From assembly GCA_945873065.1 (NCBI GenBank), contig CAMCBN010000001.1, positions 1 through 64,000 of the forward strand: a stretch of DNA of 64,000 nt, read 5' to 3'. The notes beneath the pieces were generated by a model. The model was not told the DNA's origin, did no database searches, and saw only the letters and a program-made list of their open reading frames with translations. Position numbers and translations under genes: made by a program. The DNA is from an uncultured Candidatus Saccharibacteria bacterium. GTDB lineage: Bacteria; Patescibacteriota; Saccharimonadia; Saccharimonadales; Saccharimonadaceae. Of this stretch, positions 1 through 64,000 are shown piece after piece; position 1 is the stretch's first letter, and the number at the start of each line of letters is the position of its first letter.

Positions 1-44
1 AAAATGTAAATGAAAGAGTCGCTCTTTCAAGCGACAATTCCGAA

Positions 45-212
45 AAAATCCGTATTCTGGTGAGATTTTACGCCCAAGTTCGAACCAGTCTTGAAACAAA
101 AGCTAAATAATTTAGCTGCGCCCCAGTCCAGAAACCCTTTGCATATTTTTTGTAATTTCCCCCGCCGTGATTTTATTAGAAAAAGATAAAGGGTGTTCTG
201 GGCGGGTGCGCC
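45..212 (+). repeat. 168-bp inverted repeat, left copy
   Basis: This stretch is the exact reverse complement of 5650-5817, read by eye over the whole 168 bases. The identity stops sharply on both sides (TTTT then ACG in the right copy, AAAA then AAG in this one). Inside it are an AT palindrome (GCTAAATAATTTAGC) and GC-rich patches. The pair brackets about 5.4 kb of accessory genes, so it may be the ends of an inserted or invertible segment, or two copies of a dispersed repeat. No transposase lies between the copies. Confidence 0.9.
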
Positions 213-273
213 GTTGCTTTAGCGACTTTGGCGAATTATTATTCATCAACTATCGACCTGAGTGGAAATTATG

Positions 274-279
274 TATAAT
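274..279 (+). promoter_or_regulatory. -10 box of the S66 peptidase gene
   Basis: A perfect TATAAT lies 7 bases upstream of the ATG at 287, so the transcript should start at or next to the start codon. No Shine-Dalgarno sequence is present and the -35 region is weak. The same arrangement recurs at many genes in this window. Confidence 0.55.
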
Positions 280-286
280 ATGCCCT

Positions 287-1378
287 ATGAAGAAACCACC
301 TAGACTTCTACGTGGCGATACTGTCGCCGTCGTTAGCCTTTCTTCGGGTGTCTTAGGGGAGACATTTGCTAGGCACCAATTGGATATTGCAGAGAAAAGA
401 CTAAGAGACATTTTCGGATTGAATGTTCGCTATATGAACAATGCACTTCGAGGCATTGACTATCTGGCTATGCATCCAGAAGCGCGAGCGAGCGATCTTA
501 AGCAGGCAATGTTTGATGACGAAGTCAAAGCAATCATAGTGGCCACTGGAGGAATCGATACCTTCAAGACAATTCCTTATCTCATGGACGATAAGGAATT
601 TATCCATGCCATTAAGACAAAGCCAAAGATTTTTCTTGGTTTTTCTGATACCACTAATAATCACCTTATGTTTTATAGGCTTGGAATGGCTACATTTTAT
701 GGGATAGATTTTTTGTCTGATCTAGGTGAACTAGATTCAAACATGCTACCTTACACTAAGCAGTGTATCTTTGACATATTTTTCAATACCGGTAGGATTG
801 AGATTAAGTCAAGCCCAGAATGGTACAGAAAAAGAACAAGTTACTCAAAGGAGCAGATTGGTGTTAGCCGGAGTAAAGTCCATGAAGATACGGGGTTTGA
901 AGTACTGCTCGGTAGTCAAGCAGCTACAAAAATTGTACAAGGTAAATTGTTCGGAGGGTGCATTGAAAGCTTGTATGAGATGATATCTGGCGAAAGATAT
1001 AAAGAACAGCCAGCTATAACAAAAAAATATGGATTATTACTACCGCAGTCGGGCTGGGGAAATAAGATACTATTCTTAGAATCCAGCGAAGCACAGTCGA
1101 CTCCAGACAGACTGGAGTACATGCTTGACCGTTTAGGAAAACAAATAGATTATAGTGGATTGAAGGTTGTTATTGTAGGAAAGCCTCAGGACAATATTTA
1201 CTATGAGGAATATAAACATATTTGGCAGGAATTCGCAATTCGCCATGATACCCCAGTACTTTACAATGTCAATTTTGGGCATGCATACCCACACTGCATA
1301 CTACCATACGATGCAACAGTTGAGTTAAATCTTGCAACAAAACAGCTATTCATTATTTCTCCGCTATTCTCTGATTAG
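287..1378 (+). CDS. S66 family peptidase (LD-carboxypeptidase / MccF-like)
   Basis: This 363-aa protein belongs to peptidase family S66. Members are cytoplasmic serine peptidases that either trim the terminal D-Ala of murein tetrapeptides (LdcA) or inactivate microcin C-type peptide-nucleotides (MccF). The nucleophile serine is in GFSDT (about residue 120), the catalytic glutamate in LFLES (about 265) and the histidine in FGHAYP (about 332), so the Ser-Glu-His triad looks complete. The ATG at 287 fits the family N-terminus (LLRGDTVAVVS) and follows a TATAAT box; a longer reading from 167 would run through the inverted repeat. It converges with the operon ending at 1386. Whether it acts on murein or on a toxin cannot be told from sequence alone. 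Confidence 0.85.
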   Translation: MKKPPRLLRGDTVAVVSLSSGVLGETFARHQLDIAEKRLRDIFGLNVRYMNNALRGIDYLAMHPEARASDLKQAMFDDEVKAIIVATGGIDTFKTIPYLMDDKEFIHAIKTKPKIFLGFSDTTNNHLMFYRLGMATFYGIDFLSDLGELDSNMLPYTKQCIFDIFFNTGRIEIKSSPEWYRKRTSYSKEQIGVSRSKVHEDTGFEVLLGSQAATKIVQGKLFGGCIESLYEMISGERYKEQPAITKKYGLLLPQSGWGNKILFLESSEAQSTPDRLEYMLDRLGKQIDYSGLKVVIVGKPQDNIYYEEYKHIWQEFAIRHDTPVLYNVNFGHAYPHCILPYDATVELNLATKQLFIISPLFSD

Positions 1379-1385
1379 AGTATGT

Positions 1386-2882
1386 TTAAATCTCATAAAC
1401 CTTGTTGCTAATATCAAAGCCATTAATAACAGTATCTTCCTTACTGATTGGCATTGGCTTCAAGATACCATCGTCGCGAAGGCGCTTTAAGTAGTTAAAG
1501 AGCAAGGGTCTATTAGTTGCCGCTCCGCCAGCACGGTCATCTATGACGATACCAACTTTAGAGTGATCCCCTTGAGTTGCTGCCTTTATATACTTTGTAA
1601 ACTGATTATAAAAATCACTGACCGAAAGTTTGTTAATAATATTCTCAATAGGATTCAGTGCTCGGATCACTGCCGCTCTATCTCCGTTGACATCGGTAGT
1701 GTCGATGAGCAGACTTGAGCCTACAAAGCGTTCTTCGCCGGTACCTCTATTGATTTGTTTCATGATGATGGCTGTAACGTTGGGATGTTCTTCGGACATA
1801 AGTTTACCTTGCAGGGTATAACATGAGTCGCCAATATATGCAGCAAATTCTCGTAGAGCACCTCTCGTAGGTATAAATTGTATTTTTCTTGTGCTTTCCA
1901 TGATCAAGGACTCCTTATATATATCCATTGATATAGGTCCCGTCTTACACATTCTCTTGAATTTTTGCGCTACATGATCCTGTATAAATACATCCTTAAA
2001 AATGTTACCCACAACCTCCTCATTGACGAAGTAGTCGATCTGCTCGATTGCATTAATATTAGGCTGTTCGGGTAACTTGGTGAACATACTCTGAAGAGGC
2101 AACCTACGCTGAAAGGTCAAGGCGAATGCTAGCTTGCGTAGGTTTGCGTGAAGTTTCTTGTGTCTTGACAAGATCGGGAATATTTCTGCATATGCATCAA
2201 TGTCTATATTTCCGCTAACCAACCGACTATTAATAGTCTCGCGAACTTTCTCAAGCTGTTCTACTAAGGTTTGCTTATTTATACATTCAATGCTACCCAG
2301 TAATTCAGGTTCAAACATATCCACAGTACATTTTTGCAATATTGCCTCTACGTCCTCGTTTAATGCTGTTGCTATATCTGCAAGTACTGCTGGGTTACTG
2401 AATCTATTCCCAGAGGCCGACGCTACGTCGTTCAGCTCTTGACGAAACAAGCCGTATTTCTCAATAACATCTACGCGCTCCATAGAGTCTGTAGGCCTGG
2501 TATCGGTTGCTCGAATTTCAATAACATCGCTTTCTGCTATCGTATCTGGGTATATAGAGCTACTCTCTGGCTGGTTTAAGATGCGCCTCAATAAAATTAT
2601 TAGTTCATCAGACGGTCTATCGACATCCCATTCCGTGTCGTTATACCTAACAATTTCCTTAAATTCCTCTAAGTGTATATCTGATTGCAAAATTAAGGAT
2701 ATCTGTTCAGCATTTACATCTACACGCCTCAAGACGTCTGATGAAAAATCCGAGATAACATCCCGCTCGAACCTCCTAGCGTTGATCTGGTTCAATACGC
2801 TAGCAGTGGCTATATTGCCCGCAAGCCTCTCCTCTGTTTCTGATAAATACGAAGTAAACTCTAAACTACTCTTGTTTTCCAT
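1386..2882 (-). CDS. unknown protein, 498 aa
   Basis: I do not recognise this family. The ATG at 2882 is preceded by AGGA about 8 bases upstream and lies 4 bases after the SDR stop codon, so the two are co-transcribed and probably translationally coupled. The protein has no obvious signal peptide or membrane segment. The N-terminal half is acidic and helical. The C-terminal part (about 330-480) is more conserved-looking, with GDSCYTLQGKL, then a strand-rich stretch including SSLLIDTT, and KVGIVIDDRAGGAATNRPLL, which might be an alpha/beta fold with a substrate loop. Codon use (many ATA, AGA, TTA) is more AT-rich than in the housekeeping genes to the right, in keeping with transfer. Confidence 0.7.
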   Translation of the reverse strand: MENKSSLEFTSYLSETEERLAGNIATASVLNQINARRFERDVISDFSSDVLRRVDVNAEQISLILQSDIHLEEFKEIVRYNDTEWDVDRPSDELIILLRRILNQPESSSIYPDTIAESDVIEIRATDTRPTDSMERVDVIEKYGLFRQELNDVASASGNRFSNPAVLADIATALNEDVEAILQKCTVDMFEPELLGSIECINKQTLVEQLEKVRETINSRLVSGNIDIDAYAEIFPILSRHKKLHANLRKLAFALTFQRRLPLQSMFTKLPEQPNINAIEQIDYFVNEEVVGNIFKDVFIQDHVAQKFKRMCKTGPISMDIYKESLIMESTRKIQFIPTRGALREFAAYIGDSCYTLQGKLMSEEHPNVTAIIMKQINRGTGEERFVGSSLLIDTTDVNGDRAAVIRALNPIENIINKLSVSDFYNQFTKYIKAATQGDHSKVGIVIDDRAGGAATNRPLLFNYLKRLRDDGILKPMPISKEDTVINGFDISNKVYEI

Positions 2883-2886
2883 ATGA

Positions 2887-3702
2887 TTAAATCCTAAAAG
2901 TCTGTTTATCCTCGACTGTTTTATCAACGGTATTAGTCTTTGGGAAATGACCACCCGGACCGCGGTTACGGCCTCGCAGGAGTGGCTGCACAGCAAATGG
3001 ATGCAGGATAGTAGTCCGATAATGCTCGTTTGTTGGTCTTGACAGTATAAACTGAACATAGTCCGCAACACTCTCAGGCGTAAGCATACCCTTCCTTGCA
3101 TCATTTACTAATTCATCGTTGGGGTTCCATATCGGGGTATCTACTTGACCTAGGACTATATTAACCACTTTTATACCAACCTCTTGACCTTCAAGAGCCA
3201 TCGAGTCCATCAGAGAATTAACTCCAGCACTGGTCGCACTATATATGCTTCCAGTTGGATAGTTCAATAATCCTGACGCTGAAGAAATATTAATAACCAC
3301 TCCATGACCGCTTTCTGCCATAATCGACCATACCGCCTTGGCCGTCAAGAACCTTCCTCTAAGGTTGGTATTCATAACTTCATCAAAATCGCAAATTTGA
3401 AGTTCGCTAAAATAACCATGGATACTAACACCAGCAGACATGATTAACGTATCGATTGCTCCGTATTTTTTAACAACTTTATTGATCGTTTCTGCAACTT
3501 GGCCCTCATCCGTCACATCCATGGTGACACTATCAATATGCGCTAGGGAGTTTTTTGCCAATTCACTGGCTAGACTTGTAAGTTTATTGCTGTCCCTGCC
3601 GGACATAATCACCGTGTTGCCTTGTTGAGTTGCGAGAACTTTAGCTATTGCGCAACCAATGCCACTGCTAGCCCCGGTAATAAGTACTGTGTGGCTAGTC
3701 AT
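2887..3702 (-). CDS. short-chain dehydrogenase/reductase, catalytic Lys replaced
   Basis: The Rossmann dinucleotide motif GASSGIG starts near residue 10, the structural SAGVS (usually NNAG) follows near 92, and the catalytic serine is in NISSASG near 140. The family's YxxxK motif reads Y-S-A-T-S: the tyrosine is kept but the lysine that lowers its pKa is a serine (codon AGT). The length of 271 aa is normal. AGGAG stands about 9 bases before the ATG. It overlaps the transporter gene upstream by 8 bases and is followed after 4 bases by the 498-aa unknown. It may bind a nucleotide without catalysing reduction, or be decaying like its truncated neighbour. Confidence 0.82.
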   Translation of the reverse strand: MTSHTVLITGASSGIGCAIAKVLATQQGNTVIMSGRDSNKLTSLASELAKNSLAHIDSVTMDVTDEGQVAETINKVVKKYGAIDTLIMSAGVSIHGYFSELQICDFDEVMNTNLRGRFLTAKAVWSIMAESGHGVVINISSASGLLNYPTGSIYSATSAGVNSLMDSMALEGQEVGIKVVNIVLGQVDTPIWNPNDELVNDARKGMLTPESVADYVQFILSRPTNEHYRTTILHPFAVQPLLRGRNRGPGGHFPKTNTVDKTVEDKQTFRI

Positions 3703-4330
3703 CTACAGGTTTCTCCTGCATCTTACTCCGTAATAAGTATGCAAGTGGCGTTCCAAATAGTGCCTCGATTGCTATCTTCACGCCATATTGTCCAATCATA
3801 AGAAGCAAAAGTGCCCCAAGTGGCATCGTGCCGACAAAAGCTATCGTGATAAAGATTGCAGAGTCGAATGTTTGGGCTACTATACTCGAGAGGATTGTTC
3901 GCTGGTAGAGCTTACTATGACCCTGTCGTTTTTTCATCAAATGCATAATATAAGCATTGACGTTTTCACTTACGATATAGGCCAGCAGAGAGGCTGCTAG
4001 TATACGTGGGACAATCCCGAAGATCGCCTCATATGATGACTGACCTGCATAAAACTCGGGATATGGAAAATATATTCCAACCCAACAGCACAGTGTGACA
4101 ATAATAGAAGCTAGAAATCCCATAGCGATGACTTGCTTCATTTTTTTATAGCCAAACACTTCCGTTATAACGTCCCCGAGCATGAAATTAAACGGATAAA
4201 CAAAAACAGCAGCTGGCAGGATTAATCCAAGAAATAGGATTGTTTTAGTAGCCATTAAGTTTGATGCAATCAGCAGACTTACGAACAGTACGCAGCATAT
4301 TAGGGATCTGTCATTAAAAAGTGCTTTCAT
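3695..4330 (-). CDS. VUT/YhhQ family transporter (queuosine-precursor type)
   Basis: This 211-aa integral membrane protein has about six hydrophobic segments and the features of the Vut_1 (YhhQ/QueT-like) family: LIASNLMATKT in the first helix, FNFMLGDVITEVFGYKK between helices, and DSAIFITIAF near the end. E. coli YhhQ imports the queuosine precursors preQ0/preQ1. The ATG at 4330 is chosen because AAGGAG stands 8 bases upstream and it overlaps the preceding stop codon as TAATG, a translational-coupling arrangement. No queuosine genes are seen in this window, so the substrate is open. Confidence 0.82.
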   Translation of the reverse strand: MKALFNDRSLICCVLFVSLLIASNLMATKTILFLGLILPAAVFVYPFNFMLGDVITEVFGYKKMKQVIAMGFLASIIVTLCCWVGIYFPYPEFYAGQSSYEAIFGIVPRILAASLLAYIVSENVNAYIMHLMKKRQGHSKLYQRTILSSIVAQTFDSAIFITIAFVGTMPLGALLLLMIGQYGVKIAIEALFGTPLAYLLRSKMQEKPVDD

Positions 4331-4890
4331 TAAAGTTTCTCCTTGAGACATGTCTCTCTTATTCTTTTTACTATACCATCAGCATTTATCCCGTATCTAA
4401 CGAATAACTCATCAGGCGTTCCTCCAATATGTTCAGCCGCTTTTTCTACGCCAATCGTGATTGCGCATTTACTAATTCTACTACCAACGATACTGCCGAC
4501 TCCGCTGTCGCTATAATGCTCCTCTGCTACAACAATATGTTTTGCAGTTTTTGTTAAGGAGATAGCATTATTGACGCTAGCACTAGACAGTGTGCGTAAA
4601 CATAGCACACTGACGGAAACATCTTGCTGGCGCAGTGTATCGGCAGCGCGCAAACTGTGAGTAATGGTTGCGCCATAGCATATAATCAAAACGTCTGGGC
4701 GGCTATCGCCGATCAAAACAGGGGTATCGTAGTTAGACACCTCCCTGTATTCATTGCAACTGCTAACTATAGGCTCTTGACCATTCCTGATGCGTATATA
4801 GGCAGGATCACCTAGGGCGACCGCTCGTTCTAACATAGAGGCCGCTTCCAATCCATCAGCCGGAAGATATATGGTCATGTTCGGCAACGT
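4330..4890 (-). pseudogene. transketolase C-terminal part, 5'-truncated
   Basis: From the residues TLPNMTIYLPADG onward the sequence matches the second half of a transketolase pyrimidine-binding domain followed by the transketolase C-terminal domain (DVLIICYGATITH, ending near EKL). The first roughly 110 residues of a normal C-terminal transketolase subunit are missing. Upstream of about 4890 the reading frame stays open but turns into the antisense of the Gfo/Idh fragment, so the remaining ATG at 4956 is spurious. No N-terminal transketolase subunit is present. It is the first member of a leftward operon and may now serve only to carry transcription into the transporter. Confidence 0.8.
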
Positions 4891-5462
4891 ATAAAGACAA
4901 GAGCTATTATGAGGATAGTTACTGGAGAGGAACGTTAAGTGGTGAAGGCGGCTCAACCTTGATTAATCAAGCAATACATACACTTGATTTAATGATTAAT
5001 ATTATGGGACAGCCTACGGATGTGGTGGCACACCAGGCGAATTTAAAATTTTATGATATAGAAACTGAGGATACGATTGCGGGTATTTTTAAATTTAATA
5101 ATGGCGCGTTAGGCACAATATTAAGCACCAATGCCTCTTCGAAATTTTGGGATTCTAAAATTGAAATAGTCGCGACTAAAGGAAATATTTCATTCACTAC
5201 CGGATTTCCTTTGAAAGTAACAAGTCTTTACATGCCAGATTCAGTGCAGCAGCAAAAAATAGAAAGAGACCTTAGTTATTACGGGAGTGAAGCTGCCAAG
5301 GAAGTGCCACCAAGCCAAGACTATTACGGTATTTCTCATAAATACCAAATTAAAAACTTCCTGAATGCTACAAGAAATATCGAAAAATTGGCCGTGCCTC
5401 CTCACGAAGCGCAAAACACACTAAAAGCTGTTCTCGACATTTATAGGTCGTCGCGCGAGTAG
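4891..5462 (+). pseudogene. Gfo/Idh/MocA oxidoreductase, 5'-truncated
   Basis: The frame reads YKDKSYYEDSYWRGT, then GEGGSTLINQAIHTLDLM and on to a natural C-terminus. This is the C-terminal substrate domain of Gfo/Idh/MocA sugar oxidoreductases, including the catalytic histidine in QAIHTLDL. The match begins at about 4891, well before the TTG at 4959, and has no start codon. The whole N-terminal Rossmann domain is missing. The broken end abuts the broken 5' end of the transketolase fragment on the other strand, so one rearrangement removed both gene fronts. Confidence 0.82.
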
Positions 5463-5649
5463 CGTATCCTCCGTCAGGCACTATAATGTTATGTTATATT
5501 ATGTTTAGTTTGCCCGCACCATATGTGGTGTGCTTATCTGTATTTTCAGTTATCGAGTAGTTTATTTTTGTACATAGCTTGCGGGATAGGGGCGCGTAAG
5601 CGCGTCGGTTTTGCCTACTAAAGCCGCGTCGTCTCTACCGTTTGCGGTA

Positions 5650-5817
5650 GGCGCACCCGCCCAGAACACCCTTTATCTTTTTCTAATAAAATCACGGCGG
5701 GGGAAATTACAAAAAATATGCAAAGGGTTTCTGGACTGGGGCGCAGCTAAATTATTTAGCTTTTGTTTCAAGACTGGTTCGAACTTGGGCGTAAAATCTC
5801 ACCAGAATACGGATTTT
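5650..5817 (-). repeat. 168-bp inverted repeat, right copy
   Basis: Exact reverse complement of 45-212. On this side the repeat runs on into a hairpin: GGGCGTAAAATC pairs with GATTTTACGCCC at 5788-5822, half of which lies just outside the duplicated part. This suggests that the right copy is the fuller version of the element and the left copy a shortened one. The 190 bases between the Gfo/Idh fragment and this repeat hold no gene that I can see. Confidence 0.9.
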
Positions 5818-5870
5818 ACGCCCAGTTTTGGACGTATTTCTCTAGCAAATACCAGTGACACTAGGATAAC

Positions 5871-5904
5871 GAAAAGCGCCCACCTATCAGGGTGGGCGCT
5901 TTTC
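5871..5904. terminator. bidirectional rho-independent terminator
   Basis: GAAAAGCGCCCACC and GGTGGGCGCTTTTC form a 14-bp perfect stem with a 6-base loop, with runs of A before and T after it. It would stop leftward transcription from the Tim44-like gene and rightward transcription from the accessory block. Confidence 0.85.
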
Positions 5905-5954
5905 GCTGAGTGATGCCATCCGAATCCTTTAGTGCCATCTACTCACAGCATGGT

Positions 5955-7283
5955 CTACATCTTTAGTTCCTTATGAGACTTCTGCAAGATCGTCAACATA
6001 TCGGCATAGCGCTGCTCTCCTGTCGAGATCTTTGCATAAAGATAAACCACGTTGTCTACTACTTCGATATTTACTTTCAGATCCTGGTCGTACAGCCAAG
6101 CCATGAAACCTGGGTTTAATAGCTCAAAGCTAGTGACTTGGTCTTCGTCTGTAGCACACACCTTGTAGCGCTGATTGAAATCACCCCATTCTAGCGACAC
6201 ATCTTTGTATCCCTTTGGCGTACCGAGCCCGAACCGACCTAGAAAACCACTATCGCGTCGTCGGATCAATATACCGCCATACGACTTTGGTAAGTTGATC
6301 TGCCCTACCATATAATGCGTAACGTCATTATCGCGCCCTGAATTGTAAGTATACAACTGTACCAACAAATTACCTGTCCAAAAACCGATCACGTGATTGT
6401 TGATATCTGCGTTTTTGAAACCGTGCTTAAACAACTGCCCGCGTGTCGGCAGTAATAGATTGCCCCAGTCTGGACTATAATACATCGCGTTTTGTTGAGC
6501 GAATTGACGCAAGCTAGACACTATCATCGCTGAATCTTCTGTGGCCTGGTCAATGCCGTATAGTAGCCAAGTGTTTTCGTGTCGCACGAAGTTCCATTGC
6601 TCGACAAATCCATCATTATTGACTGTCAATTGTTTACCGCTAGTCATATCCTGTAATACATCATGTGCTCGAGCAGAAAAGGCCACGCTCACTCGATCAT
6701 CCTCATTATTAGTACCGTCATAAGCGTACGAAATGACCGCCTCATCGATTTTGATCGACTGCATAGTATTGACACGCCCCATCTGTTGCATAGCGTAGAG
6801 CATCAAGCCAATGTGTTTAGCATACTCTGGTGTAGTATAGTGTTGGATCGATACCAAATCCATCTTACCCCAGTCGTACTGGAAACGCATAAACACTTGT
6901 GTGGCATAATCAATTATCTGCTGCTGACTCCACACGGCATCAGTCACACCAGCTTGTGCTACCACCTGTTGAGCAGCTTTGCTATTTTTGCGAAACGCCC
7001 CAAGCGTATCCGAAAATACACCTATTGGCACGCCAACACAAGCACTCACCACGGCTATCACCAACCACACGGTGCCACCAATGACAAAATATAATACACT
7101 CACCAAAAGACCAGCTAGCAACCCAGATACTGCTCCAGCTATTTTCGACTCTGCCTTATTTTTCACCATCCTAGCTACCAGGCACGAAACGATGCCCGGT
7201 ATAGTGACCAGCCCAACGCCACCGCCACCGGAACTACTCGAACCACCGCCACCAGCGCGGGCAAAAAATTCTAAGAAATCCAT
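5955..7283 (-). CDS. membrane protein with Tim44-like and DUF3137-like domains
   Basis: A short N-terminal stretch is followed by a Gly/Ser run (residues about 9-22), two hydrophobic segments (about 48-90), and a Tim44-like alpha/beta domain (about 120-250: SQQQIIDYATQVFMRFQYDW, then VSIQHYTTPEYA). The C-terminal half, with VSLEWGDFNQRYKVC and FELLNPGFMAWLYD, resembles DUF3137. The role is unknown; Tim44-type domains bind membranes or translocase partners. I chose the ATG at 7283 because TATAGT (7293-7298 on the plus strand as its complement) ends 9 bases before it, giving an almost leaderless mRNA; an ATG at 7301 would overlap the promoter. Confidence 0.75.
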   Translation of the reverse strand: MDFLEFFARAGGGGSSSSGGGGVGLVTIPGIVSCLVARMVKNKAESKIAGAVSGLLAGLLVSVLYFVIGGTVWLVIAVVSACVGVPIGVFSDTLGAFRKNSKAAQQVVAQAGVTDAVWSQQQIIDYATQVFMRFQYDWGKMDLVSIQHYTTPEYAKHIGLMLYAMQQMGRVNTMQSIKIDEAVISYAYDGTNNEDDRVSVAFSARAHDVLQDMTSGKQLTVNNDGFVEQWNFVRHENTWLLYGIDQATEDSAMIVSSLRQFAQQNAMYYSPDWGNLLLPTRGQLFKHGFKNADINNHVIGFWTGNLLVQLYTYNSGRDNDVTHYMVGQINLPKSYGGILIRRRDSGFLGRFGLGTPKGYKDVSLEWGDFNQRYKVCATDEDQVTSFELLNPGFMAWLYDQDLKVNIEVVDNVVYLYAKISTGEQRYADMLTILQKSHKELKM

Positions 7284-7393
7284 ATTGTCTATACTATACA
7301 ATACCTAACTACAAGAAACAACATTACCACAGAACGCGAGCCTGTCAGTCCCATCTTGAAGGCGTCCACTACAGTCTCTTTAGAGGTAAAACT

Positions 7394-10300
7394 CTACCGT
7401 TTCATCAAGGCAATATGTAACTCTGCGCCCTCAACCTTCACCGTCGATTGATTTTCGTCTGTTTCGCCCATGACCGCCAGGGTTTCAGCAGAAATCGTGT
7501 CGCTATGTTCGACAACTGCCTGATTGAGCTGATCATCAGCAGTCTCCAACCGCAAAATGATCCGATCATCGACATTCAGCCCAGCGTTCTTACGCGCCGC
7601 CTGGACGTGGCGAATCACTTCGCGCATCAGACCCTCGCGCTTAAGTTCAGGAGTGATATTTTTACTAATTTCAATCCAACTTTCCGGCCTGATATCGCCC
7701 TCCGTTTTGTCGTAATCAGCCAAATGCTCCTCTAGATTATCAATCCAGCGAATTTCCTTGACATTCAGTTCCTCGGCCATAATTTGCTCGTAATAATCAT
7801 CGAGTTTTTTACCAGCGTAGCTAGCAAATTGCAGCGGCTGGCGAATTTTGATCGAATCTTGCTGCTCATCCTTCTTCATCCGCAGGCTAATACCGACGTT
7901 AATCAACTCGCGCGTACGCGTCATCTCAGCGACTACCTGCATATTTACCTGTCCCGCCGGCAGCCAATCCTTCAAATGCACCGACTCGCTATCGCCCGTC
8001 AAATTATGATACAACTCTTCGGCTAAAAACGGCGTAAACGGCGCCAAGATATAACTCAGGCGCACCAAAACATAATGCAATGTGCGGTATGCGTCATTCT
8101 TATCGCTATCATCCTCCGATTTCCAGAAACGGCGACGCGAGCGGCGGACATACCAGTTGGAGGCATCGTCGAGGAACGGCAAAATTGGACTGAGAGCATC
8201 TGGAATATTGTAATTATCCATGTGGTGCTCAACTTCAGCGACCAGCTGGTGCAGGCGCGACACGATCCAGATATCGAGCGGATTCGTCAGCGACGGAGAA
8301 ACTATCTGGACGTCCGAAACATCTGCACAAGCCCGTGAGGCGATCGGTTCAGATTCAGGCCGATTCGAGGACTGTGTGAGCGAAGCGAGTTCCGCAGAAT
8401 CACCTGTAACTGAAGCGTGAGACTCCCGGCGCGCGGAAGCCGTTTCGGTGGACGGCAGTTTCACCCCCGATACCACCTCACCACTCAATGGGTCTCTCAG
8501 CTCGCCATCAAACTCCCAACCGTCAACCTCAGCATACATCGTGAAAAAGTCATACATATTCCAAATCATGCCAAGCTTGCGCGCCACATCGCCAACATCT
8601 TTATCATGCAGGGCAAAATCTTCGCCGTTGAGCAGCGGGCTGGACAGTAGCAAAAAGCGTAAACTATCGGCCGAAAACTTGTCCATCAGTTCATTTGGAT
8701 CAGTGAAATTGCCGAGAGATTTACTCATCTTGCGGCCGTCATTACCTGCCACCACGCCAGTAGTGATGACATTGCTATAGGCATTTTTTTCTGGGCGATT
8801 TTTAGCCGCTTCGCCAAACGCGCCGATTTCCGCCAAACTTGTATTCACCGCGTGAACGTAGTAAAACCACGCCCGCACCTGCCCAACGTATTCGACGATG
8901 AAATCAGCCGGGTAATTCTTCTCGAACTTCTGGCGATTTTCGAACGGATAATGCAGCTGTGCAAACGGCATCGACCCAGATTCAAACCAACAATCCAATA
9001 CCTTATCAACGCGCGTAAAATGCTCGCCATTTATATCAAATGTGATATTATCCACCCACGGTCGGTGATAATCTTCCAACTCCACGCCGCTCAGCTCCTT
9101 CAGCTCAGCGTACGAGCCAACCACCTTGACCGTGCCTTTATCGCCTCGCCACACCGGCATCGCCGTCGCCCAAAAACGATCGCGCGACAGATTCCAGTCC
9201 GGTGCCTGCTCGATATTTTTGGCAAATCGTCCGTGCTTTAGGTGGCTCGGGAACCAATTGATATTCTCGTTTTGCTCAAGCATCAGCGGCTTTTGCCCCT
9301 GAATATCAAAGAACCATGATGGAATCGCCCGGTACATAATGCGCTGCTTGCTTCTAGGATTGAACGGATATTCGTGGCGGATATATTCAATTTTCCAAAC
9401 AATACCCTTTTCCTTCAAATCTTTAGCGATAAATTTGTTATTATCCCAAACTTCCAAACCTTTGTAGTTGGTATCGGTGTAAAAACCGTTGTCGTCAATC
9501 ACATGAAACGCCGCTACGCCATTTGTCCGCGCCAGCTCAAAGTCATCCTCACCATACGCCGGCGCAATGTGAACAATTCCTGTACCCGATTCGTGCGACA
9601 CGAAATCTGCCGCGTAAATTTGATGAATTTTATCGCTTTCCGGCCATGTCGAACCAGTTTCCAGCGGCTGGTATTTCTTGCCAACCAATTCGCTGCCCGA
9701 AAATTCGCGCACAACTTCATATTCAAGCGGCTGATGCTTTTCATCTTGCAGTACTCGCTCCAGCGCTTCCTTGGCGATGATCAATTTTTCGCCGTCAACC
9801 AGCACTTCGCAATATATCATATCTGAGTTAACTGCTAGCATTAAATTGGCCGGTAGTGTCCATGGCGTGGTGGTCCAGGCGAGGACGGTCGCGTCGCCAT
9901 CCACCAGCCGAAACTTCACAAACACGCTCGGGTCGGTCACCGTCTGATAGGCGTCGTTATCCATCGTGACTTCATTCTTGCTGACTGGCGTGGCGAATTT
10001 CGTGTCATACATCAACACCTTTTCACCTTCATAAATTTTGCCCGCGTCATATAACTGCTTAAACGCCCACCAGACGCTCTCCATAAAATCCTTGTTCATC
10101 GTGCGGTACGCGCCGTCAAAATCCACCCAGCGCCCCACACGGTCGATTACACCCTTCCATGACTCGCTATTCGCCACCATCGACTCGCGCGCTTTAGTGA
10201 TATATGTTTCCAGGCTAATCGTTGGTAGCGGATTGCCATCCTTATCAAGCGGCGCAGCCGCATCTGAACCAGCCACAATTTGCCGCCGATCGACGATATT

Positions 10301-10600
10301 AAGCTGCTTTTCGACGAAATTCTCCGCTGGCAAACCGTGGCAATCCCAGCCCCAAACACGCTCGACGCGCTTGCCTTTCATCGTCTGATAGCGCGGAATC
10401 GCGTCTTTAACGATCGAACTGAGCAGCGTGCCGTGATGGGGCACACCAGTGATAAACGGCGGCCCGTCGTAAAATACATAATCATTATCCGCCGAGCGCT
10501 GCTCAACCGACTTTTCAAATGTTTTATCATCCGCCCAGCGCTTCGCCCAATCTTTTTCATATTCTGCCGCCCTGCGGCGTGTGCCGTGTTTGAATTTCAT
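7394..10600 (-). CDS. ileS: isoleucyl-tRNA synthetase
   Basis: This class I synthetase charges tRNA-Ile. The HIGH-type motif is PHHGT near residue 54, the KMSKS signature is intact (DGRKMSKSLGN), and the editing domain with TTPWTLPAN is present. The length of 1068 aa is normal for the IleRS type with a long C-terminus. The start has AAGGAGGT just upstream. Residues of about 713-763 form a Ser/Ala/Glu-rich stretch (STETASARRESHASVTG onward) that does not look like IleRS and sits between the catalytic and anticodon-binding parts; it appears to be an in-frame insertion. The gene stands alone between the Tim44-like and Lnt-like genes, all read leftward. Confidence 0.95.
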   Translation of the reverse strand: MKFKHGTRRRAAEYEKDWAKRWADDKTFEKSVEQRSADNDYVFYDGPPFITGVPHHGTLLSSIVKDAIPRYQTMKGKRVERVWGWDCHGLPAENFVEKQLNIVDRRQIVAGSDAAAPLDKDGNPLPTISLETYITKARESMVANSESWKGVIDRVGRWVDFDGAYRTMNKDFMESVWWAFKQLYDAGKIYEGEKVLMYDTKFATPVSKNEVTMDNDAYQTVTDPSVFVKFRLVDGDATVLAWTTTPWTLPANLMLAVNSDMIYCEVLVDGEKLIIAKEALERVLQDEKHQPLEYEVVREFSGSELVGKKYQPLETGSTWPESDKIHQIYAADFVSHESGTGIVHIAPAYGEDDFELARTNGVAAFHVIDDNGFYTDTNYKGLEVWDNNKFIAKDLKEKGIVWKIEYIRHEYPFNPRSKQRIMYRAIPSWFFDIQGQKPLMLEQNENINWFPSHLKHGRFAKNIEQAPDWNLSRDRFWATAMPVWRGDKGTVKVVGSYAELKELSGVELEDYHRPWVDNITFDINGEHFTRVDKVLDCWFESGSMPFAQLHYPFENRQKFEKNYPADFIVEYVGQVRAWFYYVHAVNTSLAEIGAFGEAAKNRPEKNAYSNVITTGVVAGNDGRKMSKSLGNFTDPNELMDKFSADSLRFLLLSSPLLNGEDFALHDKDVGDVARKLGMIWNMYDFFTMYAEVDGWEFDGELRDPLSGEVVSGVKLPSTETASARRESHASVTGDSAELASLTQSSNRPESEPIASRACADVSDVQIVSPSLTNPLDIWIVSRLHQLVAEVEHHMDNYNIPDALSPILPFLDDASNWYVRRSRRRFWKSEDDSDKNDAYRTLHYVLVRLSYILAPFTPFLAEELYHNLTGDSESVHLKDWLPAGQVNMQVVAEMTRTRELINVGISLRMKKDEQQDSIKIRQPLQFASYAGKKLDDYYEQIMAEELNVKEIRWIDNLEEHLADYDKTEGDIRPESWIEISKNITPELKREGLMREVIRHVQAARKNAGLNVDDRIILRLETADDQLNQAVVEHSDTISAETLAVMGETDENQSTVKVEGAELHIALMKR

Positions 10601-10677
10601 ATTACCTCCTTATTATCTTTTTAATTGTGCTATTTTCATTATTTTGCCAGTACTACTCCTATCAAATTAAATGCACA

Positions 10678-12039
10678 TCACTCATGCTCTATCCACCCCT
10701 TCGTCTGATCGTTCAATTCTCGTAGCACAACACCATTGCTATTCACCAGCATTGTCGGTCCGTTCGTACCAGCAGCTACAATTGTCGTGCGAGCCTGTGC
10801 TGCGTGCAAAGCAATATCAGCAGCATGAAATTGGCGCTGCAGATAACCGTACGCTGCGTCGCTCAGCGGCACAAAAGCCATCTCGCTACCAGCCAACCTC
10901 TCCACAACATCCGGATAATGTAAATCATAACAAACATATGCTGTCATCGACTGCCCATTCAAAACGATCTTCTTTTTCGACATCCGCGCTACACCTATTT
11001 CGTCTGGCGCGATATGCTGCTTGTAGTTCGTTAGTATAGTCTGGCCCTCTGCATTTAGCACCACCGCTTTTTTATACTGACCACCACGTGCGGCTGGCTC
11101 GGTAGTGTGATACACCAGGTTAACGTGGTGCCGACGTGCATACGCCGCTAAACGGCGCATCTGCGAAGCGGGGATATAATTTTCTGGCCATACTACTGTC
11201 ATAGCACCCCGCAGCTTGTTTGCCAATGCTTGATCAGTGATGGTAAACAAATCATCAACATCCCCTGCCATCGCTGGCTGATCAACACCGCCACGCGTCA
11301 TGCTTTGCACCGCAATCACTGGCGCAATTGCTTTACTTGGCGCATGATTATTCCACCAGTTCATACTAATCATTCCCACCAATATTACCATAAGCACCAA
11401 GCCAGCATACATTCGCCGCCACTTCATGCCGATCACCACCACAAGCGCCGCAGACAGCCATAACGCAGCCTCTATTATCGCCTCACCGCCCCACGCACCA
11501 ATCATCATTATGCCACTATTACGCCACATACTATAACCTAAATGTGGCAACCACCAATCTTCTACCACCGGCAACCGTAACCTAGCATATGTCACCACAC
11601 ACCAAACAAGAATGAATACAAAACTTACTCCCAATCGACCAATCCAACGTCGTAGTGCCACCAGCCAAAACATGTTCGCGATCAAAGCCGCCCACCCAAA
11701 ACTAGCTGCAAACGCTACGCCTGGCGACATAAACGCATAATACCAATATGTCGTCGGCAGTAGCCACGCCGCCGTGAATACCAGTCCTACCAAATACGAC
11801 CGCCGAACCGGAACCTGCCAAACTAACCACAGTACCGCCACCAGTGCTGGCACTGTCATCAATTGCACCCACCACAGCGGAACAAATGCCGCCACAGCCA
11901 ACGCCAACCCAGCCGAAACTGCTATTGTATACTGCCGACCAGGACCAGGCACCAAAAAACTACGCCAAATTGTCTGCCGCCTTACCTGCCCCTTCTTTGC
12001 CTGTTGGTTAGTTTTCCGCATATGCTGCATATGCTGCAT
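10678..12039 (-). CDS. Lnt-like membrane carbon-nitrogen hydrolase
   Basis: The N-terminal half (about residues 30-215) holds six to seven hydrophobic helices. The C-terminal half is a nitrilase-fold domain with a candidate Glu in VVWPENY, Lys in NYKQH and nucleophile Cys in VCYDLHYPD. This layout matches apolipoprotein N-acyltransferase (Lnt), which adds the third acyl chain to lipoproteins. At 453 aa it is a little shorter than E. coli Lnt. GGGAG stands 4 bases before the ATG. A monoderm organism would not need lipoprotein trafficking to an outer membrane, but N-acylation also occurs in Actinobacteria, so the exact acceptor is unknown. Confidence 0.75.
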   Translation of the reverse strand: MQHMQHMRKTNQQAKKGQVRRQTIWRSFLVPGPGRQYTIAVSAGLALAVAAFVPLWWVQLMTVPALVAVLWLVWQVPVRRSYLVGLVFTAAWLLPTTYWYYAFMSPGVAFAASFGWAALIANMFWLVALRRWIGRLGVSFVFILVWCVVTYARLRLPVVEDWWLPHLGYSMWRNSGIMMIGAWGGEAIIEAALWLSAALVVVIGMKWRRMYAGLVLMVILVGMISMNWWNNHAPSKAIAPVIAVQSMTRGGVDQPAMAGDVDDLFTITDQALANKLRGAMTVVWPENYIPASQMRRLAAYARRHHVNLVYHTTEPAARGGQYKKAVVLNAEGQTILTNYKQHIAPDEIGVARMSKKKIVLNGQSMTAYVCYDLHYPDVVERLAGSEMAFVPLSDAAYGYLQRQFHAADIALHAAQARTTIVAAGTNGPTMLVNSNGVVLRELNDQTKGWIEHE

Positions 12040-12432
12040 TATCTCCCTTTCTTACCTGCGTTTATATATACCACGTTTGCGACTGCATTTTTTCTACAAT
12101 AAAAATCACCTCTCTTGGCCTCGAGAATCCGCTTGGTGCTATTGCGGACGGTACCATCTCGATTCCAAAAGAAGTGATTCTTGAGCGTCTGCGGCGATAC
12201 TCGCCCAGGCGGCCCTATTCTTTTAGCGCTTCATTTACTCGCTTTGCCGCAGCGAATCACGGCGAGGTCTAATCTCAGCCGCAGCATGCGCACTTTTTCA
12301 GTATGCGCCACAAGGCTGATTTCTTCCCGCAGGCTTCGCGGTTGATAGCCGCTCATTTTGCGCTCGCTCGCTGAAAACTTCATCAAACATGCGCAAAAAC
12401 GCCCTATTCCAATTCTACTACATACCATCAAA
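12040..12432. other. intergenic region without a convincing gene
   Basis: About 390 bases between the Lnt-like gene and the terminator of the LiaF-like gene. The GC-rich middle (12190-12410) reads without stop codons in places, but no start has a ribosome-binding site and the translation is low in complexity. Short inverted repeats (AATCAC with GTGATT around 12109-12178; GCATGCGCAC with GTATGCGCC near 12280) hint at structure. I see no promoter. Confidence 0.5.
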
Positions 12433-12472
12433 AAGCGCTATATCTAGCGTGACTACACCAAATATAGCGCTT
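12433..12472 (-). terminator. terminator of the LiaF-like gene
   Basis: AAGCGCTATAT and ATATAGCGCTT pair over 11 bases around an 18-base loop, followed on the minus strand by TTTTTG, 20 bases downstream of the stop codon. Confidence 0.75.
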
Positions 12473-12491
12473 ATTCGCCTAAGCCTAATGC

Positions 12492-13157
12492 TTACTTAAT
12501 TTCCAGCCCGCCGAGCACGCACTCGCCGCGGACAATGACTTTCTTCTTCGCTTTGGCATCTGGCACGGTTTTATCCTCGCTGCCGCCCAAAAAGCCGCGA
12601 ACTTCATTCTGCACGATGACGTCATTCGGCATAGTGATATCAATACCACCGCAAAACGTAAAGACATCAATCACCGCACCGTCTTTAACCTTTGCCTGGC
12701 GCAGATCAAGTTCCACGCCGCCAAACACCGCGCTCAAGCTGCCGCCGTCATAATCGCCTTTTGGTCGCGATTCCTCGCCGTAAAAAATCGCTATTTTTTC
12801 GCGCGACTTGTCACCTGATTTTTTACTTTTTGATGGATTAAATTTGAACAAAATACTGAGACCGATACCGATCAAAATTGCCGGCCATAAAATCTTCCAA
12901 ATATTAATATCAACGACATCGAAAGCGCTCAGGCCAATTGACACGCCAACCGCCGTAAGCAGTACGCCCCAAATCCAAGCGCCGCGGCTAAACAGTGCCG
13001 TCAGCCCAGCAACCAAGAACAAACCACCCCAGAACACGCCCCAGAACTTATTCCAATCGTTAAAACTGATAACACCGAGGTTATTCGCAAGCAGCACCCC
13101 GCCGAGCGTTATGACCATTAGGCCGAAAAACACTCTGATAATTAAATTACTTTTCAT
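12492..13157 (-). CDS. LiaF-like membrane protein
   Basis: The 221-aa product starts MKSNLIIRVFFGL and has four hydrophobic segments in the first 110 residues, followed by a charged linker (PSKSKKSGDKSREK) and a beta-rich domain with GGSLSAVFGGVELDLRQA and TFCGGIDITMP. This is the pattern of the LiaF/DUF5668 type: a membrane anchor plus a right-handed beta domain, linked in Firmicutes to sensing of cell-envelope stress. No LiaRS-type two-component pair is nearby. The ATG at 13157 is preferred because TATAGT ends 7 bases before it. Confidence 0.7.
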   Translation of the reverse strand: MKSNLIIRVFFGLMVITLGGVLLANNLGVISFNDWNKFWGVFWGGLFLVAGLTALFSRGAWIWGVLLTAVGVSIGLSAFDVVDINIWKILWPAILIGIGLSILFKFNPSKSKKSGDKSREKIAIFYGEESRPKGDYDGGSLSAVFGGVELDLRQAKVKDGAVIDVFTFCGGIDITMPNDVIVQNEVRGFLGGSEDKTVPDAKAKKKVIVRGECVLGGLEIK

Positions 13158-13239
13158 AACCCATACTATAGCACAACGCACTATTAATTGCGCTGAACTC
13201 CAAGCTTACCAAGACAAGGCAAATCGGTACACGTTTGCA

Positions 13240-14016
13240 TTACCGCAAATATTTCAGCAGCTCATCGTGCACCACACCATTACTAACCACAAAGCCCTTG
13301 AACGGCTTGGTGTAATCCAGTGGCTTACCAGCCAAATCTGTGATTTTACCACCCGCCTCATCGATGATCACCTGGCTAGCTGCAATGTCATGATTTTTTC
13401 CACCTTCAGTAATCTTACCTACCGACCGACCTTCGGCGATAGAAGCTGACGAAAATACGATTCCGCAGATTGGCGCCATCGCGACACTATGGCGTTGAAG
13501 CTCCTGATAATAAGGTCTGTTAAAATGTGATGGCGTCGAAGACGCGGCTAACGTTCCTGTCTCTAGCGAGTTCGTATTGACTTTGATCAACTTGTTATTA
13601 AGGTAAGCGCCAAGACCACGAACAGCCCAATACAGACGATCAGTCACCGGCTCGTACGTTACTCCAATTTCTGGTCTCCCATCAATCAACAACGCTAATG
13701 AAAACATCGCAGTAGGTACTCCCCATGTAAATGCTGCTGTGCCATCGATAGGATCGCACACCCACAAATGTTTATCACTACCATACACGTCCGTACTCTC
13801 TTCTTCACCCACCACACCATCGTTCGGAAACTGCTCAGCGACCCTACGTATAACTAAGCGATTAATCTCCAGGTCAGCTATAGTGACTGGTGAACCATCT
13901 GGTTTAATTTGCTTTCGCTGCGCTTTAGGATCAAAATATTCACGCATAATATCACCTGCTTCATAAGCCAAACCCTTCGCGAAATCAAGATACGGTTGCG
14001 GTTGTAGTTCTGCCAT
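13240..14016 (-). CDS. inositol monophosphatase family protein
   Basis: A 258-aa phosphatase of the IMPase/CysQ/FBPase superfamily. Metal-binding motifs are present in order: VVGEEES (about residue 70), DPIDGTAAF (about 87-95) and the distal NHDIAA (about 207). Family members hydrolyse inositol phosphates, PAP or fructose bisphosphate with magnesium; the sequence does not decide which. AAGGAG stands 7 bases before the ATG. Confidence 0.88.
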   Translation of the reverse strand: MAELQPQPYLDFAKGLAYEAGDIMREYFDPKAQRKQIKPDGSPVTIADLEINRLVIRRVAEQFPNDGVVGEEESTDVYGSDKHLWVCDPIDGTAAFTWGVPTAMFSLALLIDGRPEIGVTYEPVTDRLYWAVRGLGAYLNNKLIKVNTNSLETGTLAASSTPSHFNRPYYQELQRHSVAMAPICGIVFSSASIAEGRSVGKITEGGKNHDIAASQVIIDEAGGKITDLAGKPLDYTKPFKGFVVSNGVVHDELLKYLR

Positions 14017-15321
14017 AGTTACTCCTTTCCTTGTTTAAACTAGCAGTTCTTTCAAGAGATTCATCAGTTGACATGAGACTTTTTGGGTATATTACGTGAA
14101 TAACCTTGTTGTTTATTATATATATAATATGTCCATCTACTTATCTACGATAGCGGCAAAGACATAACCCCTGTGTAGAATATCTATTACTCGTTAGAAG
14201 ATGACAGATCACCTGATGTAAATATAACTTGCTGCAGCTAACATCTTTTGTTTTTACTACAACATACTATATATGTAGTTAATTCAACAATATATCGTTA
14301 TATCCTCTACTTACTAGTTGTTAGTATTACAATTAAATCTTTTCTTCGCTATTTATTCGTTGTCAGTATCACCTTTATGTCTTATCATATTTGAGATATT
14401 TTTGTTGTTTTTTATACAAGTTATTTTAGCGTATATAATACAACTTTACGTTGCATTATATACATTATCCGGATATAGTTCATTACACAACATCTATCGT
14501 TATGCCTGCCTAACTTACAACATATACCAAGCAACTATTACCACTAAGATATTATATGTTGTGCTATTTACAGTTATACTAAACTCCCAGGACACGTCAT
14601 CACAACCATACCCACATACATAACCGATGTTTAGACACTTCACCTTCGCGCAATATCGATACCCAACGGACTCCACGCTCAACAATGCCGACACACTCGT
14701 CTATATAAATGAGCATCTTCGACATAACTTGTATTTTACAAGCAATGCGACATACACGCAAAGTACTTATGAGTATCCAGTCAACTTGCCACTGCTTTAG
14801 TGTGCTATTCTTGGTGCAAATTTAGTTTTTAGTGACTACCTGGAGGTACGTATATCTTGCTCACGCCACGAAGCTTTCTGTCTTATATTACTTCGCATGT
14901 TGTACTGCTACAGTTACTTAGGTTCGTAGTTATTGTACTTACTAGACGAGTTATCTTCTACACATTCCTCCTATTAGCTTTTACGTACTCACAACAAATC
15001 GGCTACGAAGTATAGGCCAAGAATCTTTTTTATATAGTACGCACCATCCTCGTTTTGTGGTTCCGCAAAAACGTGCTTTATGAATAAAATTTCATACTAT
15101 TCAATAATACGACCCACCTTTCCTACGATCTATCATGCAGCCACGATAATCATTTTTTGCTGCGAAATGTGGATTTTTTGGTTGTTGTCTATATTTATAA
15201 TAGACTTACTATTGCTGCTTACTAAATACTACCCTCTTTTTCAAAAGATAAGACCAAAAAACTATTACACTATTACATACTAGGTGCAAAAATCACATGG
15301 TTAGTAAGTAAATGAGTCATC
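14017..15321. other. AT-rich region without a convincing gene
   Basis: About 1.3 kb, clearly richer in A+T than the flanks. Open frames at 14318-14623 and 15080-15283 on the plus strand translate to hydrophobic strings of Ile, Leu, Tyr and Phe, as expected for random AT-rich DNA, and have no ribosome-binding site. Several TATAAT-like words occur by composition. It may be a decayed insertion or hold an RNA that I cannot recognise. Confidence 0.6.
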
Positions 15322-15356
15322 ACATACAAAAAGTGTCGACCACTCTCGACACTTTT
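15322..15356 (-). terminator. terminator of the VKOR operon
   Basis: AAAAGTGTCGA pairs with TCGACACTTTT around a 5-base loop and runs into TTTTTG on the minus strand, about 50 bases past the VKOR stop codon. It probably closes the long leftward cluster that begins at rpsU. Confidence 0.85.
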
Positions 15357-15404
15357 GCTGTTTATGAATTATGAATATTTTATAAGATTATTCAAATCAT
15401 CCTC

Positions 15405-16037
15405 TCATAGTATACTTGCACCAAATTTGATGATAATAAGTGCTAACACTAAAACAAAGACACTCAGTGTGCACATGATATCGTATCCTTGGCGACTCCA
15501 TCTTCGCATCCTGCTCGAACCAATTACGCCAGACTGAATCATGTATCGCGTCGTACCGAAAAAGATTAGCAACATACCGACATCCAAGGTTAGGCACCAA
15601 GGACATAAAGCACCGATCAATACATAGCTAGCATAAAACATCCATACCGCAAATATCATACCTACAATCGTTCCAACCCAAGTAGCTCGCAAAAACCAAC
15701 GCGGGAATGTTGCGCCAGCGAGCAAGGCCACCATGATAGTGATAACGACTGGTAATGTTATCATGCCAATAAAGCTATTCGGAAAGCCAAATACTGCAGC
15801 CGACCAGTGATTCGCTACGGTGCTACAACTAAGCGTTGCATTTATATCACAGCCAAGCACACTATTTGGATGCTGTGCTAGATGTAGCGTCTCAAGCGAC
15901 AAGACGAACGAGGCAAGCAAGCCAAGCCCGCCACCAGTCAACGCACACACCAGCGCTAAGATATTATACCGAGCTGGCTCGATCAGTGCATTTTCTAGCC
16001 GTGAACTATTTTCTGATATATTCATATTATCCGGCAT
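15405..16037 (-). CDS. vitamin K epoxide reductase (VKOR) family protein
   Basis: A 210-aa membrane protein with about five hydrophobic helices. It carries the two VKOR cysteine pairs: the loop pair in CDINATLSCS (about residues 63-72) and the redox centre CPWC (about 148-151). Bacterial VKOR reoxidises a DsbA-like partner using quinone and so drives disulfide formation outside the membrane. Its start overlaps the 3' end of the thioredoxin-like gene by 11 bases. No DsbA-type CxxC oxidase is encoded beside it; the adjacent thioredoxin-fold protein has no CxxC. Confidence 0.88.
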   Translation of the reverse strand: MPDNMNISENSSRLENALIEPARYNILALVCALTGGGLGLLASFVLSLETLHLAQHPNSVLGCDINATLSCSTVANHWSAAVFGFPNSFIGMITLPVVITIMVALLAGATFPRWFLRATWVGTIVGMIFAVWMFYASYVLIGALCPWCLTLDVGMLLIFFGTTRYMIQSGVIGSSRMRRWSRQGYDIMCTLSVFVLVLALIIIKFGASIL

Positions 16038-16287
16038 AGCTATTCATCTCGTCTATCGTCGGTAGTGGCAAACCACGCCACATAGCCAACATCGTACCGT
16101 TATCAGTCAGTGCAATAATCGTAGGATATTCCACGATATCGTATGTGCGACACAAGTTCTGGCCCTCATCACTATCTGGATCAATCTCTTCAACTATACG
16201 ACCGGTCCGACGCGTAAATTCCCGAAGCTGTTCAACAACACTTCGGGCGTAATCTGTTTCCGTCCGATATATTACGATTAGGCGCAT
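16027..16287 (-). CDS. small thioredoxin-fold protein without CxxC
   Basis: The 86-aa product resembles a minimal thioredoxin fold: a first strand MRLIVIYR, a helix, a second strand with EEIDPDSDEG, then the cis-Pro region VEYPTIIALTDNG and WRGLPLP. The place where CxxC would sit reads YRTETDYA, so it cannot do thiol exchange; its single cysteine is in NLCRTYD. Position between nrdR and VKOR suggests a link to the VKOR pathway as a binding or structural partner, but this is inference. Confidence 0.65.
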   Translation of the reverse strand: MRLIVIYRTETDYARSVVEQLREFTRRTGRIVEEIDPDSDEGQNLCRTYDIVEYPTIIALTDNGTMLAMWRGLPLPTIDEMNSYAG

Positions 16288-16296
16288 GCAACCTCC

Positions 16297-16746
16297 TTAT
16301 GGTTCTCGACGGCGCTGCTCAAGTATCTTCACAAAGTCGTCGAGAGTTTTAAATTTGTAAAAAACACTCGCGAAACGAACGTAAGCCACTTCGTTGTGGG
16401 CTGCCAATTCATCCAAAACTAATCCACCAATAACTCGTGATTCGACTTCATTCTCGCCGAGGTCGTAAACCCGATCCTCTACAGTGTCGATGATCTTCTC
16501 TAGCTCTAACTCAGAAGCAAAAAACTTACCGACCGAGCGTCGAGTCGAAATCGTCAACTTGGCTCTATCAAATAATTCACGCGAGCCATCACGTTTGATA
16601 ACAGCGATAGTCGGATACTCGATACGCTCATACGTAGTGAACCGATGCCCATCAGGGGTTTCGCGACGACGACGAATCGTCACTCCATCAGCCGATTCAC
16701 GCGACTCCAAAACCCGACTGTTGCCGATCTTATAGCGTGTAGGCAC
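16297..16746 (-). CDS. nrdR: NrdR-like repressor lacking zinc-ribbon cysteines
   Basis: From SRVLESRESADG through IRRRRETPDGHRFTTYER and into an ATP-cone (VIKRDGSRELFDRAKL) this is clearly NrdR, the nucleotide-sensing repressor of ribonucleotide reductase genes. In normal NrdR the N-terminus is a four-cysteine zinc ribbon (CPxC ... CxxC). Here those positions read PTRYKI and ETPDGH, and no cysteine occurs anywhere in the first 45 residues. The GTG start overlaps the ftsZ stop codon by one base (TAGTG); reading further upstream adds no cysteines. The ATP-cone (about 48-138) looks intact. DNA binding may use a different fold stabilisation, or the protein may have changed role. Confidence 0.82.
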   Translation of the reverse strand: MPTRYKIGNSRVLESRESADGVTIRRRRETPDGHRFTTYERIEYPTIAVIKRDGSRELFDRAKLTISTRRSVGKFFASELELEKIIDTVEDRVYDLGENEVESRVIGGLVLDELAAHNEVAYVRFASVFYKFKTLDDFVKILEQRRREP

Positions 16747-17936
16747 TAATCGTCCCCTCGGCGCTTGCGACGGCGACGCAAGAAGGCTGGCGTATCGTCT
16801 TCTTCATCGTCGTCAATCGAGCGATCCCAAATATTGGTTTCATTTTCTTTGGCGAAATCAGCCGCCCTATCGGGGTCTATTGCCTGATCGACACGCTCAG
16901 AGACTGCCTCTTCTTCTGTCTCGCTTGCTGGGTCGTCATCATCAACTACTGTATCGCCTTCTTCGTCATCAAAGAACGAATCACTGTCAAACCCCGTAGC
17001 GATCACTGTGATAATCAGTTCATCCTCCAACTCCGGTTTCAGAGTCGCGCCAAAGATAATATTTGCTTCTGATGACACCGCACCAGTGATAATCTCAGCC
17101 GCCTCTTGAATTTCAGCCATGCTCATATCGTAGCCACCGGTAACATTGAAAAGGACGCCCTTAGCTCCATCAATCGAGACCTCTATCAGTGGTGATTCGA
17201 TCGCCTGTTGCGCTGCTTGCGCTGCTCGGTCTTCACCACTTGCCCGACCTATACCCATCAGCGCCGACCCAGCACTACTCATGATTGCTTTCACGTCAGC
17301 AAAATCGAGATTAATAAGACCGTGTTCAGTGATTAACTCCGAGATACCCTGCACGCCTTGACGTAGCACATCATCAGCGATTTTGAAGGTCTCGAGCAGC
17401 GGCGTTCGGCGATCGATCGTTTGCAATAAACGGTCATTCGGGATAGTGATCAATGTATCAACTTGTTTACCGAGCTGCTTGATTGCCCACTCGGCGTTGA
17501 CGCGACGTTTTTCGCCTTCAAAAGTAAATGGCTTGGTCGCCACCCCCACACAGAGAATACCCAAATCACGGGCTACCTCTGCCACAACGTGCCCAGCGCC
17601 CGACCCGGTGCCACCACCGGCTCCAATGGTGACAAAAATCATATCAGCTCCCTCGAGCGACTCACGAATCTCGTCCATCGACTCACGCGCCGCCGCTTCG
17701 CCAACACTCGGGTCAGCACCAGCACCAAGCCCATTGGTCGTATTATGGCCCAGATGAATCTTGATATCTGCTTGAGAATTATGCAGCGCCTGTGCGTCAG
17801 TATTCATCGCAATGAATTGCACTCCTGTCAAACCGGCGTCTTTCATCCGATTTACAGCTGAACCGCCTGCACCACCAACACCAACTACCTTGATACTAGC
17901 AAAGGTCTGGATCTCGCTTGGTTTTACTTCCGGCAT
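16746..17936 (-). CDS. ftsZ: cell division GTPase FtsZ
   Basis: The 396-aa tubulin homologue forms the division ring. The GTP-binding signature GGGTGSGAG lies near residue 106, and the T7 loop with NLDFADVKAIM near 208. An acidic linker (EGDTVVDDDDP) leads to the C-terminal peptide TPAFLRRRRKRR, the usual binding site for FtsA and other partners. GGGGAG stands 7 bases before the ATG. An extended -10 element (GTGATATACT, near 17985) lies upstream, so ftsZ has its own promoter about 45 bases upstream in addition to read-through from ftsA. Confidence 0.97.
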   Translation of the reverse strand: MPEVKPSEIQTFASIKVVGVGGAGGSAVNRMKDAGLTGVQFIAMNTDAQALHNSQADIKIHLGHNTTNGLGAGADPSVGEAAARESMDEIRESLEGADMIFVTIGAGGGTGSGAGHVVAEVARDLGILCVGVATKPFTFEGEKRRVNAEWAIKQLGKQVDTLITIPNDRLLQTIDRRTPLLETFKIADDVLRQGVQGISELITEHGLINLDFADVKAIMSSAGSALMGIGRASGEDRAAQAAQQAIESPLIEVSIDGAKGVLFNVTGGYDMSMAEIQEAAEIITGAVSSEANIIFGATLKPELEDELIITVIATGFDSDSFFDDEEGDTVVDDDDPASETEEEAVSERVDQAIDPDRAADFAKENETNIWDRSIDDDEEDDTPAFLRRRRKRRGDD

Positions 17937-18010
17937 GAACGTTTCTCCCCTTTTGCTATTGTTTTACCATTACCATCTTTATGTAGTATATCACACTCTA
18001 GTCCGCCTAA

Positions 18011-19246
18011 TCAGGGCTTCAGCCGCTTGAATAAACCACCCAACCAATCAGCCCAGTGTGACGCACCTTTACTTGTAGAAGTAAATGATGTCGCAGAGCG
18101 CTGAGCTCGTTCCATATCGACTAGCATCAAACCAACAGCAGCAGCATACTGCGGCTTGTTGAGCTGGTCGGCCACACCACTGTCAAACCCAACTGGCTTA
18201 CCGATACGCGCCGCCACACCCAACTGCTCTTTGGCATATCCAGCCATCCCACGCATCTGCGCCATGCCGCCTGTTAGCACGACACCACTTGGTAGCTTGC
18301 CAGCTCGGCCAGCCTTTTTTAGCTCTTTTTGAATTGCCTCAAAGATCTCTTCTAGGCGCGCATCGACGATCTCGTCGATTTCTTCAGTCGCAAATTCATA
18401 AGTTTCTTTGTCGCGTCGAACCTTAGCGATAGCATCAGTAGCTTTGATGCCCGCTGCGGCGTGCTTCAACTTCACTAATTCGGCAATTTCTGGGTCAGTC
18501 TTGAGACCAATCGCCAGATCGTTCGTAACATTTACACTGCCAGCTGGTATAACTCCAACATACTGCAGATCTCCTTCTTCGAACACTGCCACACTAGTAG
18601 TCGCGCCACCGAGGTCTATCACGGCCACGCCACTTTCTATTTGACGCTCATTCAACACTGCCTTTGCCGCCGCTAATACCGACGGTGTCACTGCATGAGC
18701 ATGCACTGTCGCCATATCGACAGTTTTGTGTAAGTTCGCTACATAAGGAGTTAGAGCCGACACAACGTTAGCGTCGATCTCCAACCGCGTGCCAGTCATG
18801 CCGAGTGGGTCCTTTATGCCAGATTGTCCATCTAACGTATAGCTATGTGGCACGACCTCCAAGATCTCTCGATTAGCTGGTACCTTACCGGTCGTCGCGA
18901 CATCTTCGATCCGCGCAATGTCATCAGAAGTAATCTCATGATCCGCAGCACCAACAGCGATCATGCCCGTAACTCGTGTACTTAGCAAATGCACACCATT
19001 TATACTGACAGTCGCTTCGTTTACTTCATAACCACTCATGCGCTCTGCCTCACCGAGTGCCTCATCGATGGCCTTTGCCGGACCACTCAAGTGCACTACG
19101 ACACCCTTACGCATACCGCTATTTGCCGCTTCACCAACACCAACAACTGTCGGCGTGTCAGTATCTGGGTCAACATGCCCCACCACGCACCGAATCATCG
19201 TAGTTCCGACGTCGATTCCTACAGCATATTGAGTATTTTCATGCAT
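18011..19246 (-). CDS. ftsA: cell division protein FtsA
   Basis: Actin-fold ATPase that tethers FtsZ to the membrane. The phosphate-1 motif is VGIDVGTTMIRC at the N-terminus, phosphate-2 is VIDLGGATTSVAVF and the adenosine motif is VVLTGGMAQM. The C-terminus HWADWLGGLFKRLKP is the expected amphipathic membrane-targeting helix. The ATG at 19246 is chosen over upstream starts because the protein begins MHENTQYAVGID as in the family and a TATAAT box ends 7 bases before it. It is followed by ftsZ in the same direction. Confidence 0.95.
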   Translation of the reverse strand: MHENTQYAVGIDVGTTMIRCVVGHVDPDTDTPTVVGVGEAANSGMRKGVVVHLSGPAKAIDEALGEAERMSGYEVNEATVSINGVHLLSTRVTGMIAVGAADHEITSDDIARIEDVATTGKVPANREILEVVPHSYTLDGQSGIKDPLGMTGTRLEIDANVVSALTPYVANLHKTVDMATVHAHAVTPSVLAAAKAVLNERQIESGVAVIDLGGATTSVAVFEEGDLQYVGVIPAGSVNVTNDLAIGLKTDPEIAELVKLKHAAAGIKATDAIAKVRRDKETYEFATEEIDEIVDARLEEIFEAIQKELKKAGRAGKLPSGVVLTGGMAQMRGMAGYAKEQLGVAARIGKPVGFDSGVADQLNKPQYAAAVGLMLVDMERAQRSATSFTSTSKGASHWADWLGGLFKRLKP

Positions 19247-19253
19247 AATACAT

Positions 19254-19259
19254 ATTATA
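19254..19259 (-). promoter_or_regulatory. -10 box of ftsA
   Basis: TATAAT on the minus strand, separated from the ftsA ATG by 7 bases, predicts a leaderless ftsA message. Confidence 0.55.
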
Positions 19260-19291
19260 CAGGTTGTGCTTGGGGTTGTGCAACCCACACG

Positions 19292-20065
19292 TCACGTTAG
19301 GGTAGTCAGGATCTCAGCACCAGTCTCGGTGATCAATACTGTATGTTCGAAATGCGCCGCAAGACTACCATCTCGCGTGTAAATCGTCCAACCATCACCA
19401 GCACTATCACAGAAAATAGCCTCACCGCCCAGTGTCGCCATCGGTTCGATCGCGATAGTATCACCTGGCTTAAGTAGTGTACCAGTCCCTTTGCGGCCGT
19501 AATTTGGCACGTCAGGTGGCATATGCATCTCCAAACCAACACCATGACCGACCAGCTCACGAATAATCCCTAGGTGGCCTTTTTTTAGTACTGCCTCGAC
19601 TGCTGCCCCGATATCGCCAGTGCGTACTGGACCTTTGATAGCATCAATCCCCGCATATAAACTTTGTTCGGTAGTGTGCAGCAAATGCTTGACAGCCCCC
19701 TGAGGAGATTCATCTACCACCATAGTAAAAGCACTATCGACTTTCATCCCATGATAGGTGATCACCAAATCAAAGCTTACGACATCGCCAGCTTGTAATA
19801 CATAATCACTCGGTACACCATGCACAATAGCCTCGTTCGTACTGACACAAATCACTCCTGGGAAATTCACCTCGGGTGTCTTGTAGGTTGGCTCAGCGCC
19901 ATACGCAACGATCCGCGTCGCCGTGAAAGCATCGACATCTTTTTCGCTAATGCCAGCATGGACAAACTCTCGGATGTCTGCAAAAATCTGTGCCAATATC
20001 CTACCACCAGCACGCATCATATCGAGCTGATCAGTAGTCTTGTATCCAGTGACTAATGCGGCCAT
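19292..20065 (-). CDS. map: methionine aminopeptidase, type I
   Basis: A 257-aa cytosolic enzyme that removes the initiator methionine. The metal ligands of the pita-bread fold can be followed: Asp in SFDLVI, Asp in KVDSAFTM, His in VGHGVGLEMH, Glu in AIEPMA and the last Glu in AHFEHTV. The substrate histidine is in AIVHGVP. There is no N-terminal zinc-finger extension. The start overlaps the end of adk by 13 bases, the common adk-map arrangement. Confidence 0.95.
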   Translation of the reverse strand: MAALVTGYKTTDQLDMMRAGGRILAQIFADIREFVHAGISEKDVDAFTATRIVAYGAEPTYKTPEVNFPGVICVSTNEAIVHGVPSDYVLQAGDVVSFDLVITYHGMKVDSAFTMVVDESPQGAVKHLLHTTEQSLYAGIDAIKGPVRTGDIGAAVEAVLKKGHLGIIRELVGHGVGLEMHMPPDVPNYGRKGTGTLLKPGDTIAIEPMATLGGEAIFCDSAGDGWTIYTRDGSLAAHFEHTVLITETGAEILTTLT

Positions 20066-20604
20066 ACGCGCATCACTTCCTCATAAATCCTATCGTGCAC
20101 CTCACCAGCTGTCCCCGTGCCATCAAGATGGATAATTTTCACACCAGCTTCAGCAAAAATACCTAACACTGGATACATCTTTTGGCGATAAATAGTCATC
20201 CGACGCGCGATCGTCTCTGGGGTGTCCTCCATACGGCCACGCTTGGCCAAACGCTGTAGTATTTCCTGCTCTGGCACCTCTAGCACGATCACTACATCGA
20301 TATGATCGTTAGCCCGCTCGAGATATTCATCGAGCCATGCAGCCTGCTTTTTCGTACGTGGGAACCCATCAACGATAACATTCTTGTATTGCTTATCGCG
20401 GACATCTTGTATCGCCTGCTCGAATACTTGGTAAGTCAACTGATCGCTGACTAATTCACCAGCCTTCAAGGTAGCTATCACAGCTGGATCATCACTTTTA
20501 CGTAGCATCTCACCGGTCGAAAGCCACTTCCACCCCTGTCGAACCGCCAACATTTGCCCTTGCATACTTTTGCCAGCACCCGTTGGACCAAACAAAAGAA
20601 TCAT
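20053..20604 (-). CDS. adk: adenylate kinase (divergent P-loop)
   Basis: Transfers phosphate between ATP and AMP. The 183-aa product has the short-lid form: P-loop FGPTGAGKSMQG, AMP-binding STGEMLR and VDGFPRTKKQA, and lid arginines in KRGRMEDTPETIARRM. The usual GKGTQ of adenylate kinases reads GKSMQ, which keeps the invariant Lys but changes the neighbours. It lies between yqeY and map. Confidence 0.88.
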   Translation of the reverse strand: MILLFGPTGAGKSMQGQMLAVRQGWKWLSTGEMLRKSDDPAVIATLKAGELVSDQLTYQVFEQAIQDVRDKQYKNVIVDGFPRTKKQAAWLDEYLERANDHIDVVIVLEVPEQEILQRLAKRGRMEDTPETIARRMTIYRQKMYPVLGIFAEAGVKIIHLDGTGTAGEVHDRIYEEVMRVWPH

Positions 20605-20630
20605 CTCGGTCTCCTATTTCTCGTTATTTA

Positions 20631-21089
20631 TTATTTCGTTAGCATCTGCTTGACGCACTGTGCAATCGTCGCTCCATCGGCTTTAGCGCCGACCTTTGCC
20701 TTCACCGCACCTATCACTTGCCCCATACTATGCGCATCAGCCACACCGAGTTCGGCAATCGTTGACCGAACTATAGCTCGCAGCTCTTCATCGCTCAACG
20801 GCTCGGGTAGATACACCTGAAGGACAGCAATCTCACGCTCCTCAGGATCGGCCAATTCAGGCCGATCGTTCTCACGATAAATCCTGGCCGAATCGGCCCG
20901 ACGTTTGATCTCACGGATGATCACCTGAGTGATTTGTTCGTCAGTCAAACCAGTATCGCGCGCATTCTGTCTCACCTCTTCGTCAAGAATTGCAGCACTA
21001 AGGTTACGCAATGTCTCACCAACAAAACGATCGCCGCTAAGTAGAGCGGCTTTCATTTCGTCTTTAATACGCTGCTTCAACTCCGCCAC
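20631..21089 (-). CDS. GatB/YqeY domain protein
   Basis: This 152-aa protein matches the stand-alone YqeY family along its length: KQRIKDEMKAALLSGD at the start, then YLPEPLSDEELRAIV, and SMGQVIGAVKAKVGAKADG near the end. The domain resembles the C-terminal part of amidotransferase subunit GatB; its role is unsettled, though it is often linked to rpsU. The GTG start overlaps the rpsU stop by one base (TAGTG), so the two are coupled. Confidence 0.92.
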   Translation of the reverse strand: MAELKQRIKDEMKAALLSGDRFVGETLRNLSAAILDEEVRQNARDTGLTDEQITQVIIREIKRRADSARIYRENDRPELADPEEREIAVLQVYLPEPLSDEELRAIVRSTIAELGVADAHSMGQVIGAVKAKVGAKADGATIAQCVKQMLTK

Positions 21090-21304
21090 TAGCGGATCCC
21101 CAGGCGAATTTTTGCCATTTTGTCAGCTTTACGCTGACGGCGAACGATCGCTTTTTTGCGTCGCTCGGTTTTACTGATCGGTTTTGCAAAACGCATCGAT
21201 GTCTTAGCTTTAGCCAACACGCCACTTTGCAACACCCGACGATTAAACCGACGAATCAGATTCTCATTCGCCTCGCGTTCGTCTTTCCGTGTAACTTGTA
21301 CCAT
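21089..21304 (-). CDS. rpsU: 30S ribosomal protein S21
   Basis: A 71-aa basic protein starting MVQVTRKDEREANENLIRRF and ending in an Arg/Lys-rich tail, typical of bS21. It sits on the platform of the 30S subunit near the anti-Shine-Dalgarno region. The ATG at 21304 is taken because it gives the family start; an extended -10 box (TGATATAAT) ends about 10 bases before it, so the message probably has little or no leader. It heads the cluster rpsU-yqeY-adk-map-ftsA-ftsZ-nrdR. Confidence 0.93.
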   Translation of the reverse strand: MVQVTRKDEREANENLIRRFNRRVLQSGVLAKAKTSMRFAKPISKTERRKKAIVRRQRKADKMAKIRLGIR

Positions 21305-21432
21305 ATCATTAACCATTATATCAGATGGTACGTGTTTTGCAATGTTTTGTATATTGTATATAGACTCATTGCTTGATAAATTTACCCTAACCAATGTTAA
21401 TGAATATTTTGACTATAATTTGCTACAATACA

Positions 21433-21476
21433 TATACACTCGCTCCAATCTTGGGGAGCCATGGAGCGAGTGTATA
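21433..21476 (+). promoter_or_regulatory. 15-bp perfect hairpin leading a tiny ORF
   Basis: TATACACTCGCTCCA pairs perfectly with TGGAGCGAGTGTATA around a 14-base loop that contains GGGGAG. TATAAT (21414-21419) or TACAAT (21424-21429) could be its -10 box. The stem is followed directly by a ribosome-binding site and a start codon, so it would sit at the very 5' end of a transcript, as a stability element or a switch. Confidence 0.6.
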
Positions 21477-21489
21477 GCCGGAGGAAGCA

Positions 21490-21591
21490 ATGCTTATACC
21501 GGATAATGCTACGAGTATAAAGAACGCAGACCCGCTCATGCTATCGTCGACTCACGAATATGCGCACTCATACGAGCGACTAAAGCAATAA
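21490..21591 (+). CDS. candidate small protein, 33 aa
   Basis: An ATG preceded by GGAGGAAGC, one of the strongest Shine-Dalgarno sequences in the window, opens a frame for MLIPDNATSIKNADPL and on to ERLKQ. It follows the 15-bp hairpin. There is no hydrophobic segment. The unit lies between the divergent rpsU cluster and the convergent Panacea operon. It could be a leader peptide or a chance frame; the combination of promoter-like box, hairpin and strong ribosome-binding site makes chance less likely. Confidence 0.4.
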   Translation: MLIPDNATSIKNADPLMLSSTHEYAHSYERLKQ

Positions 21592-21779
21592 GATAGACGC
21601 ACACTCTTTTCTTTACTACAACGGCACAGCTCTTGGCTAACTCACTGTGACCGACGAGAAACCGACAGACCACCGACTGAACTACTTGCTCGTTCCAGCT
21701 GCAGGATAGTCCTCATTCTCTTCCATTTCCGATATTCGTCTCCTTTACATTATGCCTCCTCCGATCGTGTTCTAGATAG

Positions 21780-22199
21780 TTATTCCTGTTGGTACTGTTG
21801 CAGCGCCCGCCGAATTCGACGCTCATCTTCATTACGTTTATCAAATACACTGTATAACTCGATCAGTTGTATGCGCCGTGCCTGACGTACACCAGGCTTT
21901 CTCTCTACCTCCTGCCATTCAACGATACAAATCAATCGCAACACCTGACGATACTCGTCAGTGTCGGTGTCGAGCCGCAATTTCACGACGGTGTGATGAT
22001 TAGTCTGCTGTAGAATACTAGCCTTTTTACCATTAAAAAACTGTCGACAAAAACTTGCCGCACCTGGCACACCCTGCCCTGTACAAAGTATCGCCAGCTT
22101 TGGTCGAACACGCTCGATATCATCTACCAACGTCGGTATGCGTTGGGACAACTGCTGAACATCACTAGTATACTCGTCGATTTGGCTATAAATCATCAT
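21780..22199 (-). CDS. candidate toxin partner of the Panacea protein
   Basis: I do not recognise this 139-aa protein by family. It is soluble, has an N-terminal helical part (QIDEYTSDVQQLSQRIPTLVDDI), a middle with GQGVPGAASFC, a strand-rich part (TVVKLRLDTDTDEY) and a basic helical tail. It overlaps the end of the preceding HTH-Panacea gene by 14 bases, as toxin and antitoxin genes often do. In PanAT systems the Panacea-domain antitoxin is paired with very diverse toxins, so position is the main argument. It might instead be an effector of another kind. Confidence 0.45.
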   Translation of the reverse strand: MMIYSQIDEYTSDVQQLSQRIPTLVDDIERVRPKLAILCTGQGVPGAASFCRQFFNGKKASILQQTNHHTVVKLRLDTDTDEYRQVLRLICIVEWQEVERKPGVRQARRIQLIELYSVFDKRNEDERRIRRALQQYQQE

Positions 22200-23070
22200 C
22201 CAACTCTACAACGGATGTCGCATCCGTTCTATAAAAAGTATCACGATAATCAATAGACTGCCCCTGCTTGGCAATCACCCATGGTGCGTCCTTATAAGCC
22301 AATGAGCGCAATTCGGCCGCGCTACGCCCCGCTAACCTCTCCAGCTCGGCATCAATGTGCTTGATTTCAGGTGCACTCAACTGGCTTAAACTAGCTTCAC
22401 GAAGCGGTAAGTATTTTTTCTGCTTATGGCTAAAGTGTTTCGTTTCTACAATCTCAAGCTCATCACACGCCTGCATGTCGTCTAGCACAGCCTGGAGCGC
22501 CGTCGCTGGCACCGGTCCGTAGGCATCGTGAATATATGATAACCCTGTCACACTCTGGCCTGTCTGCTCATAATAATCGAGGTCGATAAAATACAACAAT
22601 TTAAACAGCACCGCTTCACCAACATGAGGCCGTGCTCCGACCTGACTAACAACGTACAGCAAAACTTGACGCAACTTGCTAGGTTGTAACTGCGGTACAG
22701 CATCACGACGAGAAACAACAACCGAATGATCACGTTGATCTTGTATTGTCTTAGCATCATCTGGCTTATATGCGTCATTGTAATATCCCGCAGGAGCCTC
22801 TTGCACCTGTAGCATCATACTACCTGGCAAATCGAATGTGTCGATAGGTTGGTTATAAATGCCACCGGCCATCACTGTGCCGCTGACAAGATCTTGGAGG
22901 CCGACTTCGTAATATTGACTAATCTTGGTCAATTCACCAAGTTTTGGCTCGCGACCGCCATTCTCCAACTTAATATACGTAGCGCGTGCCAACCCAACAG
23001 CATCAGCCACCGCCTGTTGTGATAGCCCCGCATTGCTGCGCAACAAGCGGATACTCGCGACAAAACTCAT
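22186..23070 (-). CDS. HTH-XRE plus Panacea (DUF4065/SocA-like) antitoxin candidate
   Basis: A 294-aa protein. Residues of about 1-60 form an XRE-type helix-turn-helix (LRSNAGLSQQAVADAVGLAR, then TYIKLENGGREPKL). Residues of about 135-280 match the Panacea/DUF4065 domain: KLLYFIDLDYYEQTG, SYIHDAYGPVP and a C-terminal YKDAPW. This domain is used by PanA antitoxins that neutralise unrelated toxins, and by the SocA adaptor. GGGAGG lies about 7 bases before the ATG. The promoter 30-60 bases upstream overlaps one arm of a palindrome, which fits autoregulation by the HTH. Confidence 0.82.
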   Translation of the reverse strand: MSFVASIRLLRSNAGLSQQAVADAVGLARATYIKLENGGREPKLGELTKISQYYEVGLQDLVSGTVMAGGIYNQPIDTFDLPGSMMLQVQEAPAGYYNDAYKPDDAKTIQDQRDHSVVVSRRDAVPQLQPSKLRQVLLYVVSQVGARPHVGEAVLFKLLYFIDLDYYEQTGQSVTGLSYIHDAYGPVPATALQAVLDDMQACDELEIVETKHFSHKQKKYLPLREASLSQLSAPEIKHIDAELERLAGRSAAELRSLAYKDAPWVIAKQGQSIDYRDTFYRTDATSVVELDDDL

Positions 23071-23099
23071 GAATGGTCCTCCCTTACTGTCATGGCTCT

Positions 23100-23157
23100 A
23101 TTGTAACCCATGTTCTAGATATATACAAGAGATTTGTCTAATTTTAGTATATATCTA
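23100..23157 (-). promoter_or_regulatory. promoter and operator of the Panacea operon
   Basis: On the minus strand TTGTAT and TACAAT are spaced by exactly 17 bases (complements at 23123-23128 and 23100-23105). TAGATATATAC (23116-23126) and GTATATATCTA (23147-23157) are perfect 11-bp inverted arms 20 bases apart, and the first covers the -35 box. This is where an autorepressor would bind. Confidence 0.65.
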
Positions 23158-23189
23158 TTTCATATCTGTTCTGCCTACCCCCCTACTAT

Positions 23190-23220
23190 ACAAAATACTT
23201 CCCTCATACGAGAGAAGTAT
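23190..23220 (-). terminator. terminator of the 185-aa unknown gene
   Basis: ATACTTC-C-CTC pairs with GAG-A-GAAGTAT (one mismatch in 11) and is followed on the minus strand by TTTTG, about 30 bases past the stop codon. Confidence 0.6.
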
Positions 23221-23250
23221 CAAAACCAACAAACCTCAGAACCCTTACCT

Positions 23251-23808
23251 TTACGCTGCCAGGGACCAATCGCTTGGCCCCGAACTACTAGTCGGTCCGG
23301 TCACAACCTTCAATGTACCTACCGCTGCCTTACCCATACCTATAGGATAACAACTATTATCCATAGGGCGTCGAGCCGCCTCCGTCGCATCAGATACCTG
23401 CAAAGCATCAAGCGCCACCTGCAATGGCAAAACCAATCGTAACCGTTCATCACTAGACAGATCATGTGCTAGCACAGGCGTACCCGTATCGACAACACCC
23501 CCTTCTCCGAGTCTATTTAAATGCGCCGCAACGACAGCATCTTGATACCCTTGGGTCGTCTCGTCGTGTAAATCAGCCGCACTACAGCCATAGTTACGAA
23601 GAATATCGGCAATACCAACCGCACTGGCAGCAGCCCGATCGGTGTCATATCGTAACACTTCAGAGTCAACGCCTTTATGTAGATCTTGCCACTGAGGGTT
23701 CTCCAACAAGCTAGATGCTACCTCGCTCTCGATATGTAGCCGCTCTTGATCAGCTGATAACACCTCTGGCTGTGGGGCAGCTATGCCCATCGCTGCTAAT
23801 TTCTCCAT
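23251..23808 (-). CDS. unknown protein, 185 aa
   Basis: I do not recognise it. GGGAGG 5 bases before the ATG at 23808 supports this start over an ATG further upstream. The product is soluble and mostly helical, with SSLLENPQWQDLHKG, a segment RAAASAVGIADILRNYG and a Ser/Gly/Pro-rich tail (GPTSSSGPSDWSLAA). It lies between recJ and the Panacea operon in its own unit. Confidence 0.6.
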   Translation of the reverse strand: MEKLAAMGIAAPQPEVLSADQERLHIESEVASSLLENPQWQDLHKGVDSEVLRYDTDRAAASAVGIADILRNYGCSAADLHDETTQGYQDAVVAAHLNRLGEGGVVDTGTPVLAHDLSSDERLRLVLPLQVALDALQVSDATEAARRPMDNSCYPIGMGKAAVGTLKVVTGPTSSSGPSDWSLAA

Positions 23809-23911
23809 GAAGCCTCCCAGTGGATTTATTAGATGTTTGTATTTCACTATAGCATATTACCTTGGCTAGACGCAAATCTCGATCATAACGAATACTATAT
23901 ACCATCACATT

Positions 23912-25540
23912 TTAGTCAATATGCAGCAACCGTCCCTCTACCGTCCGTACCCCTTGCCACTCGTTGATCATCGGCTGAAACCACGCCGCTACCACCTCGC
24001 CAGGCGCTTTGCAGAATTCCTCCGGCGCATTAAACGCCAACATTTGCAAAACGTTGTTATTTTTATCACGCAATGACAGCTTTATATGCTGCCCGTCTGC
24101 ACCCATCCGCCGCGTATTAAGCACGGTTGCTGTTGTAATTTTTAACACAGGCTCAGGATTGCCGTTACCAAACGGCTCCATCTGGGCGATATTTTGCACC
24201 AATTCCTCATCAACCTCTGAAAAATCATCAATTTCCACATCCGCTCTCGGCAACAAATATCGCTCCTGATGTTGTAATTTTAACGACGAATAAAATTCAT
24301 TCACCCGCACTCGAAACGCTGGAATATTTTCCGTTAGCAGCGTCACGCCCGCCGCCGCGCCGTGCCCGCCGCCGCGCAAAATAATATCCTCCGCTGCTCG
24401 CACCGCATCTGCTGCCGAAAAATCACCGAAACTGCGCGCCGAGCCAGTCGCTTCCTCGCCGCGTTCGCCGATAATAAACACTGGTTTTTTATATGTCTCA
24501 ACCAATTTTGACGCCACGATACCGATCACGCCGTGATTCCAGCCTGGCGCGCTCACCACTAACACCTTGTCCTCTACCATTGTCTCCGCCTGCTGGCAAG
24601 CTTCGACAAAAATTTCGTCTTGGATGCTGCGCCGTTTTTGATTTAATTCCTCCAGTTTTTCACTTGCTGTCAATGCCGCCAAACCATCTTGCGCTACCAG
24701 CATATCAAGTGCATGCTGGGCCGTCTCCAGCCGTCCCGCCGCGTTCATCCGCGGCCCCAGCCCAAACCCCAAACTCCGCGCATTCACCTTCTCAGGCTCT
24801 ACGCCGCTCACCGCCATCAACGCCTTCAAGCCCACCCGTTGTTGTTTTTTCAACACCTCCAGACCCCAGTAAACATTGGCTCGATTTTCATCCTCAAGCT
24901 TGACGATATCGCAGACCGTCCCGAGCGCCACTAAATCCAACAGCCACTTCTCATACCCCTCTGGCAATCCTTCCAGACGCATTTGCAGCGCCTGCACCAG
25001 CTTAAACGCCACGCCCGCGCCGCACAAATCTTTGAACGGGTAGGTATGCCCTGGAAATTTCGGATTCACCGCCGCGACGCTTGGCGGCGGTGTTTCGGCC
25101 ACGTTGTGATGATCTGTCACCACCGTATCAATTCCCAAACTCGACGCATATTCAATTTCCGCGTGGCACAAGCTGCCGCAGTCCACCGTCACGATCAACT
25201 CCGCACCCATCGCCGCCACCTTATCCACCGCACCGATCGTCATACCATAGCCCTCGATAAATCGATTCGGAATAAACGCTTCGATATCTTCAAAACCAAA
25301 TTTACCAAACGCGTCTAACAGGAGCGCTGTCGCACTCAGGCCATCAATATCATAATCACCGTAAATAACGATCTTTTCCTGCTTTTGGCGTGCTTGCACC
25401 AACCGCTCTACTGCCGCCCGCATGTCTGGCAACAGGAATGGGTCATGCTTCACGCTGTCATAGTCAGGATGCAAAAAACTACGGCAGACTTCAGCGTTAT
25501 CCAGCCCACGCGCCACCAAGATTCGCTCAAATAGAGTCAT
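23912..25540 (-). CDS. recJ: single-stranded-DNA exonuclease RecJ
   Basis: A DHH-family 5'-3' exonuclease used in recombination and repair. Motifs: GDYDIDGLSATALL near residue 60, VTVDCGS, VTDHHNV near 140, and the DHHA1 glycine-rich GGGHGAAAGV near 390. The C-terminal OB part follows. At 542 aa it is near the family's usual length. Its ATG overlaps the stop of the winged-helix gene upstream (ATGA), so the two are coupled. Confidence 0.95.
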   Translation of the reverse strand: MTLFERILVARGLDNAEVCRSFLHPDYDSVKHDPFLLPDMRAAVERLVQARQKQEKIVIYGDYDIDGLSATALLLDAFGKFGFEDIEAFIPNRFIEGYGMTIGAVDKVAAMGAELIVTVDCGSLCHAEIEYASSLGIDTVVTDHHNVAETPPPSVAAVNPKFPGHTYPFKDLCGAGVAFKLVQALQMRLEGLPEGYEKWLLDLVALGTVCDIVKLEDENRANVYWGLEVLKKQQRVGLKALMAVSGVEPEKVNARSLGFGLGPRMNAAGRLETAQHALDMLVAQDGLAALTASEKLEELNQKRRSIQDEIFVEACQQAETMVEDKVLVVSAPGWNHGVIGIVASKLVETYKKPVFIIGERGEEATGSARSFGDFSAADAVRAAEDIILRGGGHGAAAGVTLLTENIPAFRVRVNEFYSSLKLQHQERYLLPRADVEIDDFSEVDEELVQNIAQMEPFGNGNPEPVLKITTATVLNTRRMGADGQHIKLSLRDKNNNVLQMLAFNAPEEFCKAPGEVVAAWFQPMINEWQGVRTVEGRLLHID

Positions 25541-25848
25541 GATGCAGATTGGTCATCGCTAGCAGCTTGTTTGCGATCTTTTTGAGCCTGTCGTGACTTA
25601 ATAACGATACTCTGCAATTCATTAAAGATCGGGAATTCCTTATTAGTCGAATACATCTTGGCATTACCCTGTTTTTCGGCCTTCAAGAAACCAGCTCGCT
25701 CTAGGCGCTTCAACTCGCGCTGAATGTTGCCTGGATCCTCTTTAATCAACTTAGCCACACCGCGAACATGTAAACGCAAATCTGGATACTGCGCATATAA
25801 GATGACAATTCTACACCGCACCCGTGATGTTATGAAAACGTCTAACAT
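25537..25848 (-). CDS. winged-helix DNA-binding protein
   Basis: A 103-aa protein with a winged helix-turn-helix over most of its length: SRVRCRIVILYAQYPD, then VRGVAKLIKEDPGNIQRELKRLERAGFL, an ArsR-like recognition helix and wing. No metal-binding cysteines are seen. AGGGAG lies 3 bases before the ATG. It is co-transcribed with recJ, so it may regulate that operon or a repair response. Confidence 0.8.
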   Translation of the reverse strand: MLDVFITSRVRCRIVILYAQYPDLRLHVRGVAKLIKEDPGNIQRELKRLERAGFLKAEKQGNAKMYSTNKEFPIFNELQSIVIKSRQAQKDRKQAASDDQSAS

Positions 25849-26037
25849 GATCTCCCTGATATTATGGCTAATCTCTATTGTTGCTTTTTATTCTACATTT
25901 TGGATCGTCATTTGACAAGTCCTCATCAAGTACTCATGAAAGACACTTTTCGTATACCAGAGCACTATCTGTCTACTATGTTACTCGCTCGGTCATGCTA
26001 AATCAACAGACCACCCAGCATGCACGCTGTCATGCGC

Positions 26038-26043
26038 TATAAT
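26038..26043 (+). promoter_or_regulatory. -10 box of priA
   Basis: TATAAT ends 6 bases before the chosen priA start codon, which predicts a leaderless transcript. Confidence 0.55.
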
Positions 26044-26049
26044 GTAATA

Positions 26050-27990
26050 ATGCATTATTATGATGTATCACCACTAAAGATCGTCCGTCGTGACCATATG
26101 TGGTTTACCTATCATTCCGAACGCTCTCTAGCTACTGGCCAATGTGTCACTATACCAGTAGGTCAAAAGAGCTTAAACGGAGTGATACTCAAGGAGGTAT
26201 CGCGCCCGACTTACGCGACGAAACAGATCGACTCAGTTTTACCTATCCCACCGCTACCACAATCTATCATCGCCACTGCTCTATGGTTGAGCCGTTATTA
26301 CGACACTCATTTAGCCACTGTCTGGGGAACATTACTGCCAGCTGGTATCGCCAAGCGACGACGCACGCCACACACTTCACCGACGATGCCAGCTCGCCGT
26401 CACACCGAAACATTTTCGCTCAACGCTGATCAACAGCGCGCTATCACAACCATTAATCAAGCGGGTCCTGGCACGGTGATACTACATGGTATCACTGGTA
26501 GCGGCAAAACGGCCATCTATATCGAACTTGCCCGACAAGCGATATCCGCCGGCCAATCGATCATTGTTCTAATACCTGAGATCGCCCTCACACCTCAGTT
26601 GGTAGCAGAATTCCAGCAACATTTTCCGGATATTATCGTTACTCACTCACGACAAACCGAGGCCGAACGCCATCGTGCCTGGCAAGCAGCTCTATCTAGT
26701 ACCGTACCACGCGTTGCGATCGGACCACGCTCGGCTTTATTCTTGCCACTAGCGCACCTTCGCTACATTATTATCGACGAGGCCCACGAACCCAGTTACA
26801 AACAAGACAAGTCGCCTCGTTACTCTGCACTGCGTGCCGCAAGCATTTTAGCGCATCATCATAATGCAACAGTAATACACGGTTCAGCCACACCGTTAGT
26901 CAACGAATATTACCTCGCCGAGCAGCGCCAGCGACCAATCATCACTTTATCACACCCCGCTCGACCACACACCATTACACCAACCATCCAGCTCGTCGAT
27001 CTCACTAAGCGCACCAATCTAACCCGTCACCGATTTCTCTCAGACAAGCTACTAGCAGCCATCGACCACGCCCTAGCTAACGATCAGCAGGTCCTCCTAT
27101 TTCATAACCGCCGCGGCAGTGCGGCTGTGTCGCTTTGCATGACGTGTGGCTGGGCGGCTGAATGCCCGCACTGTTTCGTACCCCTGACGCTTCATGCCGA
27201 CCAACATCGTTTGCGTTGCCATATTTGCGGTCACCAAACATTAGTCCCAACATCGTGCCCTGATTGCCATAACACCGATATCGTACACCGTGGTATCGGT
27301 ACGAAGTTGATAGAATCAGAGGTAGCAGCTCGTTATCCCCGAGCAATTATCCGTCGTTTCGACAGCGACACCGCTGCAGAAAACCAGCTCGATCATCACT
27401 ACCAAGCGCTTTACGATGGTGCTGTCGATATTATCATCGGCACACAGGTCGTCGCTAAAGGACTCGACCTACCCCACCTTGGCACAGTCGGTGTCATTCA
27501 AGCTGATGCAGGGCTAATGCTACCCGACTACAGCGCCGAAGAGCGCACCTTTCAGTTACTGGCTCAGGTGGTCGGGCGAGTTGGGCGATCAAACCGACCG
27601 ACCACAGTGGTCGTACAGACATTTCAGCCGCATCATCCTGCGATCACGACTGGAATAACTCAAAATTTTGCAGAATTTTATCGATACACTATAGCCGAGC
27701 GACGACGTGGTGATTTCCCTCCATTCGCACATCTATTGAAACTCACTTGCATCTACAAAACCGAGGCAGCTGCTATTCGTAATAGTAGTCAGATGGCGCA
27801 AACAATTCGTCAACAACACCCAGCTGTCGTAGTCTGTGGCCCGACCCCTTCATTTTACGAACGTCAACGCGACACTTATCGTTGGCAAATTATCATAAAA
27901 TCTACAACACGCAGCGAACTCCAAGCGATCGCCGCAACTATCCCAGCGACGCATTGGCATGTCGATATCGACCCATATTCGTTGCTATAG
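26050..27990 (+). CDS. priA: primosomal helicase PriA
   Basis: PriA restarts stalled replication forks. The 646-aa product shows the N-terminal 3'-end-binding domain (MHYYDVSPLKIVRRD), Walker A in GITGSGKTAIY, the DEAH box in IIIDEAHEPSYKQD, and the zinc-binding cysteine cluster (CMTCGWAAECPHC, CHICGH, CPDC) inside the helicase core, then EERTFQLLAQVVGRVGR. I chose the ATG at 26050 because it matches the family N-terminus and stands 6 bases after TATAAT; an upstream ATG at 26020 lies before the promoter. Confidence 0.94.
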   Translation: MHYYDVSPLKIVRRDHMWFTYHSERSLATGQCVTIPVGQKSLNGVILKEVSRPTYATKQIDSVLPIPPLPQSIIATALWLSRYYDTHLATVWGTLLPAGIAKRRRTPHTSPTMPARRHTETFSLNADQQRAITTINQAGPGTVILHGITGSGKTAIYIELARQAISAGQSIIVLIPEIALTPQLVAEFQQHFPDIIVTHSRQTEAERHRAWQAALSSTVPRVAIGPRSALFLPLAHLRYIIIDEAHEPSYKQDKSPRYSALRAASILAHHHNATVIHGSATPLVNEYYLAEQRQRPIITLSHPARPHTITPTIQLVDLTKRTNLTRHRFLSDKLLAAIDHALANDQQVLLFHNRRGSAAVSLCMTCGWAAECPHCFVPLTLHADQHRLRCHICGHQTLVPTSCPDCHNTDIVHRGIGTKLIESEVAARYPRAIIRRFDSDTAAENQLDHHYQALYDGAVDIIIGTQVVAKGLDLPHLGTVGVIQADAGLMLPDYSAEERTFQLLAQVVGRVGRSNRPTTVVVQTFQPHHPAITTGITQNFAEFYRYTIAERRRGDFPPFAHLLKLTCIYKTEAAAIRNSSQMAQTIRQQHPAVVVCGPTPSFYERQRDTYRWQIIIKSTTRSELQAIAATIPATHWHVDIDPYSLL

Positions 27991-28062
27991 ACTTCACCTT
28001 CACCACTGTTGCACTGCCCTAATTTCGCGATTCGAGCAGTAGTTTGCTATAATAGACCCAAC

Positions 28063-28641
28063 ATGAAGAAAGACGCTATTATTACGCTGCCAAATCCACA
28101 CTTACGCCAGAAGTCGCAGCGTATCCACGTGATCACCGATGATGTTCGCCAGCTCATTGCCGATATGACCAGCGCTAGTATCGACTGGGAAGATTCCCGC
28201 CCACACGAGATTAGTGCCGCTTTGGCGGCCGTACAAGTCGATCGGCTCGAGCAAGTCGTCATTGTACGTAGTGATTTTGACGATAAAGACAACCGCGAAT
28301 TTATACCGTTGATCAATCCCAAAATCGTGAAATACGAAGGCCAAATCGTCAGCGACTACGAAGGCTGCCTTAGCGTGCCAGGCGGTTTTTATGGCAAAGT
28401 ACCTCGCCATAGTCGCGTACGCGTCAAAGCGCTCGACATCAACGGCAACGAGATCCGCCTCAAAGCCGATGGCTTCCTTGCTCGCGTTCTCCAACATGAG
28501 ATTGATCACTGCCACGGCATTGTCTTCGTCGATCATATCCGCAATGTAACTGATGCTTTTTATCAGCTCGACGAGAAAGGCGAGCTCCAGCCGGTAGATT
28601 ATGCCAGTGTCATCGCCGACAATTCTATTCTTTGGGACTGA
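28063..28641 (+). CDS. def: peptide deformylase
   Basis: Removes the formyl group from nascent proteins. Motif 2 (EGCLSVPG) and motif 3 (QHEIDHCHG) provide the Cys and two His metal ligands and the catalytic Glu. Motif 1, usually GxGLAAxQ, reads SAALAAVQ: the glutamine is kept but the leading glycines are lost. The 192-aa length is normal. TATAAT (28048-28053) ends 9 bases before this ATG; an upstream ATG at 28009 is before the promoter. The gene overlaps fmt by 41 bases. Confidence 0.92.
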   Translation: MKKDAIITLPNPHLRQKSQRIHVITDDVRQLIADMTSASIDWEDSRPHEISAALAAVQVDRLEQVVIVRSDFDDKDNREFIPLINPKIVKYEGQIVSDYEGCLSVPGGFYGKVPRHSRVRVKALDINGNEIRLKADGFLARVLQHEIDHCHGIVFVDHIRNVTDAFYQLDEKGELQPVDYASVIADNSILWD

Positions 28642-29488
28642 AGACTTTAGTTTGACCGCCCTCCAGGCACTGGTCGAGGCAAACTTTTCGATCGGTGCTG
28701 TCGTCACCAAACCCGATACCAAGCGTGGTCGCCACCAACGACTCACCGCTCCAGCTGTCAAAACATACGCCCTAGCACACGCCATCCCCGTGTGGCAGCC
28801 GACATCACTGCGTGATATCGCTACAGAAATCCAGCGATTTGACCGCCCCCTAGGCGTATTAGTCAGTTATGGTAAAATCATACCCCAATCGATCATTGAC
28901 CTTTTTCGACCTGGTATCATCAACCTTCATCCGTCGTTGCTTCCCTTATACCGCGGACCATCACCGATCGAAGCCGCTATCCGCAACCGCGACCAGCAAA
29001 CCGGCATCAGCCTAATGCTGCTCTCTGCCGCTATGGATGCGGGCCCTGTCTACACTCAAGTGCCCTATCGTCTCAGCGGCCACGAGACACAAAGCGAGCT
29101 ATACCACATACTAGGCTGTATCGGTGCAAAAGTGCTAGTCGAGCAATTACCAAACATACTCAACGGTACATTGCAACCACGGGCGCAAGACGACAATCAT
29201 GCCACTTACACTCATCTACTCGGCAAAGCCGATGGTATTATCGATCCACAGCACCACAGTGCTACCGAAGCTGAAGCTATGGTCCGAGCATACATGATCC
29301 ACCCTAGAGCTAGGGTTGTACTAGGCTCACACCAGTGCATCGTCACTGCCGCACACGTCACCCACACAAAGGACACACCGCTCAGTCAGCTATGCGCCGA
29401 TGGACTATACCTAGCTATCGACGAACTCATCGCCCCAAGCGGCAAACATCTTACCGCGAGCGAATTTATTCGTGGCTACAATACTTAA
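28601..29488 (+). CDS. fmt: methionyl-tRNA formyltransferase
   Basis: Formylates initiator Met-tRNA. The 295-aa product has FFGTEDFS at the N-terminus, the active-site signature NLHPSLLPLYRGPSPIEAA near residue 110 and the AMDAGPVY region, followed by a C-terminal OB-like domain. It begins inside the 3' end of def, in the usual def-fmt pairing. Confidence 0.94.
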   Translation: MPVSSPTILFFGTEDFSLTALQALVEANFSIGAVVTKPDTKRGRHQRLTAPAVKTYALAHAIPVWQPTSLRDIATEIQRFDRPLGVLVSYGKIIPQSIIDLFRPGIINLHPSLLPLYRGPSPIEAAIRNRDQQTGISLMLLSAAMDAGPVYTQVPYRLSGHETQSELYHILGCIGAKVLVEQLPNILNGTLQPRAQDDNHATYTHLLGKADGIIDPQHHSATEAEAMVRAYMIHPRARVVLGSHQCIVTAAHVTHTKDTPLSQLCADGLYLAIDELIAPSGKHLTASEFIRGYNT

Positions 29489-29518
29489 AACTCAAAAAGA
29501 ATAATTGGCCCTATACAT

Positions 29519-29552
29519 CTAAAAGTGCTCGTTTACAAAAAACGAGCACCTT
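29519..29552. terminator. bidirectional terminator between fmt and the acidic unknown
   Basis: AGTGCTCGTTT and AAACGAGCACC pair around a short A-rich loop. On the minus strand the stem is followed by TTTTAG; on the plus strand by TTCTCTTC. It separates two convergent genes. Confidence 0.75.
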
Positions 29553-29570
29553 CTCTTCTTTGTCGATAAA

Positions 29571-30080
29571 CTACTCGGCAGAATTTGCCGTGGGTGGCAC
29601 CCAAAAACCACTCTCAGGATCGATATCCGTACCCTGCAATGCTGCGCTGACAAACGCCTCAATATTCGCCTTCACCAACTGATGTAGCTCTCGTACAGTT
29701 CGCTTCACCACCTCTTGGTAGTCTGGACGATTGATCGAGAACCACTTCAACTGAGCATACCTCGACAGTAACGCCAACTCGTCTACCTTCGTACCAGCCC
29801 TTTCAGCGTTCTTCTCATAGTCCGCTCGCGTACTCAGATATATCTCATCGTCTTCATAATCTGGCGCATACCGATCGATCCACTCTGTCATTTTCTCGAC
29901 ATCACGGTTCATAAGCGACTCGAACTGGCTCATCTGTTCGTCACTCAGCCCATCACTTAGCAACATCCCTACGCGCACCTCCAACTGCGTCTGAAAGAAC
30001 CTAGCTACCTGTAACGCTTGGTCCTGCGGCAAACCTTCCAACATCTGCAAAAAATCGTTGTAGTCGTCGTTATTATCCAT
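29571..30080 (-). CDS. acidic protein, DUF5663-like
   Basis: A 169-aa acidic, helical protein. The first 75 residues (FLQMLEGLPQDQALQVARFF, then GLSDEQMSQFESLM and EKMTEWIDRYAPDY) look like the DUF5663 type of short helical domain found in CPR genomes. The rest is not recognised. AAGGGAG precedes the ATG and a TATAAT lies about 25 bases upstream. Confidence 0.65.
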   Translation of the reverse strand: MDNNDDYNDFLQMLEGLPQDQALQVARFFQTQLEVRVGMLLSDGLSDEQMSQFESLMNRDVEKMTEWIDRYAPDYEDDEIYLSTRADYEKNAERAGTKVDELALLSRYAQLKWFSINRPDYQEVVKRTVRELHQLVKANIEAFVSAALQGTDIDPESGFWVPPTANSAE

Positions 30081-30134
30081 GGTATCGACTCCCTTCAGGA
30101 TTTATTATAACAGAAACTATAAAGATGACAAACT

Positions 30135-31565
30135 TTACGCGGCACGCTTAGTGGAACCGCTGATTGGACCTAGTTGTCTGCTTACTGAACCTTGTCGCCT
30201 CAAAAGTTCTTCGACCTCCTCCAAGTGCAAATCCTCTGCTGCATCCATCAGTTTCTGCCACTTGTCTCTCCGTCGCTTTAGCTCAGAAATCTCATTACGC
30301 GACCCAAGCATGTCTCGTATATCTACAACATTGGGAGCGTTTATCCCTGTTGCTTCCTTCAGCTGATTCTCGCGCTCTTCAATCTGAGCATTATACCTGT
30401 TCAATTTTTCTTCGAAAAGTTTAATCAGAGTACGATTATATTCAGGCTCTTCCTCGGGCAAGCTAGCCTCAGCTTCTTCTACCACATCCCCTAGCTCAGG
30501 TGGTAGCGGAGCCGCAGGAGTCTCCGTTATATCGGCCTCCCCACTCACTGGTTCATGCGTCGCTGCGACATTATGCTCAGTCGAGGTCGACCTTGTGGTA
30601 GCCTCCTGCTGTCGATAGCCCCGACGGCCTTCTGTAGTAGTTTGCATTCGCCTTCCATCAAACATCACGTCAAAGACCGCGGCAGCCCCTACAGCCCTAG
30701 CTATGGCCTTCCTTCTTACTGCAGAAAGCTTTTCACCGACTCTTTCGCCGACCTTCTTGCCTGCTTCTTTCAGTTTGCTGCCCACTTGAGATGCTTTTTC
30801 CTTGCCTCTATAAAACAGCTCTCTGCCTTTTTCTTTACCCGTAGCAGTAGCACGACTGGCCATATCACGACCGCGCTGTGATGCAACTCTCGCAGTATCA
30901 CGAAGCTCACCAAGCATCGGGCCAGCCTCAGACGTCATCGCACTAGCAAAATCCCTCATGCTCGACACATCGGTCGGGCTGACTATTGGCTTCTCATTGT
31001 CACCCACCATAGTAACTACTTGACGGATTTCCTCACCATGCGCTAGCCGCTCTGCTCGCTGGCGCTGACGCTGGAGCTCAGCTAATTTAGCCTCAGTCCT
31101 TTTGCTGTATTCAGACATAGGATCAATATTTCCGTTTTTTATACGCCGCTCATTGATCTTCATTAATGTTCTTTTCGTATAGCCCTCTAGGTTTGGACTC
31201 AGTTCCGCACCAGGAGCAACCACATCCTCCATCGTCAAAGTGCCACTATAAGCAGCATCCACTTCCTCGCGCGCTTGATCAGCCCTAGTAAGCCTATCCC
31301 TTAACGAATCTACTTTTCCACGAGTAGCGGTAGCAGTTCTTTCAGCTCCGTGCACAATCCTTGCTGCAGCTCTCACAGCCCTCTCTGCCTTAGGCGACAA
31401 AGACTCATCGCTGTTCAGTCCATCATTATAGCTTCGCCTTACCCGATCAGTATAATAGTCTGCGCCAGCTTTAAGCGCACCCACGAGTGCGTTTTCTTCT
31501 GTTCCTGTCGCCTTTGTTTCTGTTGCCGTTCCCTTTTGGGGGGTACCTTCCATGCTTCTACCCAC
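30135..31565 (-). CDS. unknown coiled-coil protein, 476 aa
   Basis: I do not recognise it. The product is highly charged and Ala-rich, with long predicted coiled coils (residues about 55-200 and 370-465) and a lysine-rich LEA-like stretch with repeated GKEKG, GKEKAS and GKKVGERVGEK near 240-285. There is no signal peptide or clear membrane helix. The GTG at 31565 is preferred: AAGGA lies about 9 bases upstream. A full promoter (TTGACA, 17 bases, TACCAT) stands upstream. Confidence 0.65.
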   Translation of the reverse strand: MGRSMEGTPQKGTATETKATGTEENALVGALKAGADYYTDRVRRSYNDGLNSDESLSPKAERAVRAAARIVHGAERTATATRGKVDSLRDRLTRADQAREEVDAAYSGTLTMEDVVAPGAELSPNLEGYTKRTLMKINERRIKNGNIDPMSEYSKRTEAKLAELQRQRQRAERLAHGEEIRQVVTMVGDNEKPIVSPTDVSSMRDFASAMTSEAGPMLGELRDTARVASQRGRDMASRATATGKEKGRELFYRGKEKASQVGSKLKEAGKKVGERVGEKLSAVRRKAIARAVGAAAVFDVMFDGRRMQTTTEGRRGYRQQEATTRSTSTEHNVAATHEPVSGEADITETPAAPLPPELGDVVEEAEASLPEEEPEYNRTLIKLFEEKLNRYNAQIEERENQLKEATGINAPNVVDIRDMLGSRNEISELKRRRDKWQKLMDAAEDLHLEEVEELLRRQGSVSRQLGPISGSTKRAA

Positions 31566-31615
31566 TATCGCGATTCCTTTTCTTCGTTAATCGGTTAATA
31601 TAACCTCTGCACAGA

Positions 31616-31644
31616 ATGGTAACAGAACAGAGGTGAATTGTCAA
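31616..31644 (-). promoter_or_regulatory. promoter of the coiled-coil gene
   Basis: On the minus strand TTGACA (complement 31639-31644) and TACCAT (31616-31621) are separated by 17 bases, about 50 bases upstream of the GTG start. Confidence 0.6.
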
Positions 31645-31656
31645 TGTTTGTCGATA

Positions 31657-33432
31657 CTAACCTAGAGCCCGCTTCACTAACTCACGCGTGAAGAACTCTA
31701 GTGTGTCACCGATTTCGAGCTGTATTTTTTTGTGTGTCTTCAAATTTAGCCCACATAGTTCGCCTTCGAAGACTTCCTTGGCCTCCTGCTGCTGCCGCTG
31801 AACACTCGCTACCTCAACTTCGGCTAATTGCTCGCCATCACGCTTGACGCGCGCTAATAAGCCAGCGGTCACCTTGCCACTAATCACCTCACCACCGGCG
31901 ATAACAGTGTCTCGCATAGTACGAAATACACCTTTAACTTCTAGCGCCCCGACCTCTGTCTCGACCACTTCTGGGGCCAACATTGCCTCCATACTGTGGC
32001 GTGCATCATCTAGTAATTCATAAATAACATTGTATAAACGTACTGCTACCTTGTCGCGCATGGCTAACCGCTTCACAGCTGGAGGTAGTTCCACATTAAA
32101 TCCATATATAATCGCCTGACTGCTACTAGCCAACCGAACGTCACTTTCTGTAACATTACCGACACCGTGACCGATGATTCGCAAGGTAATCTCGCCGCCT
32201 GTCTCGACTAGACGCAAACTATCCATCACAGAAGTGAGCGAGCCTTGTACATCAGCCTTGACGATCACATCGAATTCCTGTGCGTCGTGCTTTTGTGTCA
32301 TCAACTTCAAAAGATCGGCCCCAGTAACATTTGTCGTGGCGGCATTGCGAGCCTGGTCGAGCTTGGCCTTTTCGACTAAGGCACGAGCTTGCTTCTCATT
32401 GCTTACCACCGTGAAAATATCACCAAACTGTGGTAATTCCTTGAAGCCAGTTACAGTCACAGGTGTAGCTGGCCCAGCCAGCTTGAGTGGCTCCCCAGTG
32501 AAATCAAGGAGAGTTCGTACTTTACCATAAGCTTGACCTGCCACTAGAAAATGCCCAGGCTTTAGTTTACCCTGGTTGATCAATAAATTCACGACCGAAC
32601 CGCGGCCACGCTCCATGTGCGCCTCGATCACTAGCCCTTCTGCCGGCACCTCTGTATCGGCACGCAATTCTTCCATATCAGCCACCAATAAAACTGCGTC
32701 AAGTAACGCGTCGATACCTTGCCCAGTTTTGGCACTAATCGGTACCATGATCGTATCACCACCCCACTCCTCAGGGTTGAGGCTATGTTCACTAGCCAAC
32801 TGCGCCTTGACCATGTCAGGATTAGCAGTATCTTTGTCGATTTTATTGATCGCCACCACGATCTTAGCATTGGCATCACGTGCGAAGCGAATCGCTTCTA
32901 CTGTCTGTGGTTTGACACCATCGTCTGCAGCCACTACGATGATCACGACATCGGTCAGCGCTGCACCGTGTTGCCGAAGAGCAGCAAACGCTTCATGCCC
33001 TGGAGTATCCAGTAGGGTCATCACCCGATCGTCTTTTGTCGCCTGGTAGGCGCTAATGTGCTGAGTAATACCACCCGCCTCACTCGCAACAGTTTTCGTA
33101 TGCAAGATCGCATCGAGCAGTGTCGTTTTACCGTGATCGACATGCCCCATTACTGCGACGATCGGCGAGCGTGGTGTCGCCTTGTCCGATGGTGTATGTA
33201 GTCGCTGTGTCGCGTGATGTTCAGCAACTTTTCGCTGTAGTTTAACTGCGAGACCCAATTCCTCAACGATAATTTCCGCTGTTTCAAAATCAATTCTTTG
33301 GTTGATGGTAGCGCTAACACCATTCTTAAACAACTCACCAATCAACCGCGTGACCGGCAGGTTGAGTGTCTGCGCCAGTTCACCAACGGTAACCGAATCA
33401 GCAATCACCAGTACTTTCTCGGTCTGACTCAT
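31657..33432 (-). CDS. infB: translation initiation factor IF-2
   Basis: The GTPase that delivers formyl-Met-tRNA to the 30S subunit. G motifs: GHVDHGKTTLLDA near residue 95, LDTPGHEAF near 141, NKIDKD near 195, and SAKTG near 233. Domains II to IV follow, with the fMet-tRNA-binding C-terminus. At 591 aa it lacks the long variable N-terminal extension of many bacterial IF-2 proteins and keeps only a short IF2N module. AAGGAG precedes the ATG. It follows rpsA by 41 bases that contain a small GC hairpin (GCCGG with CCGGC). Confidence 0.95.
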   Translation of the reverse strand: MSQTEKVLVIADSVTVGELAQTLNLPVTRLIGELFKNGVSATINQRIDFETAEIIVEELGLAVKLQRKVAEHHATQRLHTPSDKATPRSPIVAVMGHVDHGKTTLLDAILHTKTVASEAGGITQHISAYQATKDDRVMTLLDTPGHEAFAALRQHGAALTDVVIIVVAADDGVKPQTVEAIRFARDANAKIVVAINKIDKDTANPDMVKAQLASEHSLNPEEWGGDTIMVPISAKTGQGIDALLDAVLLVADMEELRADTEVPAEGLVIEAHMERGRGSVVNLLINQGKLKPGHFLVAGQAYGKVRTLLDFTGEPLKLAGPATPVTVTGFKELPQFGDIFTVVSNEKQARALVEKAKLDQARNAATTNVTGADLLKLMTQKHDAQEFDVIVKADVQGSLTSVMDSLRLVETGGEITLRIIGHGVGNVTESDVRLASSSQAIIYGFNVELPPAVKRLAMRDKVAVRLYNVIYELLDDARHSMEAMLAPEVVETEVGALEVKGVFRTMRDTVIAGGEVISGKVTAGLLARVKRDGEQLAEVEVASVQRQQQEAKEVFEGELCGLNLKTHKKIQLEIGDTLEFFTRELVKRALG

Positions 33433-33473
33433 ACTAAACTCCTTCCTGCCGGCCGAACCGGCATATTTATGTG

Positions 33474-34541
33474 CTAATTTTTCTTATCGGCAACACTCAG
33501 GCTAATCTTGCGGTTTTCTTTGTCGATGTCAAGTACGACAAAACTCTTGCGCTCGTTGAGGGTGAACACCTTCTCTGGGTCGGCGCTCTCACCGCTACCG
33601 AGCTCGCTAACATGTACTAGAGCCTCAACAGCTGGACTGATCTGAACAAATGCCCCAAACGGCGTGATTCGCGTAACTGTACCTTCTACAGTCTGACCCT
33701 TACTAAACTGCTCAACTTCATCAAGCCACGGATCCTTGGTGAGTTGCTTCATACTCAGCGACAGACGATCCTTGTCGATACTAATAATCTTCGCCTCGAC
33801 TGACTGGCCGACCTTGACGTAATCAGCGGGATTATTAACACGCTCCCAGCTAATCTCTGAAATGTGAATCAGCCCCTCGATCCCCTCGACATTAACGAAA
33901 GCACCGAAATCAACCACACCAGTCACGACGCCCTTAATCGTATCACCGACCTTGAGCCGCTCAAAATGAGCTGCCAAACCATCCTTGATCGCCTCTTTTT
34001 CGCTAAAGATTAGTTTATTCGCTTTGCGATCGCAATCAAGAATACGCACCTTTAATGTCTGACCAACTAGTGTATTCAGGCGGGCCAAAATCTCGTCTTT
34101 ATCAGCACCACCAACACGTGGGTAGTGCTCGGCCGACAACTGCGACACCGGCAAGAAACCACGCACACCTTCATATTCGACGAGCATACCACCGCGGTTA
34201 GCATCGTATGGCGTTACGTCAATTATCTCTGCTGCATCCATCTTGGCTAAGACTTCTTCCCAACCACGATCTTTAGCTGCCTTGCGCAAACTTAATAAAC
34301 TGTATCCATTATCAAGCTCGTTATCAACTACACTCGCGGTGACTTCCTCACCGACCTCAAGCGCTTTCGTACTACCAACTTCACGGCGCGGTACATAACC
34401 GACTCCCTGTGGACCAAGATCGATCAATACATCGCGTTTTCGTACTGCTAATACACGACCCGTTACGGTCTCACCGATTGTTAATTGCTTGACACTGTCA
34501 CCAGCCAGCAAATCATCCATTGTTAAGGCTTTTGTTGCCAT
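33474..34541 (-). CDS. rpsA: 30S ribosomal protein S1 (four S1 domains)
   Basis: A 355-aa protein of four S1 RNA-binding domains: about 18-85 (GETVTGRVLAVRKRDVLID), 103-170, 190-260 (GVVTGVVDFGAFVNVEGIEGLIH) and 277-350 (GTVTRITPFGAFVQISPAVEALVH). E. coli S1 has six. The bacterial S1 places mRNAs on the ribosome; domains 3 and 4 here are best conserved. AAGGAG lies about 14 bases from the ATG, and TATAAT (complement near 34617) is the likely -10 box, so the leader is about 70 bases. Confidence 0.93.
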   Translation of the reverse strand: MATKALTMDDLLAGDSVKQLTIGETVTGRVLAVRKRDVLIDLGPQGVGYVPRREVGSTKALEVGEEVTASVVDNELDNGYSLLSLRKAAKDRGWEEVLAKMDAAEIIDVTPYDANRGGMLVEYEGVRGFLPVSQLSAEHYPRVGGADKDEILARLNTLVGQTLKVRILDCDRKANKLIFSEKEAIKDGLAAHFERLKVGDTIKGVVTGVVDFGAFVNVEGIEGLIHISEISWERVNNPADYVKVGQSVEAKIISIDKDRLSLSMKQLTKDPWLDEVEQFSKGQTVEGTVTRITPFGAFVQISPAVEALVHVSELGSGESADPEKVFTLNERKSFVVLDIDKENRKISLSVADKKN

Positions 34542-34640
34542 AAGTCTTATTCAGACTCCTTATTTAGTTAATATTTATAGACACACCTAAAAGATAGATG
34601 CACCACTTCTGTTTATTATACACAAACAGTTTGCTAGCGT

Positions 34641-34678
34641 CAAAAAACAACACGGGCGCCGGAATACCAGCGCCCATC
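34641..34678 (-). terminator. terminator of the LPETG protein gene
   Basis: GGGCGC and GCGCCC pair around a 10-base loop; TTGTTTTTTG follows on the minus strand. It lies 25 bases past the stop codon and upstream of the rpsA promoter. Confidence 0.7.
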
Positions 34679-34701
34679 ATACAAAAACCTAAACTCTACT
34701 A

Positions 34702-35214
34702 CTATACCGTAGGCATATGCGACTTACGATAAGCCAGCATAGCGCCGACCAAGCTACCCACAGCGACTACTGCAACAACACCCTCTACTGGGCCAGTCTC
34801 GGGTAAAGCTGTCACTGGCTGACCGCTATAACCAGTCGTCGGGGTTGTTGTGGGTGTCGTAGTAGTGTTTTTGCTAGGTGTCGTAGCTGATGAAGTGTTT
34901 GTGCTTGGAGTGCTTTGTGCACTCGGTGTTGGGGTGGTTTTATTCTTGTCTGAATCTTTATTTGAAGCGTTTGTGTTCGTCGATTTGTTTGACTGATTAA
35001 GAGTATTAGTCAATGTATCATTAGCCTTTTTGTCTTTGTCAATCTTGTCAGCTGATGTTGATTTATTGCTATCGGACGACGTATTACTAGCCACTTGCTG
35101 CTGCACTATGCTATTATGCTGTGCCTTGACTACCAGCACACCGCCCACTAATGCCAATGTCAATACCGTACCGACAACGACATACCCGATTATTGATCCT
35201 TGCTCTTTCATCAT
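34702..35214 (-). CDS. LPXTG-anchored Ser/Thr-rich surface protein
   Basis: A 170-aa cell-surface protein. It has an N-terminal hydrophobic helix (GSIIGYVVVGTVLTLALVGG), a long low-complexity stalk of Thr, Ser, Asn, Lys and Pro (about 35-130), then the sorting signal LPETG, a hydrophobic segment and the positive tail YRKSH. Sortase would cleave between T and G and join it to the wall. The ATG at 35214 is followed by a second one; AAGG lies about 10 bases upstream, and TATAAT (complement 35246-35251) is the likely -10 box. No sortase gene is in the window. Confidence 0.8.
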   Translation of the reverse strand: MMKEQGSIIGYVVVGTVLTLALVGGVLVVKAQHNSIVQQQVASNTSSDSNKSTSADKIDKDKKANDTLTNTLNQSNKSTNTNASNKDSDKNKTTPTPSAQSTPSTNTSSATTPSKNTTTTPTTTPTTGYSGQPVTALPETGPVEGVVAVVAVGSLVGAMLAYRKSHMPTV

Positions 35215-35321
35215 ACTCGAACCCTTCTTACAAAAGTACAGTTTTATTATACAGTATTTTGTGATAGATCTCAAGCAACATCGACTAAAAATTTGCGATC
35301 CTGTGCTATACTACATAGCGT

Positions 35322-35855
35322 ATGCTCAACAGGGGGGGTAAATCAGGTAGACCAACGATTCAATATCAATCTTCCGACCCTTCGTTATCGCCCCTATTAA
35401 AACACATCATGCGAGATAGTAGACGACACCCTCACCTCGCGCTACTCACACTTCAGGCTAAAGAAACCTTCTTGTGGAACTACCCTACATGCACGATTGT
35501 CTACAACCCCAATGGCCCGGATGCCGCACCTCATCTACTACACGAGTATGGACACGCTCTACTGCAACACGCTGGCTACAGTCGGGATGTCGAGCTCATT
35601 GCCATGGAACGTGCTGCATGGGATCAAGCTCTCATCCTAGGATGGCGATGGAACATCCCGATCTCAGATAATCTCGTCGAATCAGCGCTAGACACCTACC
35701 GCGACTGGTTGCATGCTAGATCACTTTGCCCACGATGCGGTGCTACTGGCATCCAGCGAGTAAACGGTATCTATAACTGTTTGGCTTGCTATACCCAATG
35801 GCGAACTAATGCCGCTACGACCTGTCGTCTACGCCGCCGAGTCATCGCATCATAG
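35322..35855 (+). CDS. small HExxH metallopeptidase-like protein with zinc ribbon
   Basis: A 177-aa soluble protein. The HEYGHALLQH segment near residue 75 is a zinc-metallopeptidase HExxH motif, and an acidic helix with ELIAMERAAWDQA downstream may give the third ligand. The C-terminal 40 residues carry two cysteine pairs (CPRCG and CLAC), a zinc ribbon. The fold resembles small gluzincins; the substrate is unknown. TATACT (35307-35312) ends 9 bases before the ATG, with no Shine-Dalgarno sequence. Confidence 0.7.
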   Translation: MLNRGGKSGRPTIQYQSSDPSLSPLLKHIMRDSRRHPHLALLTLQAKETFLWNYPTCTIVYNPNGPDAAPHLLHEYGHALLQHAGYSRDVELIAMERAAWDQALILGWRWNIPISDNLVESALDTYRDWLHARSLCPRCGATGIQRVNGIYNCLACYTQWRTNAATTCRLRRRVIAS

Positions 35856-35908
35856 GCACCCAGCACGTCAACAACACGCCAAGTACATGAATAATGGACA
35901 ATGGAATA

Positions 35909-35946
35909 AAATACGACACTCCTTTCAACTGAGTGTCGTATTTTTG
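35909..35946 (+). terminator. terminator of the metallopeptidase gene
   Basis: AATACGACACTC and GAGTGTCGTATT form a 12-bp stem around a 9-base loop, followed by TTTTTG. Confidence 0.88.
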
Positions 35947-36067
35947 ATATAAAACCCAAAATAATCGCTAATTTTAATTAAGTTATGTTATCTATCACCC
36001 TCATTTGTTTTTTGTGTTAATTATGTTCACTACGCGAACTCAACCATTCTAGTTCTAGGCAATACGG

Positions 36068-36277
36068 CTACGCCGCCAACACGACATTTGGTTTTTTCGT
36101 TCGACGCGAAATACGACCACCCTTCGCACCAGCTATACGAGCCAATTGCGGATTAGCAGCGAAACCACCAGTGCGTCCATTCTTACCACCCTTCGCACCA
36201 ATCTTGGCATAAAAGTTAGGATCTTTTGCGATGTTTTTTTGTGCGGCCTTGAGACCGCCGGCCTTTGTTCCCGCCAT
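36068..36277 (-). CDS. KGG-repeat (Con-10-like) small basic protein
   Basis: A 69-aa basic, Gly-rich protein with two KGG motifs (IGAKGGKNGRTGG and IAGAKGGRISRR), as in the stress-induced Con-10/GsiB-like group, and the alternation AxNPQLARIAG. Members are often induced in stress or stationary phase; the mechanism is unknown. AAGGAG lies 7 bases before the ATG. The leader is about 90 bases and contains two hairpins, and a strong promoter is present. Confidence 0.75.
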   Translation of the reverse strand: MAGTKAGGLKAAQKNIAKDPNFYAKIGAKGGKNGRTGGFAANPQLARIAGAKGGRISRRTKKPNVVLAA

Positions 36278-36342
36278 AGGATTCTCCTTTTATATATTTT
36301 TACAGAGGTGACATTACGACCAAGTTGTAATGAATCCCCGCT

Positions 36343-36402
36343 ACATATCATATGTGATATGTAATACATTTTTAATATAGCATCCCACTTGTGTTTTGTC
36401 AA
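36343..36402 (-). promoter_or_regulatory. promoter and palindromic leader of the KGG gene
   Basis: On the minus strand TTGACA (complement 36397-36402), 17 bases and TATATT (36374-36379) form a near-consensus promoter. About 12 bases further the leader carries the palindrome ACATATCA-TATG-TGATATGT (36343-36362), which could be an operator or a hairpin, and then CATTAC paired with GTAATG. Confidence 0.65.
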
Positions 36403-36438
36403 CGTTTACATGAGCATTTTTAAGTTGTATTATTACCA

Positions 36439-36467
36439 TTGCATTTATCTCGCCTATGCTATATACT
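36439..36467 (+). promoter_or_regulatory. promoter of the candidate small RNA
   Basis: TTGCAT, 17 bases, TATACT. No start codon follows before the terminator at 36550. Confidence 0.6.
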
Positions 36468-36473
36468 GAAAAT

Positions 36474-36582
36474 AGCTTTGGTTAGAGCCTACCCCCAACC
36501 GAAGTCCACCACAACAATTCTCGTCTACTGCGAGTTTCGAGAATAAATTAAAAGACCACCAGTTTGTCGGTGGTCTTTTATC
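36474..36582 (+). ncRNA. candidate small RNA, about 109 nt
   Basis: A good promoter leads into a stretch with no ATG and three hairpins. CTTTGGTT pairs with AACCGAAG, ATTCTCG with CGAGAAT, and AAAAGACCACC with GGTGGTCTTTT, which is followed by A and is a rho-independent terminator. It does not match 6S, SRP or other RNAs that I know. It lies between the KGG gene and the 5S end of the rRNA region. Confidence 0.55.
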
Positions 36583-36964
36583 AAATGTTGGCTATTTTAT
36601 AAATAAATCTTGAGACTACAACAGGTAATTTCCCACAAAAGGAGCACTCTCGAATCGCTAAAAGGCTGTCAGAGGCGGGTAAAACACTGTCCAGAGGTTC
36701 TTCTCTCCTTTTCATACTGCCATACTGCCATACTGCCCTCCTAGTCCACCCCCGAGCATGATAGCCGTAGGAAATATAAGTATTCTTAGGTTTTTAAGCC
36801 AGGAGAGACAAAGAAGCTCTTAATCACACCTTCTACTGTATCCAATTAGTATCTCTTAGCCTAAGCAGCCACTTATAATAGTCTTATTTGTACTTTATCT
36901 GAACTTTATCAAACCTAATCACCAAAATTAGAGCATGGCACCATGCCATCTTATCTCACCTAAA
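36583..36964. other. intergenic region without a convincing gene
   Basis: About 380 bases between the candidate small RNA and the rRNA terminator. I see no open frame with a ribosome-binding site. A short tandem repeat, three copies of CATACTGC, lies at 36713-36736. I looked for SRP RNA here and did not find its conserved loop. Confidence 0.5.
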
Positions 36965-37001
36965 CAAAAGAAAAGAGACTTCCTACTTGGAAGTCTCTTT
37001 T
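36965..37001 (-). terminator. terminator of the 23S-5S unit
   Basis: AAAAGAGACTTCC and GGAAGTCTCTTTT form a 13-bp perfect stem around a 5-base loop, 5 bases past the 5S end on the minus strand. Confidence 0.9.
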
Positions 37002-37005
37002 ATAA

Positions 37006-37115
<110 letters not shown>

Positions 37116-37286
37116 TAAGGCTTTGCTCCTCTAAAGGTTCCGTACAGGCAACCTGGGAAAAGCCTCACTACGATGTCCACACACGGTATATGAATTATCA
37201 ACGATCAACGGTGGTGTTACACACCAATCGCTAGTTAAGTCTACCTTATCCAAGCATACTAATGCAAGCATTAGCTCCTTGGATAA

Positions 37287-40405
<3,119 letters not shown>

Positions 40406-40825
40406 ACTTAACTAGCAATTGGCATATACCAACTGTTAGTGCCGTCAATCGTTAATTTTCTTACATCACCAAATTGTTAAAAAACTGCGCTTTTTTATTT
40501 AAGCGCACACTCACACACACCGATCTAAACGATGTACCGTTATCTGCGCTCAAACTCACAACTTTATCTATTGTACCACCCAACATACTTACTGTAAAGT
40601 AGTTTTCGTTGTGTTTTCTACGATACGATCTCACCCTATTCGTATCACCCATTTCCCTATAGCCAGAGGTTCTCTCGAACGTTCGCTCACTGAAGTAGAT
40701 TATAGCAGTACACGGTGACTTTTTGCAAGAGAGTTTTTCTAATTTTTTGGTGAATAATTTACATCATTTAATAATTCGTTGTTTTTGCTATTAAAAAATC
40801 CCCATTCATCCAAATGAGGTTTACT

Positions 40826-40902
40826 TGGTGGGCGCTGAGGGACTTGAACCCCCGACCCTCTCGGTGTAAACGAGATGCTCTAGCCAACTGAGCTAAGCGC
40901 CC
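40826..40902 (-). tRNA. tRNA-Val (anticodon TAC)
   Basis: The minus strand folds as GGGCGCT at the acceptor, TAGCTCAGTTGGCTAGAGC in the D arm, the anticodon loop TTTACAC within CTCGT/ACGAG, GGGTTCAAGTCCC in the T arm, and an encoded CCA end. Confidence 0.96.
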
Positions 40903-40948
40903 AATAGTTATACAGAAGGCAACAAACATGTTACAAACTACTGCAATA

Positions 40949-41025
40949 TGGTGGGCGATGAGGGACTTGAACCTCCGACCTCGTCATTATCAGTGACGCG
41001 CTCTAACCAGCTGAGCTAATCGCCC
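40949..41025 (-). tRNA. tRNA-Ile (anticodon GAT)
   Basis: Acceptor GGGCGAT, D arm with AGCTCAGCTGGTTAGAGC, anticodon loop CTGATAA between CGTCA and TGACG, T arm GAGGTTCAAGTCCCTC, and an encoded CCA end. Confidence 0.96.
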
Positions 41026-41114
41026 ATTCTTGCGCTGCCGCTGTTATTACCCTGACGCCAGCTCAATAAATTGGTGGAGTGGAGTGGACGTAAGCCCATT
41101 CCACCCCATGCATT

Positions 41115-41191
41115 TGGTGGAGATACAGGGACTCAAACCCTGGACCCCCTGCTTGCAAAGCAGGTGCTCTAATCAACTGAGCTATATCCCC
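41115..41191 (-). tRNA. tRNA-Ala (anticodon TGC)
   Basis: Acceptor GGGGATA, D arm with AGCTCAGTTGATTAGAGC, anticodon loop TTTGCAA between CCTGC and GCAGG, T arm CAGGGTTTGAGTCCCTG, and an encoded CCA end. It is the first gene of the tRNA-23S-5S unit. Confidence 0.96.
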
Positions 41192-41226
41192 GCTCATAAC
41201 TTTCTACCTCGTGTAGAACTTCTCTT

Positions 41227-41255
41227 ATTCTACCCCATGTACAACAAAATAACAA
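41227..41255 (-). promoter_or_regulatory. promoter of the tRNA-Ala/Ile/Val-23S-5S unit
   Basis: On the minus strand TTGTTA (complement 41250-41255), 17 bases and TAGAAT (41227-41232) lie about 35 bases upstream of tRNA-Ala. Together with the terminator after 16S this suggests that 23S is transcribed separately from 16S. Confidence 0.55.
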
Positions 41256-41271
41256 GTGGTATACTAGATAT

Positions 41272-41505
41272 ATGCAATATACATTTAGTTGGGGATCCTT
41301 TTTTCTTGGGATCGTTATATTGATTATTAGTGCTTGCGTCGTAGTATGGCACCAGAAGCTAGCCGACAACCTTGGTGATGGTGTCAGTGACTACGGACGT
41401 TATCAGATGTGGGGACTGATTGGTTGCGGGATTGGACTCCTGGTTATGACCAGCATCCACACTATGATCATGCGTGCTGTTTTAGGGCTATTTTTCAACT
41501 TTTAG
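41272..41505 (+). CDS. small two-helix membrane protein inside the rRNA region
   Basis: A 77-aa protein with two membrane helices (about 8-27 and 48-70) joined by a polar loop (HQKLADNLGDGVSDYGRY). I do not recognise a family. It points against the rRNA genes, between 16S and tRNA-Ala. TATACT (41260-41265) ends 6 bases before the ATG, so the mRNA should be leaderless, and a terminator follows at 41551. The complete unit of promoter, frame and terminator supports a real gene. Confidence 0.65.
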   Translation: MQYTFSWGSFFLGIVILIISACVVVWHQKLADNLGDGVSDYGRYQMWGLIGCGIGLLVMTSIHTMIMRAVLGLFFNF

Positions 41506-41550
41506 GTAGATCACTGCTCCTTGTTTTGAGCCCAATAAAGCACTGTTGTT

Positions 41551-41582
41551 TATACGACAACGATATAAGTTGTCGTATTTAC
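41551..41582 (+). terminator. terminator of the small membrane protein gene
   Basis: TACGACAAC and GTTGTCGTA pair around a 7-base loop and are followed by TTTACT. Confidence 0.7.
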
Positions 41583-41604
41583 TAACGTCAAGATGAGTCT
41601 ATAA

Positions 41605-41637
41605 ACAAAATAAAAACCACTCTGTCTGAGTGGTTTA
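41605..41637 (-). terminator. terminator after 16S rRNA
   Basis: AAACCACTC and GAGTGGTTT pair around a 5-base loop; on the minus strand TTTTTATTTTG follows. It stands about 155 bases past the 16S 3' end and would stop 16S transcription before the tRNA genes. Confidence 0.8.
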
Positions 41638-41791
41638 CTTAACAACTTAGTTGTGCAATCCTCACCGACAGTGTCGTTATAGCTTTGTCTCACCCCAAGG
41701 GGCTGATGTAAATATGTAAGCTCGGCATATTTACGAGACCGACCTAGCTCTCTTGACACTTTCGCGATCAAGAGGCATTCAAACTCCCTAG

Positions 41792-43267
<1,476 letters not shown>

Positions 43268-43398
43268 AGATGCTTCCCTTACGTGGGAAGCGTCTATACT
43301 CAAAATAGACTGACGATGATTATTGCACAACTAAATTGTTAAGATTCAACGATCTAACTGCTACCGATGTTTATCTTTCGCAACCAGAACTAGAACTA

Positions 43399-43427
43399 AT
43401 CATAGCGTATTTTGTGCGGGGGGTCAA
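43399..43427 (-). promoter_or_regulatory. 16S rRNA promoter
   Basis: On the minus strand TTGACC (complement 43422-43427), 17 bases and TATGAT (43399-43404). The leader to 16S is about 125 bases. Confidence 0.7.
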
Positions 43428-43531
43428 CACTTTTCTGCAATTATCTTGTCGCAAAAAAGACAACAAGCACTCCGCCCGGTACACCACCAGACAACGAGCG
43501 CTGATATCGCCATCAAGTACCTTATCTAAAG

Positions 43532-43575
43532 TAGCATCGGTGTTTTAGGCTCTCTGTACCAAAACACCGATGCTA
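43532..43575 (-). terminator. long hairpin after the PAP2-like gene
   Basis: TAGCATCGGTGTTTT and AAAACACCGATGCTA form a 15-bp perfect stem around a 14-base loop. The T run after it is weak in either direction, so it may be a terminator of the leftward gyrB-gyrA-PAP2 unit or a structured boundary element before the rRNA promoter. Confidence 0.55.
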
Positions 43576-43623
43576 TCAAAACAACAGACACCTTAGGTCA
43601 GTATATTTTTCAGAATTACCGAT

Positions 43624-44058
43624 TTATCTTGTTGCAAAAAAGACGATCAAGCCGACAGCTGTTCCTAATATTGCCCCGACACACACTTCTAGGGGGGTGT
43701 GCCCCTGTGCAGCACGTGGCAACGGGATATCAAGCTGTTCTTTTTGGATGATTTGCTGAACCGCGACACCCTGCTCGCCTGATGAGCGACGCACTTTAAC
43801 TGCATCGTAACAAATTATCAATATAAGTAGTGTAGCTAGCCCAACAATTGGCGATTGTATTCCCTCGTGCAGTACTAATAGCCACCAGACCGACACCGAC
43901 GTGGCAGTATGCGAACTAGGCATACCACCCGATATAAACAATTGATGGTAAAAATCACGCGCGCTTCCCCGCGACAAAGCGATCGTCAGCTTGATAATAT
44001 GCGCCATCAGCCAACTAATGGCGATTGCAACAATATACGGTGATATATACCAAGGCAT
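43624..44058 (-). CDS. divergent PAP2 family (DUF212) membrane protein
   Basis: A 144-aa membrane protein with the DUF212 motifs SGGMPSSHTA near residue 43, YDAVKVRRSSGEQG near 84 and GHTPLEVCVGA near 118. These resemble the acid-phosphatase core of PAP2 lipid phosphatases. The substrate is unknown, perhaps a prenyl or phospholipid phosphate. It starts 6 bases after gyrA. Confidence 0.85.
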   Translation of the reverse strand: MPWYISPYIVAIAISWLMAHIIKLTIALSRGSARDFYHQLFISGGMPSSHTATSVSVWWLLVLHEGIQSPIVGLATLLILIICYDAVKVRRSSGEQGVAVQQIIQKEQLDIPLPRAAQGHTPLEVCVGAILGTAVGLIVFFATR

Positions 44059-44064
44059 AGCCTG

Positions 44065-46578
44065 TTATTCCTTATCCTCACTATTATCTGATTCACGAAC
44101 GATACCGATCGACGACACGATATCATCAGCTGCAAGGCGCATGATCCGCACCCCTTGCGTAGTACGACCGAGCTGCGGGATATCTTTGAGCGAGACTCGA
44201 ATCGTCTGACCATTTTGGCTAATCAGAAGCGCTTCAGTCGCGTCCTGCTCTAATGTTTGCACTGTAGTAATCGGACCAGTCTTGGCCGTAACTACCGCCG
44301 CCTTGATACCGACACCACCACGTTTATGACATGGGAAGTTTGACACCTTCGTCACTTTGCCGTAGCCGTTTTGGCTCATCACTAGCAACCGCTGGCTAGC
44401 GCTAGTCACCACATCCATCCCCACGACTGTGTCATCAGGACGGAGCCGGACACCTCGTACGCCACGTGCTGCTCTACCCATGGGGCGACACTCTTCTTCA
44501 TTAAAACGAACAGCCTGACCAGCGGATGTTGAGATAATTACATCATTACTACCAGATGTCTGCTTAATCCAACGTAGCTCATCACCATCGTCAAGTTTGA
44601 TAGTAATCAATCCGTTAGTGCGGATATTATCATAATCGGCAAGTGATGTCTTTTTTACTGTACCTTTAGTCGTCGCCATGAACAGGTATCCATCACTACT
44701 GGCATCCTTGGCGCGATTAATAATTGATGTAATTTTCTCTTCAGGTTGGAGTTGTAACAGATTAACCGCCGCTACACCCTTGGCGCTCAAACTGGCTGCT
44801 GGCACTTCATAGGCCTTAAGCCGGAAAACTCGACCCTTGTTGGTAAAGAACAGGAGCCAATCATGCGTACTCGCTGGTATTAACTGATCGATCACGTCTT
44901 CTTCTTTAGTCGACATACCACGCTTACCCTTGCCGCCACGATTTTGTCGACGATAATCACTGATTAGTGTACGCTTGATATAATTTTCTGTTGTAAGAAT
45001 TATAACGGCATCTTCATCTGGGATAAGCTCTTCATCAGAGAACTTACCAAGCTCATGGTTGATAATTTTACTACGACGCTCATCGCCGTACTTGTCCTTC
45101 ATAGCGAGTAGCTCTTCCTTGACGACGCGCAATATTTCATTTTCGTCCGCCAGGATCGCTTCTAACTTGGCGATCAATTCATGTAGTTGTCTGAGCTCAT
45201 CCTCAATTTTATCGCGCTCTAACCCCTGTAAACGGCGCAATTGCATCGCCAAAATCGCTGCCGCTTGGATTTCCGATAAGCCAAAGCGCTTCATCAAACG
45301 GATATTGGCATCGTCATAACTCTCGCGGATGGTCTTGATCACTTCATCGATATTGTCGAGGGCGATCTTGAGCCCCTCGAGGATATGTGCCCGCTCCTTG
45401 GCCTTGCGTAGATCGAACTCAGTTCGTCGACGGATCACGCTTCGACGGTGCCTGATGAACTCATCGAGAATCTCCTTCAGTCCCAAGATTTTTGGCTGTT
45501 TACCACCGTTAACAAGCGCCAATACGTTATAGTGAAACGACGTTTGCAAGCCGGTCAGTTTGTATAGTTGGTTGAGAATCTTTTTCGGGTAAGCATCCTT
45601 CTTCAACTCGACGACGACCCGGACCTTGCCACGTGCACTTTCATCGCGGGCATCGGCGATATGCGTCAATTTCTTGGCAATAACCAGTTCGCGGACCTTA
45701 TCGACGAAGCCTTCTTTACTCATACCATACGGTACCTCTGTAATAACGATACTGTAGCGACCATTTTTGCGCTCCTCGATATTCGCCACGGCACGGATCG
45801 TTACCGAACCGCGCCCCGTTTCATAGGCCTGGCGCATCGGCGCGCCGCCATAAACCTCAGCACCAGTCGGAAAATCCGGGCCTTTAATATGCCTGAGCAG
45901 CTCATCTAGCGTAATGTCTGGGTTATCGATCTGCGCCACAGTAGCATCAACCACTTCACCGAGATTATGCGGTGGAATATTTGTCGCCATACCGACCGCG
46001 ATGCCCATCTGACCATTCAATAAGATATTTGGTACTGCTGATGGCAAAACGTACGGTTCCTTCTTGGTGCCATCAAAGTTGTCACGAAAATCAACTGTCT
46101 CTTTTTCGATATCAGTTAGGAGCTCGGCGCCAATTTTATCCATTCGCGCCTCAGTATAACGCGGCGCTGCCGCTTCATCGCCATCCATTGAGCCAAAGTT
46201 ACCTTGACCTTCTACTAGCGTATAGCGCATTTTCCATGGCTGCGCTAAGTTGACCATCGAGTCGTAGATTGATGAATCACCGTGTGGGTGGTAATTTCCC
46301 ATCACCTCACCAACGATCTTCGCCGATTTAACAGTGGCATGCGGCGCCCGCCAACCATTTTTATCCATCGCATACAAAATACGACGATTAACCGGCTTCA
46401 GCCCGTCGCGCACATCTGGCAGCGCTCGATCAATAATCACCGACATCGAGTATTTGAGGAACGAATCCTCCATCACACTTTCGACAGTTAGCTTCTCGAT
46501 GCCCTGCTCTGGGGTTTCATTGTCGATAATCTCCATTTCTGGCACTTCGTTTTGCTTATTATTTTCATTATCCGCCAT
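44065..46578 (-). CDS. gyrA: DNA gyrase subunit A
   Basis: The 837-aa breakage-reunion subunit. The active-site tyrosine is in APRYTEARM near residue 125; the quinolone-determining region ([13 protein letters not shown]) is just before it. The coiled-coil ([18 protein letters not shown]) and six-bladed C-terminal domain with a GyrA box ([12 protein letters not shown]) are present, which supports gyrase rather than topoisomerase IV. It lies 9 bases after gyrB. Confidence 0.96.
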
Positions 46579-46587
46579 ATCGCCTCC

Positions 46588-48579
46588 TTAAAAGTCCAGA
46601 TCATCCAGGTTAACTTTACTTGCATTGGTCTGGATAAAGTTTTTGCGTAGCTCCACACCTTGCCCCATCAACTTCGTGAAAATCGCATCTGCTTTTTCTG
46701 CATCCTCAATATTCACCCGCACCAAGGTTCGATTCGCCGGGTTCATCGTCGTCTCCCACAACTGAGCCGCGTCCATCTCGCCCAGACCCTTAAAGCGTTG
46801 CTGAGCAGTAAAACCAGCCTGCTTGAAGCGCTCAGCCGACTCATCGATCTTCGTACCAGCTGCTTTGCGCTCTTCAATTCGCTTCGCCAGCGTCTTCTCT
46901 AGTGCAACCTCGTCATACACATATTCAATTTTACGATTACTGCCAGTGCCCTTGATAAGGCCAAACAGCGGCGGTTTCGCTAGGTAAACATGCCCGGCCT
47001 CGATCACTTCCGACATATAGCGGAAGAAAAAGGTCATTAATAGCGTCGAAATGTGCGCGCCGTCAACATCAGCATCGGTCATAAAGACAATCTTATCGTA
47101 ACGGAGGCCATTGATATCGAACTGATCGCCAATACCAACTCCCATCGCCTTGATCAGCGAAACAATTTCAGCATTGGCAAACATCTTATCCAGCCGCGCC
47201 CGTTCGGTATTAAGTACTTTACCGCGCAGCGACAAAATCGCCTGAATTTTTGAATCGCGACCTTCTTTTGCCGAACCAGCGGCCGAATTACCCTCAACGA
47301 TAAACAACTCGCATTCTTTACGGTTGCGCGATGAACAATCTGTTAATTTTGACGGCAAATTAAGCCCCTCAAATGCACCTTTACGGATCACATTGTCGCG
47401 CGCTGCCCTGGCAGCCTTACGCGCCCGGGCCGCGAGTAGTGCCTTGCTGACAATTTTTTTGGCTACTGCCGGATTTTCCTCAAGGTAATACGAGAAATAC
47501 TCGCTCATAACCTGATCAACATAACGCCGAACCTCAGGATTGCCTAATTTATTCTTCGTCTGCCCTTCAAACTGTGGATCGGGCAGCTTGACCAGGATCA
47601 CCGCCGTCAAGCCCTCGCGAATATCATCACCCGAAAGATTACTCTCTTTTTCCTTAAGTAGATTATTTTTGCGAGCATAATCATTTATCACCCGCGTCAA
47701 CGCCGAGCGGAAACCAACTAAATGCGTACCACCATCAGGGGTCAGAACGTTGTTAGCAAAAGGACGTATAGTCTCAACGTAAGTATCATTATACTGTACC
47801 GCCACCTCGACCATCGAGTCTTCAACTTGTTTCTCTACATAAAATATATCTTCACTAAGGACTTCTTTGCCAACATTAAGGCTCTTGACATAGCTACGAA
47901 TACCACCTTCAAAATAAAAAGCCTGCCGTTGTTTTGTCCGCTCATCATAAACGGTGGCGTAAACACCCTTTGTGAGGTAAGCTTGGTGCTTGAGGTAATT
48001 GACTACCCATTTATAGTCAAACTCTGTCGTTTCTTTGAAAATCGTCTCATCTGGATAAAATACTACCCGTGTGCCATCAGGACGATCGGCTTTACCGAGT
48101 TTTTTCAGAGGTAAAGTAGTGCGTCCGCGCTCGAACTCTATACGATAAAGTTGCCCATTGCGCACCACTTCTGCTGCTAAACGACTCGACAGCGCATTAA
48201 CCACGCTCGAACCCACCCCATGCAAACCAGACGATACCTTGTAACCACCACCGCCAAATTTACCACCAGCATGCAGCACAGTTAGCACTGTCTCGAGTGT
48301 ACTCAAACCTGTCTTGGGATGTTTATCTACCGGGATACCACGACCATCATCGGTCACCATCAGGCCACCATCAGCTAAAATCCGTACATCGACTCGCGAG
48401 GCAAAACCAGCGATCGCTTCATCGATCGAGTTATCAGCAATCTCCTTAATCAGATGATGAATACCATCGTAGCCAGTGCTACCGATGTACATCCCAGGGC
48501 GCTTACGGACTGGCTCGAGCCCTTCTAATACTTGGATTTGTGAACCGTCGTACGATTCAGCGTTAGTTCGTTTACTCAT
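46588..48579 (-). CDS. gyrB: DNA gyrase subunit B
   Basis: The 663-aa ATPase subunit. The GHKL ATP-binding site includes EIADNSIDEA and DDGRGIPVD, then GGGYKVSSGLHGVGSSVVNAL. The TOPRIM domain has VEGNSAAGSAKEGRD and FMTDADVDGAHI. The C-terminus FKGLGEMDAAQLWETTM is typical. A promoter (TTGCCC, 18 bases, TACAAT) is upstream, followed by gyrA and the PAP2-like gene. Confidence 0.97.
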   Translation of the reverse strand: MSKRTNAESYDGSQIQVLEGLEPVRKRPGMYIGSTGYDGIHHLIKEIADNSIDEAIAGFASRVDVRILADGGLMVTDDGRGIPVDKHPKTGLSTLETVLTVLHAGGKFGGGGYKVSSGLHGVGSSVVNALSSRLAAEVVRNGQLYRIEFERGRTTLPLKKLGKADRPDGTRVVFYPDETIFKETTEFDYKWVVNYLKHQAYLTKGVYATVYDERTKQRQAFYFEGGIRSYVKSLNVGKEVLSEDIFYVEKQVEDSMVEVAVQYNDTYVETIRPFANNVLTPDGGTHLVGFRSALTRVINDYARKNNLLKEKESNLSGDDIREGLTAVILVKLPDPQFEGQTKNKLGNPEVRRYVDQVMSEYFSYYLEENPAVAKKIVSKALLAARARKAARAARDNVIRKGAFEGLNLPSKLTDCSSRNRKECELFIVEGNSAAGSAKEGRDSKIQAILSLRGKVLNTERARLDKMFANAEIVSLIKAMGVGIGDQFDINGLRYDKIVFMTDADVDGAHISTLLMTFFFRYMSEVIEAGHVYLAKPPLFGLIKGTGSNRKIEYVYDEVALEKTLAKRIEERKAAGTKIDESAERFKQAGFTAQQRFKGLGEMDAAQLWETTMNPANRTLVRVNIEDAEKADAIFTKLMGQGVELRKNFIQTNASKVNLDDLDF

Positions 48580-48630
48580 TTACATCCCTTAAAATTATAT
48601 TAGGTCATTCAGATAACAATACACCGTGCT

Positions 48631-48660
48631 ATTGTATCACATAGAGCTGCTTTAGGGCAA
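48631..48660 (-). promoter_or_regulatory. gyrB promoter
   Basis: On the minus strand TTGCCC (complement 48655-48660), 18 bases and TACAAT (48631-48636), with the extended-10 TGTGA in front. The leader is about 45 bases. Confidence 0.55.
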
Positions 48661-48700
48661 AATACCTGGCCAAACGAGCTATTATTGTTCTATAAATTCG

Positions 48701-48729
48701 TTGCATTGTCGACGACGTATTGCTACAAT
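48701..48729 (+). promoter_or_regulatory. promoter of the LPHTG surface protein
   Basis: TTGCAT, 17 bases, TACAAT. The leader is about 40 bases. Confidence 0.6.
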
Positions 48730-48777
48730 AGCTGTATAAAATTAACACTATTACAATAGATATCTCGGGGGTATATC

Positions 48778-50391
48778 GTGTTTAGAAAAATTATATCAAA
48801 CCTATCGCTCAGCCCAGCAGTGGTGGGTCAGCTTGGTTTTTACGCCAAACGCCTACGCAAAGAGCAAGCGACTCGCCGATTGGGGCTTGTTTTTACGGTA
48901 TTGGCGTTGATCGTCCAGTCATTCGCGGTATTCACTCCACCAGAGTCAGCCAACGCCGCTGACCCTAGCGACATGATTTATGGTGGTATAAAAAGCGGCT
49001 CGCAGTTGATGGCTCATTACGACGCTAACACTAATAATATCCGGGACTTATACAGTACCATCGGTATCACACGAGCAGAAATCCAGCAAGCTACTAATAA
49101 TCTTCAAACTCAACGCAGTAACGGTAATACCTACTCATGGGGCATGACACCCCACTTCAGCGCCTCTCAGGGCGAAGGCTCCTACACCGTAAAGGCATCG
49201 CAGGGTGGAACGCGCACGTTTTATTATCGTCCGCATAATTTATGGGGCAACTTCACTTATCGTGCATTCGTCGGCTATTCAGCAAAAATGGGTTGGTTCG
49301 CTATCATGCTAGCTTGCGGTAATCTCATCACACAGACTGTACCTCCAGCGCCGACCTGTCCGCCTGGACAAACTGGCACTTATCCAAATTGTACTACTCC
49401 AGCACCAAAGCCAACACCGGTAGCCAGTTGTACTGGTCTGACCGTCATCAAGAACGGTAACACCTACCAGTTCACCGCTGCCGCCAATGCTACAAATGGC
49501 GCTACGGTCACAGGTTATGTATTTCAAGTCTACCGAGGTGGAACACTAGTAAAGACACTCCAAAGCAGTTCACAAACTGTCACCTATACCGAGAAAACAC
49601 CTGGCAGCTATCGGGTCGTCGCGACCATCAAAACTTCACTGGGCGACCGTACCGCCGAGGCTTGCGCAAAAAGTTTCGAAATACCGCAGCCAGCTCGCTG
49701 CCCTGTCAATCCTACCCTACTCAAAGACGACGCACGCTGTCAGCCATGTCCAGGCAATTCAACTCTTTGGCTAGAAGATAAGACCTGTGCAGCGAAATTC
49801 GTTCAAACAAAAAGCGCCAACAACTTAACACAAAACAATGCTGACGCTACCACTATCACCGCTAAAGCTAACAATCAAATTCGCTACAAACTAACAGTTG
49901 CCAACAAAGGCCTCAACACAGAAAAATATACTTTCCGCGACAATATCGGCGACATCCTGCAATACGCAACACTCGTCGATAACGGTGGCGGTTCACTAGT
50001 GCGCGACACCAATCAAACTAACAGCAATGATGCGACCATCCTGACCTGGCCAGCTGTAGATGTCAAACCAGGCGAGACACAAGAACGGCAGTTCGTCGTG
50101 CAAATGAAAGAGACTATCCCAGCTATGGGTACCGGTACTAGCAATCCAAGTTCTTTCGATTGTCGAATCGACAACACATTTGGTAATACTGTCAGCACCA
50201 ACGTTGACTGTCCAGTACAAAAGAAAGTCGTTGAACAAATTGTTACCGAGCTACCCCACACTGGCGCTAGCGAAAATATGATCTTCGCTGGCATCTTACT
50301 AGCGGTCGTCGCTTTCTTTTACGCTCGTTCGCGTCAATTAAGCAAAGAGGTTCGCCTAGTCCGTCGCAACTTTAACGCCGGCGCATTATAA
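48778..50391 (+). CDS. LPXTG-type surface protein, 537 aa
   Basis: A secreted, wall-anchored protein. After a long basic start a hydrophobic segment (LVFTVLALIVQSFAVF) ends near ANAADPS, a likely signal-peptidase site around residue 60. The middle has a Pro/Cys-rich hinge (CPPGQTGTYPNC), an Ig-like part with TGYVFQVYRGG, a second Cys-rich segment, and a DUF11-like beta domain (about 345-475: IRYKLTVANKGLNTEKYTF). The end is LPHTG, a hydrophobic helix and a basic tail, a sortase signal with His in the third place. Start is GTG with a GGGGG stretch upstream. The paired cysteines would suit VKOR-dependent oxidation. Confidence 0.78.
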   Translation: MFRKIISNLSLSPAVVGQLGFYAKRLRKEQATRRLGLVFTVLALIVQSFAVFTPPESANAADPSDMIYGGIKSGSQLMAHYDANTNNIRDLYSTIGITRAEIQQATNNLQTQRSNGNTYSWGMTPHFSASQGEGSYTVKASQGGTRTFYYRPHNLWGNFTYRAFVGYSAKMGWFAIMLACGNLITQTVPPAPTCPPGQTGTYPNCTTPAPKPTPVASCTGLTVIKNGNTYQFTAAANATNGATVTGYVFQVYRGGTLVKTLQSSSQTVTYTEKTPGSYRVVATIKTSLGDRTAEACAKSFEIPQPARCPVNPTLLKDDARCQPCPGNSTLWLEDKTCAAKFVQTKSANNLTQNNADATTITAKANNQIRYKLTVANKGLNTEKYTFRDNIGDILQYATLVDNGGGSLVRDTNQTNSNDATILTWPAVDVKPGETQERQFVVQMKETIPAMGTGTSNPSSFDCRIDNTFGNTVSTNVDCPVQKKVVEQIVTELPHTGASENMIFAGILLAVVAFFYARSRQLSKEVRLVRRNFNAGAL

Positions 50392-50408
50392 GGCACAAAG
50401 GAGAATAT

Positions 50409-51071
50409 ATGGCAGAACGATTACGCCACCCGACTACATACGAGCCTGGTTTAGAAACGAGGGCTCCACTAGAAGCACTCCAGCAATCTGGTGAACACCG
50501 TCAACTCGAGCATCCAGAACTACAAGGCGAGAGGCCAGAGTTGATGGCAGCACGCCAGGAATCGCTTAATCAAGCCCGCCGCGAGACTGAGCAAGCTTAT
50601 GACGACACGAAACGATCAGTAGAAAGACGAAATAGTCGCGAGAACATTCATCGTCACACCCCAGAGCGATCCCATCCCAGGCATGAGTCGCCAAAAAACA
50701 CCGAACGGCTAAAACATCCAGAGCAGCAACCTTCTACCACTAAAGAAGCACAAGACAAACGCTTCAACGAGGCAATGCAGACAGTCCAATCCCAAATGTC
50801 TTCATCGAGTCGAGCCTTCAGCAAGGTGATACACAACCCCGCTGTCGAAAAGGCTAGCGAAGCAGTTGGTGAGACAGTCGCCCGACCAAACGCGATCTTG
50901 TCTGGAGCAGTTGCTGCTTTTTTATTCACACTTGGCATCTATTTGATCGCTCGTTTCAACGGCTATCATTTATCAGGAGCCGAATCAATCGCCGCCTTTG
51001 CTATTGGTTGGCTATGCGGCCTTGGGTTCGATTTCGTCCGTATGATGATACTCGGACGACGTGACGTCTAG
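50409..51071 (+). CDS. unknown protein with C-terminal membrane hairpin
   Basis: A 220-aa protein. Residues 1-130 are highly charged and hydrophilic, rich in Glu, Arg, Gln and His (LEALQQSGEHRQLEHPELQG), and probably disordered or coiled. Two hydrophobic helices at about 163-182 and 188-208 follow, leaving a short basic tail (GRRDV). AAGGAG precedes the ATG. It lies 17 bases after the surface-protein gene, so both are probably co-transcribed. Confidence 0.65.
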   Translation: MAERLRHPTTYEPGLETRAPLEALQQSGEHRQLEHPELQGERPELMAARQESLNQARRETEQAYDDTKRSVERRNSRENIHRHTPERSHPRHESPKNTERLKHPEQQPSTTKEAQDKRFNEAMQTVQSQMSSSSRAFSKVIHNPAVEKASEAVGETVARPNAILSGAVAAFLFTLGIYLIARFNGYHLSGAESIAAFAIGWLCGLGFDFVRMMILGRRDV

Positions 51072-51103
51072 CTGCAATTCTCCCTATCTTACTATCACCT
51101 ACT

Positions 51104-51133
51104 AACCCCTCCTATCCAGGAGGGGTTTCTTTC
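51104..51133 (+). terminator. terminator of the surface-protein operon
   Basis: AACCCCTCC and GGAGGGGTT pair around a 6-base loop and are followed by TCTTTC. It stands between two convergent operons. Confidence 0.82.
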
Positions 51134-51173
51134 ACCGATTTTTATCTTTCTATCTTCATAGATCGCGGGTTAA

Positions 51174-54100
51174 CTATCGCAGTCTGATCGATACTTCTTT
51201 TGGATCATTCGCCGAATTATCATGCGTGTTGAAATTCCCCATTTGCTGCAGTTCTGGCAACCCATCATCCTTTCTCAGGGGTGCTCGACCGGTCTGGCTA
51301 TCAATTGGTGATTGAGACGATGGGGTTGCCTGCTGTACCGCAGCACGAGCTTGATCGATCGTCTGCAGTGTCGAGCCCTGTTGACGCGAAGCTGGTAATG
51401 GGTCTCGTGCGGGTTGCATCGGGCGTAAGGGTTGTTGTTGAAGCGATTTCGCGGCTGGAGATGTTAAGGGAGAAGCTGGCGCTCCCTGCATCACCGAAGA
51501 TGGAACAGCTGGCCGTGGCGGATAGCTGCTCGGTGGTACGGATGGTACGCCAGTCGGGGCTTGCTGTGATACATTAGGCAGGTTACGGTCCAAAGTGCCT
51601 GTCGTATTGACCGGAGGACGTGACTGCACCTGTCCCGGCCGGGGCAATGGCTGAGACGAAGTTTGTGGTTGCGCCACCGCTCCCTTGGTAGCTGTTTGTT
51701 TCGCCTTTATCTGACGACGCTGAGCCAACCATTCATCAAGAAATGACGACTTATTATCATTACCACCCCTGACAGGTCGGCTAGCACTCGGACGACCAGC
51801 CGGCTGTTGTACCGATATCCGCGCAGCGATTTCTCGCTCAACCTGTGCTCGCGGTTTACCATACTTGGCAGCCGAAAGACGACGCAAAGCATCAGCCAAC
51901 TGAGCATTTGGTTGTCCCATCGGTGGCACCCAAGCCATACTAAATGGCGTCGATGGCGTACCATTGATTTGCGCCACACAAACCGACTCGAAGTTCGGCA
52001 GCTTCGTCAGGTCTTCCGCATCAAATACTGGCGTATACCGCTTCACCATGATGTCAGCATCAGTAGTACCGATACGCCCAGTAATAGTCGTACCAACATT
52101 ACCGAGGATCGCCTCACGCAACTCTTCCTTGAGCTGCGTCATGAACTGATTTGCCAGCACCAAACTCAAACGATACTTACGCGCCTCACTCAGGATCGTT
52201 TCGAAGCTATCAGTAGCGAAGTTTTGGAACTCATCTACATATAATGTGAAATCTTTACGCTCTTCCTCGGGGATACTGGCTCGCGCCATAGCTGCTGCCT
52301 GAAATTTCATCACGAAGATAATACCGAGTAACTTCGAATTTAGATCGCCTAGGCGCCCCTTCGACAAGTTAACTAATAGAATTTTGTTGTTATTCATGAT
52401 ATCTGGAAAACTGAGCCCGCTCTTAGTCTGACCGATGATATTGCGCATCGTATCATTGCTAATAAATGGACCAAATTTTGATACCACCCAGCTAATGACA
52501 TCGCCCGCCTCATTGGAGCGCTGCGATGCCGGAAACTCCTTCGTCCAAAAGTCGAGCACCTGCTGATCAGTAATGTACTTGATTTTACTATTACGGAATT
52601 GTTCGTCGACCAATAATTTTGGAATATCGACGAACGTTCCCCCGGCTGGATCGCTCATCAATAGCAAAGCACAGTTGCGGAAAATATGCTCAAGGCGCGG
52701 CCCCACGATGCCTGTGTGGCCAGGGTCATACAAACCATATAGCATACTGATAGCCTCTTGCACCAAGAAATCTTTTTGGTCGGGATCGTCAAACTCAAAC
52801 ATATTCAATCCGATCGGATTGGTCATATCACCTGGGTCAAAATATACGATATCCTCAGACCTCTCACGTGGCACCTTGGCTAGCAATGATTCTGCCAAGT
52901 CACCATGTGGGTCTACCAACGCAAACCCACGACCCGACATCATATCCTGGTATGCCAAATTTTCTTGTAACACCGACTTACCCACACCAGTCTGTCCAAT
53001 GATGTGAATATGACGACGTCGATCTTTATCGCTCAAACGAATCGGCTTGCGCACACCACGAAATTCATTGTATCCAAGCAACAATCCTGTATCCATCACC
53101 TCTGTCGGGCCATCGACCTGTTTACTCATTTGGCGTTTCACCTGTGATGTAGGAATGCTGTTTTGGTCTGGTAAGTGAAAGATTGTCGCAAGTTCAACCG
53201 AATTTAAAATGTTACGATTCATCGACTGAGGAAAGAGTCGGAAAATGAAAGCTGTTGTCAATTCGTCAATATTACTCGACAAGTGAAACTTAAATCCATT
53301 AAAGCTCGGTGAATCAAACAACGCAAATGCCGACACCACGTTTTTCAATAGCACCTGCGACCGTGCCGCAGTATTCGACGAAACCACTACCCGAATCAAC
53401 ACCTCATACCCGGGGTAACGAATTTTTTCTTGGATAGCATCTACCTTCGCTTGATCGACAGCACTGATAGGCTTATCTTGGGTGATATCTTTCTTGTCGG
53501 GAGTCTCTGGTGGTTTCCACAACGCTTGCATAATATCGCGTGCTGCTGCACCGCCCTTACTGCCCTTCTTTTCGCCTTTATTCTTAACGATCTGATCCGC
53601 CGCAGAAATCGACTGCTTGGTCCATTTTTCGTTAGCTGGCCGAATCAACAATTGGATACCGATACCATCTTCACGCCCCGCCGCAGAAATTGCGTTCAAC
53701 AGAGCTCGTGAAGCATCACGCTTGGACTCCATATACGTCGAAATAGGATAAATGAATTCCTTACGCAAAGTGAACTCACCACCGATAGTGCCACTCGCCT
53801 TGCCGACCTTACTAAACACTGAATGCTCAGCTACTTCCTCAAGCCTTGCCGACGGATATGCTGCAGCGATCGCCTGGCGAATTGTATCGGTCAACACCGT
53901 TGGTACTACCGCGTAGTAGTACACCAACCCCTCGCGAGCAACGATCTCAAAAGAAATATGCCGCTGCCCATAAATCTTACTCATGAACCCCTTGGTGCTA
54001 GTACTGGCGATGATACTATACATCACTTGCGCCTGCGAAAGAACTTCCTCGGTCAAATCACGCTTATCACGACCACCCCCGTCAACATCATCACTAGCCG

Positions 54101-54257
54101 GCGGTAAATGAATGAGGATCGGTACCATTTTTAGTCCACGCTCGTAATTTTTTGCCTCGCGCATACTATTGCGATAAACGATAAATACCACAAAAAGTAT
54201 CACCAAAATAGCACCGGCAACACCAAAAATAATGATCAATGTCGTGATCATATTCAT
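51174..54257 (-). CDS. type IV secretion / conjugative-type ATPase (TraD/VirD4-like)
   Basis: A 1027-aa protein. One N-terminal membrane helix (about 4-28) is followed by a domain of unknown function (about 60-340), then a P-loop ATPase: Walker A IIGQTGVGKSVLQ near 432, LVDPHGDLAE, Walker B FTLYVDEFQNFA near 680, and LVLANQF. The last 230 residues are low-complexity Pro, Gln and Ser. The ATPase core resembles VirD4/TraD and HerA-like pumps that move DNA or protein. No relaxase or other channel genes are beside it, so it may power pili, DNA uptake or secretion. Its ATG overlaps the stop of the upstream gene (ATGA). Confidence 0.85.
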   Translation of the reverse strand: MNMITTLIIIFGVAGAILVILFVVFIVYRNSMREAKNYERGLKMVPILIHLPPASDDVDGGGRDKRDLTEEVLSQAQVMYSIIASTSTKGFMSKIYGQRHISFEIVAREGLVYYYAVVPTVLTDTIRQAIAAAYPSARLEEVAEHSVFSKVGKASGTIGGEFTLRKEFIYPISTYMESKRDASRALLNAISAAGREDGIGIQLLIRPANEKWTKQSISAADQIVKNKGEKKGSKGGAAARDIMQALWKPPETPDKKDITQDKPISAVDQAKVDAIQEKIRYPGYEVLIRVVVSSNTAARSQVLLKNVVSAFALFDSPSFNGFKFHLSSNIDELTTAFIFRLFPQSMNRNILNSVELATIFHLPDQNSIPTSQVKRQMSKQVDGPTEVMDTGLLLGYNEFRGVRKPIRLSDKDRRRHIHIIGQTGVGKSVLQENLAYQDMMSGRGFALVDPHGDLAESLLAKVPRERSEDIVYFDPGDMTNPIGLNMFEFDDPDQKDFLVQEAISMLYGLYDPGHTGIVGPRLEHIFRNCALLLMSDPAGGTFVDIPKLLVDEQFRNSKIKYITDQQVLDFWTKEFPASQRSNEAGDVISWVVSKFGPFISNDTMRNIIGQTKSGLSFPDIMNNNKILLVNLSKGRLGDLNSKLLGIIFVMKFQAAAMARASIPEEERKDFTLYVDEFQNFATDSFETILSEARKYRLSLVLANQFMTQLKEELREAILGNVGTTITGRIGTTDADIMVKRYTPVFDAEDLTKLPNFESVCVAQINGTPSTPFSMAWVPPMGQPNAQLADALRRLSAAKYGKPRAQVEREIAARISVQQPAGRPSASRPVRGGNDNKSSFLDEWLAQRRQIKAKQTATKGAVAQPQTSSQPLPRPGQVQSRPPVNTTGTLDRNLPNVSQQAPTGVPSVPPSSYPPRPAVPSSVMQGAPASPLTSPAAKSLQQQPLRPMQPARDPLPASRQQGSTLQTIDQARAAVQQATPSSQSPIDSQTGRAPLRKDDGLPELQQMGNFNTHDNSANDPKEVSIRLR

Positions 54258-54676
54258 ACCTCGTCGACCTCGCCAATCTGTCGCCCGTACCGTTCACGTA
54301 TATATGTACGACGCAACTCACTGATTTGCCGCTCGCGCTCATGCGGATCGCCTTCTGTCTCCCTGATGATCTGTTTCGCACGATTCACCCATTCGCTTTC
54401 GATCAAATCTTCATCAGCGGCCGTTACTGGCGCATTCACAGAGCCTTGTGGCTGTGATGGCGCAGGTATAACGGTAGTCGGCACAGCTGGTAGTGTCAAC
54501 CCCTGTGCTATCACTGGTGACAGCTCACGTCCACTTGATTGCTCGCCATGACGCTCTGGACTCACTACCGGCAAACGCTCCATGCCTGGTGCGGCTGGCA
54601 TCTGATAGATATTAGGGTTGGATGGTGCCCGAAGTTGCTCAGGCGAATTATTAAATCGTGGCTGTTGTGGTCCCAT
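54254..54676 (-). CDS. small protein coupled to the type IV-like ATPase
   Basis: A 140-aa hydrophilic protein. The first 85 residues are Pro/Gln/Ser-rich and probably disordered; the last 50 (DLIESEWVNRAKQIIRETEG, then ERQISELRRTYIRERYG) form charged helices. I do not recognise a named family. The 4-base overlap with the ATPase gene suggests a partner or adaptor of that ATPase. Confidence 0.65.
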   Translation of the reverse strand: MGPQQPRFNNSPEQLRAPSNPNIYQMPAAPGMERLPVVSPERHGEQSSGRELSPVIAQGLTLPAVPTTVIPAPSQPQGSVNAPVTAADEDLIESEWVNRAKQIIRETEGDPHERERQISELRRTYIRERYGRQIGEVDEV

Positions 54677-54761
54677 AACTATGTCCTAAATTATACCATA
54701 AGCGATGCCTAGGTAATAGTATCACAGACATAGTACTTTGCAGCTGCCCCAGCCACCAGTG

Positions 54762-55136
54762 CTATCGCCTGGCTATATACAAGCAAGCTACTATCTCGAA
54801 TACGACGACTAGAGCTACATCGTACCAACCACTTCGCCCGACCGAATGTGCGCCCACTAACAGTACTGGAGCCAACCCCAATACCGACCCAAAATAATAA
54901 CAATGACGAAAGTCGAGATTCACCTTGCGGTATTGCGTATCGGCCACCCACCGGCGAAGTACCAGTGAGATCGCAGCCAGCACATACGTTATGACACTCA
55001 CTATCACCAAATACATCAAAAAAAAGACAAACAATATTCCCAAGGGATGTATAGTGGCTGGTGTGGTGTTATTCAGCAAAAATATCAACATGACAGCTGC
55101 TGCAACACCAATGACGAGAAGACCTTTCTTCGACAT
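54762..55136 (-). CDS. small membrane protein, 124 aa
   Basis: Three to four hydrophobic segments (about 5-22, 30-58, 76-92, 103-120) with RRWVADTQYRKVNLDFRH in the middle loop. Family not recognised. The ATG at 55136 is chosen because TATAAT (complement 55143-55148) ends 6 bases before it, giving a leaderless mRNA; a GTG 33 bases upstream would precede the promoter. It heads the leftward unit with the ATPase genes. Confidence 0.6.
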   Translation of the reverse strand: MSKKGLLVIGVAAAVMLIFLLNNTTPATIHPLGILFVFFLMYLVIVSVITYVLAAISLVLRRWVADTQYRKVNLDFRHCYYFGSVLGLAPVLLVGAHSVGRSGWYDVALVVVFEIVACLYIARR

Positions 55137-55156
55137 AGCTCTATTATACTCAAGTT

Positions 55157-55462
55157 TGATGTTGACCAAAAGCTATCGTCAGTTGGTCCTCTCTAGGAAG
55201 GAGCCCCAGCGGGCACACGAAGCGCAGGCGCTTATCACGTCCTCTTATTATTATATTTTTAGGACATGTGGTGACCCGCTGTGGGCCGATCGTCGCCCCA
55301 CGGATGGAGCGAGTGCGGCGGCTGTCAACCGACATACGATGTATAAATCGGGAGCCATGCCGCTCGCTACGACGCCAAGGGGATTGGCGGAGCGTAGGCA
55401 GTGCCATTTGCACGAAAACGTGCGCGTGTCGCTGCCTAATACCCGCCAATCTAGCGTCTTTT
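55157..55462 (+). ncRNA. candidate large structured RNA, about 300 nt
   Basis: This GC-rich island in AT-rich surroundings is full of nested pairings. CCAGCGGG (near 55210) pairs with CCCGCTGTGG (near 55278) and encloses AAGCGC-AGG-CGCTT and ACGTCCT with AGGACATGT. AGCGAG pairs with CTCGCT around CGGC/GCCG, GGCT/AGCC and CCGA/TCGG. Last, GACGC pairs with GCGTC around ATTGGCGG/CCGCCAAT, GGCAG/CTGCC and GCACG/CGTGC, a long rod with symmetric internal loops, directly followed by TTTT. TATACT at 55145-55150 could be the -10 box. Strand is inferred from the terminal T run. It is not tmRNA, RNase P or SRP RNA as I know them. Confidence 0.6.
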
Positions 55463-55686
55463 ATAGTTTGTATAGTTTAAGCTTTTTCGACAGTTTGATG
55501 TTTGTGTTTATAAAAGCTTAATTTTAGGTTAGCATAAGCATTGATTAATGTCAATATATTATCAAATTTACCTCTGTTTTTTTATATATTTCTCGATAAT
55601 TATTACATCACCATCCAATGTGATCGTGTCGTAATTTTTGCACCATTGCTGTGGTATTTTTTACGCAAAAATCTCGCTCAAAATCG

Positions 55687-55715
55687 TTGACACAAGCAGT
55701 TTTGTCCCATATCAT
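55687..55715 (+). promoter_or_regulatory. promoter of the 97-nt unit
   Basis: TTGACA, 17 bases, TATCAT: one of the closest matches to consensus in the window. Confidence 0.65.
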
Positions 55716-55721
55716 AAGGAT

Positions 55722-55818
55722 AGCTTCTGAATAAAAAAATTATGCAGGAGCCAAAAATAAACATCGCACCAAAACTCCACGTATAAAAACGACCACTACT
55801 CGCAGGTGGTCGTTTTTT
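55722..55818 (+). ncRNA. candidate small RNA or leader, about 97 nt
   Basis: The transcript from the promoter at 55687 would end at a strong terminator: AAAACGACCAC with GTGGTCGTTTT at 55786-55816, then TTC. The only frame is 14 codons (MQEPKINIAPKLHV) starting at 55742, without a good ribosome-binding site. It could be a small RNA or encode a very small peptide. Confidence 0.5.
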
Positions 55819-55892
55819 CTCGCTAACAACACGAACTATACGATCGAAACTTCGCAGTTATGTTCTGATTTTGTTCAGTGCGAACTTTATTC

Positions 55893-55923
55893 ATCAAAAT
55901 CCACCCAACTCGATGGGTGGATG
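55893..55923 (-). terminator. tmRNA terminator
   Basis: AATCCACCC and GGGTGGAT pair around an 8-base loop, and on the minus strand TTTTGATG follows, 16 bases past the CCA end of tmRNA. Confidence 0.8.
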
Positions 55924-55938
55924 ACCTTGAACTTCTCG

Positions 55939-56342
55939 TGGTGGAGCTGCCGGGTACTGCCCCCGGGTCCGCTCGGTGCGACTGTATTCGTCTACAGATA
56001 TAGGCTTATTTAATAGATTTTATAACGCCAGATAGCTCACAAATAAGCCAAAAATACTATCTATCGTTACGCGGTAACCGTCCTTGACTGTCGCCGCTGC
56101 CAACAATCAAGCAAGCAACAAACGTATGTCACCCAAGCCAGACCTGTTGCCGATTCGACCTAAGCGATCGCTCAAAATTTACGCAGCGATTGGAGCCAAC
56201 GCAGGCGTCGAGCGGAAGATTTCGCTCAAGCTGCGCAAGCTGGTTGCAACTTTAGATTTTGCAGTTATTATGTGCGTGACGTGCACAATCGATCCGCAGA
56301 ATACATTCACAAAGTCCGAACGTCGAACGCTATTTCAGCCCC
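55939..56342 (-). ncRNA. ssrA: transfer-messenger RNA
   Basis: The 5' end GGGGCTGAAATAGCGTTCGA and the 3' end GGACCCGGGG-CAG-TACCCGGCAGCTCCACCA (in parts) form the tRNA-like half with an encoded CCA; GGGGCTG pairs with CAGCTCC. The tag frame starts at GCA (56262-56260) after CATAATAACT and runs 27 codons to TAA at 56179, ending ALAPIAA. The length of about 404 nt is normal. An extended -10 box (GTGATATACT, complement near 56357) precedes it. tmRNA rescues stalled ribosomes and marks proteins for proteolysis. Confidence 0.93.
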
Positions 56343-56434
56343 ACGATTCGCCTACTAGTATATCACGCTTTGTCATTAATTACTTAACTTAATTATTTGC
56401 CTCAACCACCATCCTATGATTAAATAACAGCAGT

Positions 56435-57964
56435 ATGAGCCATGTCGCTAAAGTCATTTCCGTCGCTCCGGTTGGCTTCACCGGCCACTTGATTGAAGTC
56501 GAAAGCGATATGACGCGTGGACTACCCGGATTGCAAATCGTCGGTCTAGGCAACAAGGCCATCGACGAAGCCAAAGAGCGCGTCCGTAGTGCGATATCGA
56601 ATTCATCGCTCACTTACCCAGCACAACGACTGACTATCAATCTCGCTCCGGCCGAGCTCCCAAAAGATGGCACCCACTATGATGTACCGATCGCCCTAGC
56701 CCTCCTGACAAGTAGCGGACAACTTCGCCCCGAGCAAACCGCCAGCGCAGTATTCGCTGGCGAGCTAGCACTAGATGGCACCCTACGCCCTATCAAGGGT
56801 GCCATCACTATTGTTGAGACTGCCCGTAGTAATGGTTACAACACTATCTTTTTGCCTACAGAGAATGCTCAACAAGCTTCCTTGATTCCTGGAATGACTA
56901 TCTACGAGACGCCTAACCTTGTATCGCTATTTTTGCACCTCAAAGGCGAAAAGTTGTTAAAAAGACATCAACCAAGCATACCCTCATCCAAACAGCACGC
57001 CAAGCCCGCTATTACCTTGGATGATATTTATGGCCAAGCTCAAGCCAAGCGGGCTCTGATCATAGCAGCTGCTGGCCACCATAACGTCCTTCTGACTGGA
57101 CCGCCTGGCACTGGCAAATCGATGCTCGCCAAAACCCTGCCTGGTCTTTTGCCAGAACTCAGTCTCGACGAACAATTAGTGGTCACAAAACTCCATAGCC
57201 TAGTTGGCATAACACTCGATGATATTATTACAACACGCCCGTTTCGGACACCACATCATACAGCCAGCAAGACCTCGCTGATTGGTGGTGGCACAACACC
57301 ACAGCCAGGAGAAGTGAGTCTAGCGCATTTAGGGGTATTATTCCTCGACGAAATGCCAGAATATCCTCGCGCTACCCTAGAAGTCCTGCGCCAACCACTA
57401 GAGGATAAAATGGTTACTGTCACACGAGCTCGTGGCCGGGCGACTTATCCAGCCGACTTTATGCTGGTAGGCACGATGAATCCTTGCCCCTGTGGTTATT
57501 TCGGTGACCCACTCCACGAATGTACTTGCAGTAGTACCCAGATTTTGGCCTATCAAAAGCGTTTATCTGGCCCGCTGATGGACCGTATAGATATGGTTGT
57601 CTCAGTCAATCGTATACCTACAGAGCAATTACTCGACCATCATATCACCGATACCAGTCAGCAACAGCGAGCGCATCGTACTATAGCAGCTGCTTTATCA
57701 TCGCAAGCCACACGCTACGCCGAGCACCCATCGCTACGCAATGGTAATCTCAGCTCACCACAAGTTCGCCACTACCTACCATTGACACCCGACTGCAAGC
57801 GTCTACTCGATACTGCTGGCAGCAAACTTGGTCTTAGCCCTCGTAGTTATTTCAAGACGATCAAAGTCGCGCGCACTATCGCCGACCTTGAGATGGCACC
57901 ACACATCACGCCAGCACACCTGTCGGAGGCCCTACAATATCGACAGGTAATATATACATTGTGA
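56435..57964 (+). CDS. comM: ComM/YifB family Mg-chelatase-like ATPase
   Basis: A 509-aa AAA+ protein. N-terminal ChlI-type domain (VEVESDMTRGLPGLQIVGL, with NLAPAELPKDG), Walker A TGPPGTGKSMLAKTLPGLLP near residue 220, Walker B LGVLFLDEMPEY near 303, and a zinc-like CPCGYFGDPLHECTC near 350. ComM is a helicase that extends integration tracts in natural transformation, which fits a host-dependent cell that takes up DNA. TATGAT ends 14 bases before the ATG. Confidence 0.93.
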   Translation: MSHVAKVISVAPVGFTGHLIEVESDMTRGLPGLQIVGLGNKAIDEAKERVRSAISNSSLTYPAQRLTINLAPAELPKDGTHYDVPIALALLTSSGQLRPEQTASAVFAGELALDGTLRPIKGAITIVETARSNGYNTIFLPTENAQQASLIPGMTIYETPNLVSLFLHLKGEKLLKRHQPSIPSSKQHAKPAITLDDIYGQAQAKRALIIAAAGHHNVLLTGPPGTGKSMLAKTLPGLLPELSLDEQLVVTKLHSLVGITLDDIITTRPFRTPHHTASKTSLIGGGTTPQPGEVSLAHLGVLFLDEMPEYPRATLEVLRQPLEDKMVTVTRARGRATYPADFMLVGTMNPCPCGYFGDPLHECTCSSTQILAYQKRLSGPLMDRIDMVVSVNRIPTEQLLDHHITDTSQQQRAHRTIAAALSSQATRYAEHPSLRNGNLSSPQVRHYLPLTPDCKRLLDTAGSKLGLSPRSYFKTIKVARTIADLEMAPHITPAHLSEALQYRQVIYTL

Positions 57965-58122
57965 TAATGACAACGATCATAAATAAAGCCCGGGAACAAC
58001 CCTAACTGGAATAATTCTAACCAACTAGCTTACAATCACGCCCAGTAAATTTGCCTTTTTTCACTACATCTGGTAAACTTTTTGGGAGTCAATTCGTTTA
58101 AGCTCAAGTAAAGGAGAGCGCA

Positions 58123-58629
58123 ATCAGATCAACTATCCGCATCAACGAAGCCATTCGCGCGCGTGAACTACGCGTGATCGGCGAGAGCGGCGAGCAACTC
58201 GGCATCATGAGCCGACAAGAAGCACTCGACAAAGCCCGCCAGGCTGGCGTCGACTTAGTGGAGTTTTCGCCAAATGCTCACCCGCCCGTTGCTAAGATCA
58301 TCGACTGGGGAAAATACCAGTATCAAAAGATGAAAGAGCAACAACGCAACCGCCGCAACAACAAGGCCAACGAGCTCAAACAGATGCGTTTTGGCCTGAA
58401 GATCGGCGCTAATGACCTCGAGATAAAACTACGCAAGATCCGCAAGTTTTTGGCCGAGGGACACAAAGTCAAGGTGCTAATCTTCTTTCGTGGTCGTGAG
58501 ATGGCACACCGCGAATTGGGGTATGAGCTGATCAACCAGGTTGTGACCGCACTTGAGGATGAAGCGGTTGTCGAACAAAAACCAACGATGGCTGGGCGTA
58601 ATCTCAGCATAGTAATAAGGAGCAAGTAA
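58123..58629 (+). CDS. infC: translation initiation factor IF-3, AUC start
   Basis: IF-3 keeps subunits apart and proofreads initiation codons. The family N-terminus IRINEAIRARELRVIGESGEQLG is preceded in frame by no ATG, GTG or TTG that fits; AAAGGAG stands 6 bases before an ATC codon at 58123, which I take as the start. Use of AUU or AUC starts is well known in infC and lets IF-3 repress its own translation. The C-terminal domain has KQMRFGLKIGANDLEIKLRK. It leads the infC-rpmI-rplT operon. Confidence 0.88.
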   Translation: MRSTIRINEAIRARELRVIGESGEQLGIMSRQEALDKARQAGVDLVEFSPNAHPPVAKIIDWGKYQYQKMKEQQRNRRNNKANELKQMRFGLKIGANDLEIKLRKIRKFLAEGHKVKVLIFFRGREMAHRELGYELINQVVTALEDEAVVEQKPTMAGRNLSIVIRSK

Positions 58630-58823
58630 TGCCAAAAATGAAGACCCACAAGGGCACTGCTAAGCGCATCAAGCTAACCAGTACCGGCAAACTTACCCGT
58701 CGCCGTGCGTTCGGGAATCACATGCTTTCCAAAAAAAGCAAATCGCGCAAGCGCAACATCAATACCAGTGCTGTCGTCAAAGGCGGCATGGCGAAAAATG
58801 TTAAACGAGCATTGGGGGTATAG
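58629..58823 (+). CDS. rpmI: 50S ribosomal protein L35
   Basis: A 64-aa basic protein, MPKMKTHKGTAKRIKLTSTG at the N-terminus, as in bL35, and RRAFGNHMLSKKSKSRKRN. It starts at the last base of the infC stop codon (TAATG). Confidence 0.96.
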   Translation: MPKMKTHKGTAKRIKLTSTGKLTRRRAFGNHMLSKKSKSRKRNINTSAVVKGGMAKNVKRALGV

Positions 58824-58826
58824 ATC

Positions 58827-59174
58827 ATGAGAGTCAAACGAGGAGTCACCGCTCACGCCCGCCACGCCAAAACTCTGCGCGCTGCCAAGGGCATGCAACA
58901 CAACCGTACACGTAGCTATCGTTTAGCCAAACAGGGAGTGATTCGCGCCCTACAATATGCTTATCGTGATCGACGCAATCGTAAGCGTGATTTACGCGCG
59001 TTATGGATCACCCGCATCAATGCTGCTGCTCGACAAAATGGCACCACATATGGTCGCCTGATAGCCGACTTACGTGCTGCTGAGGTCGCATTAGACCGCA
59101 AGATTCTCGCTGATTTAGCTGTCAATGAGCCAGAAGCCTTTGCTACTATTGTTGCAAAAGTTACACGTAAATAA
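58827..59174 (+). CDS. rplT: 50S ribosomal protein L20
   Basis: A 115-aa basic protein: [20 protein letters not shown] at the start and [20 protein letters not shown], as in bL20. L20 usually represses this operon by binding a leader or intergenic RNA; only 3 bases separate it from rpmI, so any such site would lie upstream. Confidence 0.96.
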
Positions 59175-59198
59175 CACAACAGCTTATCTACAAGCTTC

Positions 59199-59236
59199 GA
59201 AATACCCCTGTTTATCGGGGTATTTTGTTTTGTTTT
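59199..59236 (+). terminator. terminator of infC-rpmI-rplT
   Basis: AAATACCCC and GGGGTATTT pair around an 8-base loop and are followed by TGTTTTGTTTT. Confidence 0.9.
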
Positions 59237-59267
59237 ATATAAAGACACCCATCTCTGGGTGTCTTTA
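59234..59267 (-). terminator. terminator of RNase P RNA
   Basis: AAAGACACCC and GGGTGTCTTT form a 10-bp stem around a 6-base loop; on the minus strand TATAT follows. Confidence 0.8.
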
Positions 59268-59269
59268 CG

Positions 59270-59638
59270 GTCAGCCTATCGATAAGCCGGGTTCTGTCGT
59301 GGATGATCATCTATCTAGTTTGCAAATTGCTTTGCAAATCAAGCGGTTAGCGGTAGCTCATGCGGATCACATACCAGAACTACCTCCTTGCAGCCAACAG
59401 GGTTTACCTCCACCGTATGTCACCATACAGTGCTGTGAGCTCTTACCTCACTCCTTTCACCCTTACCCCGCTGCTAGCCGTATATAACACACGAGCCAAA
59501 CAATGGTATTCTGCGGAGCGGTATCGTTTCTGTGGCACTTTCCCTAGGGTCACCCCCGGTCGCCGTTAGCGACTGTCGTATCCTGTGCTGCCCGGACTTT
59601 CCTCTTGCTCGCAAGCAAGCGATCATCTAATAGACTGC
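59270..59638 (-). ncRNA. rnpB: RNase P RNA, bacterial type A-like
   Basis: The minus strand carries the conserved GAGGAAAGTCCGGGC near its 5' end, GGGTGACCCTAGGGAAAGTGCCACAGAAA in the middle (in parts), and GATAAGCCGGGTTCTGTC near the 3' end. CAGTCTAT pairs with ATAGGCTG to form P1. The extended -10 box GTGATATAAT lies just upstream (complement 59645-59650). It matures tRNA 5' ends. The end points are accurate to about 5 bases. Confidence 0.94.
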
Positions 59639-59876
59639 TCTCGTATTATATCACGCCACACTTATGTTATCTTCATTGCACGATAAATAATAGAGTGATA
59701 GTTAAATACACAAAAAATCCAGCCACCCCGAACGCTTGATATTCCCTCGCTTGACGCAAAGGTGGGTCTTCTCATCCACACCCACGGGTGCGGTGAATAT
59801 TGAAGTCCCTATCATATGATGTTAGGAAAATCATACACGTTCGGAGCAACCGGACACTCTTAGTATACCATAGATA

Positions 59877-60491
59877 TCATCCTACCGAAATGCCAAATAT
59901 CATAGCGAACAGTTGGATGATCGCCGATACCGCAGTCGTCATGAGCACGCCAATTGTAGAGCTCGCTAGTAGCACGATCACGAAGACCAACATCACTCCA
60001 TAATTCTCGACAAACTCCATCCCACGCCGCACAAACTCTGGCGCTAGTGCATAAATCACCCGCGACCCATCAAGAGGAGGGATCGGTAGCATATTAAACA
60101 CAAAGAAGCCGAGATTTACCCCAACCGCCGTGGTCAACACAGACGATGGTGTTACTAACGCATATAGACCAAAGCAAATAAAAGCCAACACGAAGTTCGT
60201 CAGTGGACCAGCCAACGCCACCAAGGCAGCGCCCCATTCACCACCGCGCACTCGCTCAGGATTAAAAGGCACTGGTTTAGCACCACCAAACACTGGCAGT
60301 CCCATTATCGCCAGACTCAACGGCAAAATAAGCGTCAAAAAAGGGTCAATATGATGGATCGGATTAAGCGTGAGTCTACCCTGCTCTTTGGCAGTGCTAT
60401 CACCCAGCCAATAAGCCATAAAGCCGTGCATAGCCTCATGTAGCGTCATAGATACTAAAATCACCACCAATACGACCGCTATCGTTGTCAT
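59877..60491 (-). CDS. site-2-type M50 metalloprotease
   Basis: A membrane protease of about 204 aa. The zinc motif HEAMH is in the first helix, the second metal site is in [17 protein letters not shown], and three to four more hydrophobic segments are present. There is no PDZ domain, so it resembles the compact SpoIVFB/Rip-like or YydH-like forms. Two close ATGs exist; 60491 is preferred because TACAAT (complement 60499-60504) ends 7 bases before it, while the ATG at 60500 overlaps that box. It is divergent from rpmB. Confidence 0.82.
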
Positions 60492-60529
60492 AGTGTTCAT
60501 TGTATCATCACAGCGACCACGAGCAAACC

Positions 60530-60558
60530 TTGACAGTATCTCCTCTTGCGCGTATACT
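60530..60558 (+). promoter_or_regulatory. rpmB promoter
   Basis: TTGACA, 17 bases, TATACT. The leader is about 33 bases and shows no clear Shine-Dalgarno sequence. Confidence 0.75.
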
Positions 60559-60597
60559 AGTACAGATATTGTAATTAACATTAACTGGAATAACCTT

Positions 60598-60801
60598 ATG
60601 GCATCACGATGTGAATTGACCGGCAAGGGTAAGCAGTACGGCAACAACGTCAGCTTTTCTCTTCGCCGCACCAAACGAGTCTTCAAACCAAATCTTCAGA
60701 AAAAAACCTTCACTGTTGACGGTCAAAAGATTACCATGACTCTCTCTACGAAGGCAATCCGCACCCTCAAGAAAAAGGGTCTATTGGCGAAGTCTGTGTA
60801 A
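60598..60801 (+). CDS. rpmB: 50S ribosomal protein L28
   Basis: A 67-aa basic protein with the bL28 pattern: [20 protein letters not shown], then [12 protein letters not shown] and ALRTLKKKG-like end ([12 protein letters not shown]). Only one of the usual N-terminal cysteines is present. Confidence 0.93.
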
Positions 60802-60823
60802 CTTTGTCCTTGCCAAAACGATT

Positions 60824-60853
60824 AAAACACCTCCTTAAACAGAGGTGTTATTC
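60824..60853 (+). terminator. rpmB terminator
   Basis: AACACCTC and GAGGTGTT pair around an 8-base loop and are followed by ATTCGTTTC; moderate. Confidence 0.6.
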
Positions 60854-60939
60854 GTTTCTAACAAATATACACTCCTTCACGACCGGGCTGGCGCTCAACA
60901 GCGCCAGCCCATAAATTTAGACAACTCCGCCATTCGCCT

Positions 60940-61578
60940 CTACGAACGTGCTAGTTCGTACACAGTCAAAGCTACTGGCAATCCATTGGCAGATTTTAGC
61001 TTCAATTTACTGCTCTTTTCGACTGGGGCTCCCAGTTCTCGCTCAAATACTTCAACTGTGTCCTGTGGCACCTCATACTTCAATGCGTCATCAGCATAGT
61101 GTACTGGTATAACGATTTTCGGCTCGATTTTGCGCACCAACGAAGCTGCACTTGTCGCATCTAGCGTATAGCCATACCCACCGACTGGAACTATCAAGAT
61201 ATCAACCATACCAAGCGCCTCGAGCTGACTATCCGTAATTTCTGGTGCTACATTACCGACGATAGCCACTGTCAACTCACCACACTCTATGCGATACATT
61301 GTTGACAGTTGCTCACTTTCTGGTGTGTCGATATGGCGTGTTGCTGCCACTCCATGAATCGTACAGTCACCCACTTCGTATTCACCTGGTTGATCGATAA
61401 TGATCCGCGCCTCAGAGTTCTCAACGGCAAATCGCGATTCGGTTACTAACTCGACCTCATCCTTGGTTTTGATATCCTTCAACCCCACGACCGACAGACG
61501 TGGGTCGACCATCAGTGTCGTCTTCTTTGTATTAACGATAACTGTGTTACCACCCTTGTATTCTATATCAAGCATCAT
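60940..61578 (-). CDS. metallo-beta-lactamase-fold protein, degenerate
   Basis: A 212-aa protein of the UlaG-like metal-dependent hydrolase group: MLDIEYKGGNTVIVNTKKTTLMVDP at the start (in parts), IIIDQPGEYEVG, and VDILIVPVGGYGYTLDA, then KIVIPVHYADD. The HxHxDH motif of the fold is not seen, so it may be inactive or use other ligands. It overlaps the wHTH gene by 11 bases, which suggests joint function. Confidence 0.75.
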   Translation of the reverse strand: MMLDIEYKGGNTVIVNTKKTTLMVDPRLSVVGLKDIKTKDEVELVTESRFAVENSEARIIIDQPGEYEVGDCTIHGVAATRHIDTPESEQLSTMYRIECGELTVAIVGNVAPEITDSQLEALGMVDILIVPVGGYGYTLDATSAASLVRKIEPKIVIPVHYADDALKYEVPQDTVEVFERELGAPVEKSSKLKLKSANGLPVALTVYELARS

Positions 61579-62182
61579 TATCTCCTTCGTTTTCTTTTAA
61601 TATATTATCAACATCTACCAAAACGGTATGCTTATTGGTTAAGATAGTCGTGATAAACTTATCGCGCACACTGAGCCGGTAATAAAATTCGTCATAGCTC
61701 AGTATGCTGTATGTCAACTCTCGCCCCTCTTGTCGCTCAATAACCGCTACAACATCCTTCACCTTATTCGGCGATATATTACCAACAAGTAGTAGATCAA
61801 TCGTGCTCGCCGACCCCTTCACTAGCGCCCCTGCTGCGATAGCTACTCGCAATCGTGGCAGCTGCATGATCGCATCTTGCCAGGCTGGCCGATATTTTGC
61901 TGCTTTATTTTTTGCAGGTAAGATCTTTTGGTCAGCGAAAATAACTCGCAGCGGCGGATAATATTCGTATTGCTGATTGACCTCATAATACAGTTTATTA
62001 TCTGAACTATCGCTAGTGATAATACCCACCTCTAGCATATTGAGTAATTCACGACGCACTGAATTGATCTGCTCATTGATCAACCGCGTAATCTCACGCA
62101 CATAAAACGCCTTCCCCGGATTATTCAAGAAAAGGTGTAACAATTTCACACGCGTTTTTGATCCAAACAATGCATCTATCAT
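61568..62182 (-). CDS. winged-helix regulator with nucleotidyltransferase-like domain
   Basis: Residues of about 1-70 form a winged helix (FGSKTRVKLLHLFLNNPGKA, then YVREITRLINEQINSVRREL). The rest resembles a stand-alone nucleotidyltransferase (MNT-like) fold with GALVKGSASTIDLLLVG, though the GS-x-DxD catalytic pair is only partly kept. Such fusions are common in CPR genomes; function unknown. I use the ATG at 62182; a TTG at 62197 following TGTGATACCAT is an alternative leaderless start. Confidence 0.7.
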   Translation of the reverse strand: MIDALFGSKTRVKLLHLFLNNPGKAFYVREITRLINEQINSVRRELLNMLEVGIITSDSSDNKLYYEVNQQYEYYPPLRVIFADQKILPAKNKAAKYRPAWQDAIMQLPRLRVAIAAGALVKGSASTIDLLLVGNISPNKVKDVVAVIERQEGRELTYSILSYDEFYYRLSVRDKFITTILTNKHTVLVDVDNILKENEGDNDA

Positions 62183-62208
62183 GGTTTTCGCCAACAATGT
62201 TTATGGTA

Positions 62209-63138
62209 TCACACATTGGTAGCTTGCGCGAGTCTGTCTACTATATAATCATACGCCGATTCAAGACGACACCATACAATATCTGGGTTGCGGCGTAACC
62301 ATGTGAGTTGCCGTTTCGCGAGATGCCAATCTGCTCGACAAAATAATTCTCGCGCCTGCTGCCGCGTAATAGTCCCTTGTTGTAATTTATGTATAATTGG
62401 GTATACGTTTCCGGTCATCGCTTCATTATCCCAGCCATACTGTTGCGCTAGCTTTATTGATTCATACACAACGTTGTCAGAAACTATAAGATTAGCCCTT
62501 TGTTCTATACGAGTTCGTAAAATATAACGATCTGTAGTAATTCCAACAATAAATGTATTTTTATCAACATGCTTACGTTTATTGACTTTTGCGCCATTTC
62601 TAACTATCGTATTTACAACATAACGCTTGTTGTATTTATTATCTGGCAATGGAATGTTGTTCGTCTGACAATACTCATGTAATTCCGCCAGAGACCAGTT
62701 TGATATTCTTTGCATAAGCTTTTTGTTCACAGCTGGAAATTGAAAATCATACACAACCGCATCAACATACAGCCCCGTACCACCGACTAAAAATGGCACA
62801 TGTCCGCGATGACGAATTTCTTGGACCTTTCTTTGAGCGTATCGCTGAAAATCAATTACCGTGAATCTCTGACCTGGATCAACGAGATCAAGCCCCCAGT
62901 GTGGTACTTTTGCTTGTTCTTCAAAAGTAGGCTTGGCAGTACCTATGTCCATACCACGATAAATAGTGCGCGAATCAGCACAAATGATCTCACCACCACA
63001 CCGCTGAGCCAAGCGAATCGCCAAATCAGTCTTACCACTGGCCGTTGGCCCAACGATAACAATTAACGGTAACACCGTGCGGTCATTTTCATTACGTTTC
63101 ATAGCCATCGACGTTATTTGTTTTGATATGGCCGCCAT
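62209..63138 (-). CDS. miaA: tRNA dimethylallyltransferase
   Basis: MiaA adds the isopentenyl group to A37 of tRNAs that read UNN codons. Walker A is VGPTASGKTDLAIRLA near residue 30; ICADSRTIYRGMDIGTAKP and FLVGGTGLYVDAV follow. At 309 aa it has normal length. AGGAA lies 6 bases before the ATG at 63138, so the gene overlaps the alkyltransferase-like gene by 25 bases. Confidence 0.94.
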   Translation of the reverse strand: MAAISKQITSMAMKRNENDRTVLPLIVIVGPTASGKTDLAIRLAQRCGGEIICADSRTIYRGMDIGTAKPTFEEQAKVPHWGLDLVDPGQRFTVIDFQRYAQRKVQEIRHRGHVPFLVGGTGLYVDAVVYDFQFPAVNKKLMQRISNWSLAELHEYCQTNNIPLPDNKYNKRYVVNTIVRNGAKVNKRKHVDKNTFIVGITTDRYILRTRIEQRANLIVSDNVVYESIKLAQQYGWDNEAMTGNVYPIIHKLQQGTITRQQARELFCRADWHLAKRQLTWLRRNPDIVWCRLESAYDYIVDRLAQATNV

Positions 63139-63473
63139 CGTCGTTCCTCAAAATCAATAACTCGATAATCATCACCACAATTAATACCATCCTGCTCAAG
63201 CAGTTGCCGCTGCACCTCCTGTCCACCTGGAAATCCCACTGCCAAACCACCTCTCACATTCACCAACCGGTGCCATGGCAGTTCTTCTGGGCCACCATGC
63301 GCTATACCACCAACTATCCGCGCTGCATATGGGTGACCCGCCATCGCCGCCAGATCACCATACGTAGTCACAGCATTGTCTGGTAACTGCGCCATCAATT
63401 CATATACCCTATCACGTAGACTAGCTATCGGTACCCGTGCGTCATCAATAGTAATTCTTAGCTTTTTCGCCAT
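63114..63473 (-). CDS. alkyltransferase-like (ATL) protein
   Basis: A 119-aa protein of the O6-alkylguanine-DNA alkyltransferase superfamily. The helix-turn-helix part (VTTYGDLAAMAGHPYAARIVGG) is intact, but the active-site PCHRV reads PWHRL, with Trp in place of the accepting Cys. This is the ATL signature: it binds alkylated guanine and hands it to nucleotide excision repair without removing the alkyl group. It overlaps miaA. Confidence 0.9.
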   Translation of the reverse strand: MAKKLRITIDDARVPIASLRDRVYELMAQLPDNAVTTYGDLAAMAGHPYAARIVGGIAHGGPEELPWHRLVNVRGGLAVGFPGGQEVQRQLLEQDGINCGDDYRVIDFEERRWRPYQNK

Positions 63474-63478
63474 AGATT

Positions 63479-64000
63479 TTACGATTCTTTGACATACTCA
63501 GCCAGTTTCGCTAATTCGACTTTACACTCACCAGACTGAGTGCGTATACTCACAACTCGATCAGTCTTATCCTTTGGCCCAACGATAATTTGCATCGGGA
63601 TTTTGGCTACTGTAGCTTCACGAATTTTTTTACCAAGTGATTCATTACGCGTGTCTGTTGTAAATCTTACTTCGTTGTATTTTATAGGTTTCATCAACAC
63701 TACCCCTGATAAAACTGATGTTATTTCATCAACATAATCTTTTACAGTGTCGTTTATGGTCAAAATTCGGACTTGCTCAGGTGCAATCCAGAATGGGAAC
63801 CAGCCCGCTGTATGCTCGATAAAAACACTGAGAAAGCGCTCGATCGAACCCAACAGTGCGCTGTGAATCATTACCGGCCGCACTGCCTTGCCAGACTCAT
63901 CAGTATACTCTAACCCAAACCTTTCTGGTTGAACAAAATCGAGCTGAACTGTTGCCACTTGATGTTCTCGACCGATCGCGTCCGTCGCCATAAAGTCGAT
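63479..64000 (-). CDS. thrS: threonyl-tRNA synthetase, C-terminal part
   Basis: The gene runs off the right edge of the window; its frame is open to the last base. What is visible is the end of the class II catalytic domain (REHQVATVQLDFVQPERFGLEY, in parts, and RPVMIHSALLGSIERFLSVF), with motif 3 arginine in SIERF, and the anticodon-binding domain (WIAPEQVRILTI onward). It charges tRNA-Thr. Confidence 0.95.
   Translation of the reverse strand: MDFMATDAIGREHQVATVQLDFVQPERFGLEYTDESGKAVRPVMIHSALLGSIERFLSVFIEHTAGWFPFWIAPEQVRILTINDTVKDYVDEITSVLSGVVLMKPIKYNEVRFTTDTRNESLGKKIREATVAKIPMQIIVGPKDKTDRVVSIRTQSGECKVELAKLAEYVKES

Follow-up and report, generated by a model that had tools for sequence, protein, structure and literature searches.

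The closest known parallel to the locus analysed here is the OLE RNA of Bacillota, a structured noncoding RNA of ~600 nt that binds OapA at the membrane; OapA, for which four membrane helices are predicted, is a small membrane protein, and its gene usually lies immediately downstream of that for the RNA (PMC12265935). Another is the raiA motif RNA, or ModT (RF03072), described from Bacillota and Actinomycetota (PMC11706538): like the RNA reported here it is conserved, folds into several helices, stands alone and has an ill-defined biochemical function. The present locus lies in a 64,000-nt stretch of contig CAMCBN010000001.1 from an uncultured Candidatus Saccharibacteria bacterium, referred to below as the window. 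The alignments and promoter scans that follow show a predicted RNA with a promoter of its own, a 5' hairpin, a P1/P2 rod, a hairpin (H3) and a 3' domain; it is conserved in the order, where the gene that comes after it encodes a small membrane protein.

The segment 55157-55462 had been singled out as a structured RNA on the plus strand. Its predicted folding energy is -129.4 kcal/mol on that strand (z -4.6 vs shuffled sequence) and -133.6 kcal/mol on the minus strand (z -6.6): the fold is real and far from chance. The predicted minus-strand transcript, 55519-55185, gives z -7.0 against shuffles. We place the RNA on the minus strand on the strength of the conserved upstream promoter found there, the excess of G-U over A-C in paired columns when read on that strand (45 G-U cells vs 16 A-C cells, one column alone holding nine of the latter) and the strand common to the tmRNA and the downstream gene. 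The 3' end first proposed was also wrong, as it probably lies near 55185 (-), and the extent was too short at the other side, where the RNA locus also takes in the promoter and a 5' leader of ~60 nt. Both ends of the transcript, 55520 and 55185, are deduced, the latter with less certainty, and would give an RNA of ~335 bases. The stems originally described are present: the rod, a middle stem, the H3 hairpin and a long P6 stem enclosing two others. The rod does carry symmetric mismatches, but the TTTT at which it was thought to end belongs to the plus strand, and so has no part in an RNA encoded on the minus strand.

Features of the RNA locus, with window coordinates and the basis on which each was assigned.
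Feature	Coordinates	Strand	Basis
Promoter, TTGACA-N17-TAACCT	55554-55526	-	read from the sequence; conserved across relatives
Structured noncoding RNA, predicted transcript	~55520 to 55185	-	fold z -7.0 and same-place homologues in relatives
5' terminal hairpin, UUAAGCUUUU / AAAAGCUUAA, A-rich loop	55477..55521	-	sequence; motif in relatives
P1/P2 rod, symmetric mismatches	55371..55458	-	P2 complementarity test and conserved GCUCCGCC
Middle helix, P4 position	55309..55367	-	predicted fold; relatives show compensatory changes by eye
Hairpin H3, in relatives AUGCYCC..GGAGCGGUCAGU	55294..55311	-	helix 1 of covariation alignments
3' domain, P6 and inner helices	55202..55287	-	covariation alignments, models R1/R2
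Partner gene, 124-residue membrane protein	54762..55136	-	homologues follow the RNA

The promoter consists of a -35 hexamer, TTGACA (55554-55549), a 17-nt spacer and an extended -10, TGC-TAACCT, ending at 55526. When 50 loci of the order were scanned, the best promoter at the same place had a 17-nt spacer in 42 and an extended TG in 38, and these counts are lower bounds because the scan takes a false site in some loci. A leader motif, CUUAACAAU, is present exactly in 13 of 30 family loci (0.4% of shuffles) and within one mismatch in six further ones; it is absent from the window's own copy of the RNA. The CUUAACAAU/AUCUUAACAAUUUA motif resembles the rrn boxA of E. coli. The 16S rRNA leader in the window, 43331-43345 (-), has a boxA-like UCUUAACAAUUUAG containing the same core, AUCUUAACAAUUUA, as the RNA leaders. 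Family members may therefore use rRNA-type antitermination when transcribing the RNA.

Apart from the sequence itself, a DNA search with the window sequence gave no more than a 24-nt match in a single relative; this match sits at the equivalent place, between the tmRNA and the small protein gene. Homologues were reached via gene order and structure. Homologues of the small membrane protein occur in 11 of 13 genomes of the genus, and at all 11 loci the segment upstream of its gene folds into a similar RNA, with tmRNA linked in ten cases and on another contig in the eleventh; the two genomes lacking a protein match also gave no match to the RNA. Two models were built: R1, of 111 positions, from the genus, and R2, of 94 positions, from the family. 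With R1 the RNA is found in at least 61 of 394 family genomes; of 393 genomes and 156 genera of the order, R2 detects it in at least 166 and 86, respectively. The match is nearly always single per genome. These counts are minimum values, since the strict filters applied in large searches make R2 pass over the copy in the window, which scores 22.7 bits without them. Candidatus Saccharibacteria bacterium 47-87 has a locus with both RNA and protein. In this family the RNA measures ~320-460 nt at loci with a sound promoter call; in other families of the order it is compact, mostly ~135-225 nt.

Beyond the order, a phylum-wide sample yielded only two matches. One of these (G707, locus L157) has no membrane-protein ORF nearby and was taken as chance; the other, in G604, precedes the gene for a distant homologue of the membrane protein. 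The G604 protein was then searched for in relatives of that genome and R2 applied to the loci found, giving matches shortly upstream of the protein gene in G604, G639 and G652, which represent two families outside the order. These matches are weak (E 0.0002 to 0.003 in 87 kb) and consistent in place and strand, and share the outer stem, the asymmetric inner loop and the A/U-rich apical loop. Many protein homologues outside the order have no recognisable RNA upstream. In one family outside the order (loci L160-L163) a conserved hairpin with a C-rich loop, CACUCCCCCCAGUG, is seen upstream of the RNA matches or of the same protein gene. Taken by gene order and model matches, the putative RNA is not a local feature: it is order-wide and tied to a single membrane-protein gene.

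Plain MAFFT alignments left the strands of helices out of register. For the 3' domain (H3, P6, inner helices and A/U-rich loop) we therefore used a manual alignment padded with N, a procedure that favours the structure. Ten genus sequences treated in this way have 97.5% of cells paired and 20 of 29 pairs changed on both sides, with a covariation of 0.593 vs 0.185 in shuffles; for 29 family sequences the corresponding values are 96.0%, 21 of 27, and 0.607 vs 0.168, with slid versions of the alignment nowhere near. Because hand alignment is guided by structure and hence biased, we carried out two further tests, one with unseen sequences and one an unbiased measure of P2 complementarity. The unseen set, 21 order-level sequences from outside the model building, nearly all of other families and aligned by the model, has 94.8% of cells paired, 21 of 27 pairs changed on both sides and a covariation of 0.429 vs 0.138 shuffled. 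For P2, we took the 12-nt segment found at a set distance ahead of GCUCYGYC and measured it against every upstream position: across 28 loci, comprising 25 distinct 5' strands, the Fisher combined p is ~5e-22, an optimistic figure because related sequences are not independent. A combined P2/P4 alignment fell out of register.

Details of the parts vary among members. At 28 of 50 loci, vs ~1% of shuffles, the A-rich ACAAAAACAAAA (≤1 mismatch) is found 5' of H3; it is degenerate in the window's own 5' hairpin. Within the P1/P2 rod, GCUCCGCC (55393-55386, -) is present in all 11 genus homologues, and the same region could form an alternative hairpin, CGCCAA/UUGGCG. The P4 helix is shortened in the window and in the genome G012, and longer in other members. 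In H3, the U-A pair of columns 5 and 18 is replaced by an unpaired C-A in nine of 29 family members. The apical loop of the 3' domain, 55261-55243 (-), is A/U-rich; this loop and GGUCAGU are conserved and unpaired, and many family members have an exposed GCACCUU. Of two further pairings considered by eye, one between leader and apical loop proved inconsistent across members and was dropped, and a candidate CCUUG/CAAGG pseudoknot is found mainly within the genus.

Rfam 15 recognised tmRNA, RNase P, rRNA genes and three tRNAs in the window, and gave no match to the RNA there or in relatives. It is this lack of a match, together with very strong covariation at genus, family and order level, that upholds the original prediction of an unknown large structured RNA. 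The exclusions made at the same time also stand: tmRNA occupies a separate gene, 55939-56342 (-), and the new RNA lacks the tRNA-like end and tag and has no RF00023 match; RNase P lies at 59267-59638 (-); and the RNA has neither a match to SRP RNA models nor a domain IV motif. The tmRNA scores 80.4 bits with Rfam and was missed by ARAGORN. The covariance models for OLE RNA (Rfam 15) and RF03072 likewise found nothing in the window or relatives. Two hits were set aside: the purD RNA motif (RF01069) matched the rod on the opposite strand at 24.2 bits, under its 41-bit gathering score, and was taken as chance; an isrD match, obtained with permissive settings, fell below threshold. A search of the open literature turned up neither an account of an RNA of this kind nor a survey of noncoding RNAs in Saccharibacteria. 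On these comparisons we have very little doubt that the predicted RNA represents a new family of stand-alone structured noncoding RNAs.

A further candidate RNA lies nearby. The region 55687-55822 (+), divergent from the main RNA, could encode a small RNA of ~100 nt (z -6.4), with a promoter, TTGACA-N17-TATCAT, a 5' hairpin, CAAAAAUAAACA and an intrinsic terminator. It has no Rfam match. This layout is repeated in G012 (L044), in L087 and, in other families, in L138, L141 and L142, with the motif in the form CAAAAACAAAAAC that the main RNA has in its 5' hairpin.

The membrane-protein gene is a constant neighbour of the RNA in the order. A protein of ~110-130 residues follows the RNA in all 51 loci examined in the genus, family and order, in one of them (L144) at a distance of ~550 nt. 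AlphaFold2 models it as four long helices (pLDDT 88.9); it belongs to no Pfam or NCBIfam family, and a PDB fold search gave no match at E ≤ 0.001. By hhalign, the protein of the family is homologous to that of the order (98.8%) and probably also to its counterpart outside (91%). In the window it heads a minus-strand block (51174-55136) of membrane protein, 140-residue protein (hp140) and VirD4/TraG-type ATPase that is kept across the order. Outside the order the genes after the protein look like pheS, pheT and gyrB; since the following genes differ in this way, the RNA-protein pair is kept in two gene settings. The protein gene of the window has a -10 of its own, TATAAT (55148-55143, -), directly before the ATG, and -10-like sequences are found immediately 5' of the ATG in most family loci, while in many other loci of the order terminator-like hairpins can be seen by eye between RNA and gene. 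From these two features it appears that RNA and protein gene are probably separate transcription units.

This arrangement bears directly on what the RNA might do. Were it a cis-acting leader, a riboswitch or attenuator of the membrane-protein/hp140/VirD4-type ATPase operon, its constant place ahead of the protein gene, in the same orientation, would be explained, and the two competing pairings visible in the window and G012 could supply the switch, for example with CCGCCAA pairing either to an upstream UUGGCGG or to a downstream UUGGCG. The -10 immediately before the protein start in most family loci, the intervening terminator-like hairpins in many order loci, and the distance of the gene in L144 all speak against such a leader, which we regard as distinctly unlikely. 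A trans-acting RNA, binding mRNAs through its exposed motifs or sequestering a protein without any direct tie to the neighbour, fits the separate promoter, the conservation of unpaired elements, among them GGUCAGU and the A/U-rich loop, and the leader's resemblance to rrn boxA. It leaves unexplained why the membrane protein should remain the neighbour in two gene settings, and one of the motifs, GCACCUU, is missing by eye from the compact forms in other families; we judge such a role unlikely.

That the RNA is a very divergent form of SRP RNA or 6S RNA was considered since neither was found in the genome to which the window belongs: two Rfam models detected no SRP RNA in the whole genome, the domain IV pattern CAGG-loop-GGAA-AGCAG is absent from it with ≤1 mismatch allowed, and the 6S model matched neither the genome nor the locus. 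These absences are weak evidence because the models also miss known examples, the 6S model finding 5 and the large SRP model 6 of 14 control genomes. The resemblance to SRP RNA and 6S RNA is the general one of stand-alone structured RNAs; nothing like the SRP domain IV loop is seen in the RNA, and its several domains differ from the single long rod with central bubble of 6S RNA. Identity with either seems very improbable. As for a GC-rich DNA element full of inverted repeats, or mere chance, the locus is indeed a GC-rich stretch amid AT-rich surroundings, but covariation far above controls, the excess of G-U over A-C on one strand and a promoter at a fixed place make this scarcely credible.

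The mechanism we favour is suggested by the pairing of RNA and membrane-protein gene, which recalls OLE RNA with OapA. The RNA would be strongly transcribed, as its near-consensus promoter and, in many members, the boxA-like leader suggest, the latter hinting at rRNA-type antitermination; it would fold into a stable particle and serve as the RNA component of a complex that the neighbouring four-helix protein anchors at the membrane. The particle's task might be sensing, secretion or contact with the host bacterium. Against a membrane complex, linkage within the order could be explained by the conserved operon of membrane protein, hp140 and ATPase, and R2, itself insensitive, detects the RNA in a minority of order genomes; the many protein homologues beyond the order that lack a recognisable RNA, and the weakness of the matches there, also count against it. 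We give the explanation as a whole, a new RNA family acting as a membrane complex with the neighbouring protein, just short of an even chance, and the membrane mechanism by itself a slightly lower one. More tentative still is the broader reading in which the RNA is an old family of Patescibacteria (Candidate Phyla Radiation) that forms a membrane RNP with a dedicated protein, a second, independent case of the OLE type. A structured RNA that spans an order and keeps one membrane-protein neighbour is a candidate core component of episymbiotic bacteria, and as cultured Saccharibacteria are genetically transformable (PMC10633639) its role can be tested.

Among known systems, the rRNA operon leader shares with family members the boxA-like motif, the body of the RNA being unrelated. 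OLE RNA has a similar arrangement: the candidate RNA here, like OLE RNA, precedes the gene for a small membrane protein predicted to have four helices. The two differ in size (~140-460 nt here vs ~600) and in phylum, and the new RNA has no Rfam match; nor does the partner protein share a Pfam match with OapA. The RNA family is unrelated to any in Rfam, and the mode of action proposed for it is of a known kind. If the RNA does act at the membrane, the OLE/OapA arrangement has arisen more than once, and would extend to bacteria whose habitat is the surface of other bacterial cells.
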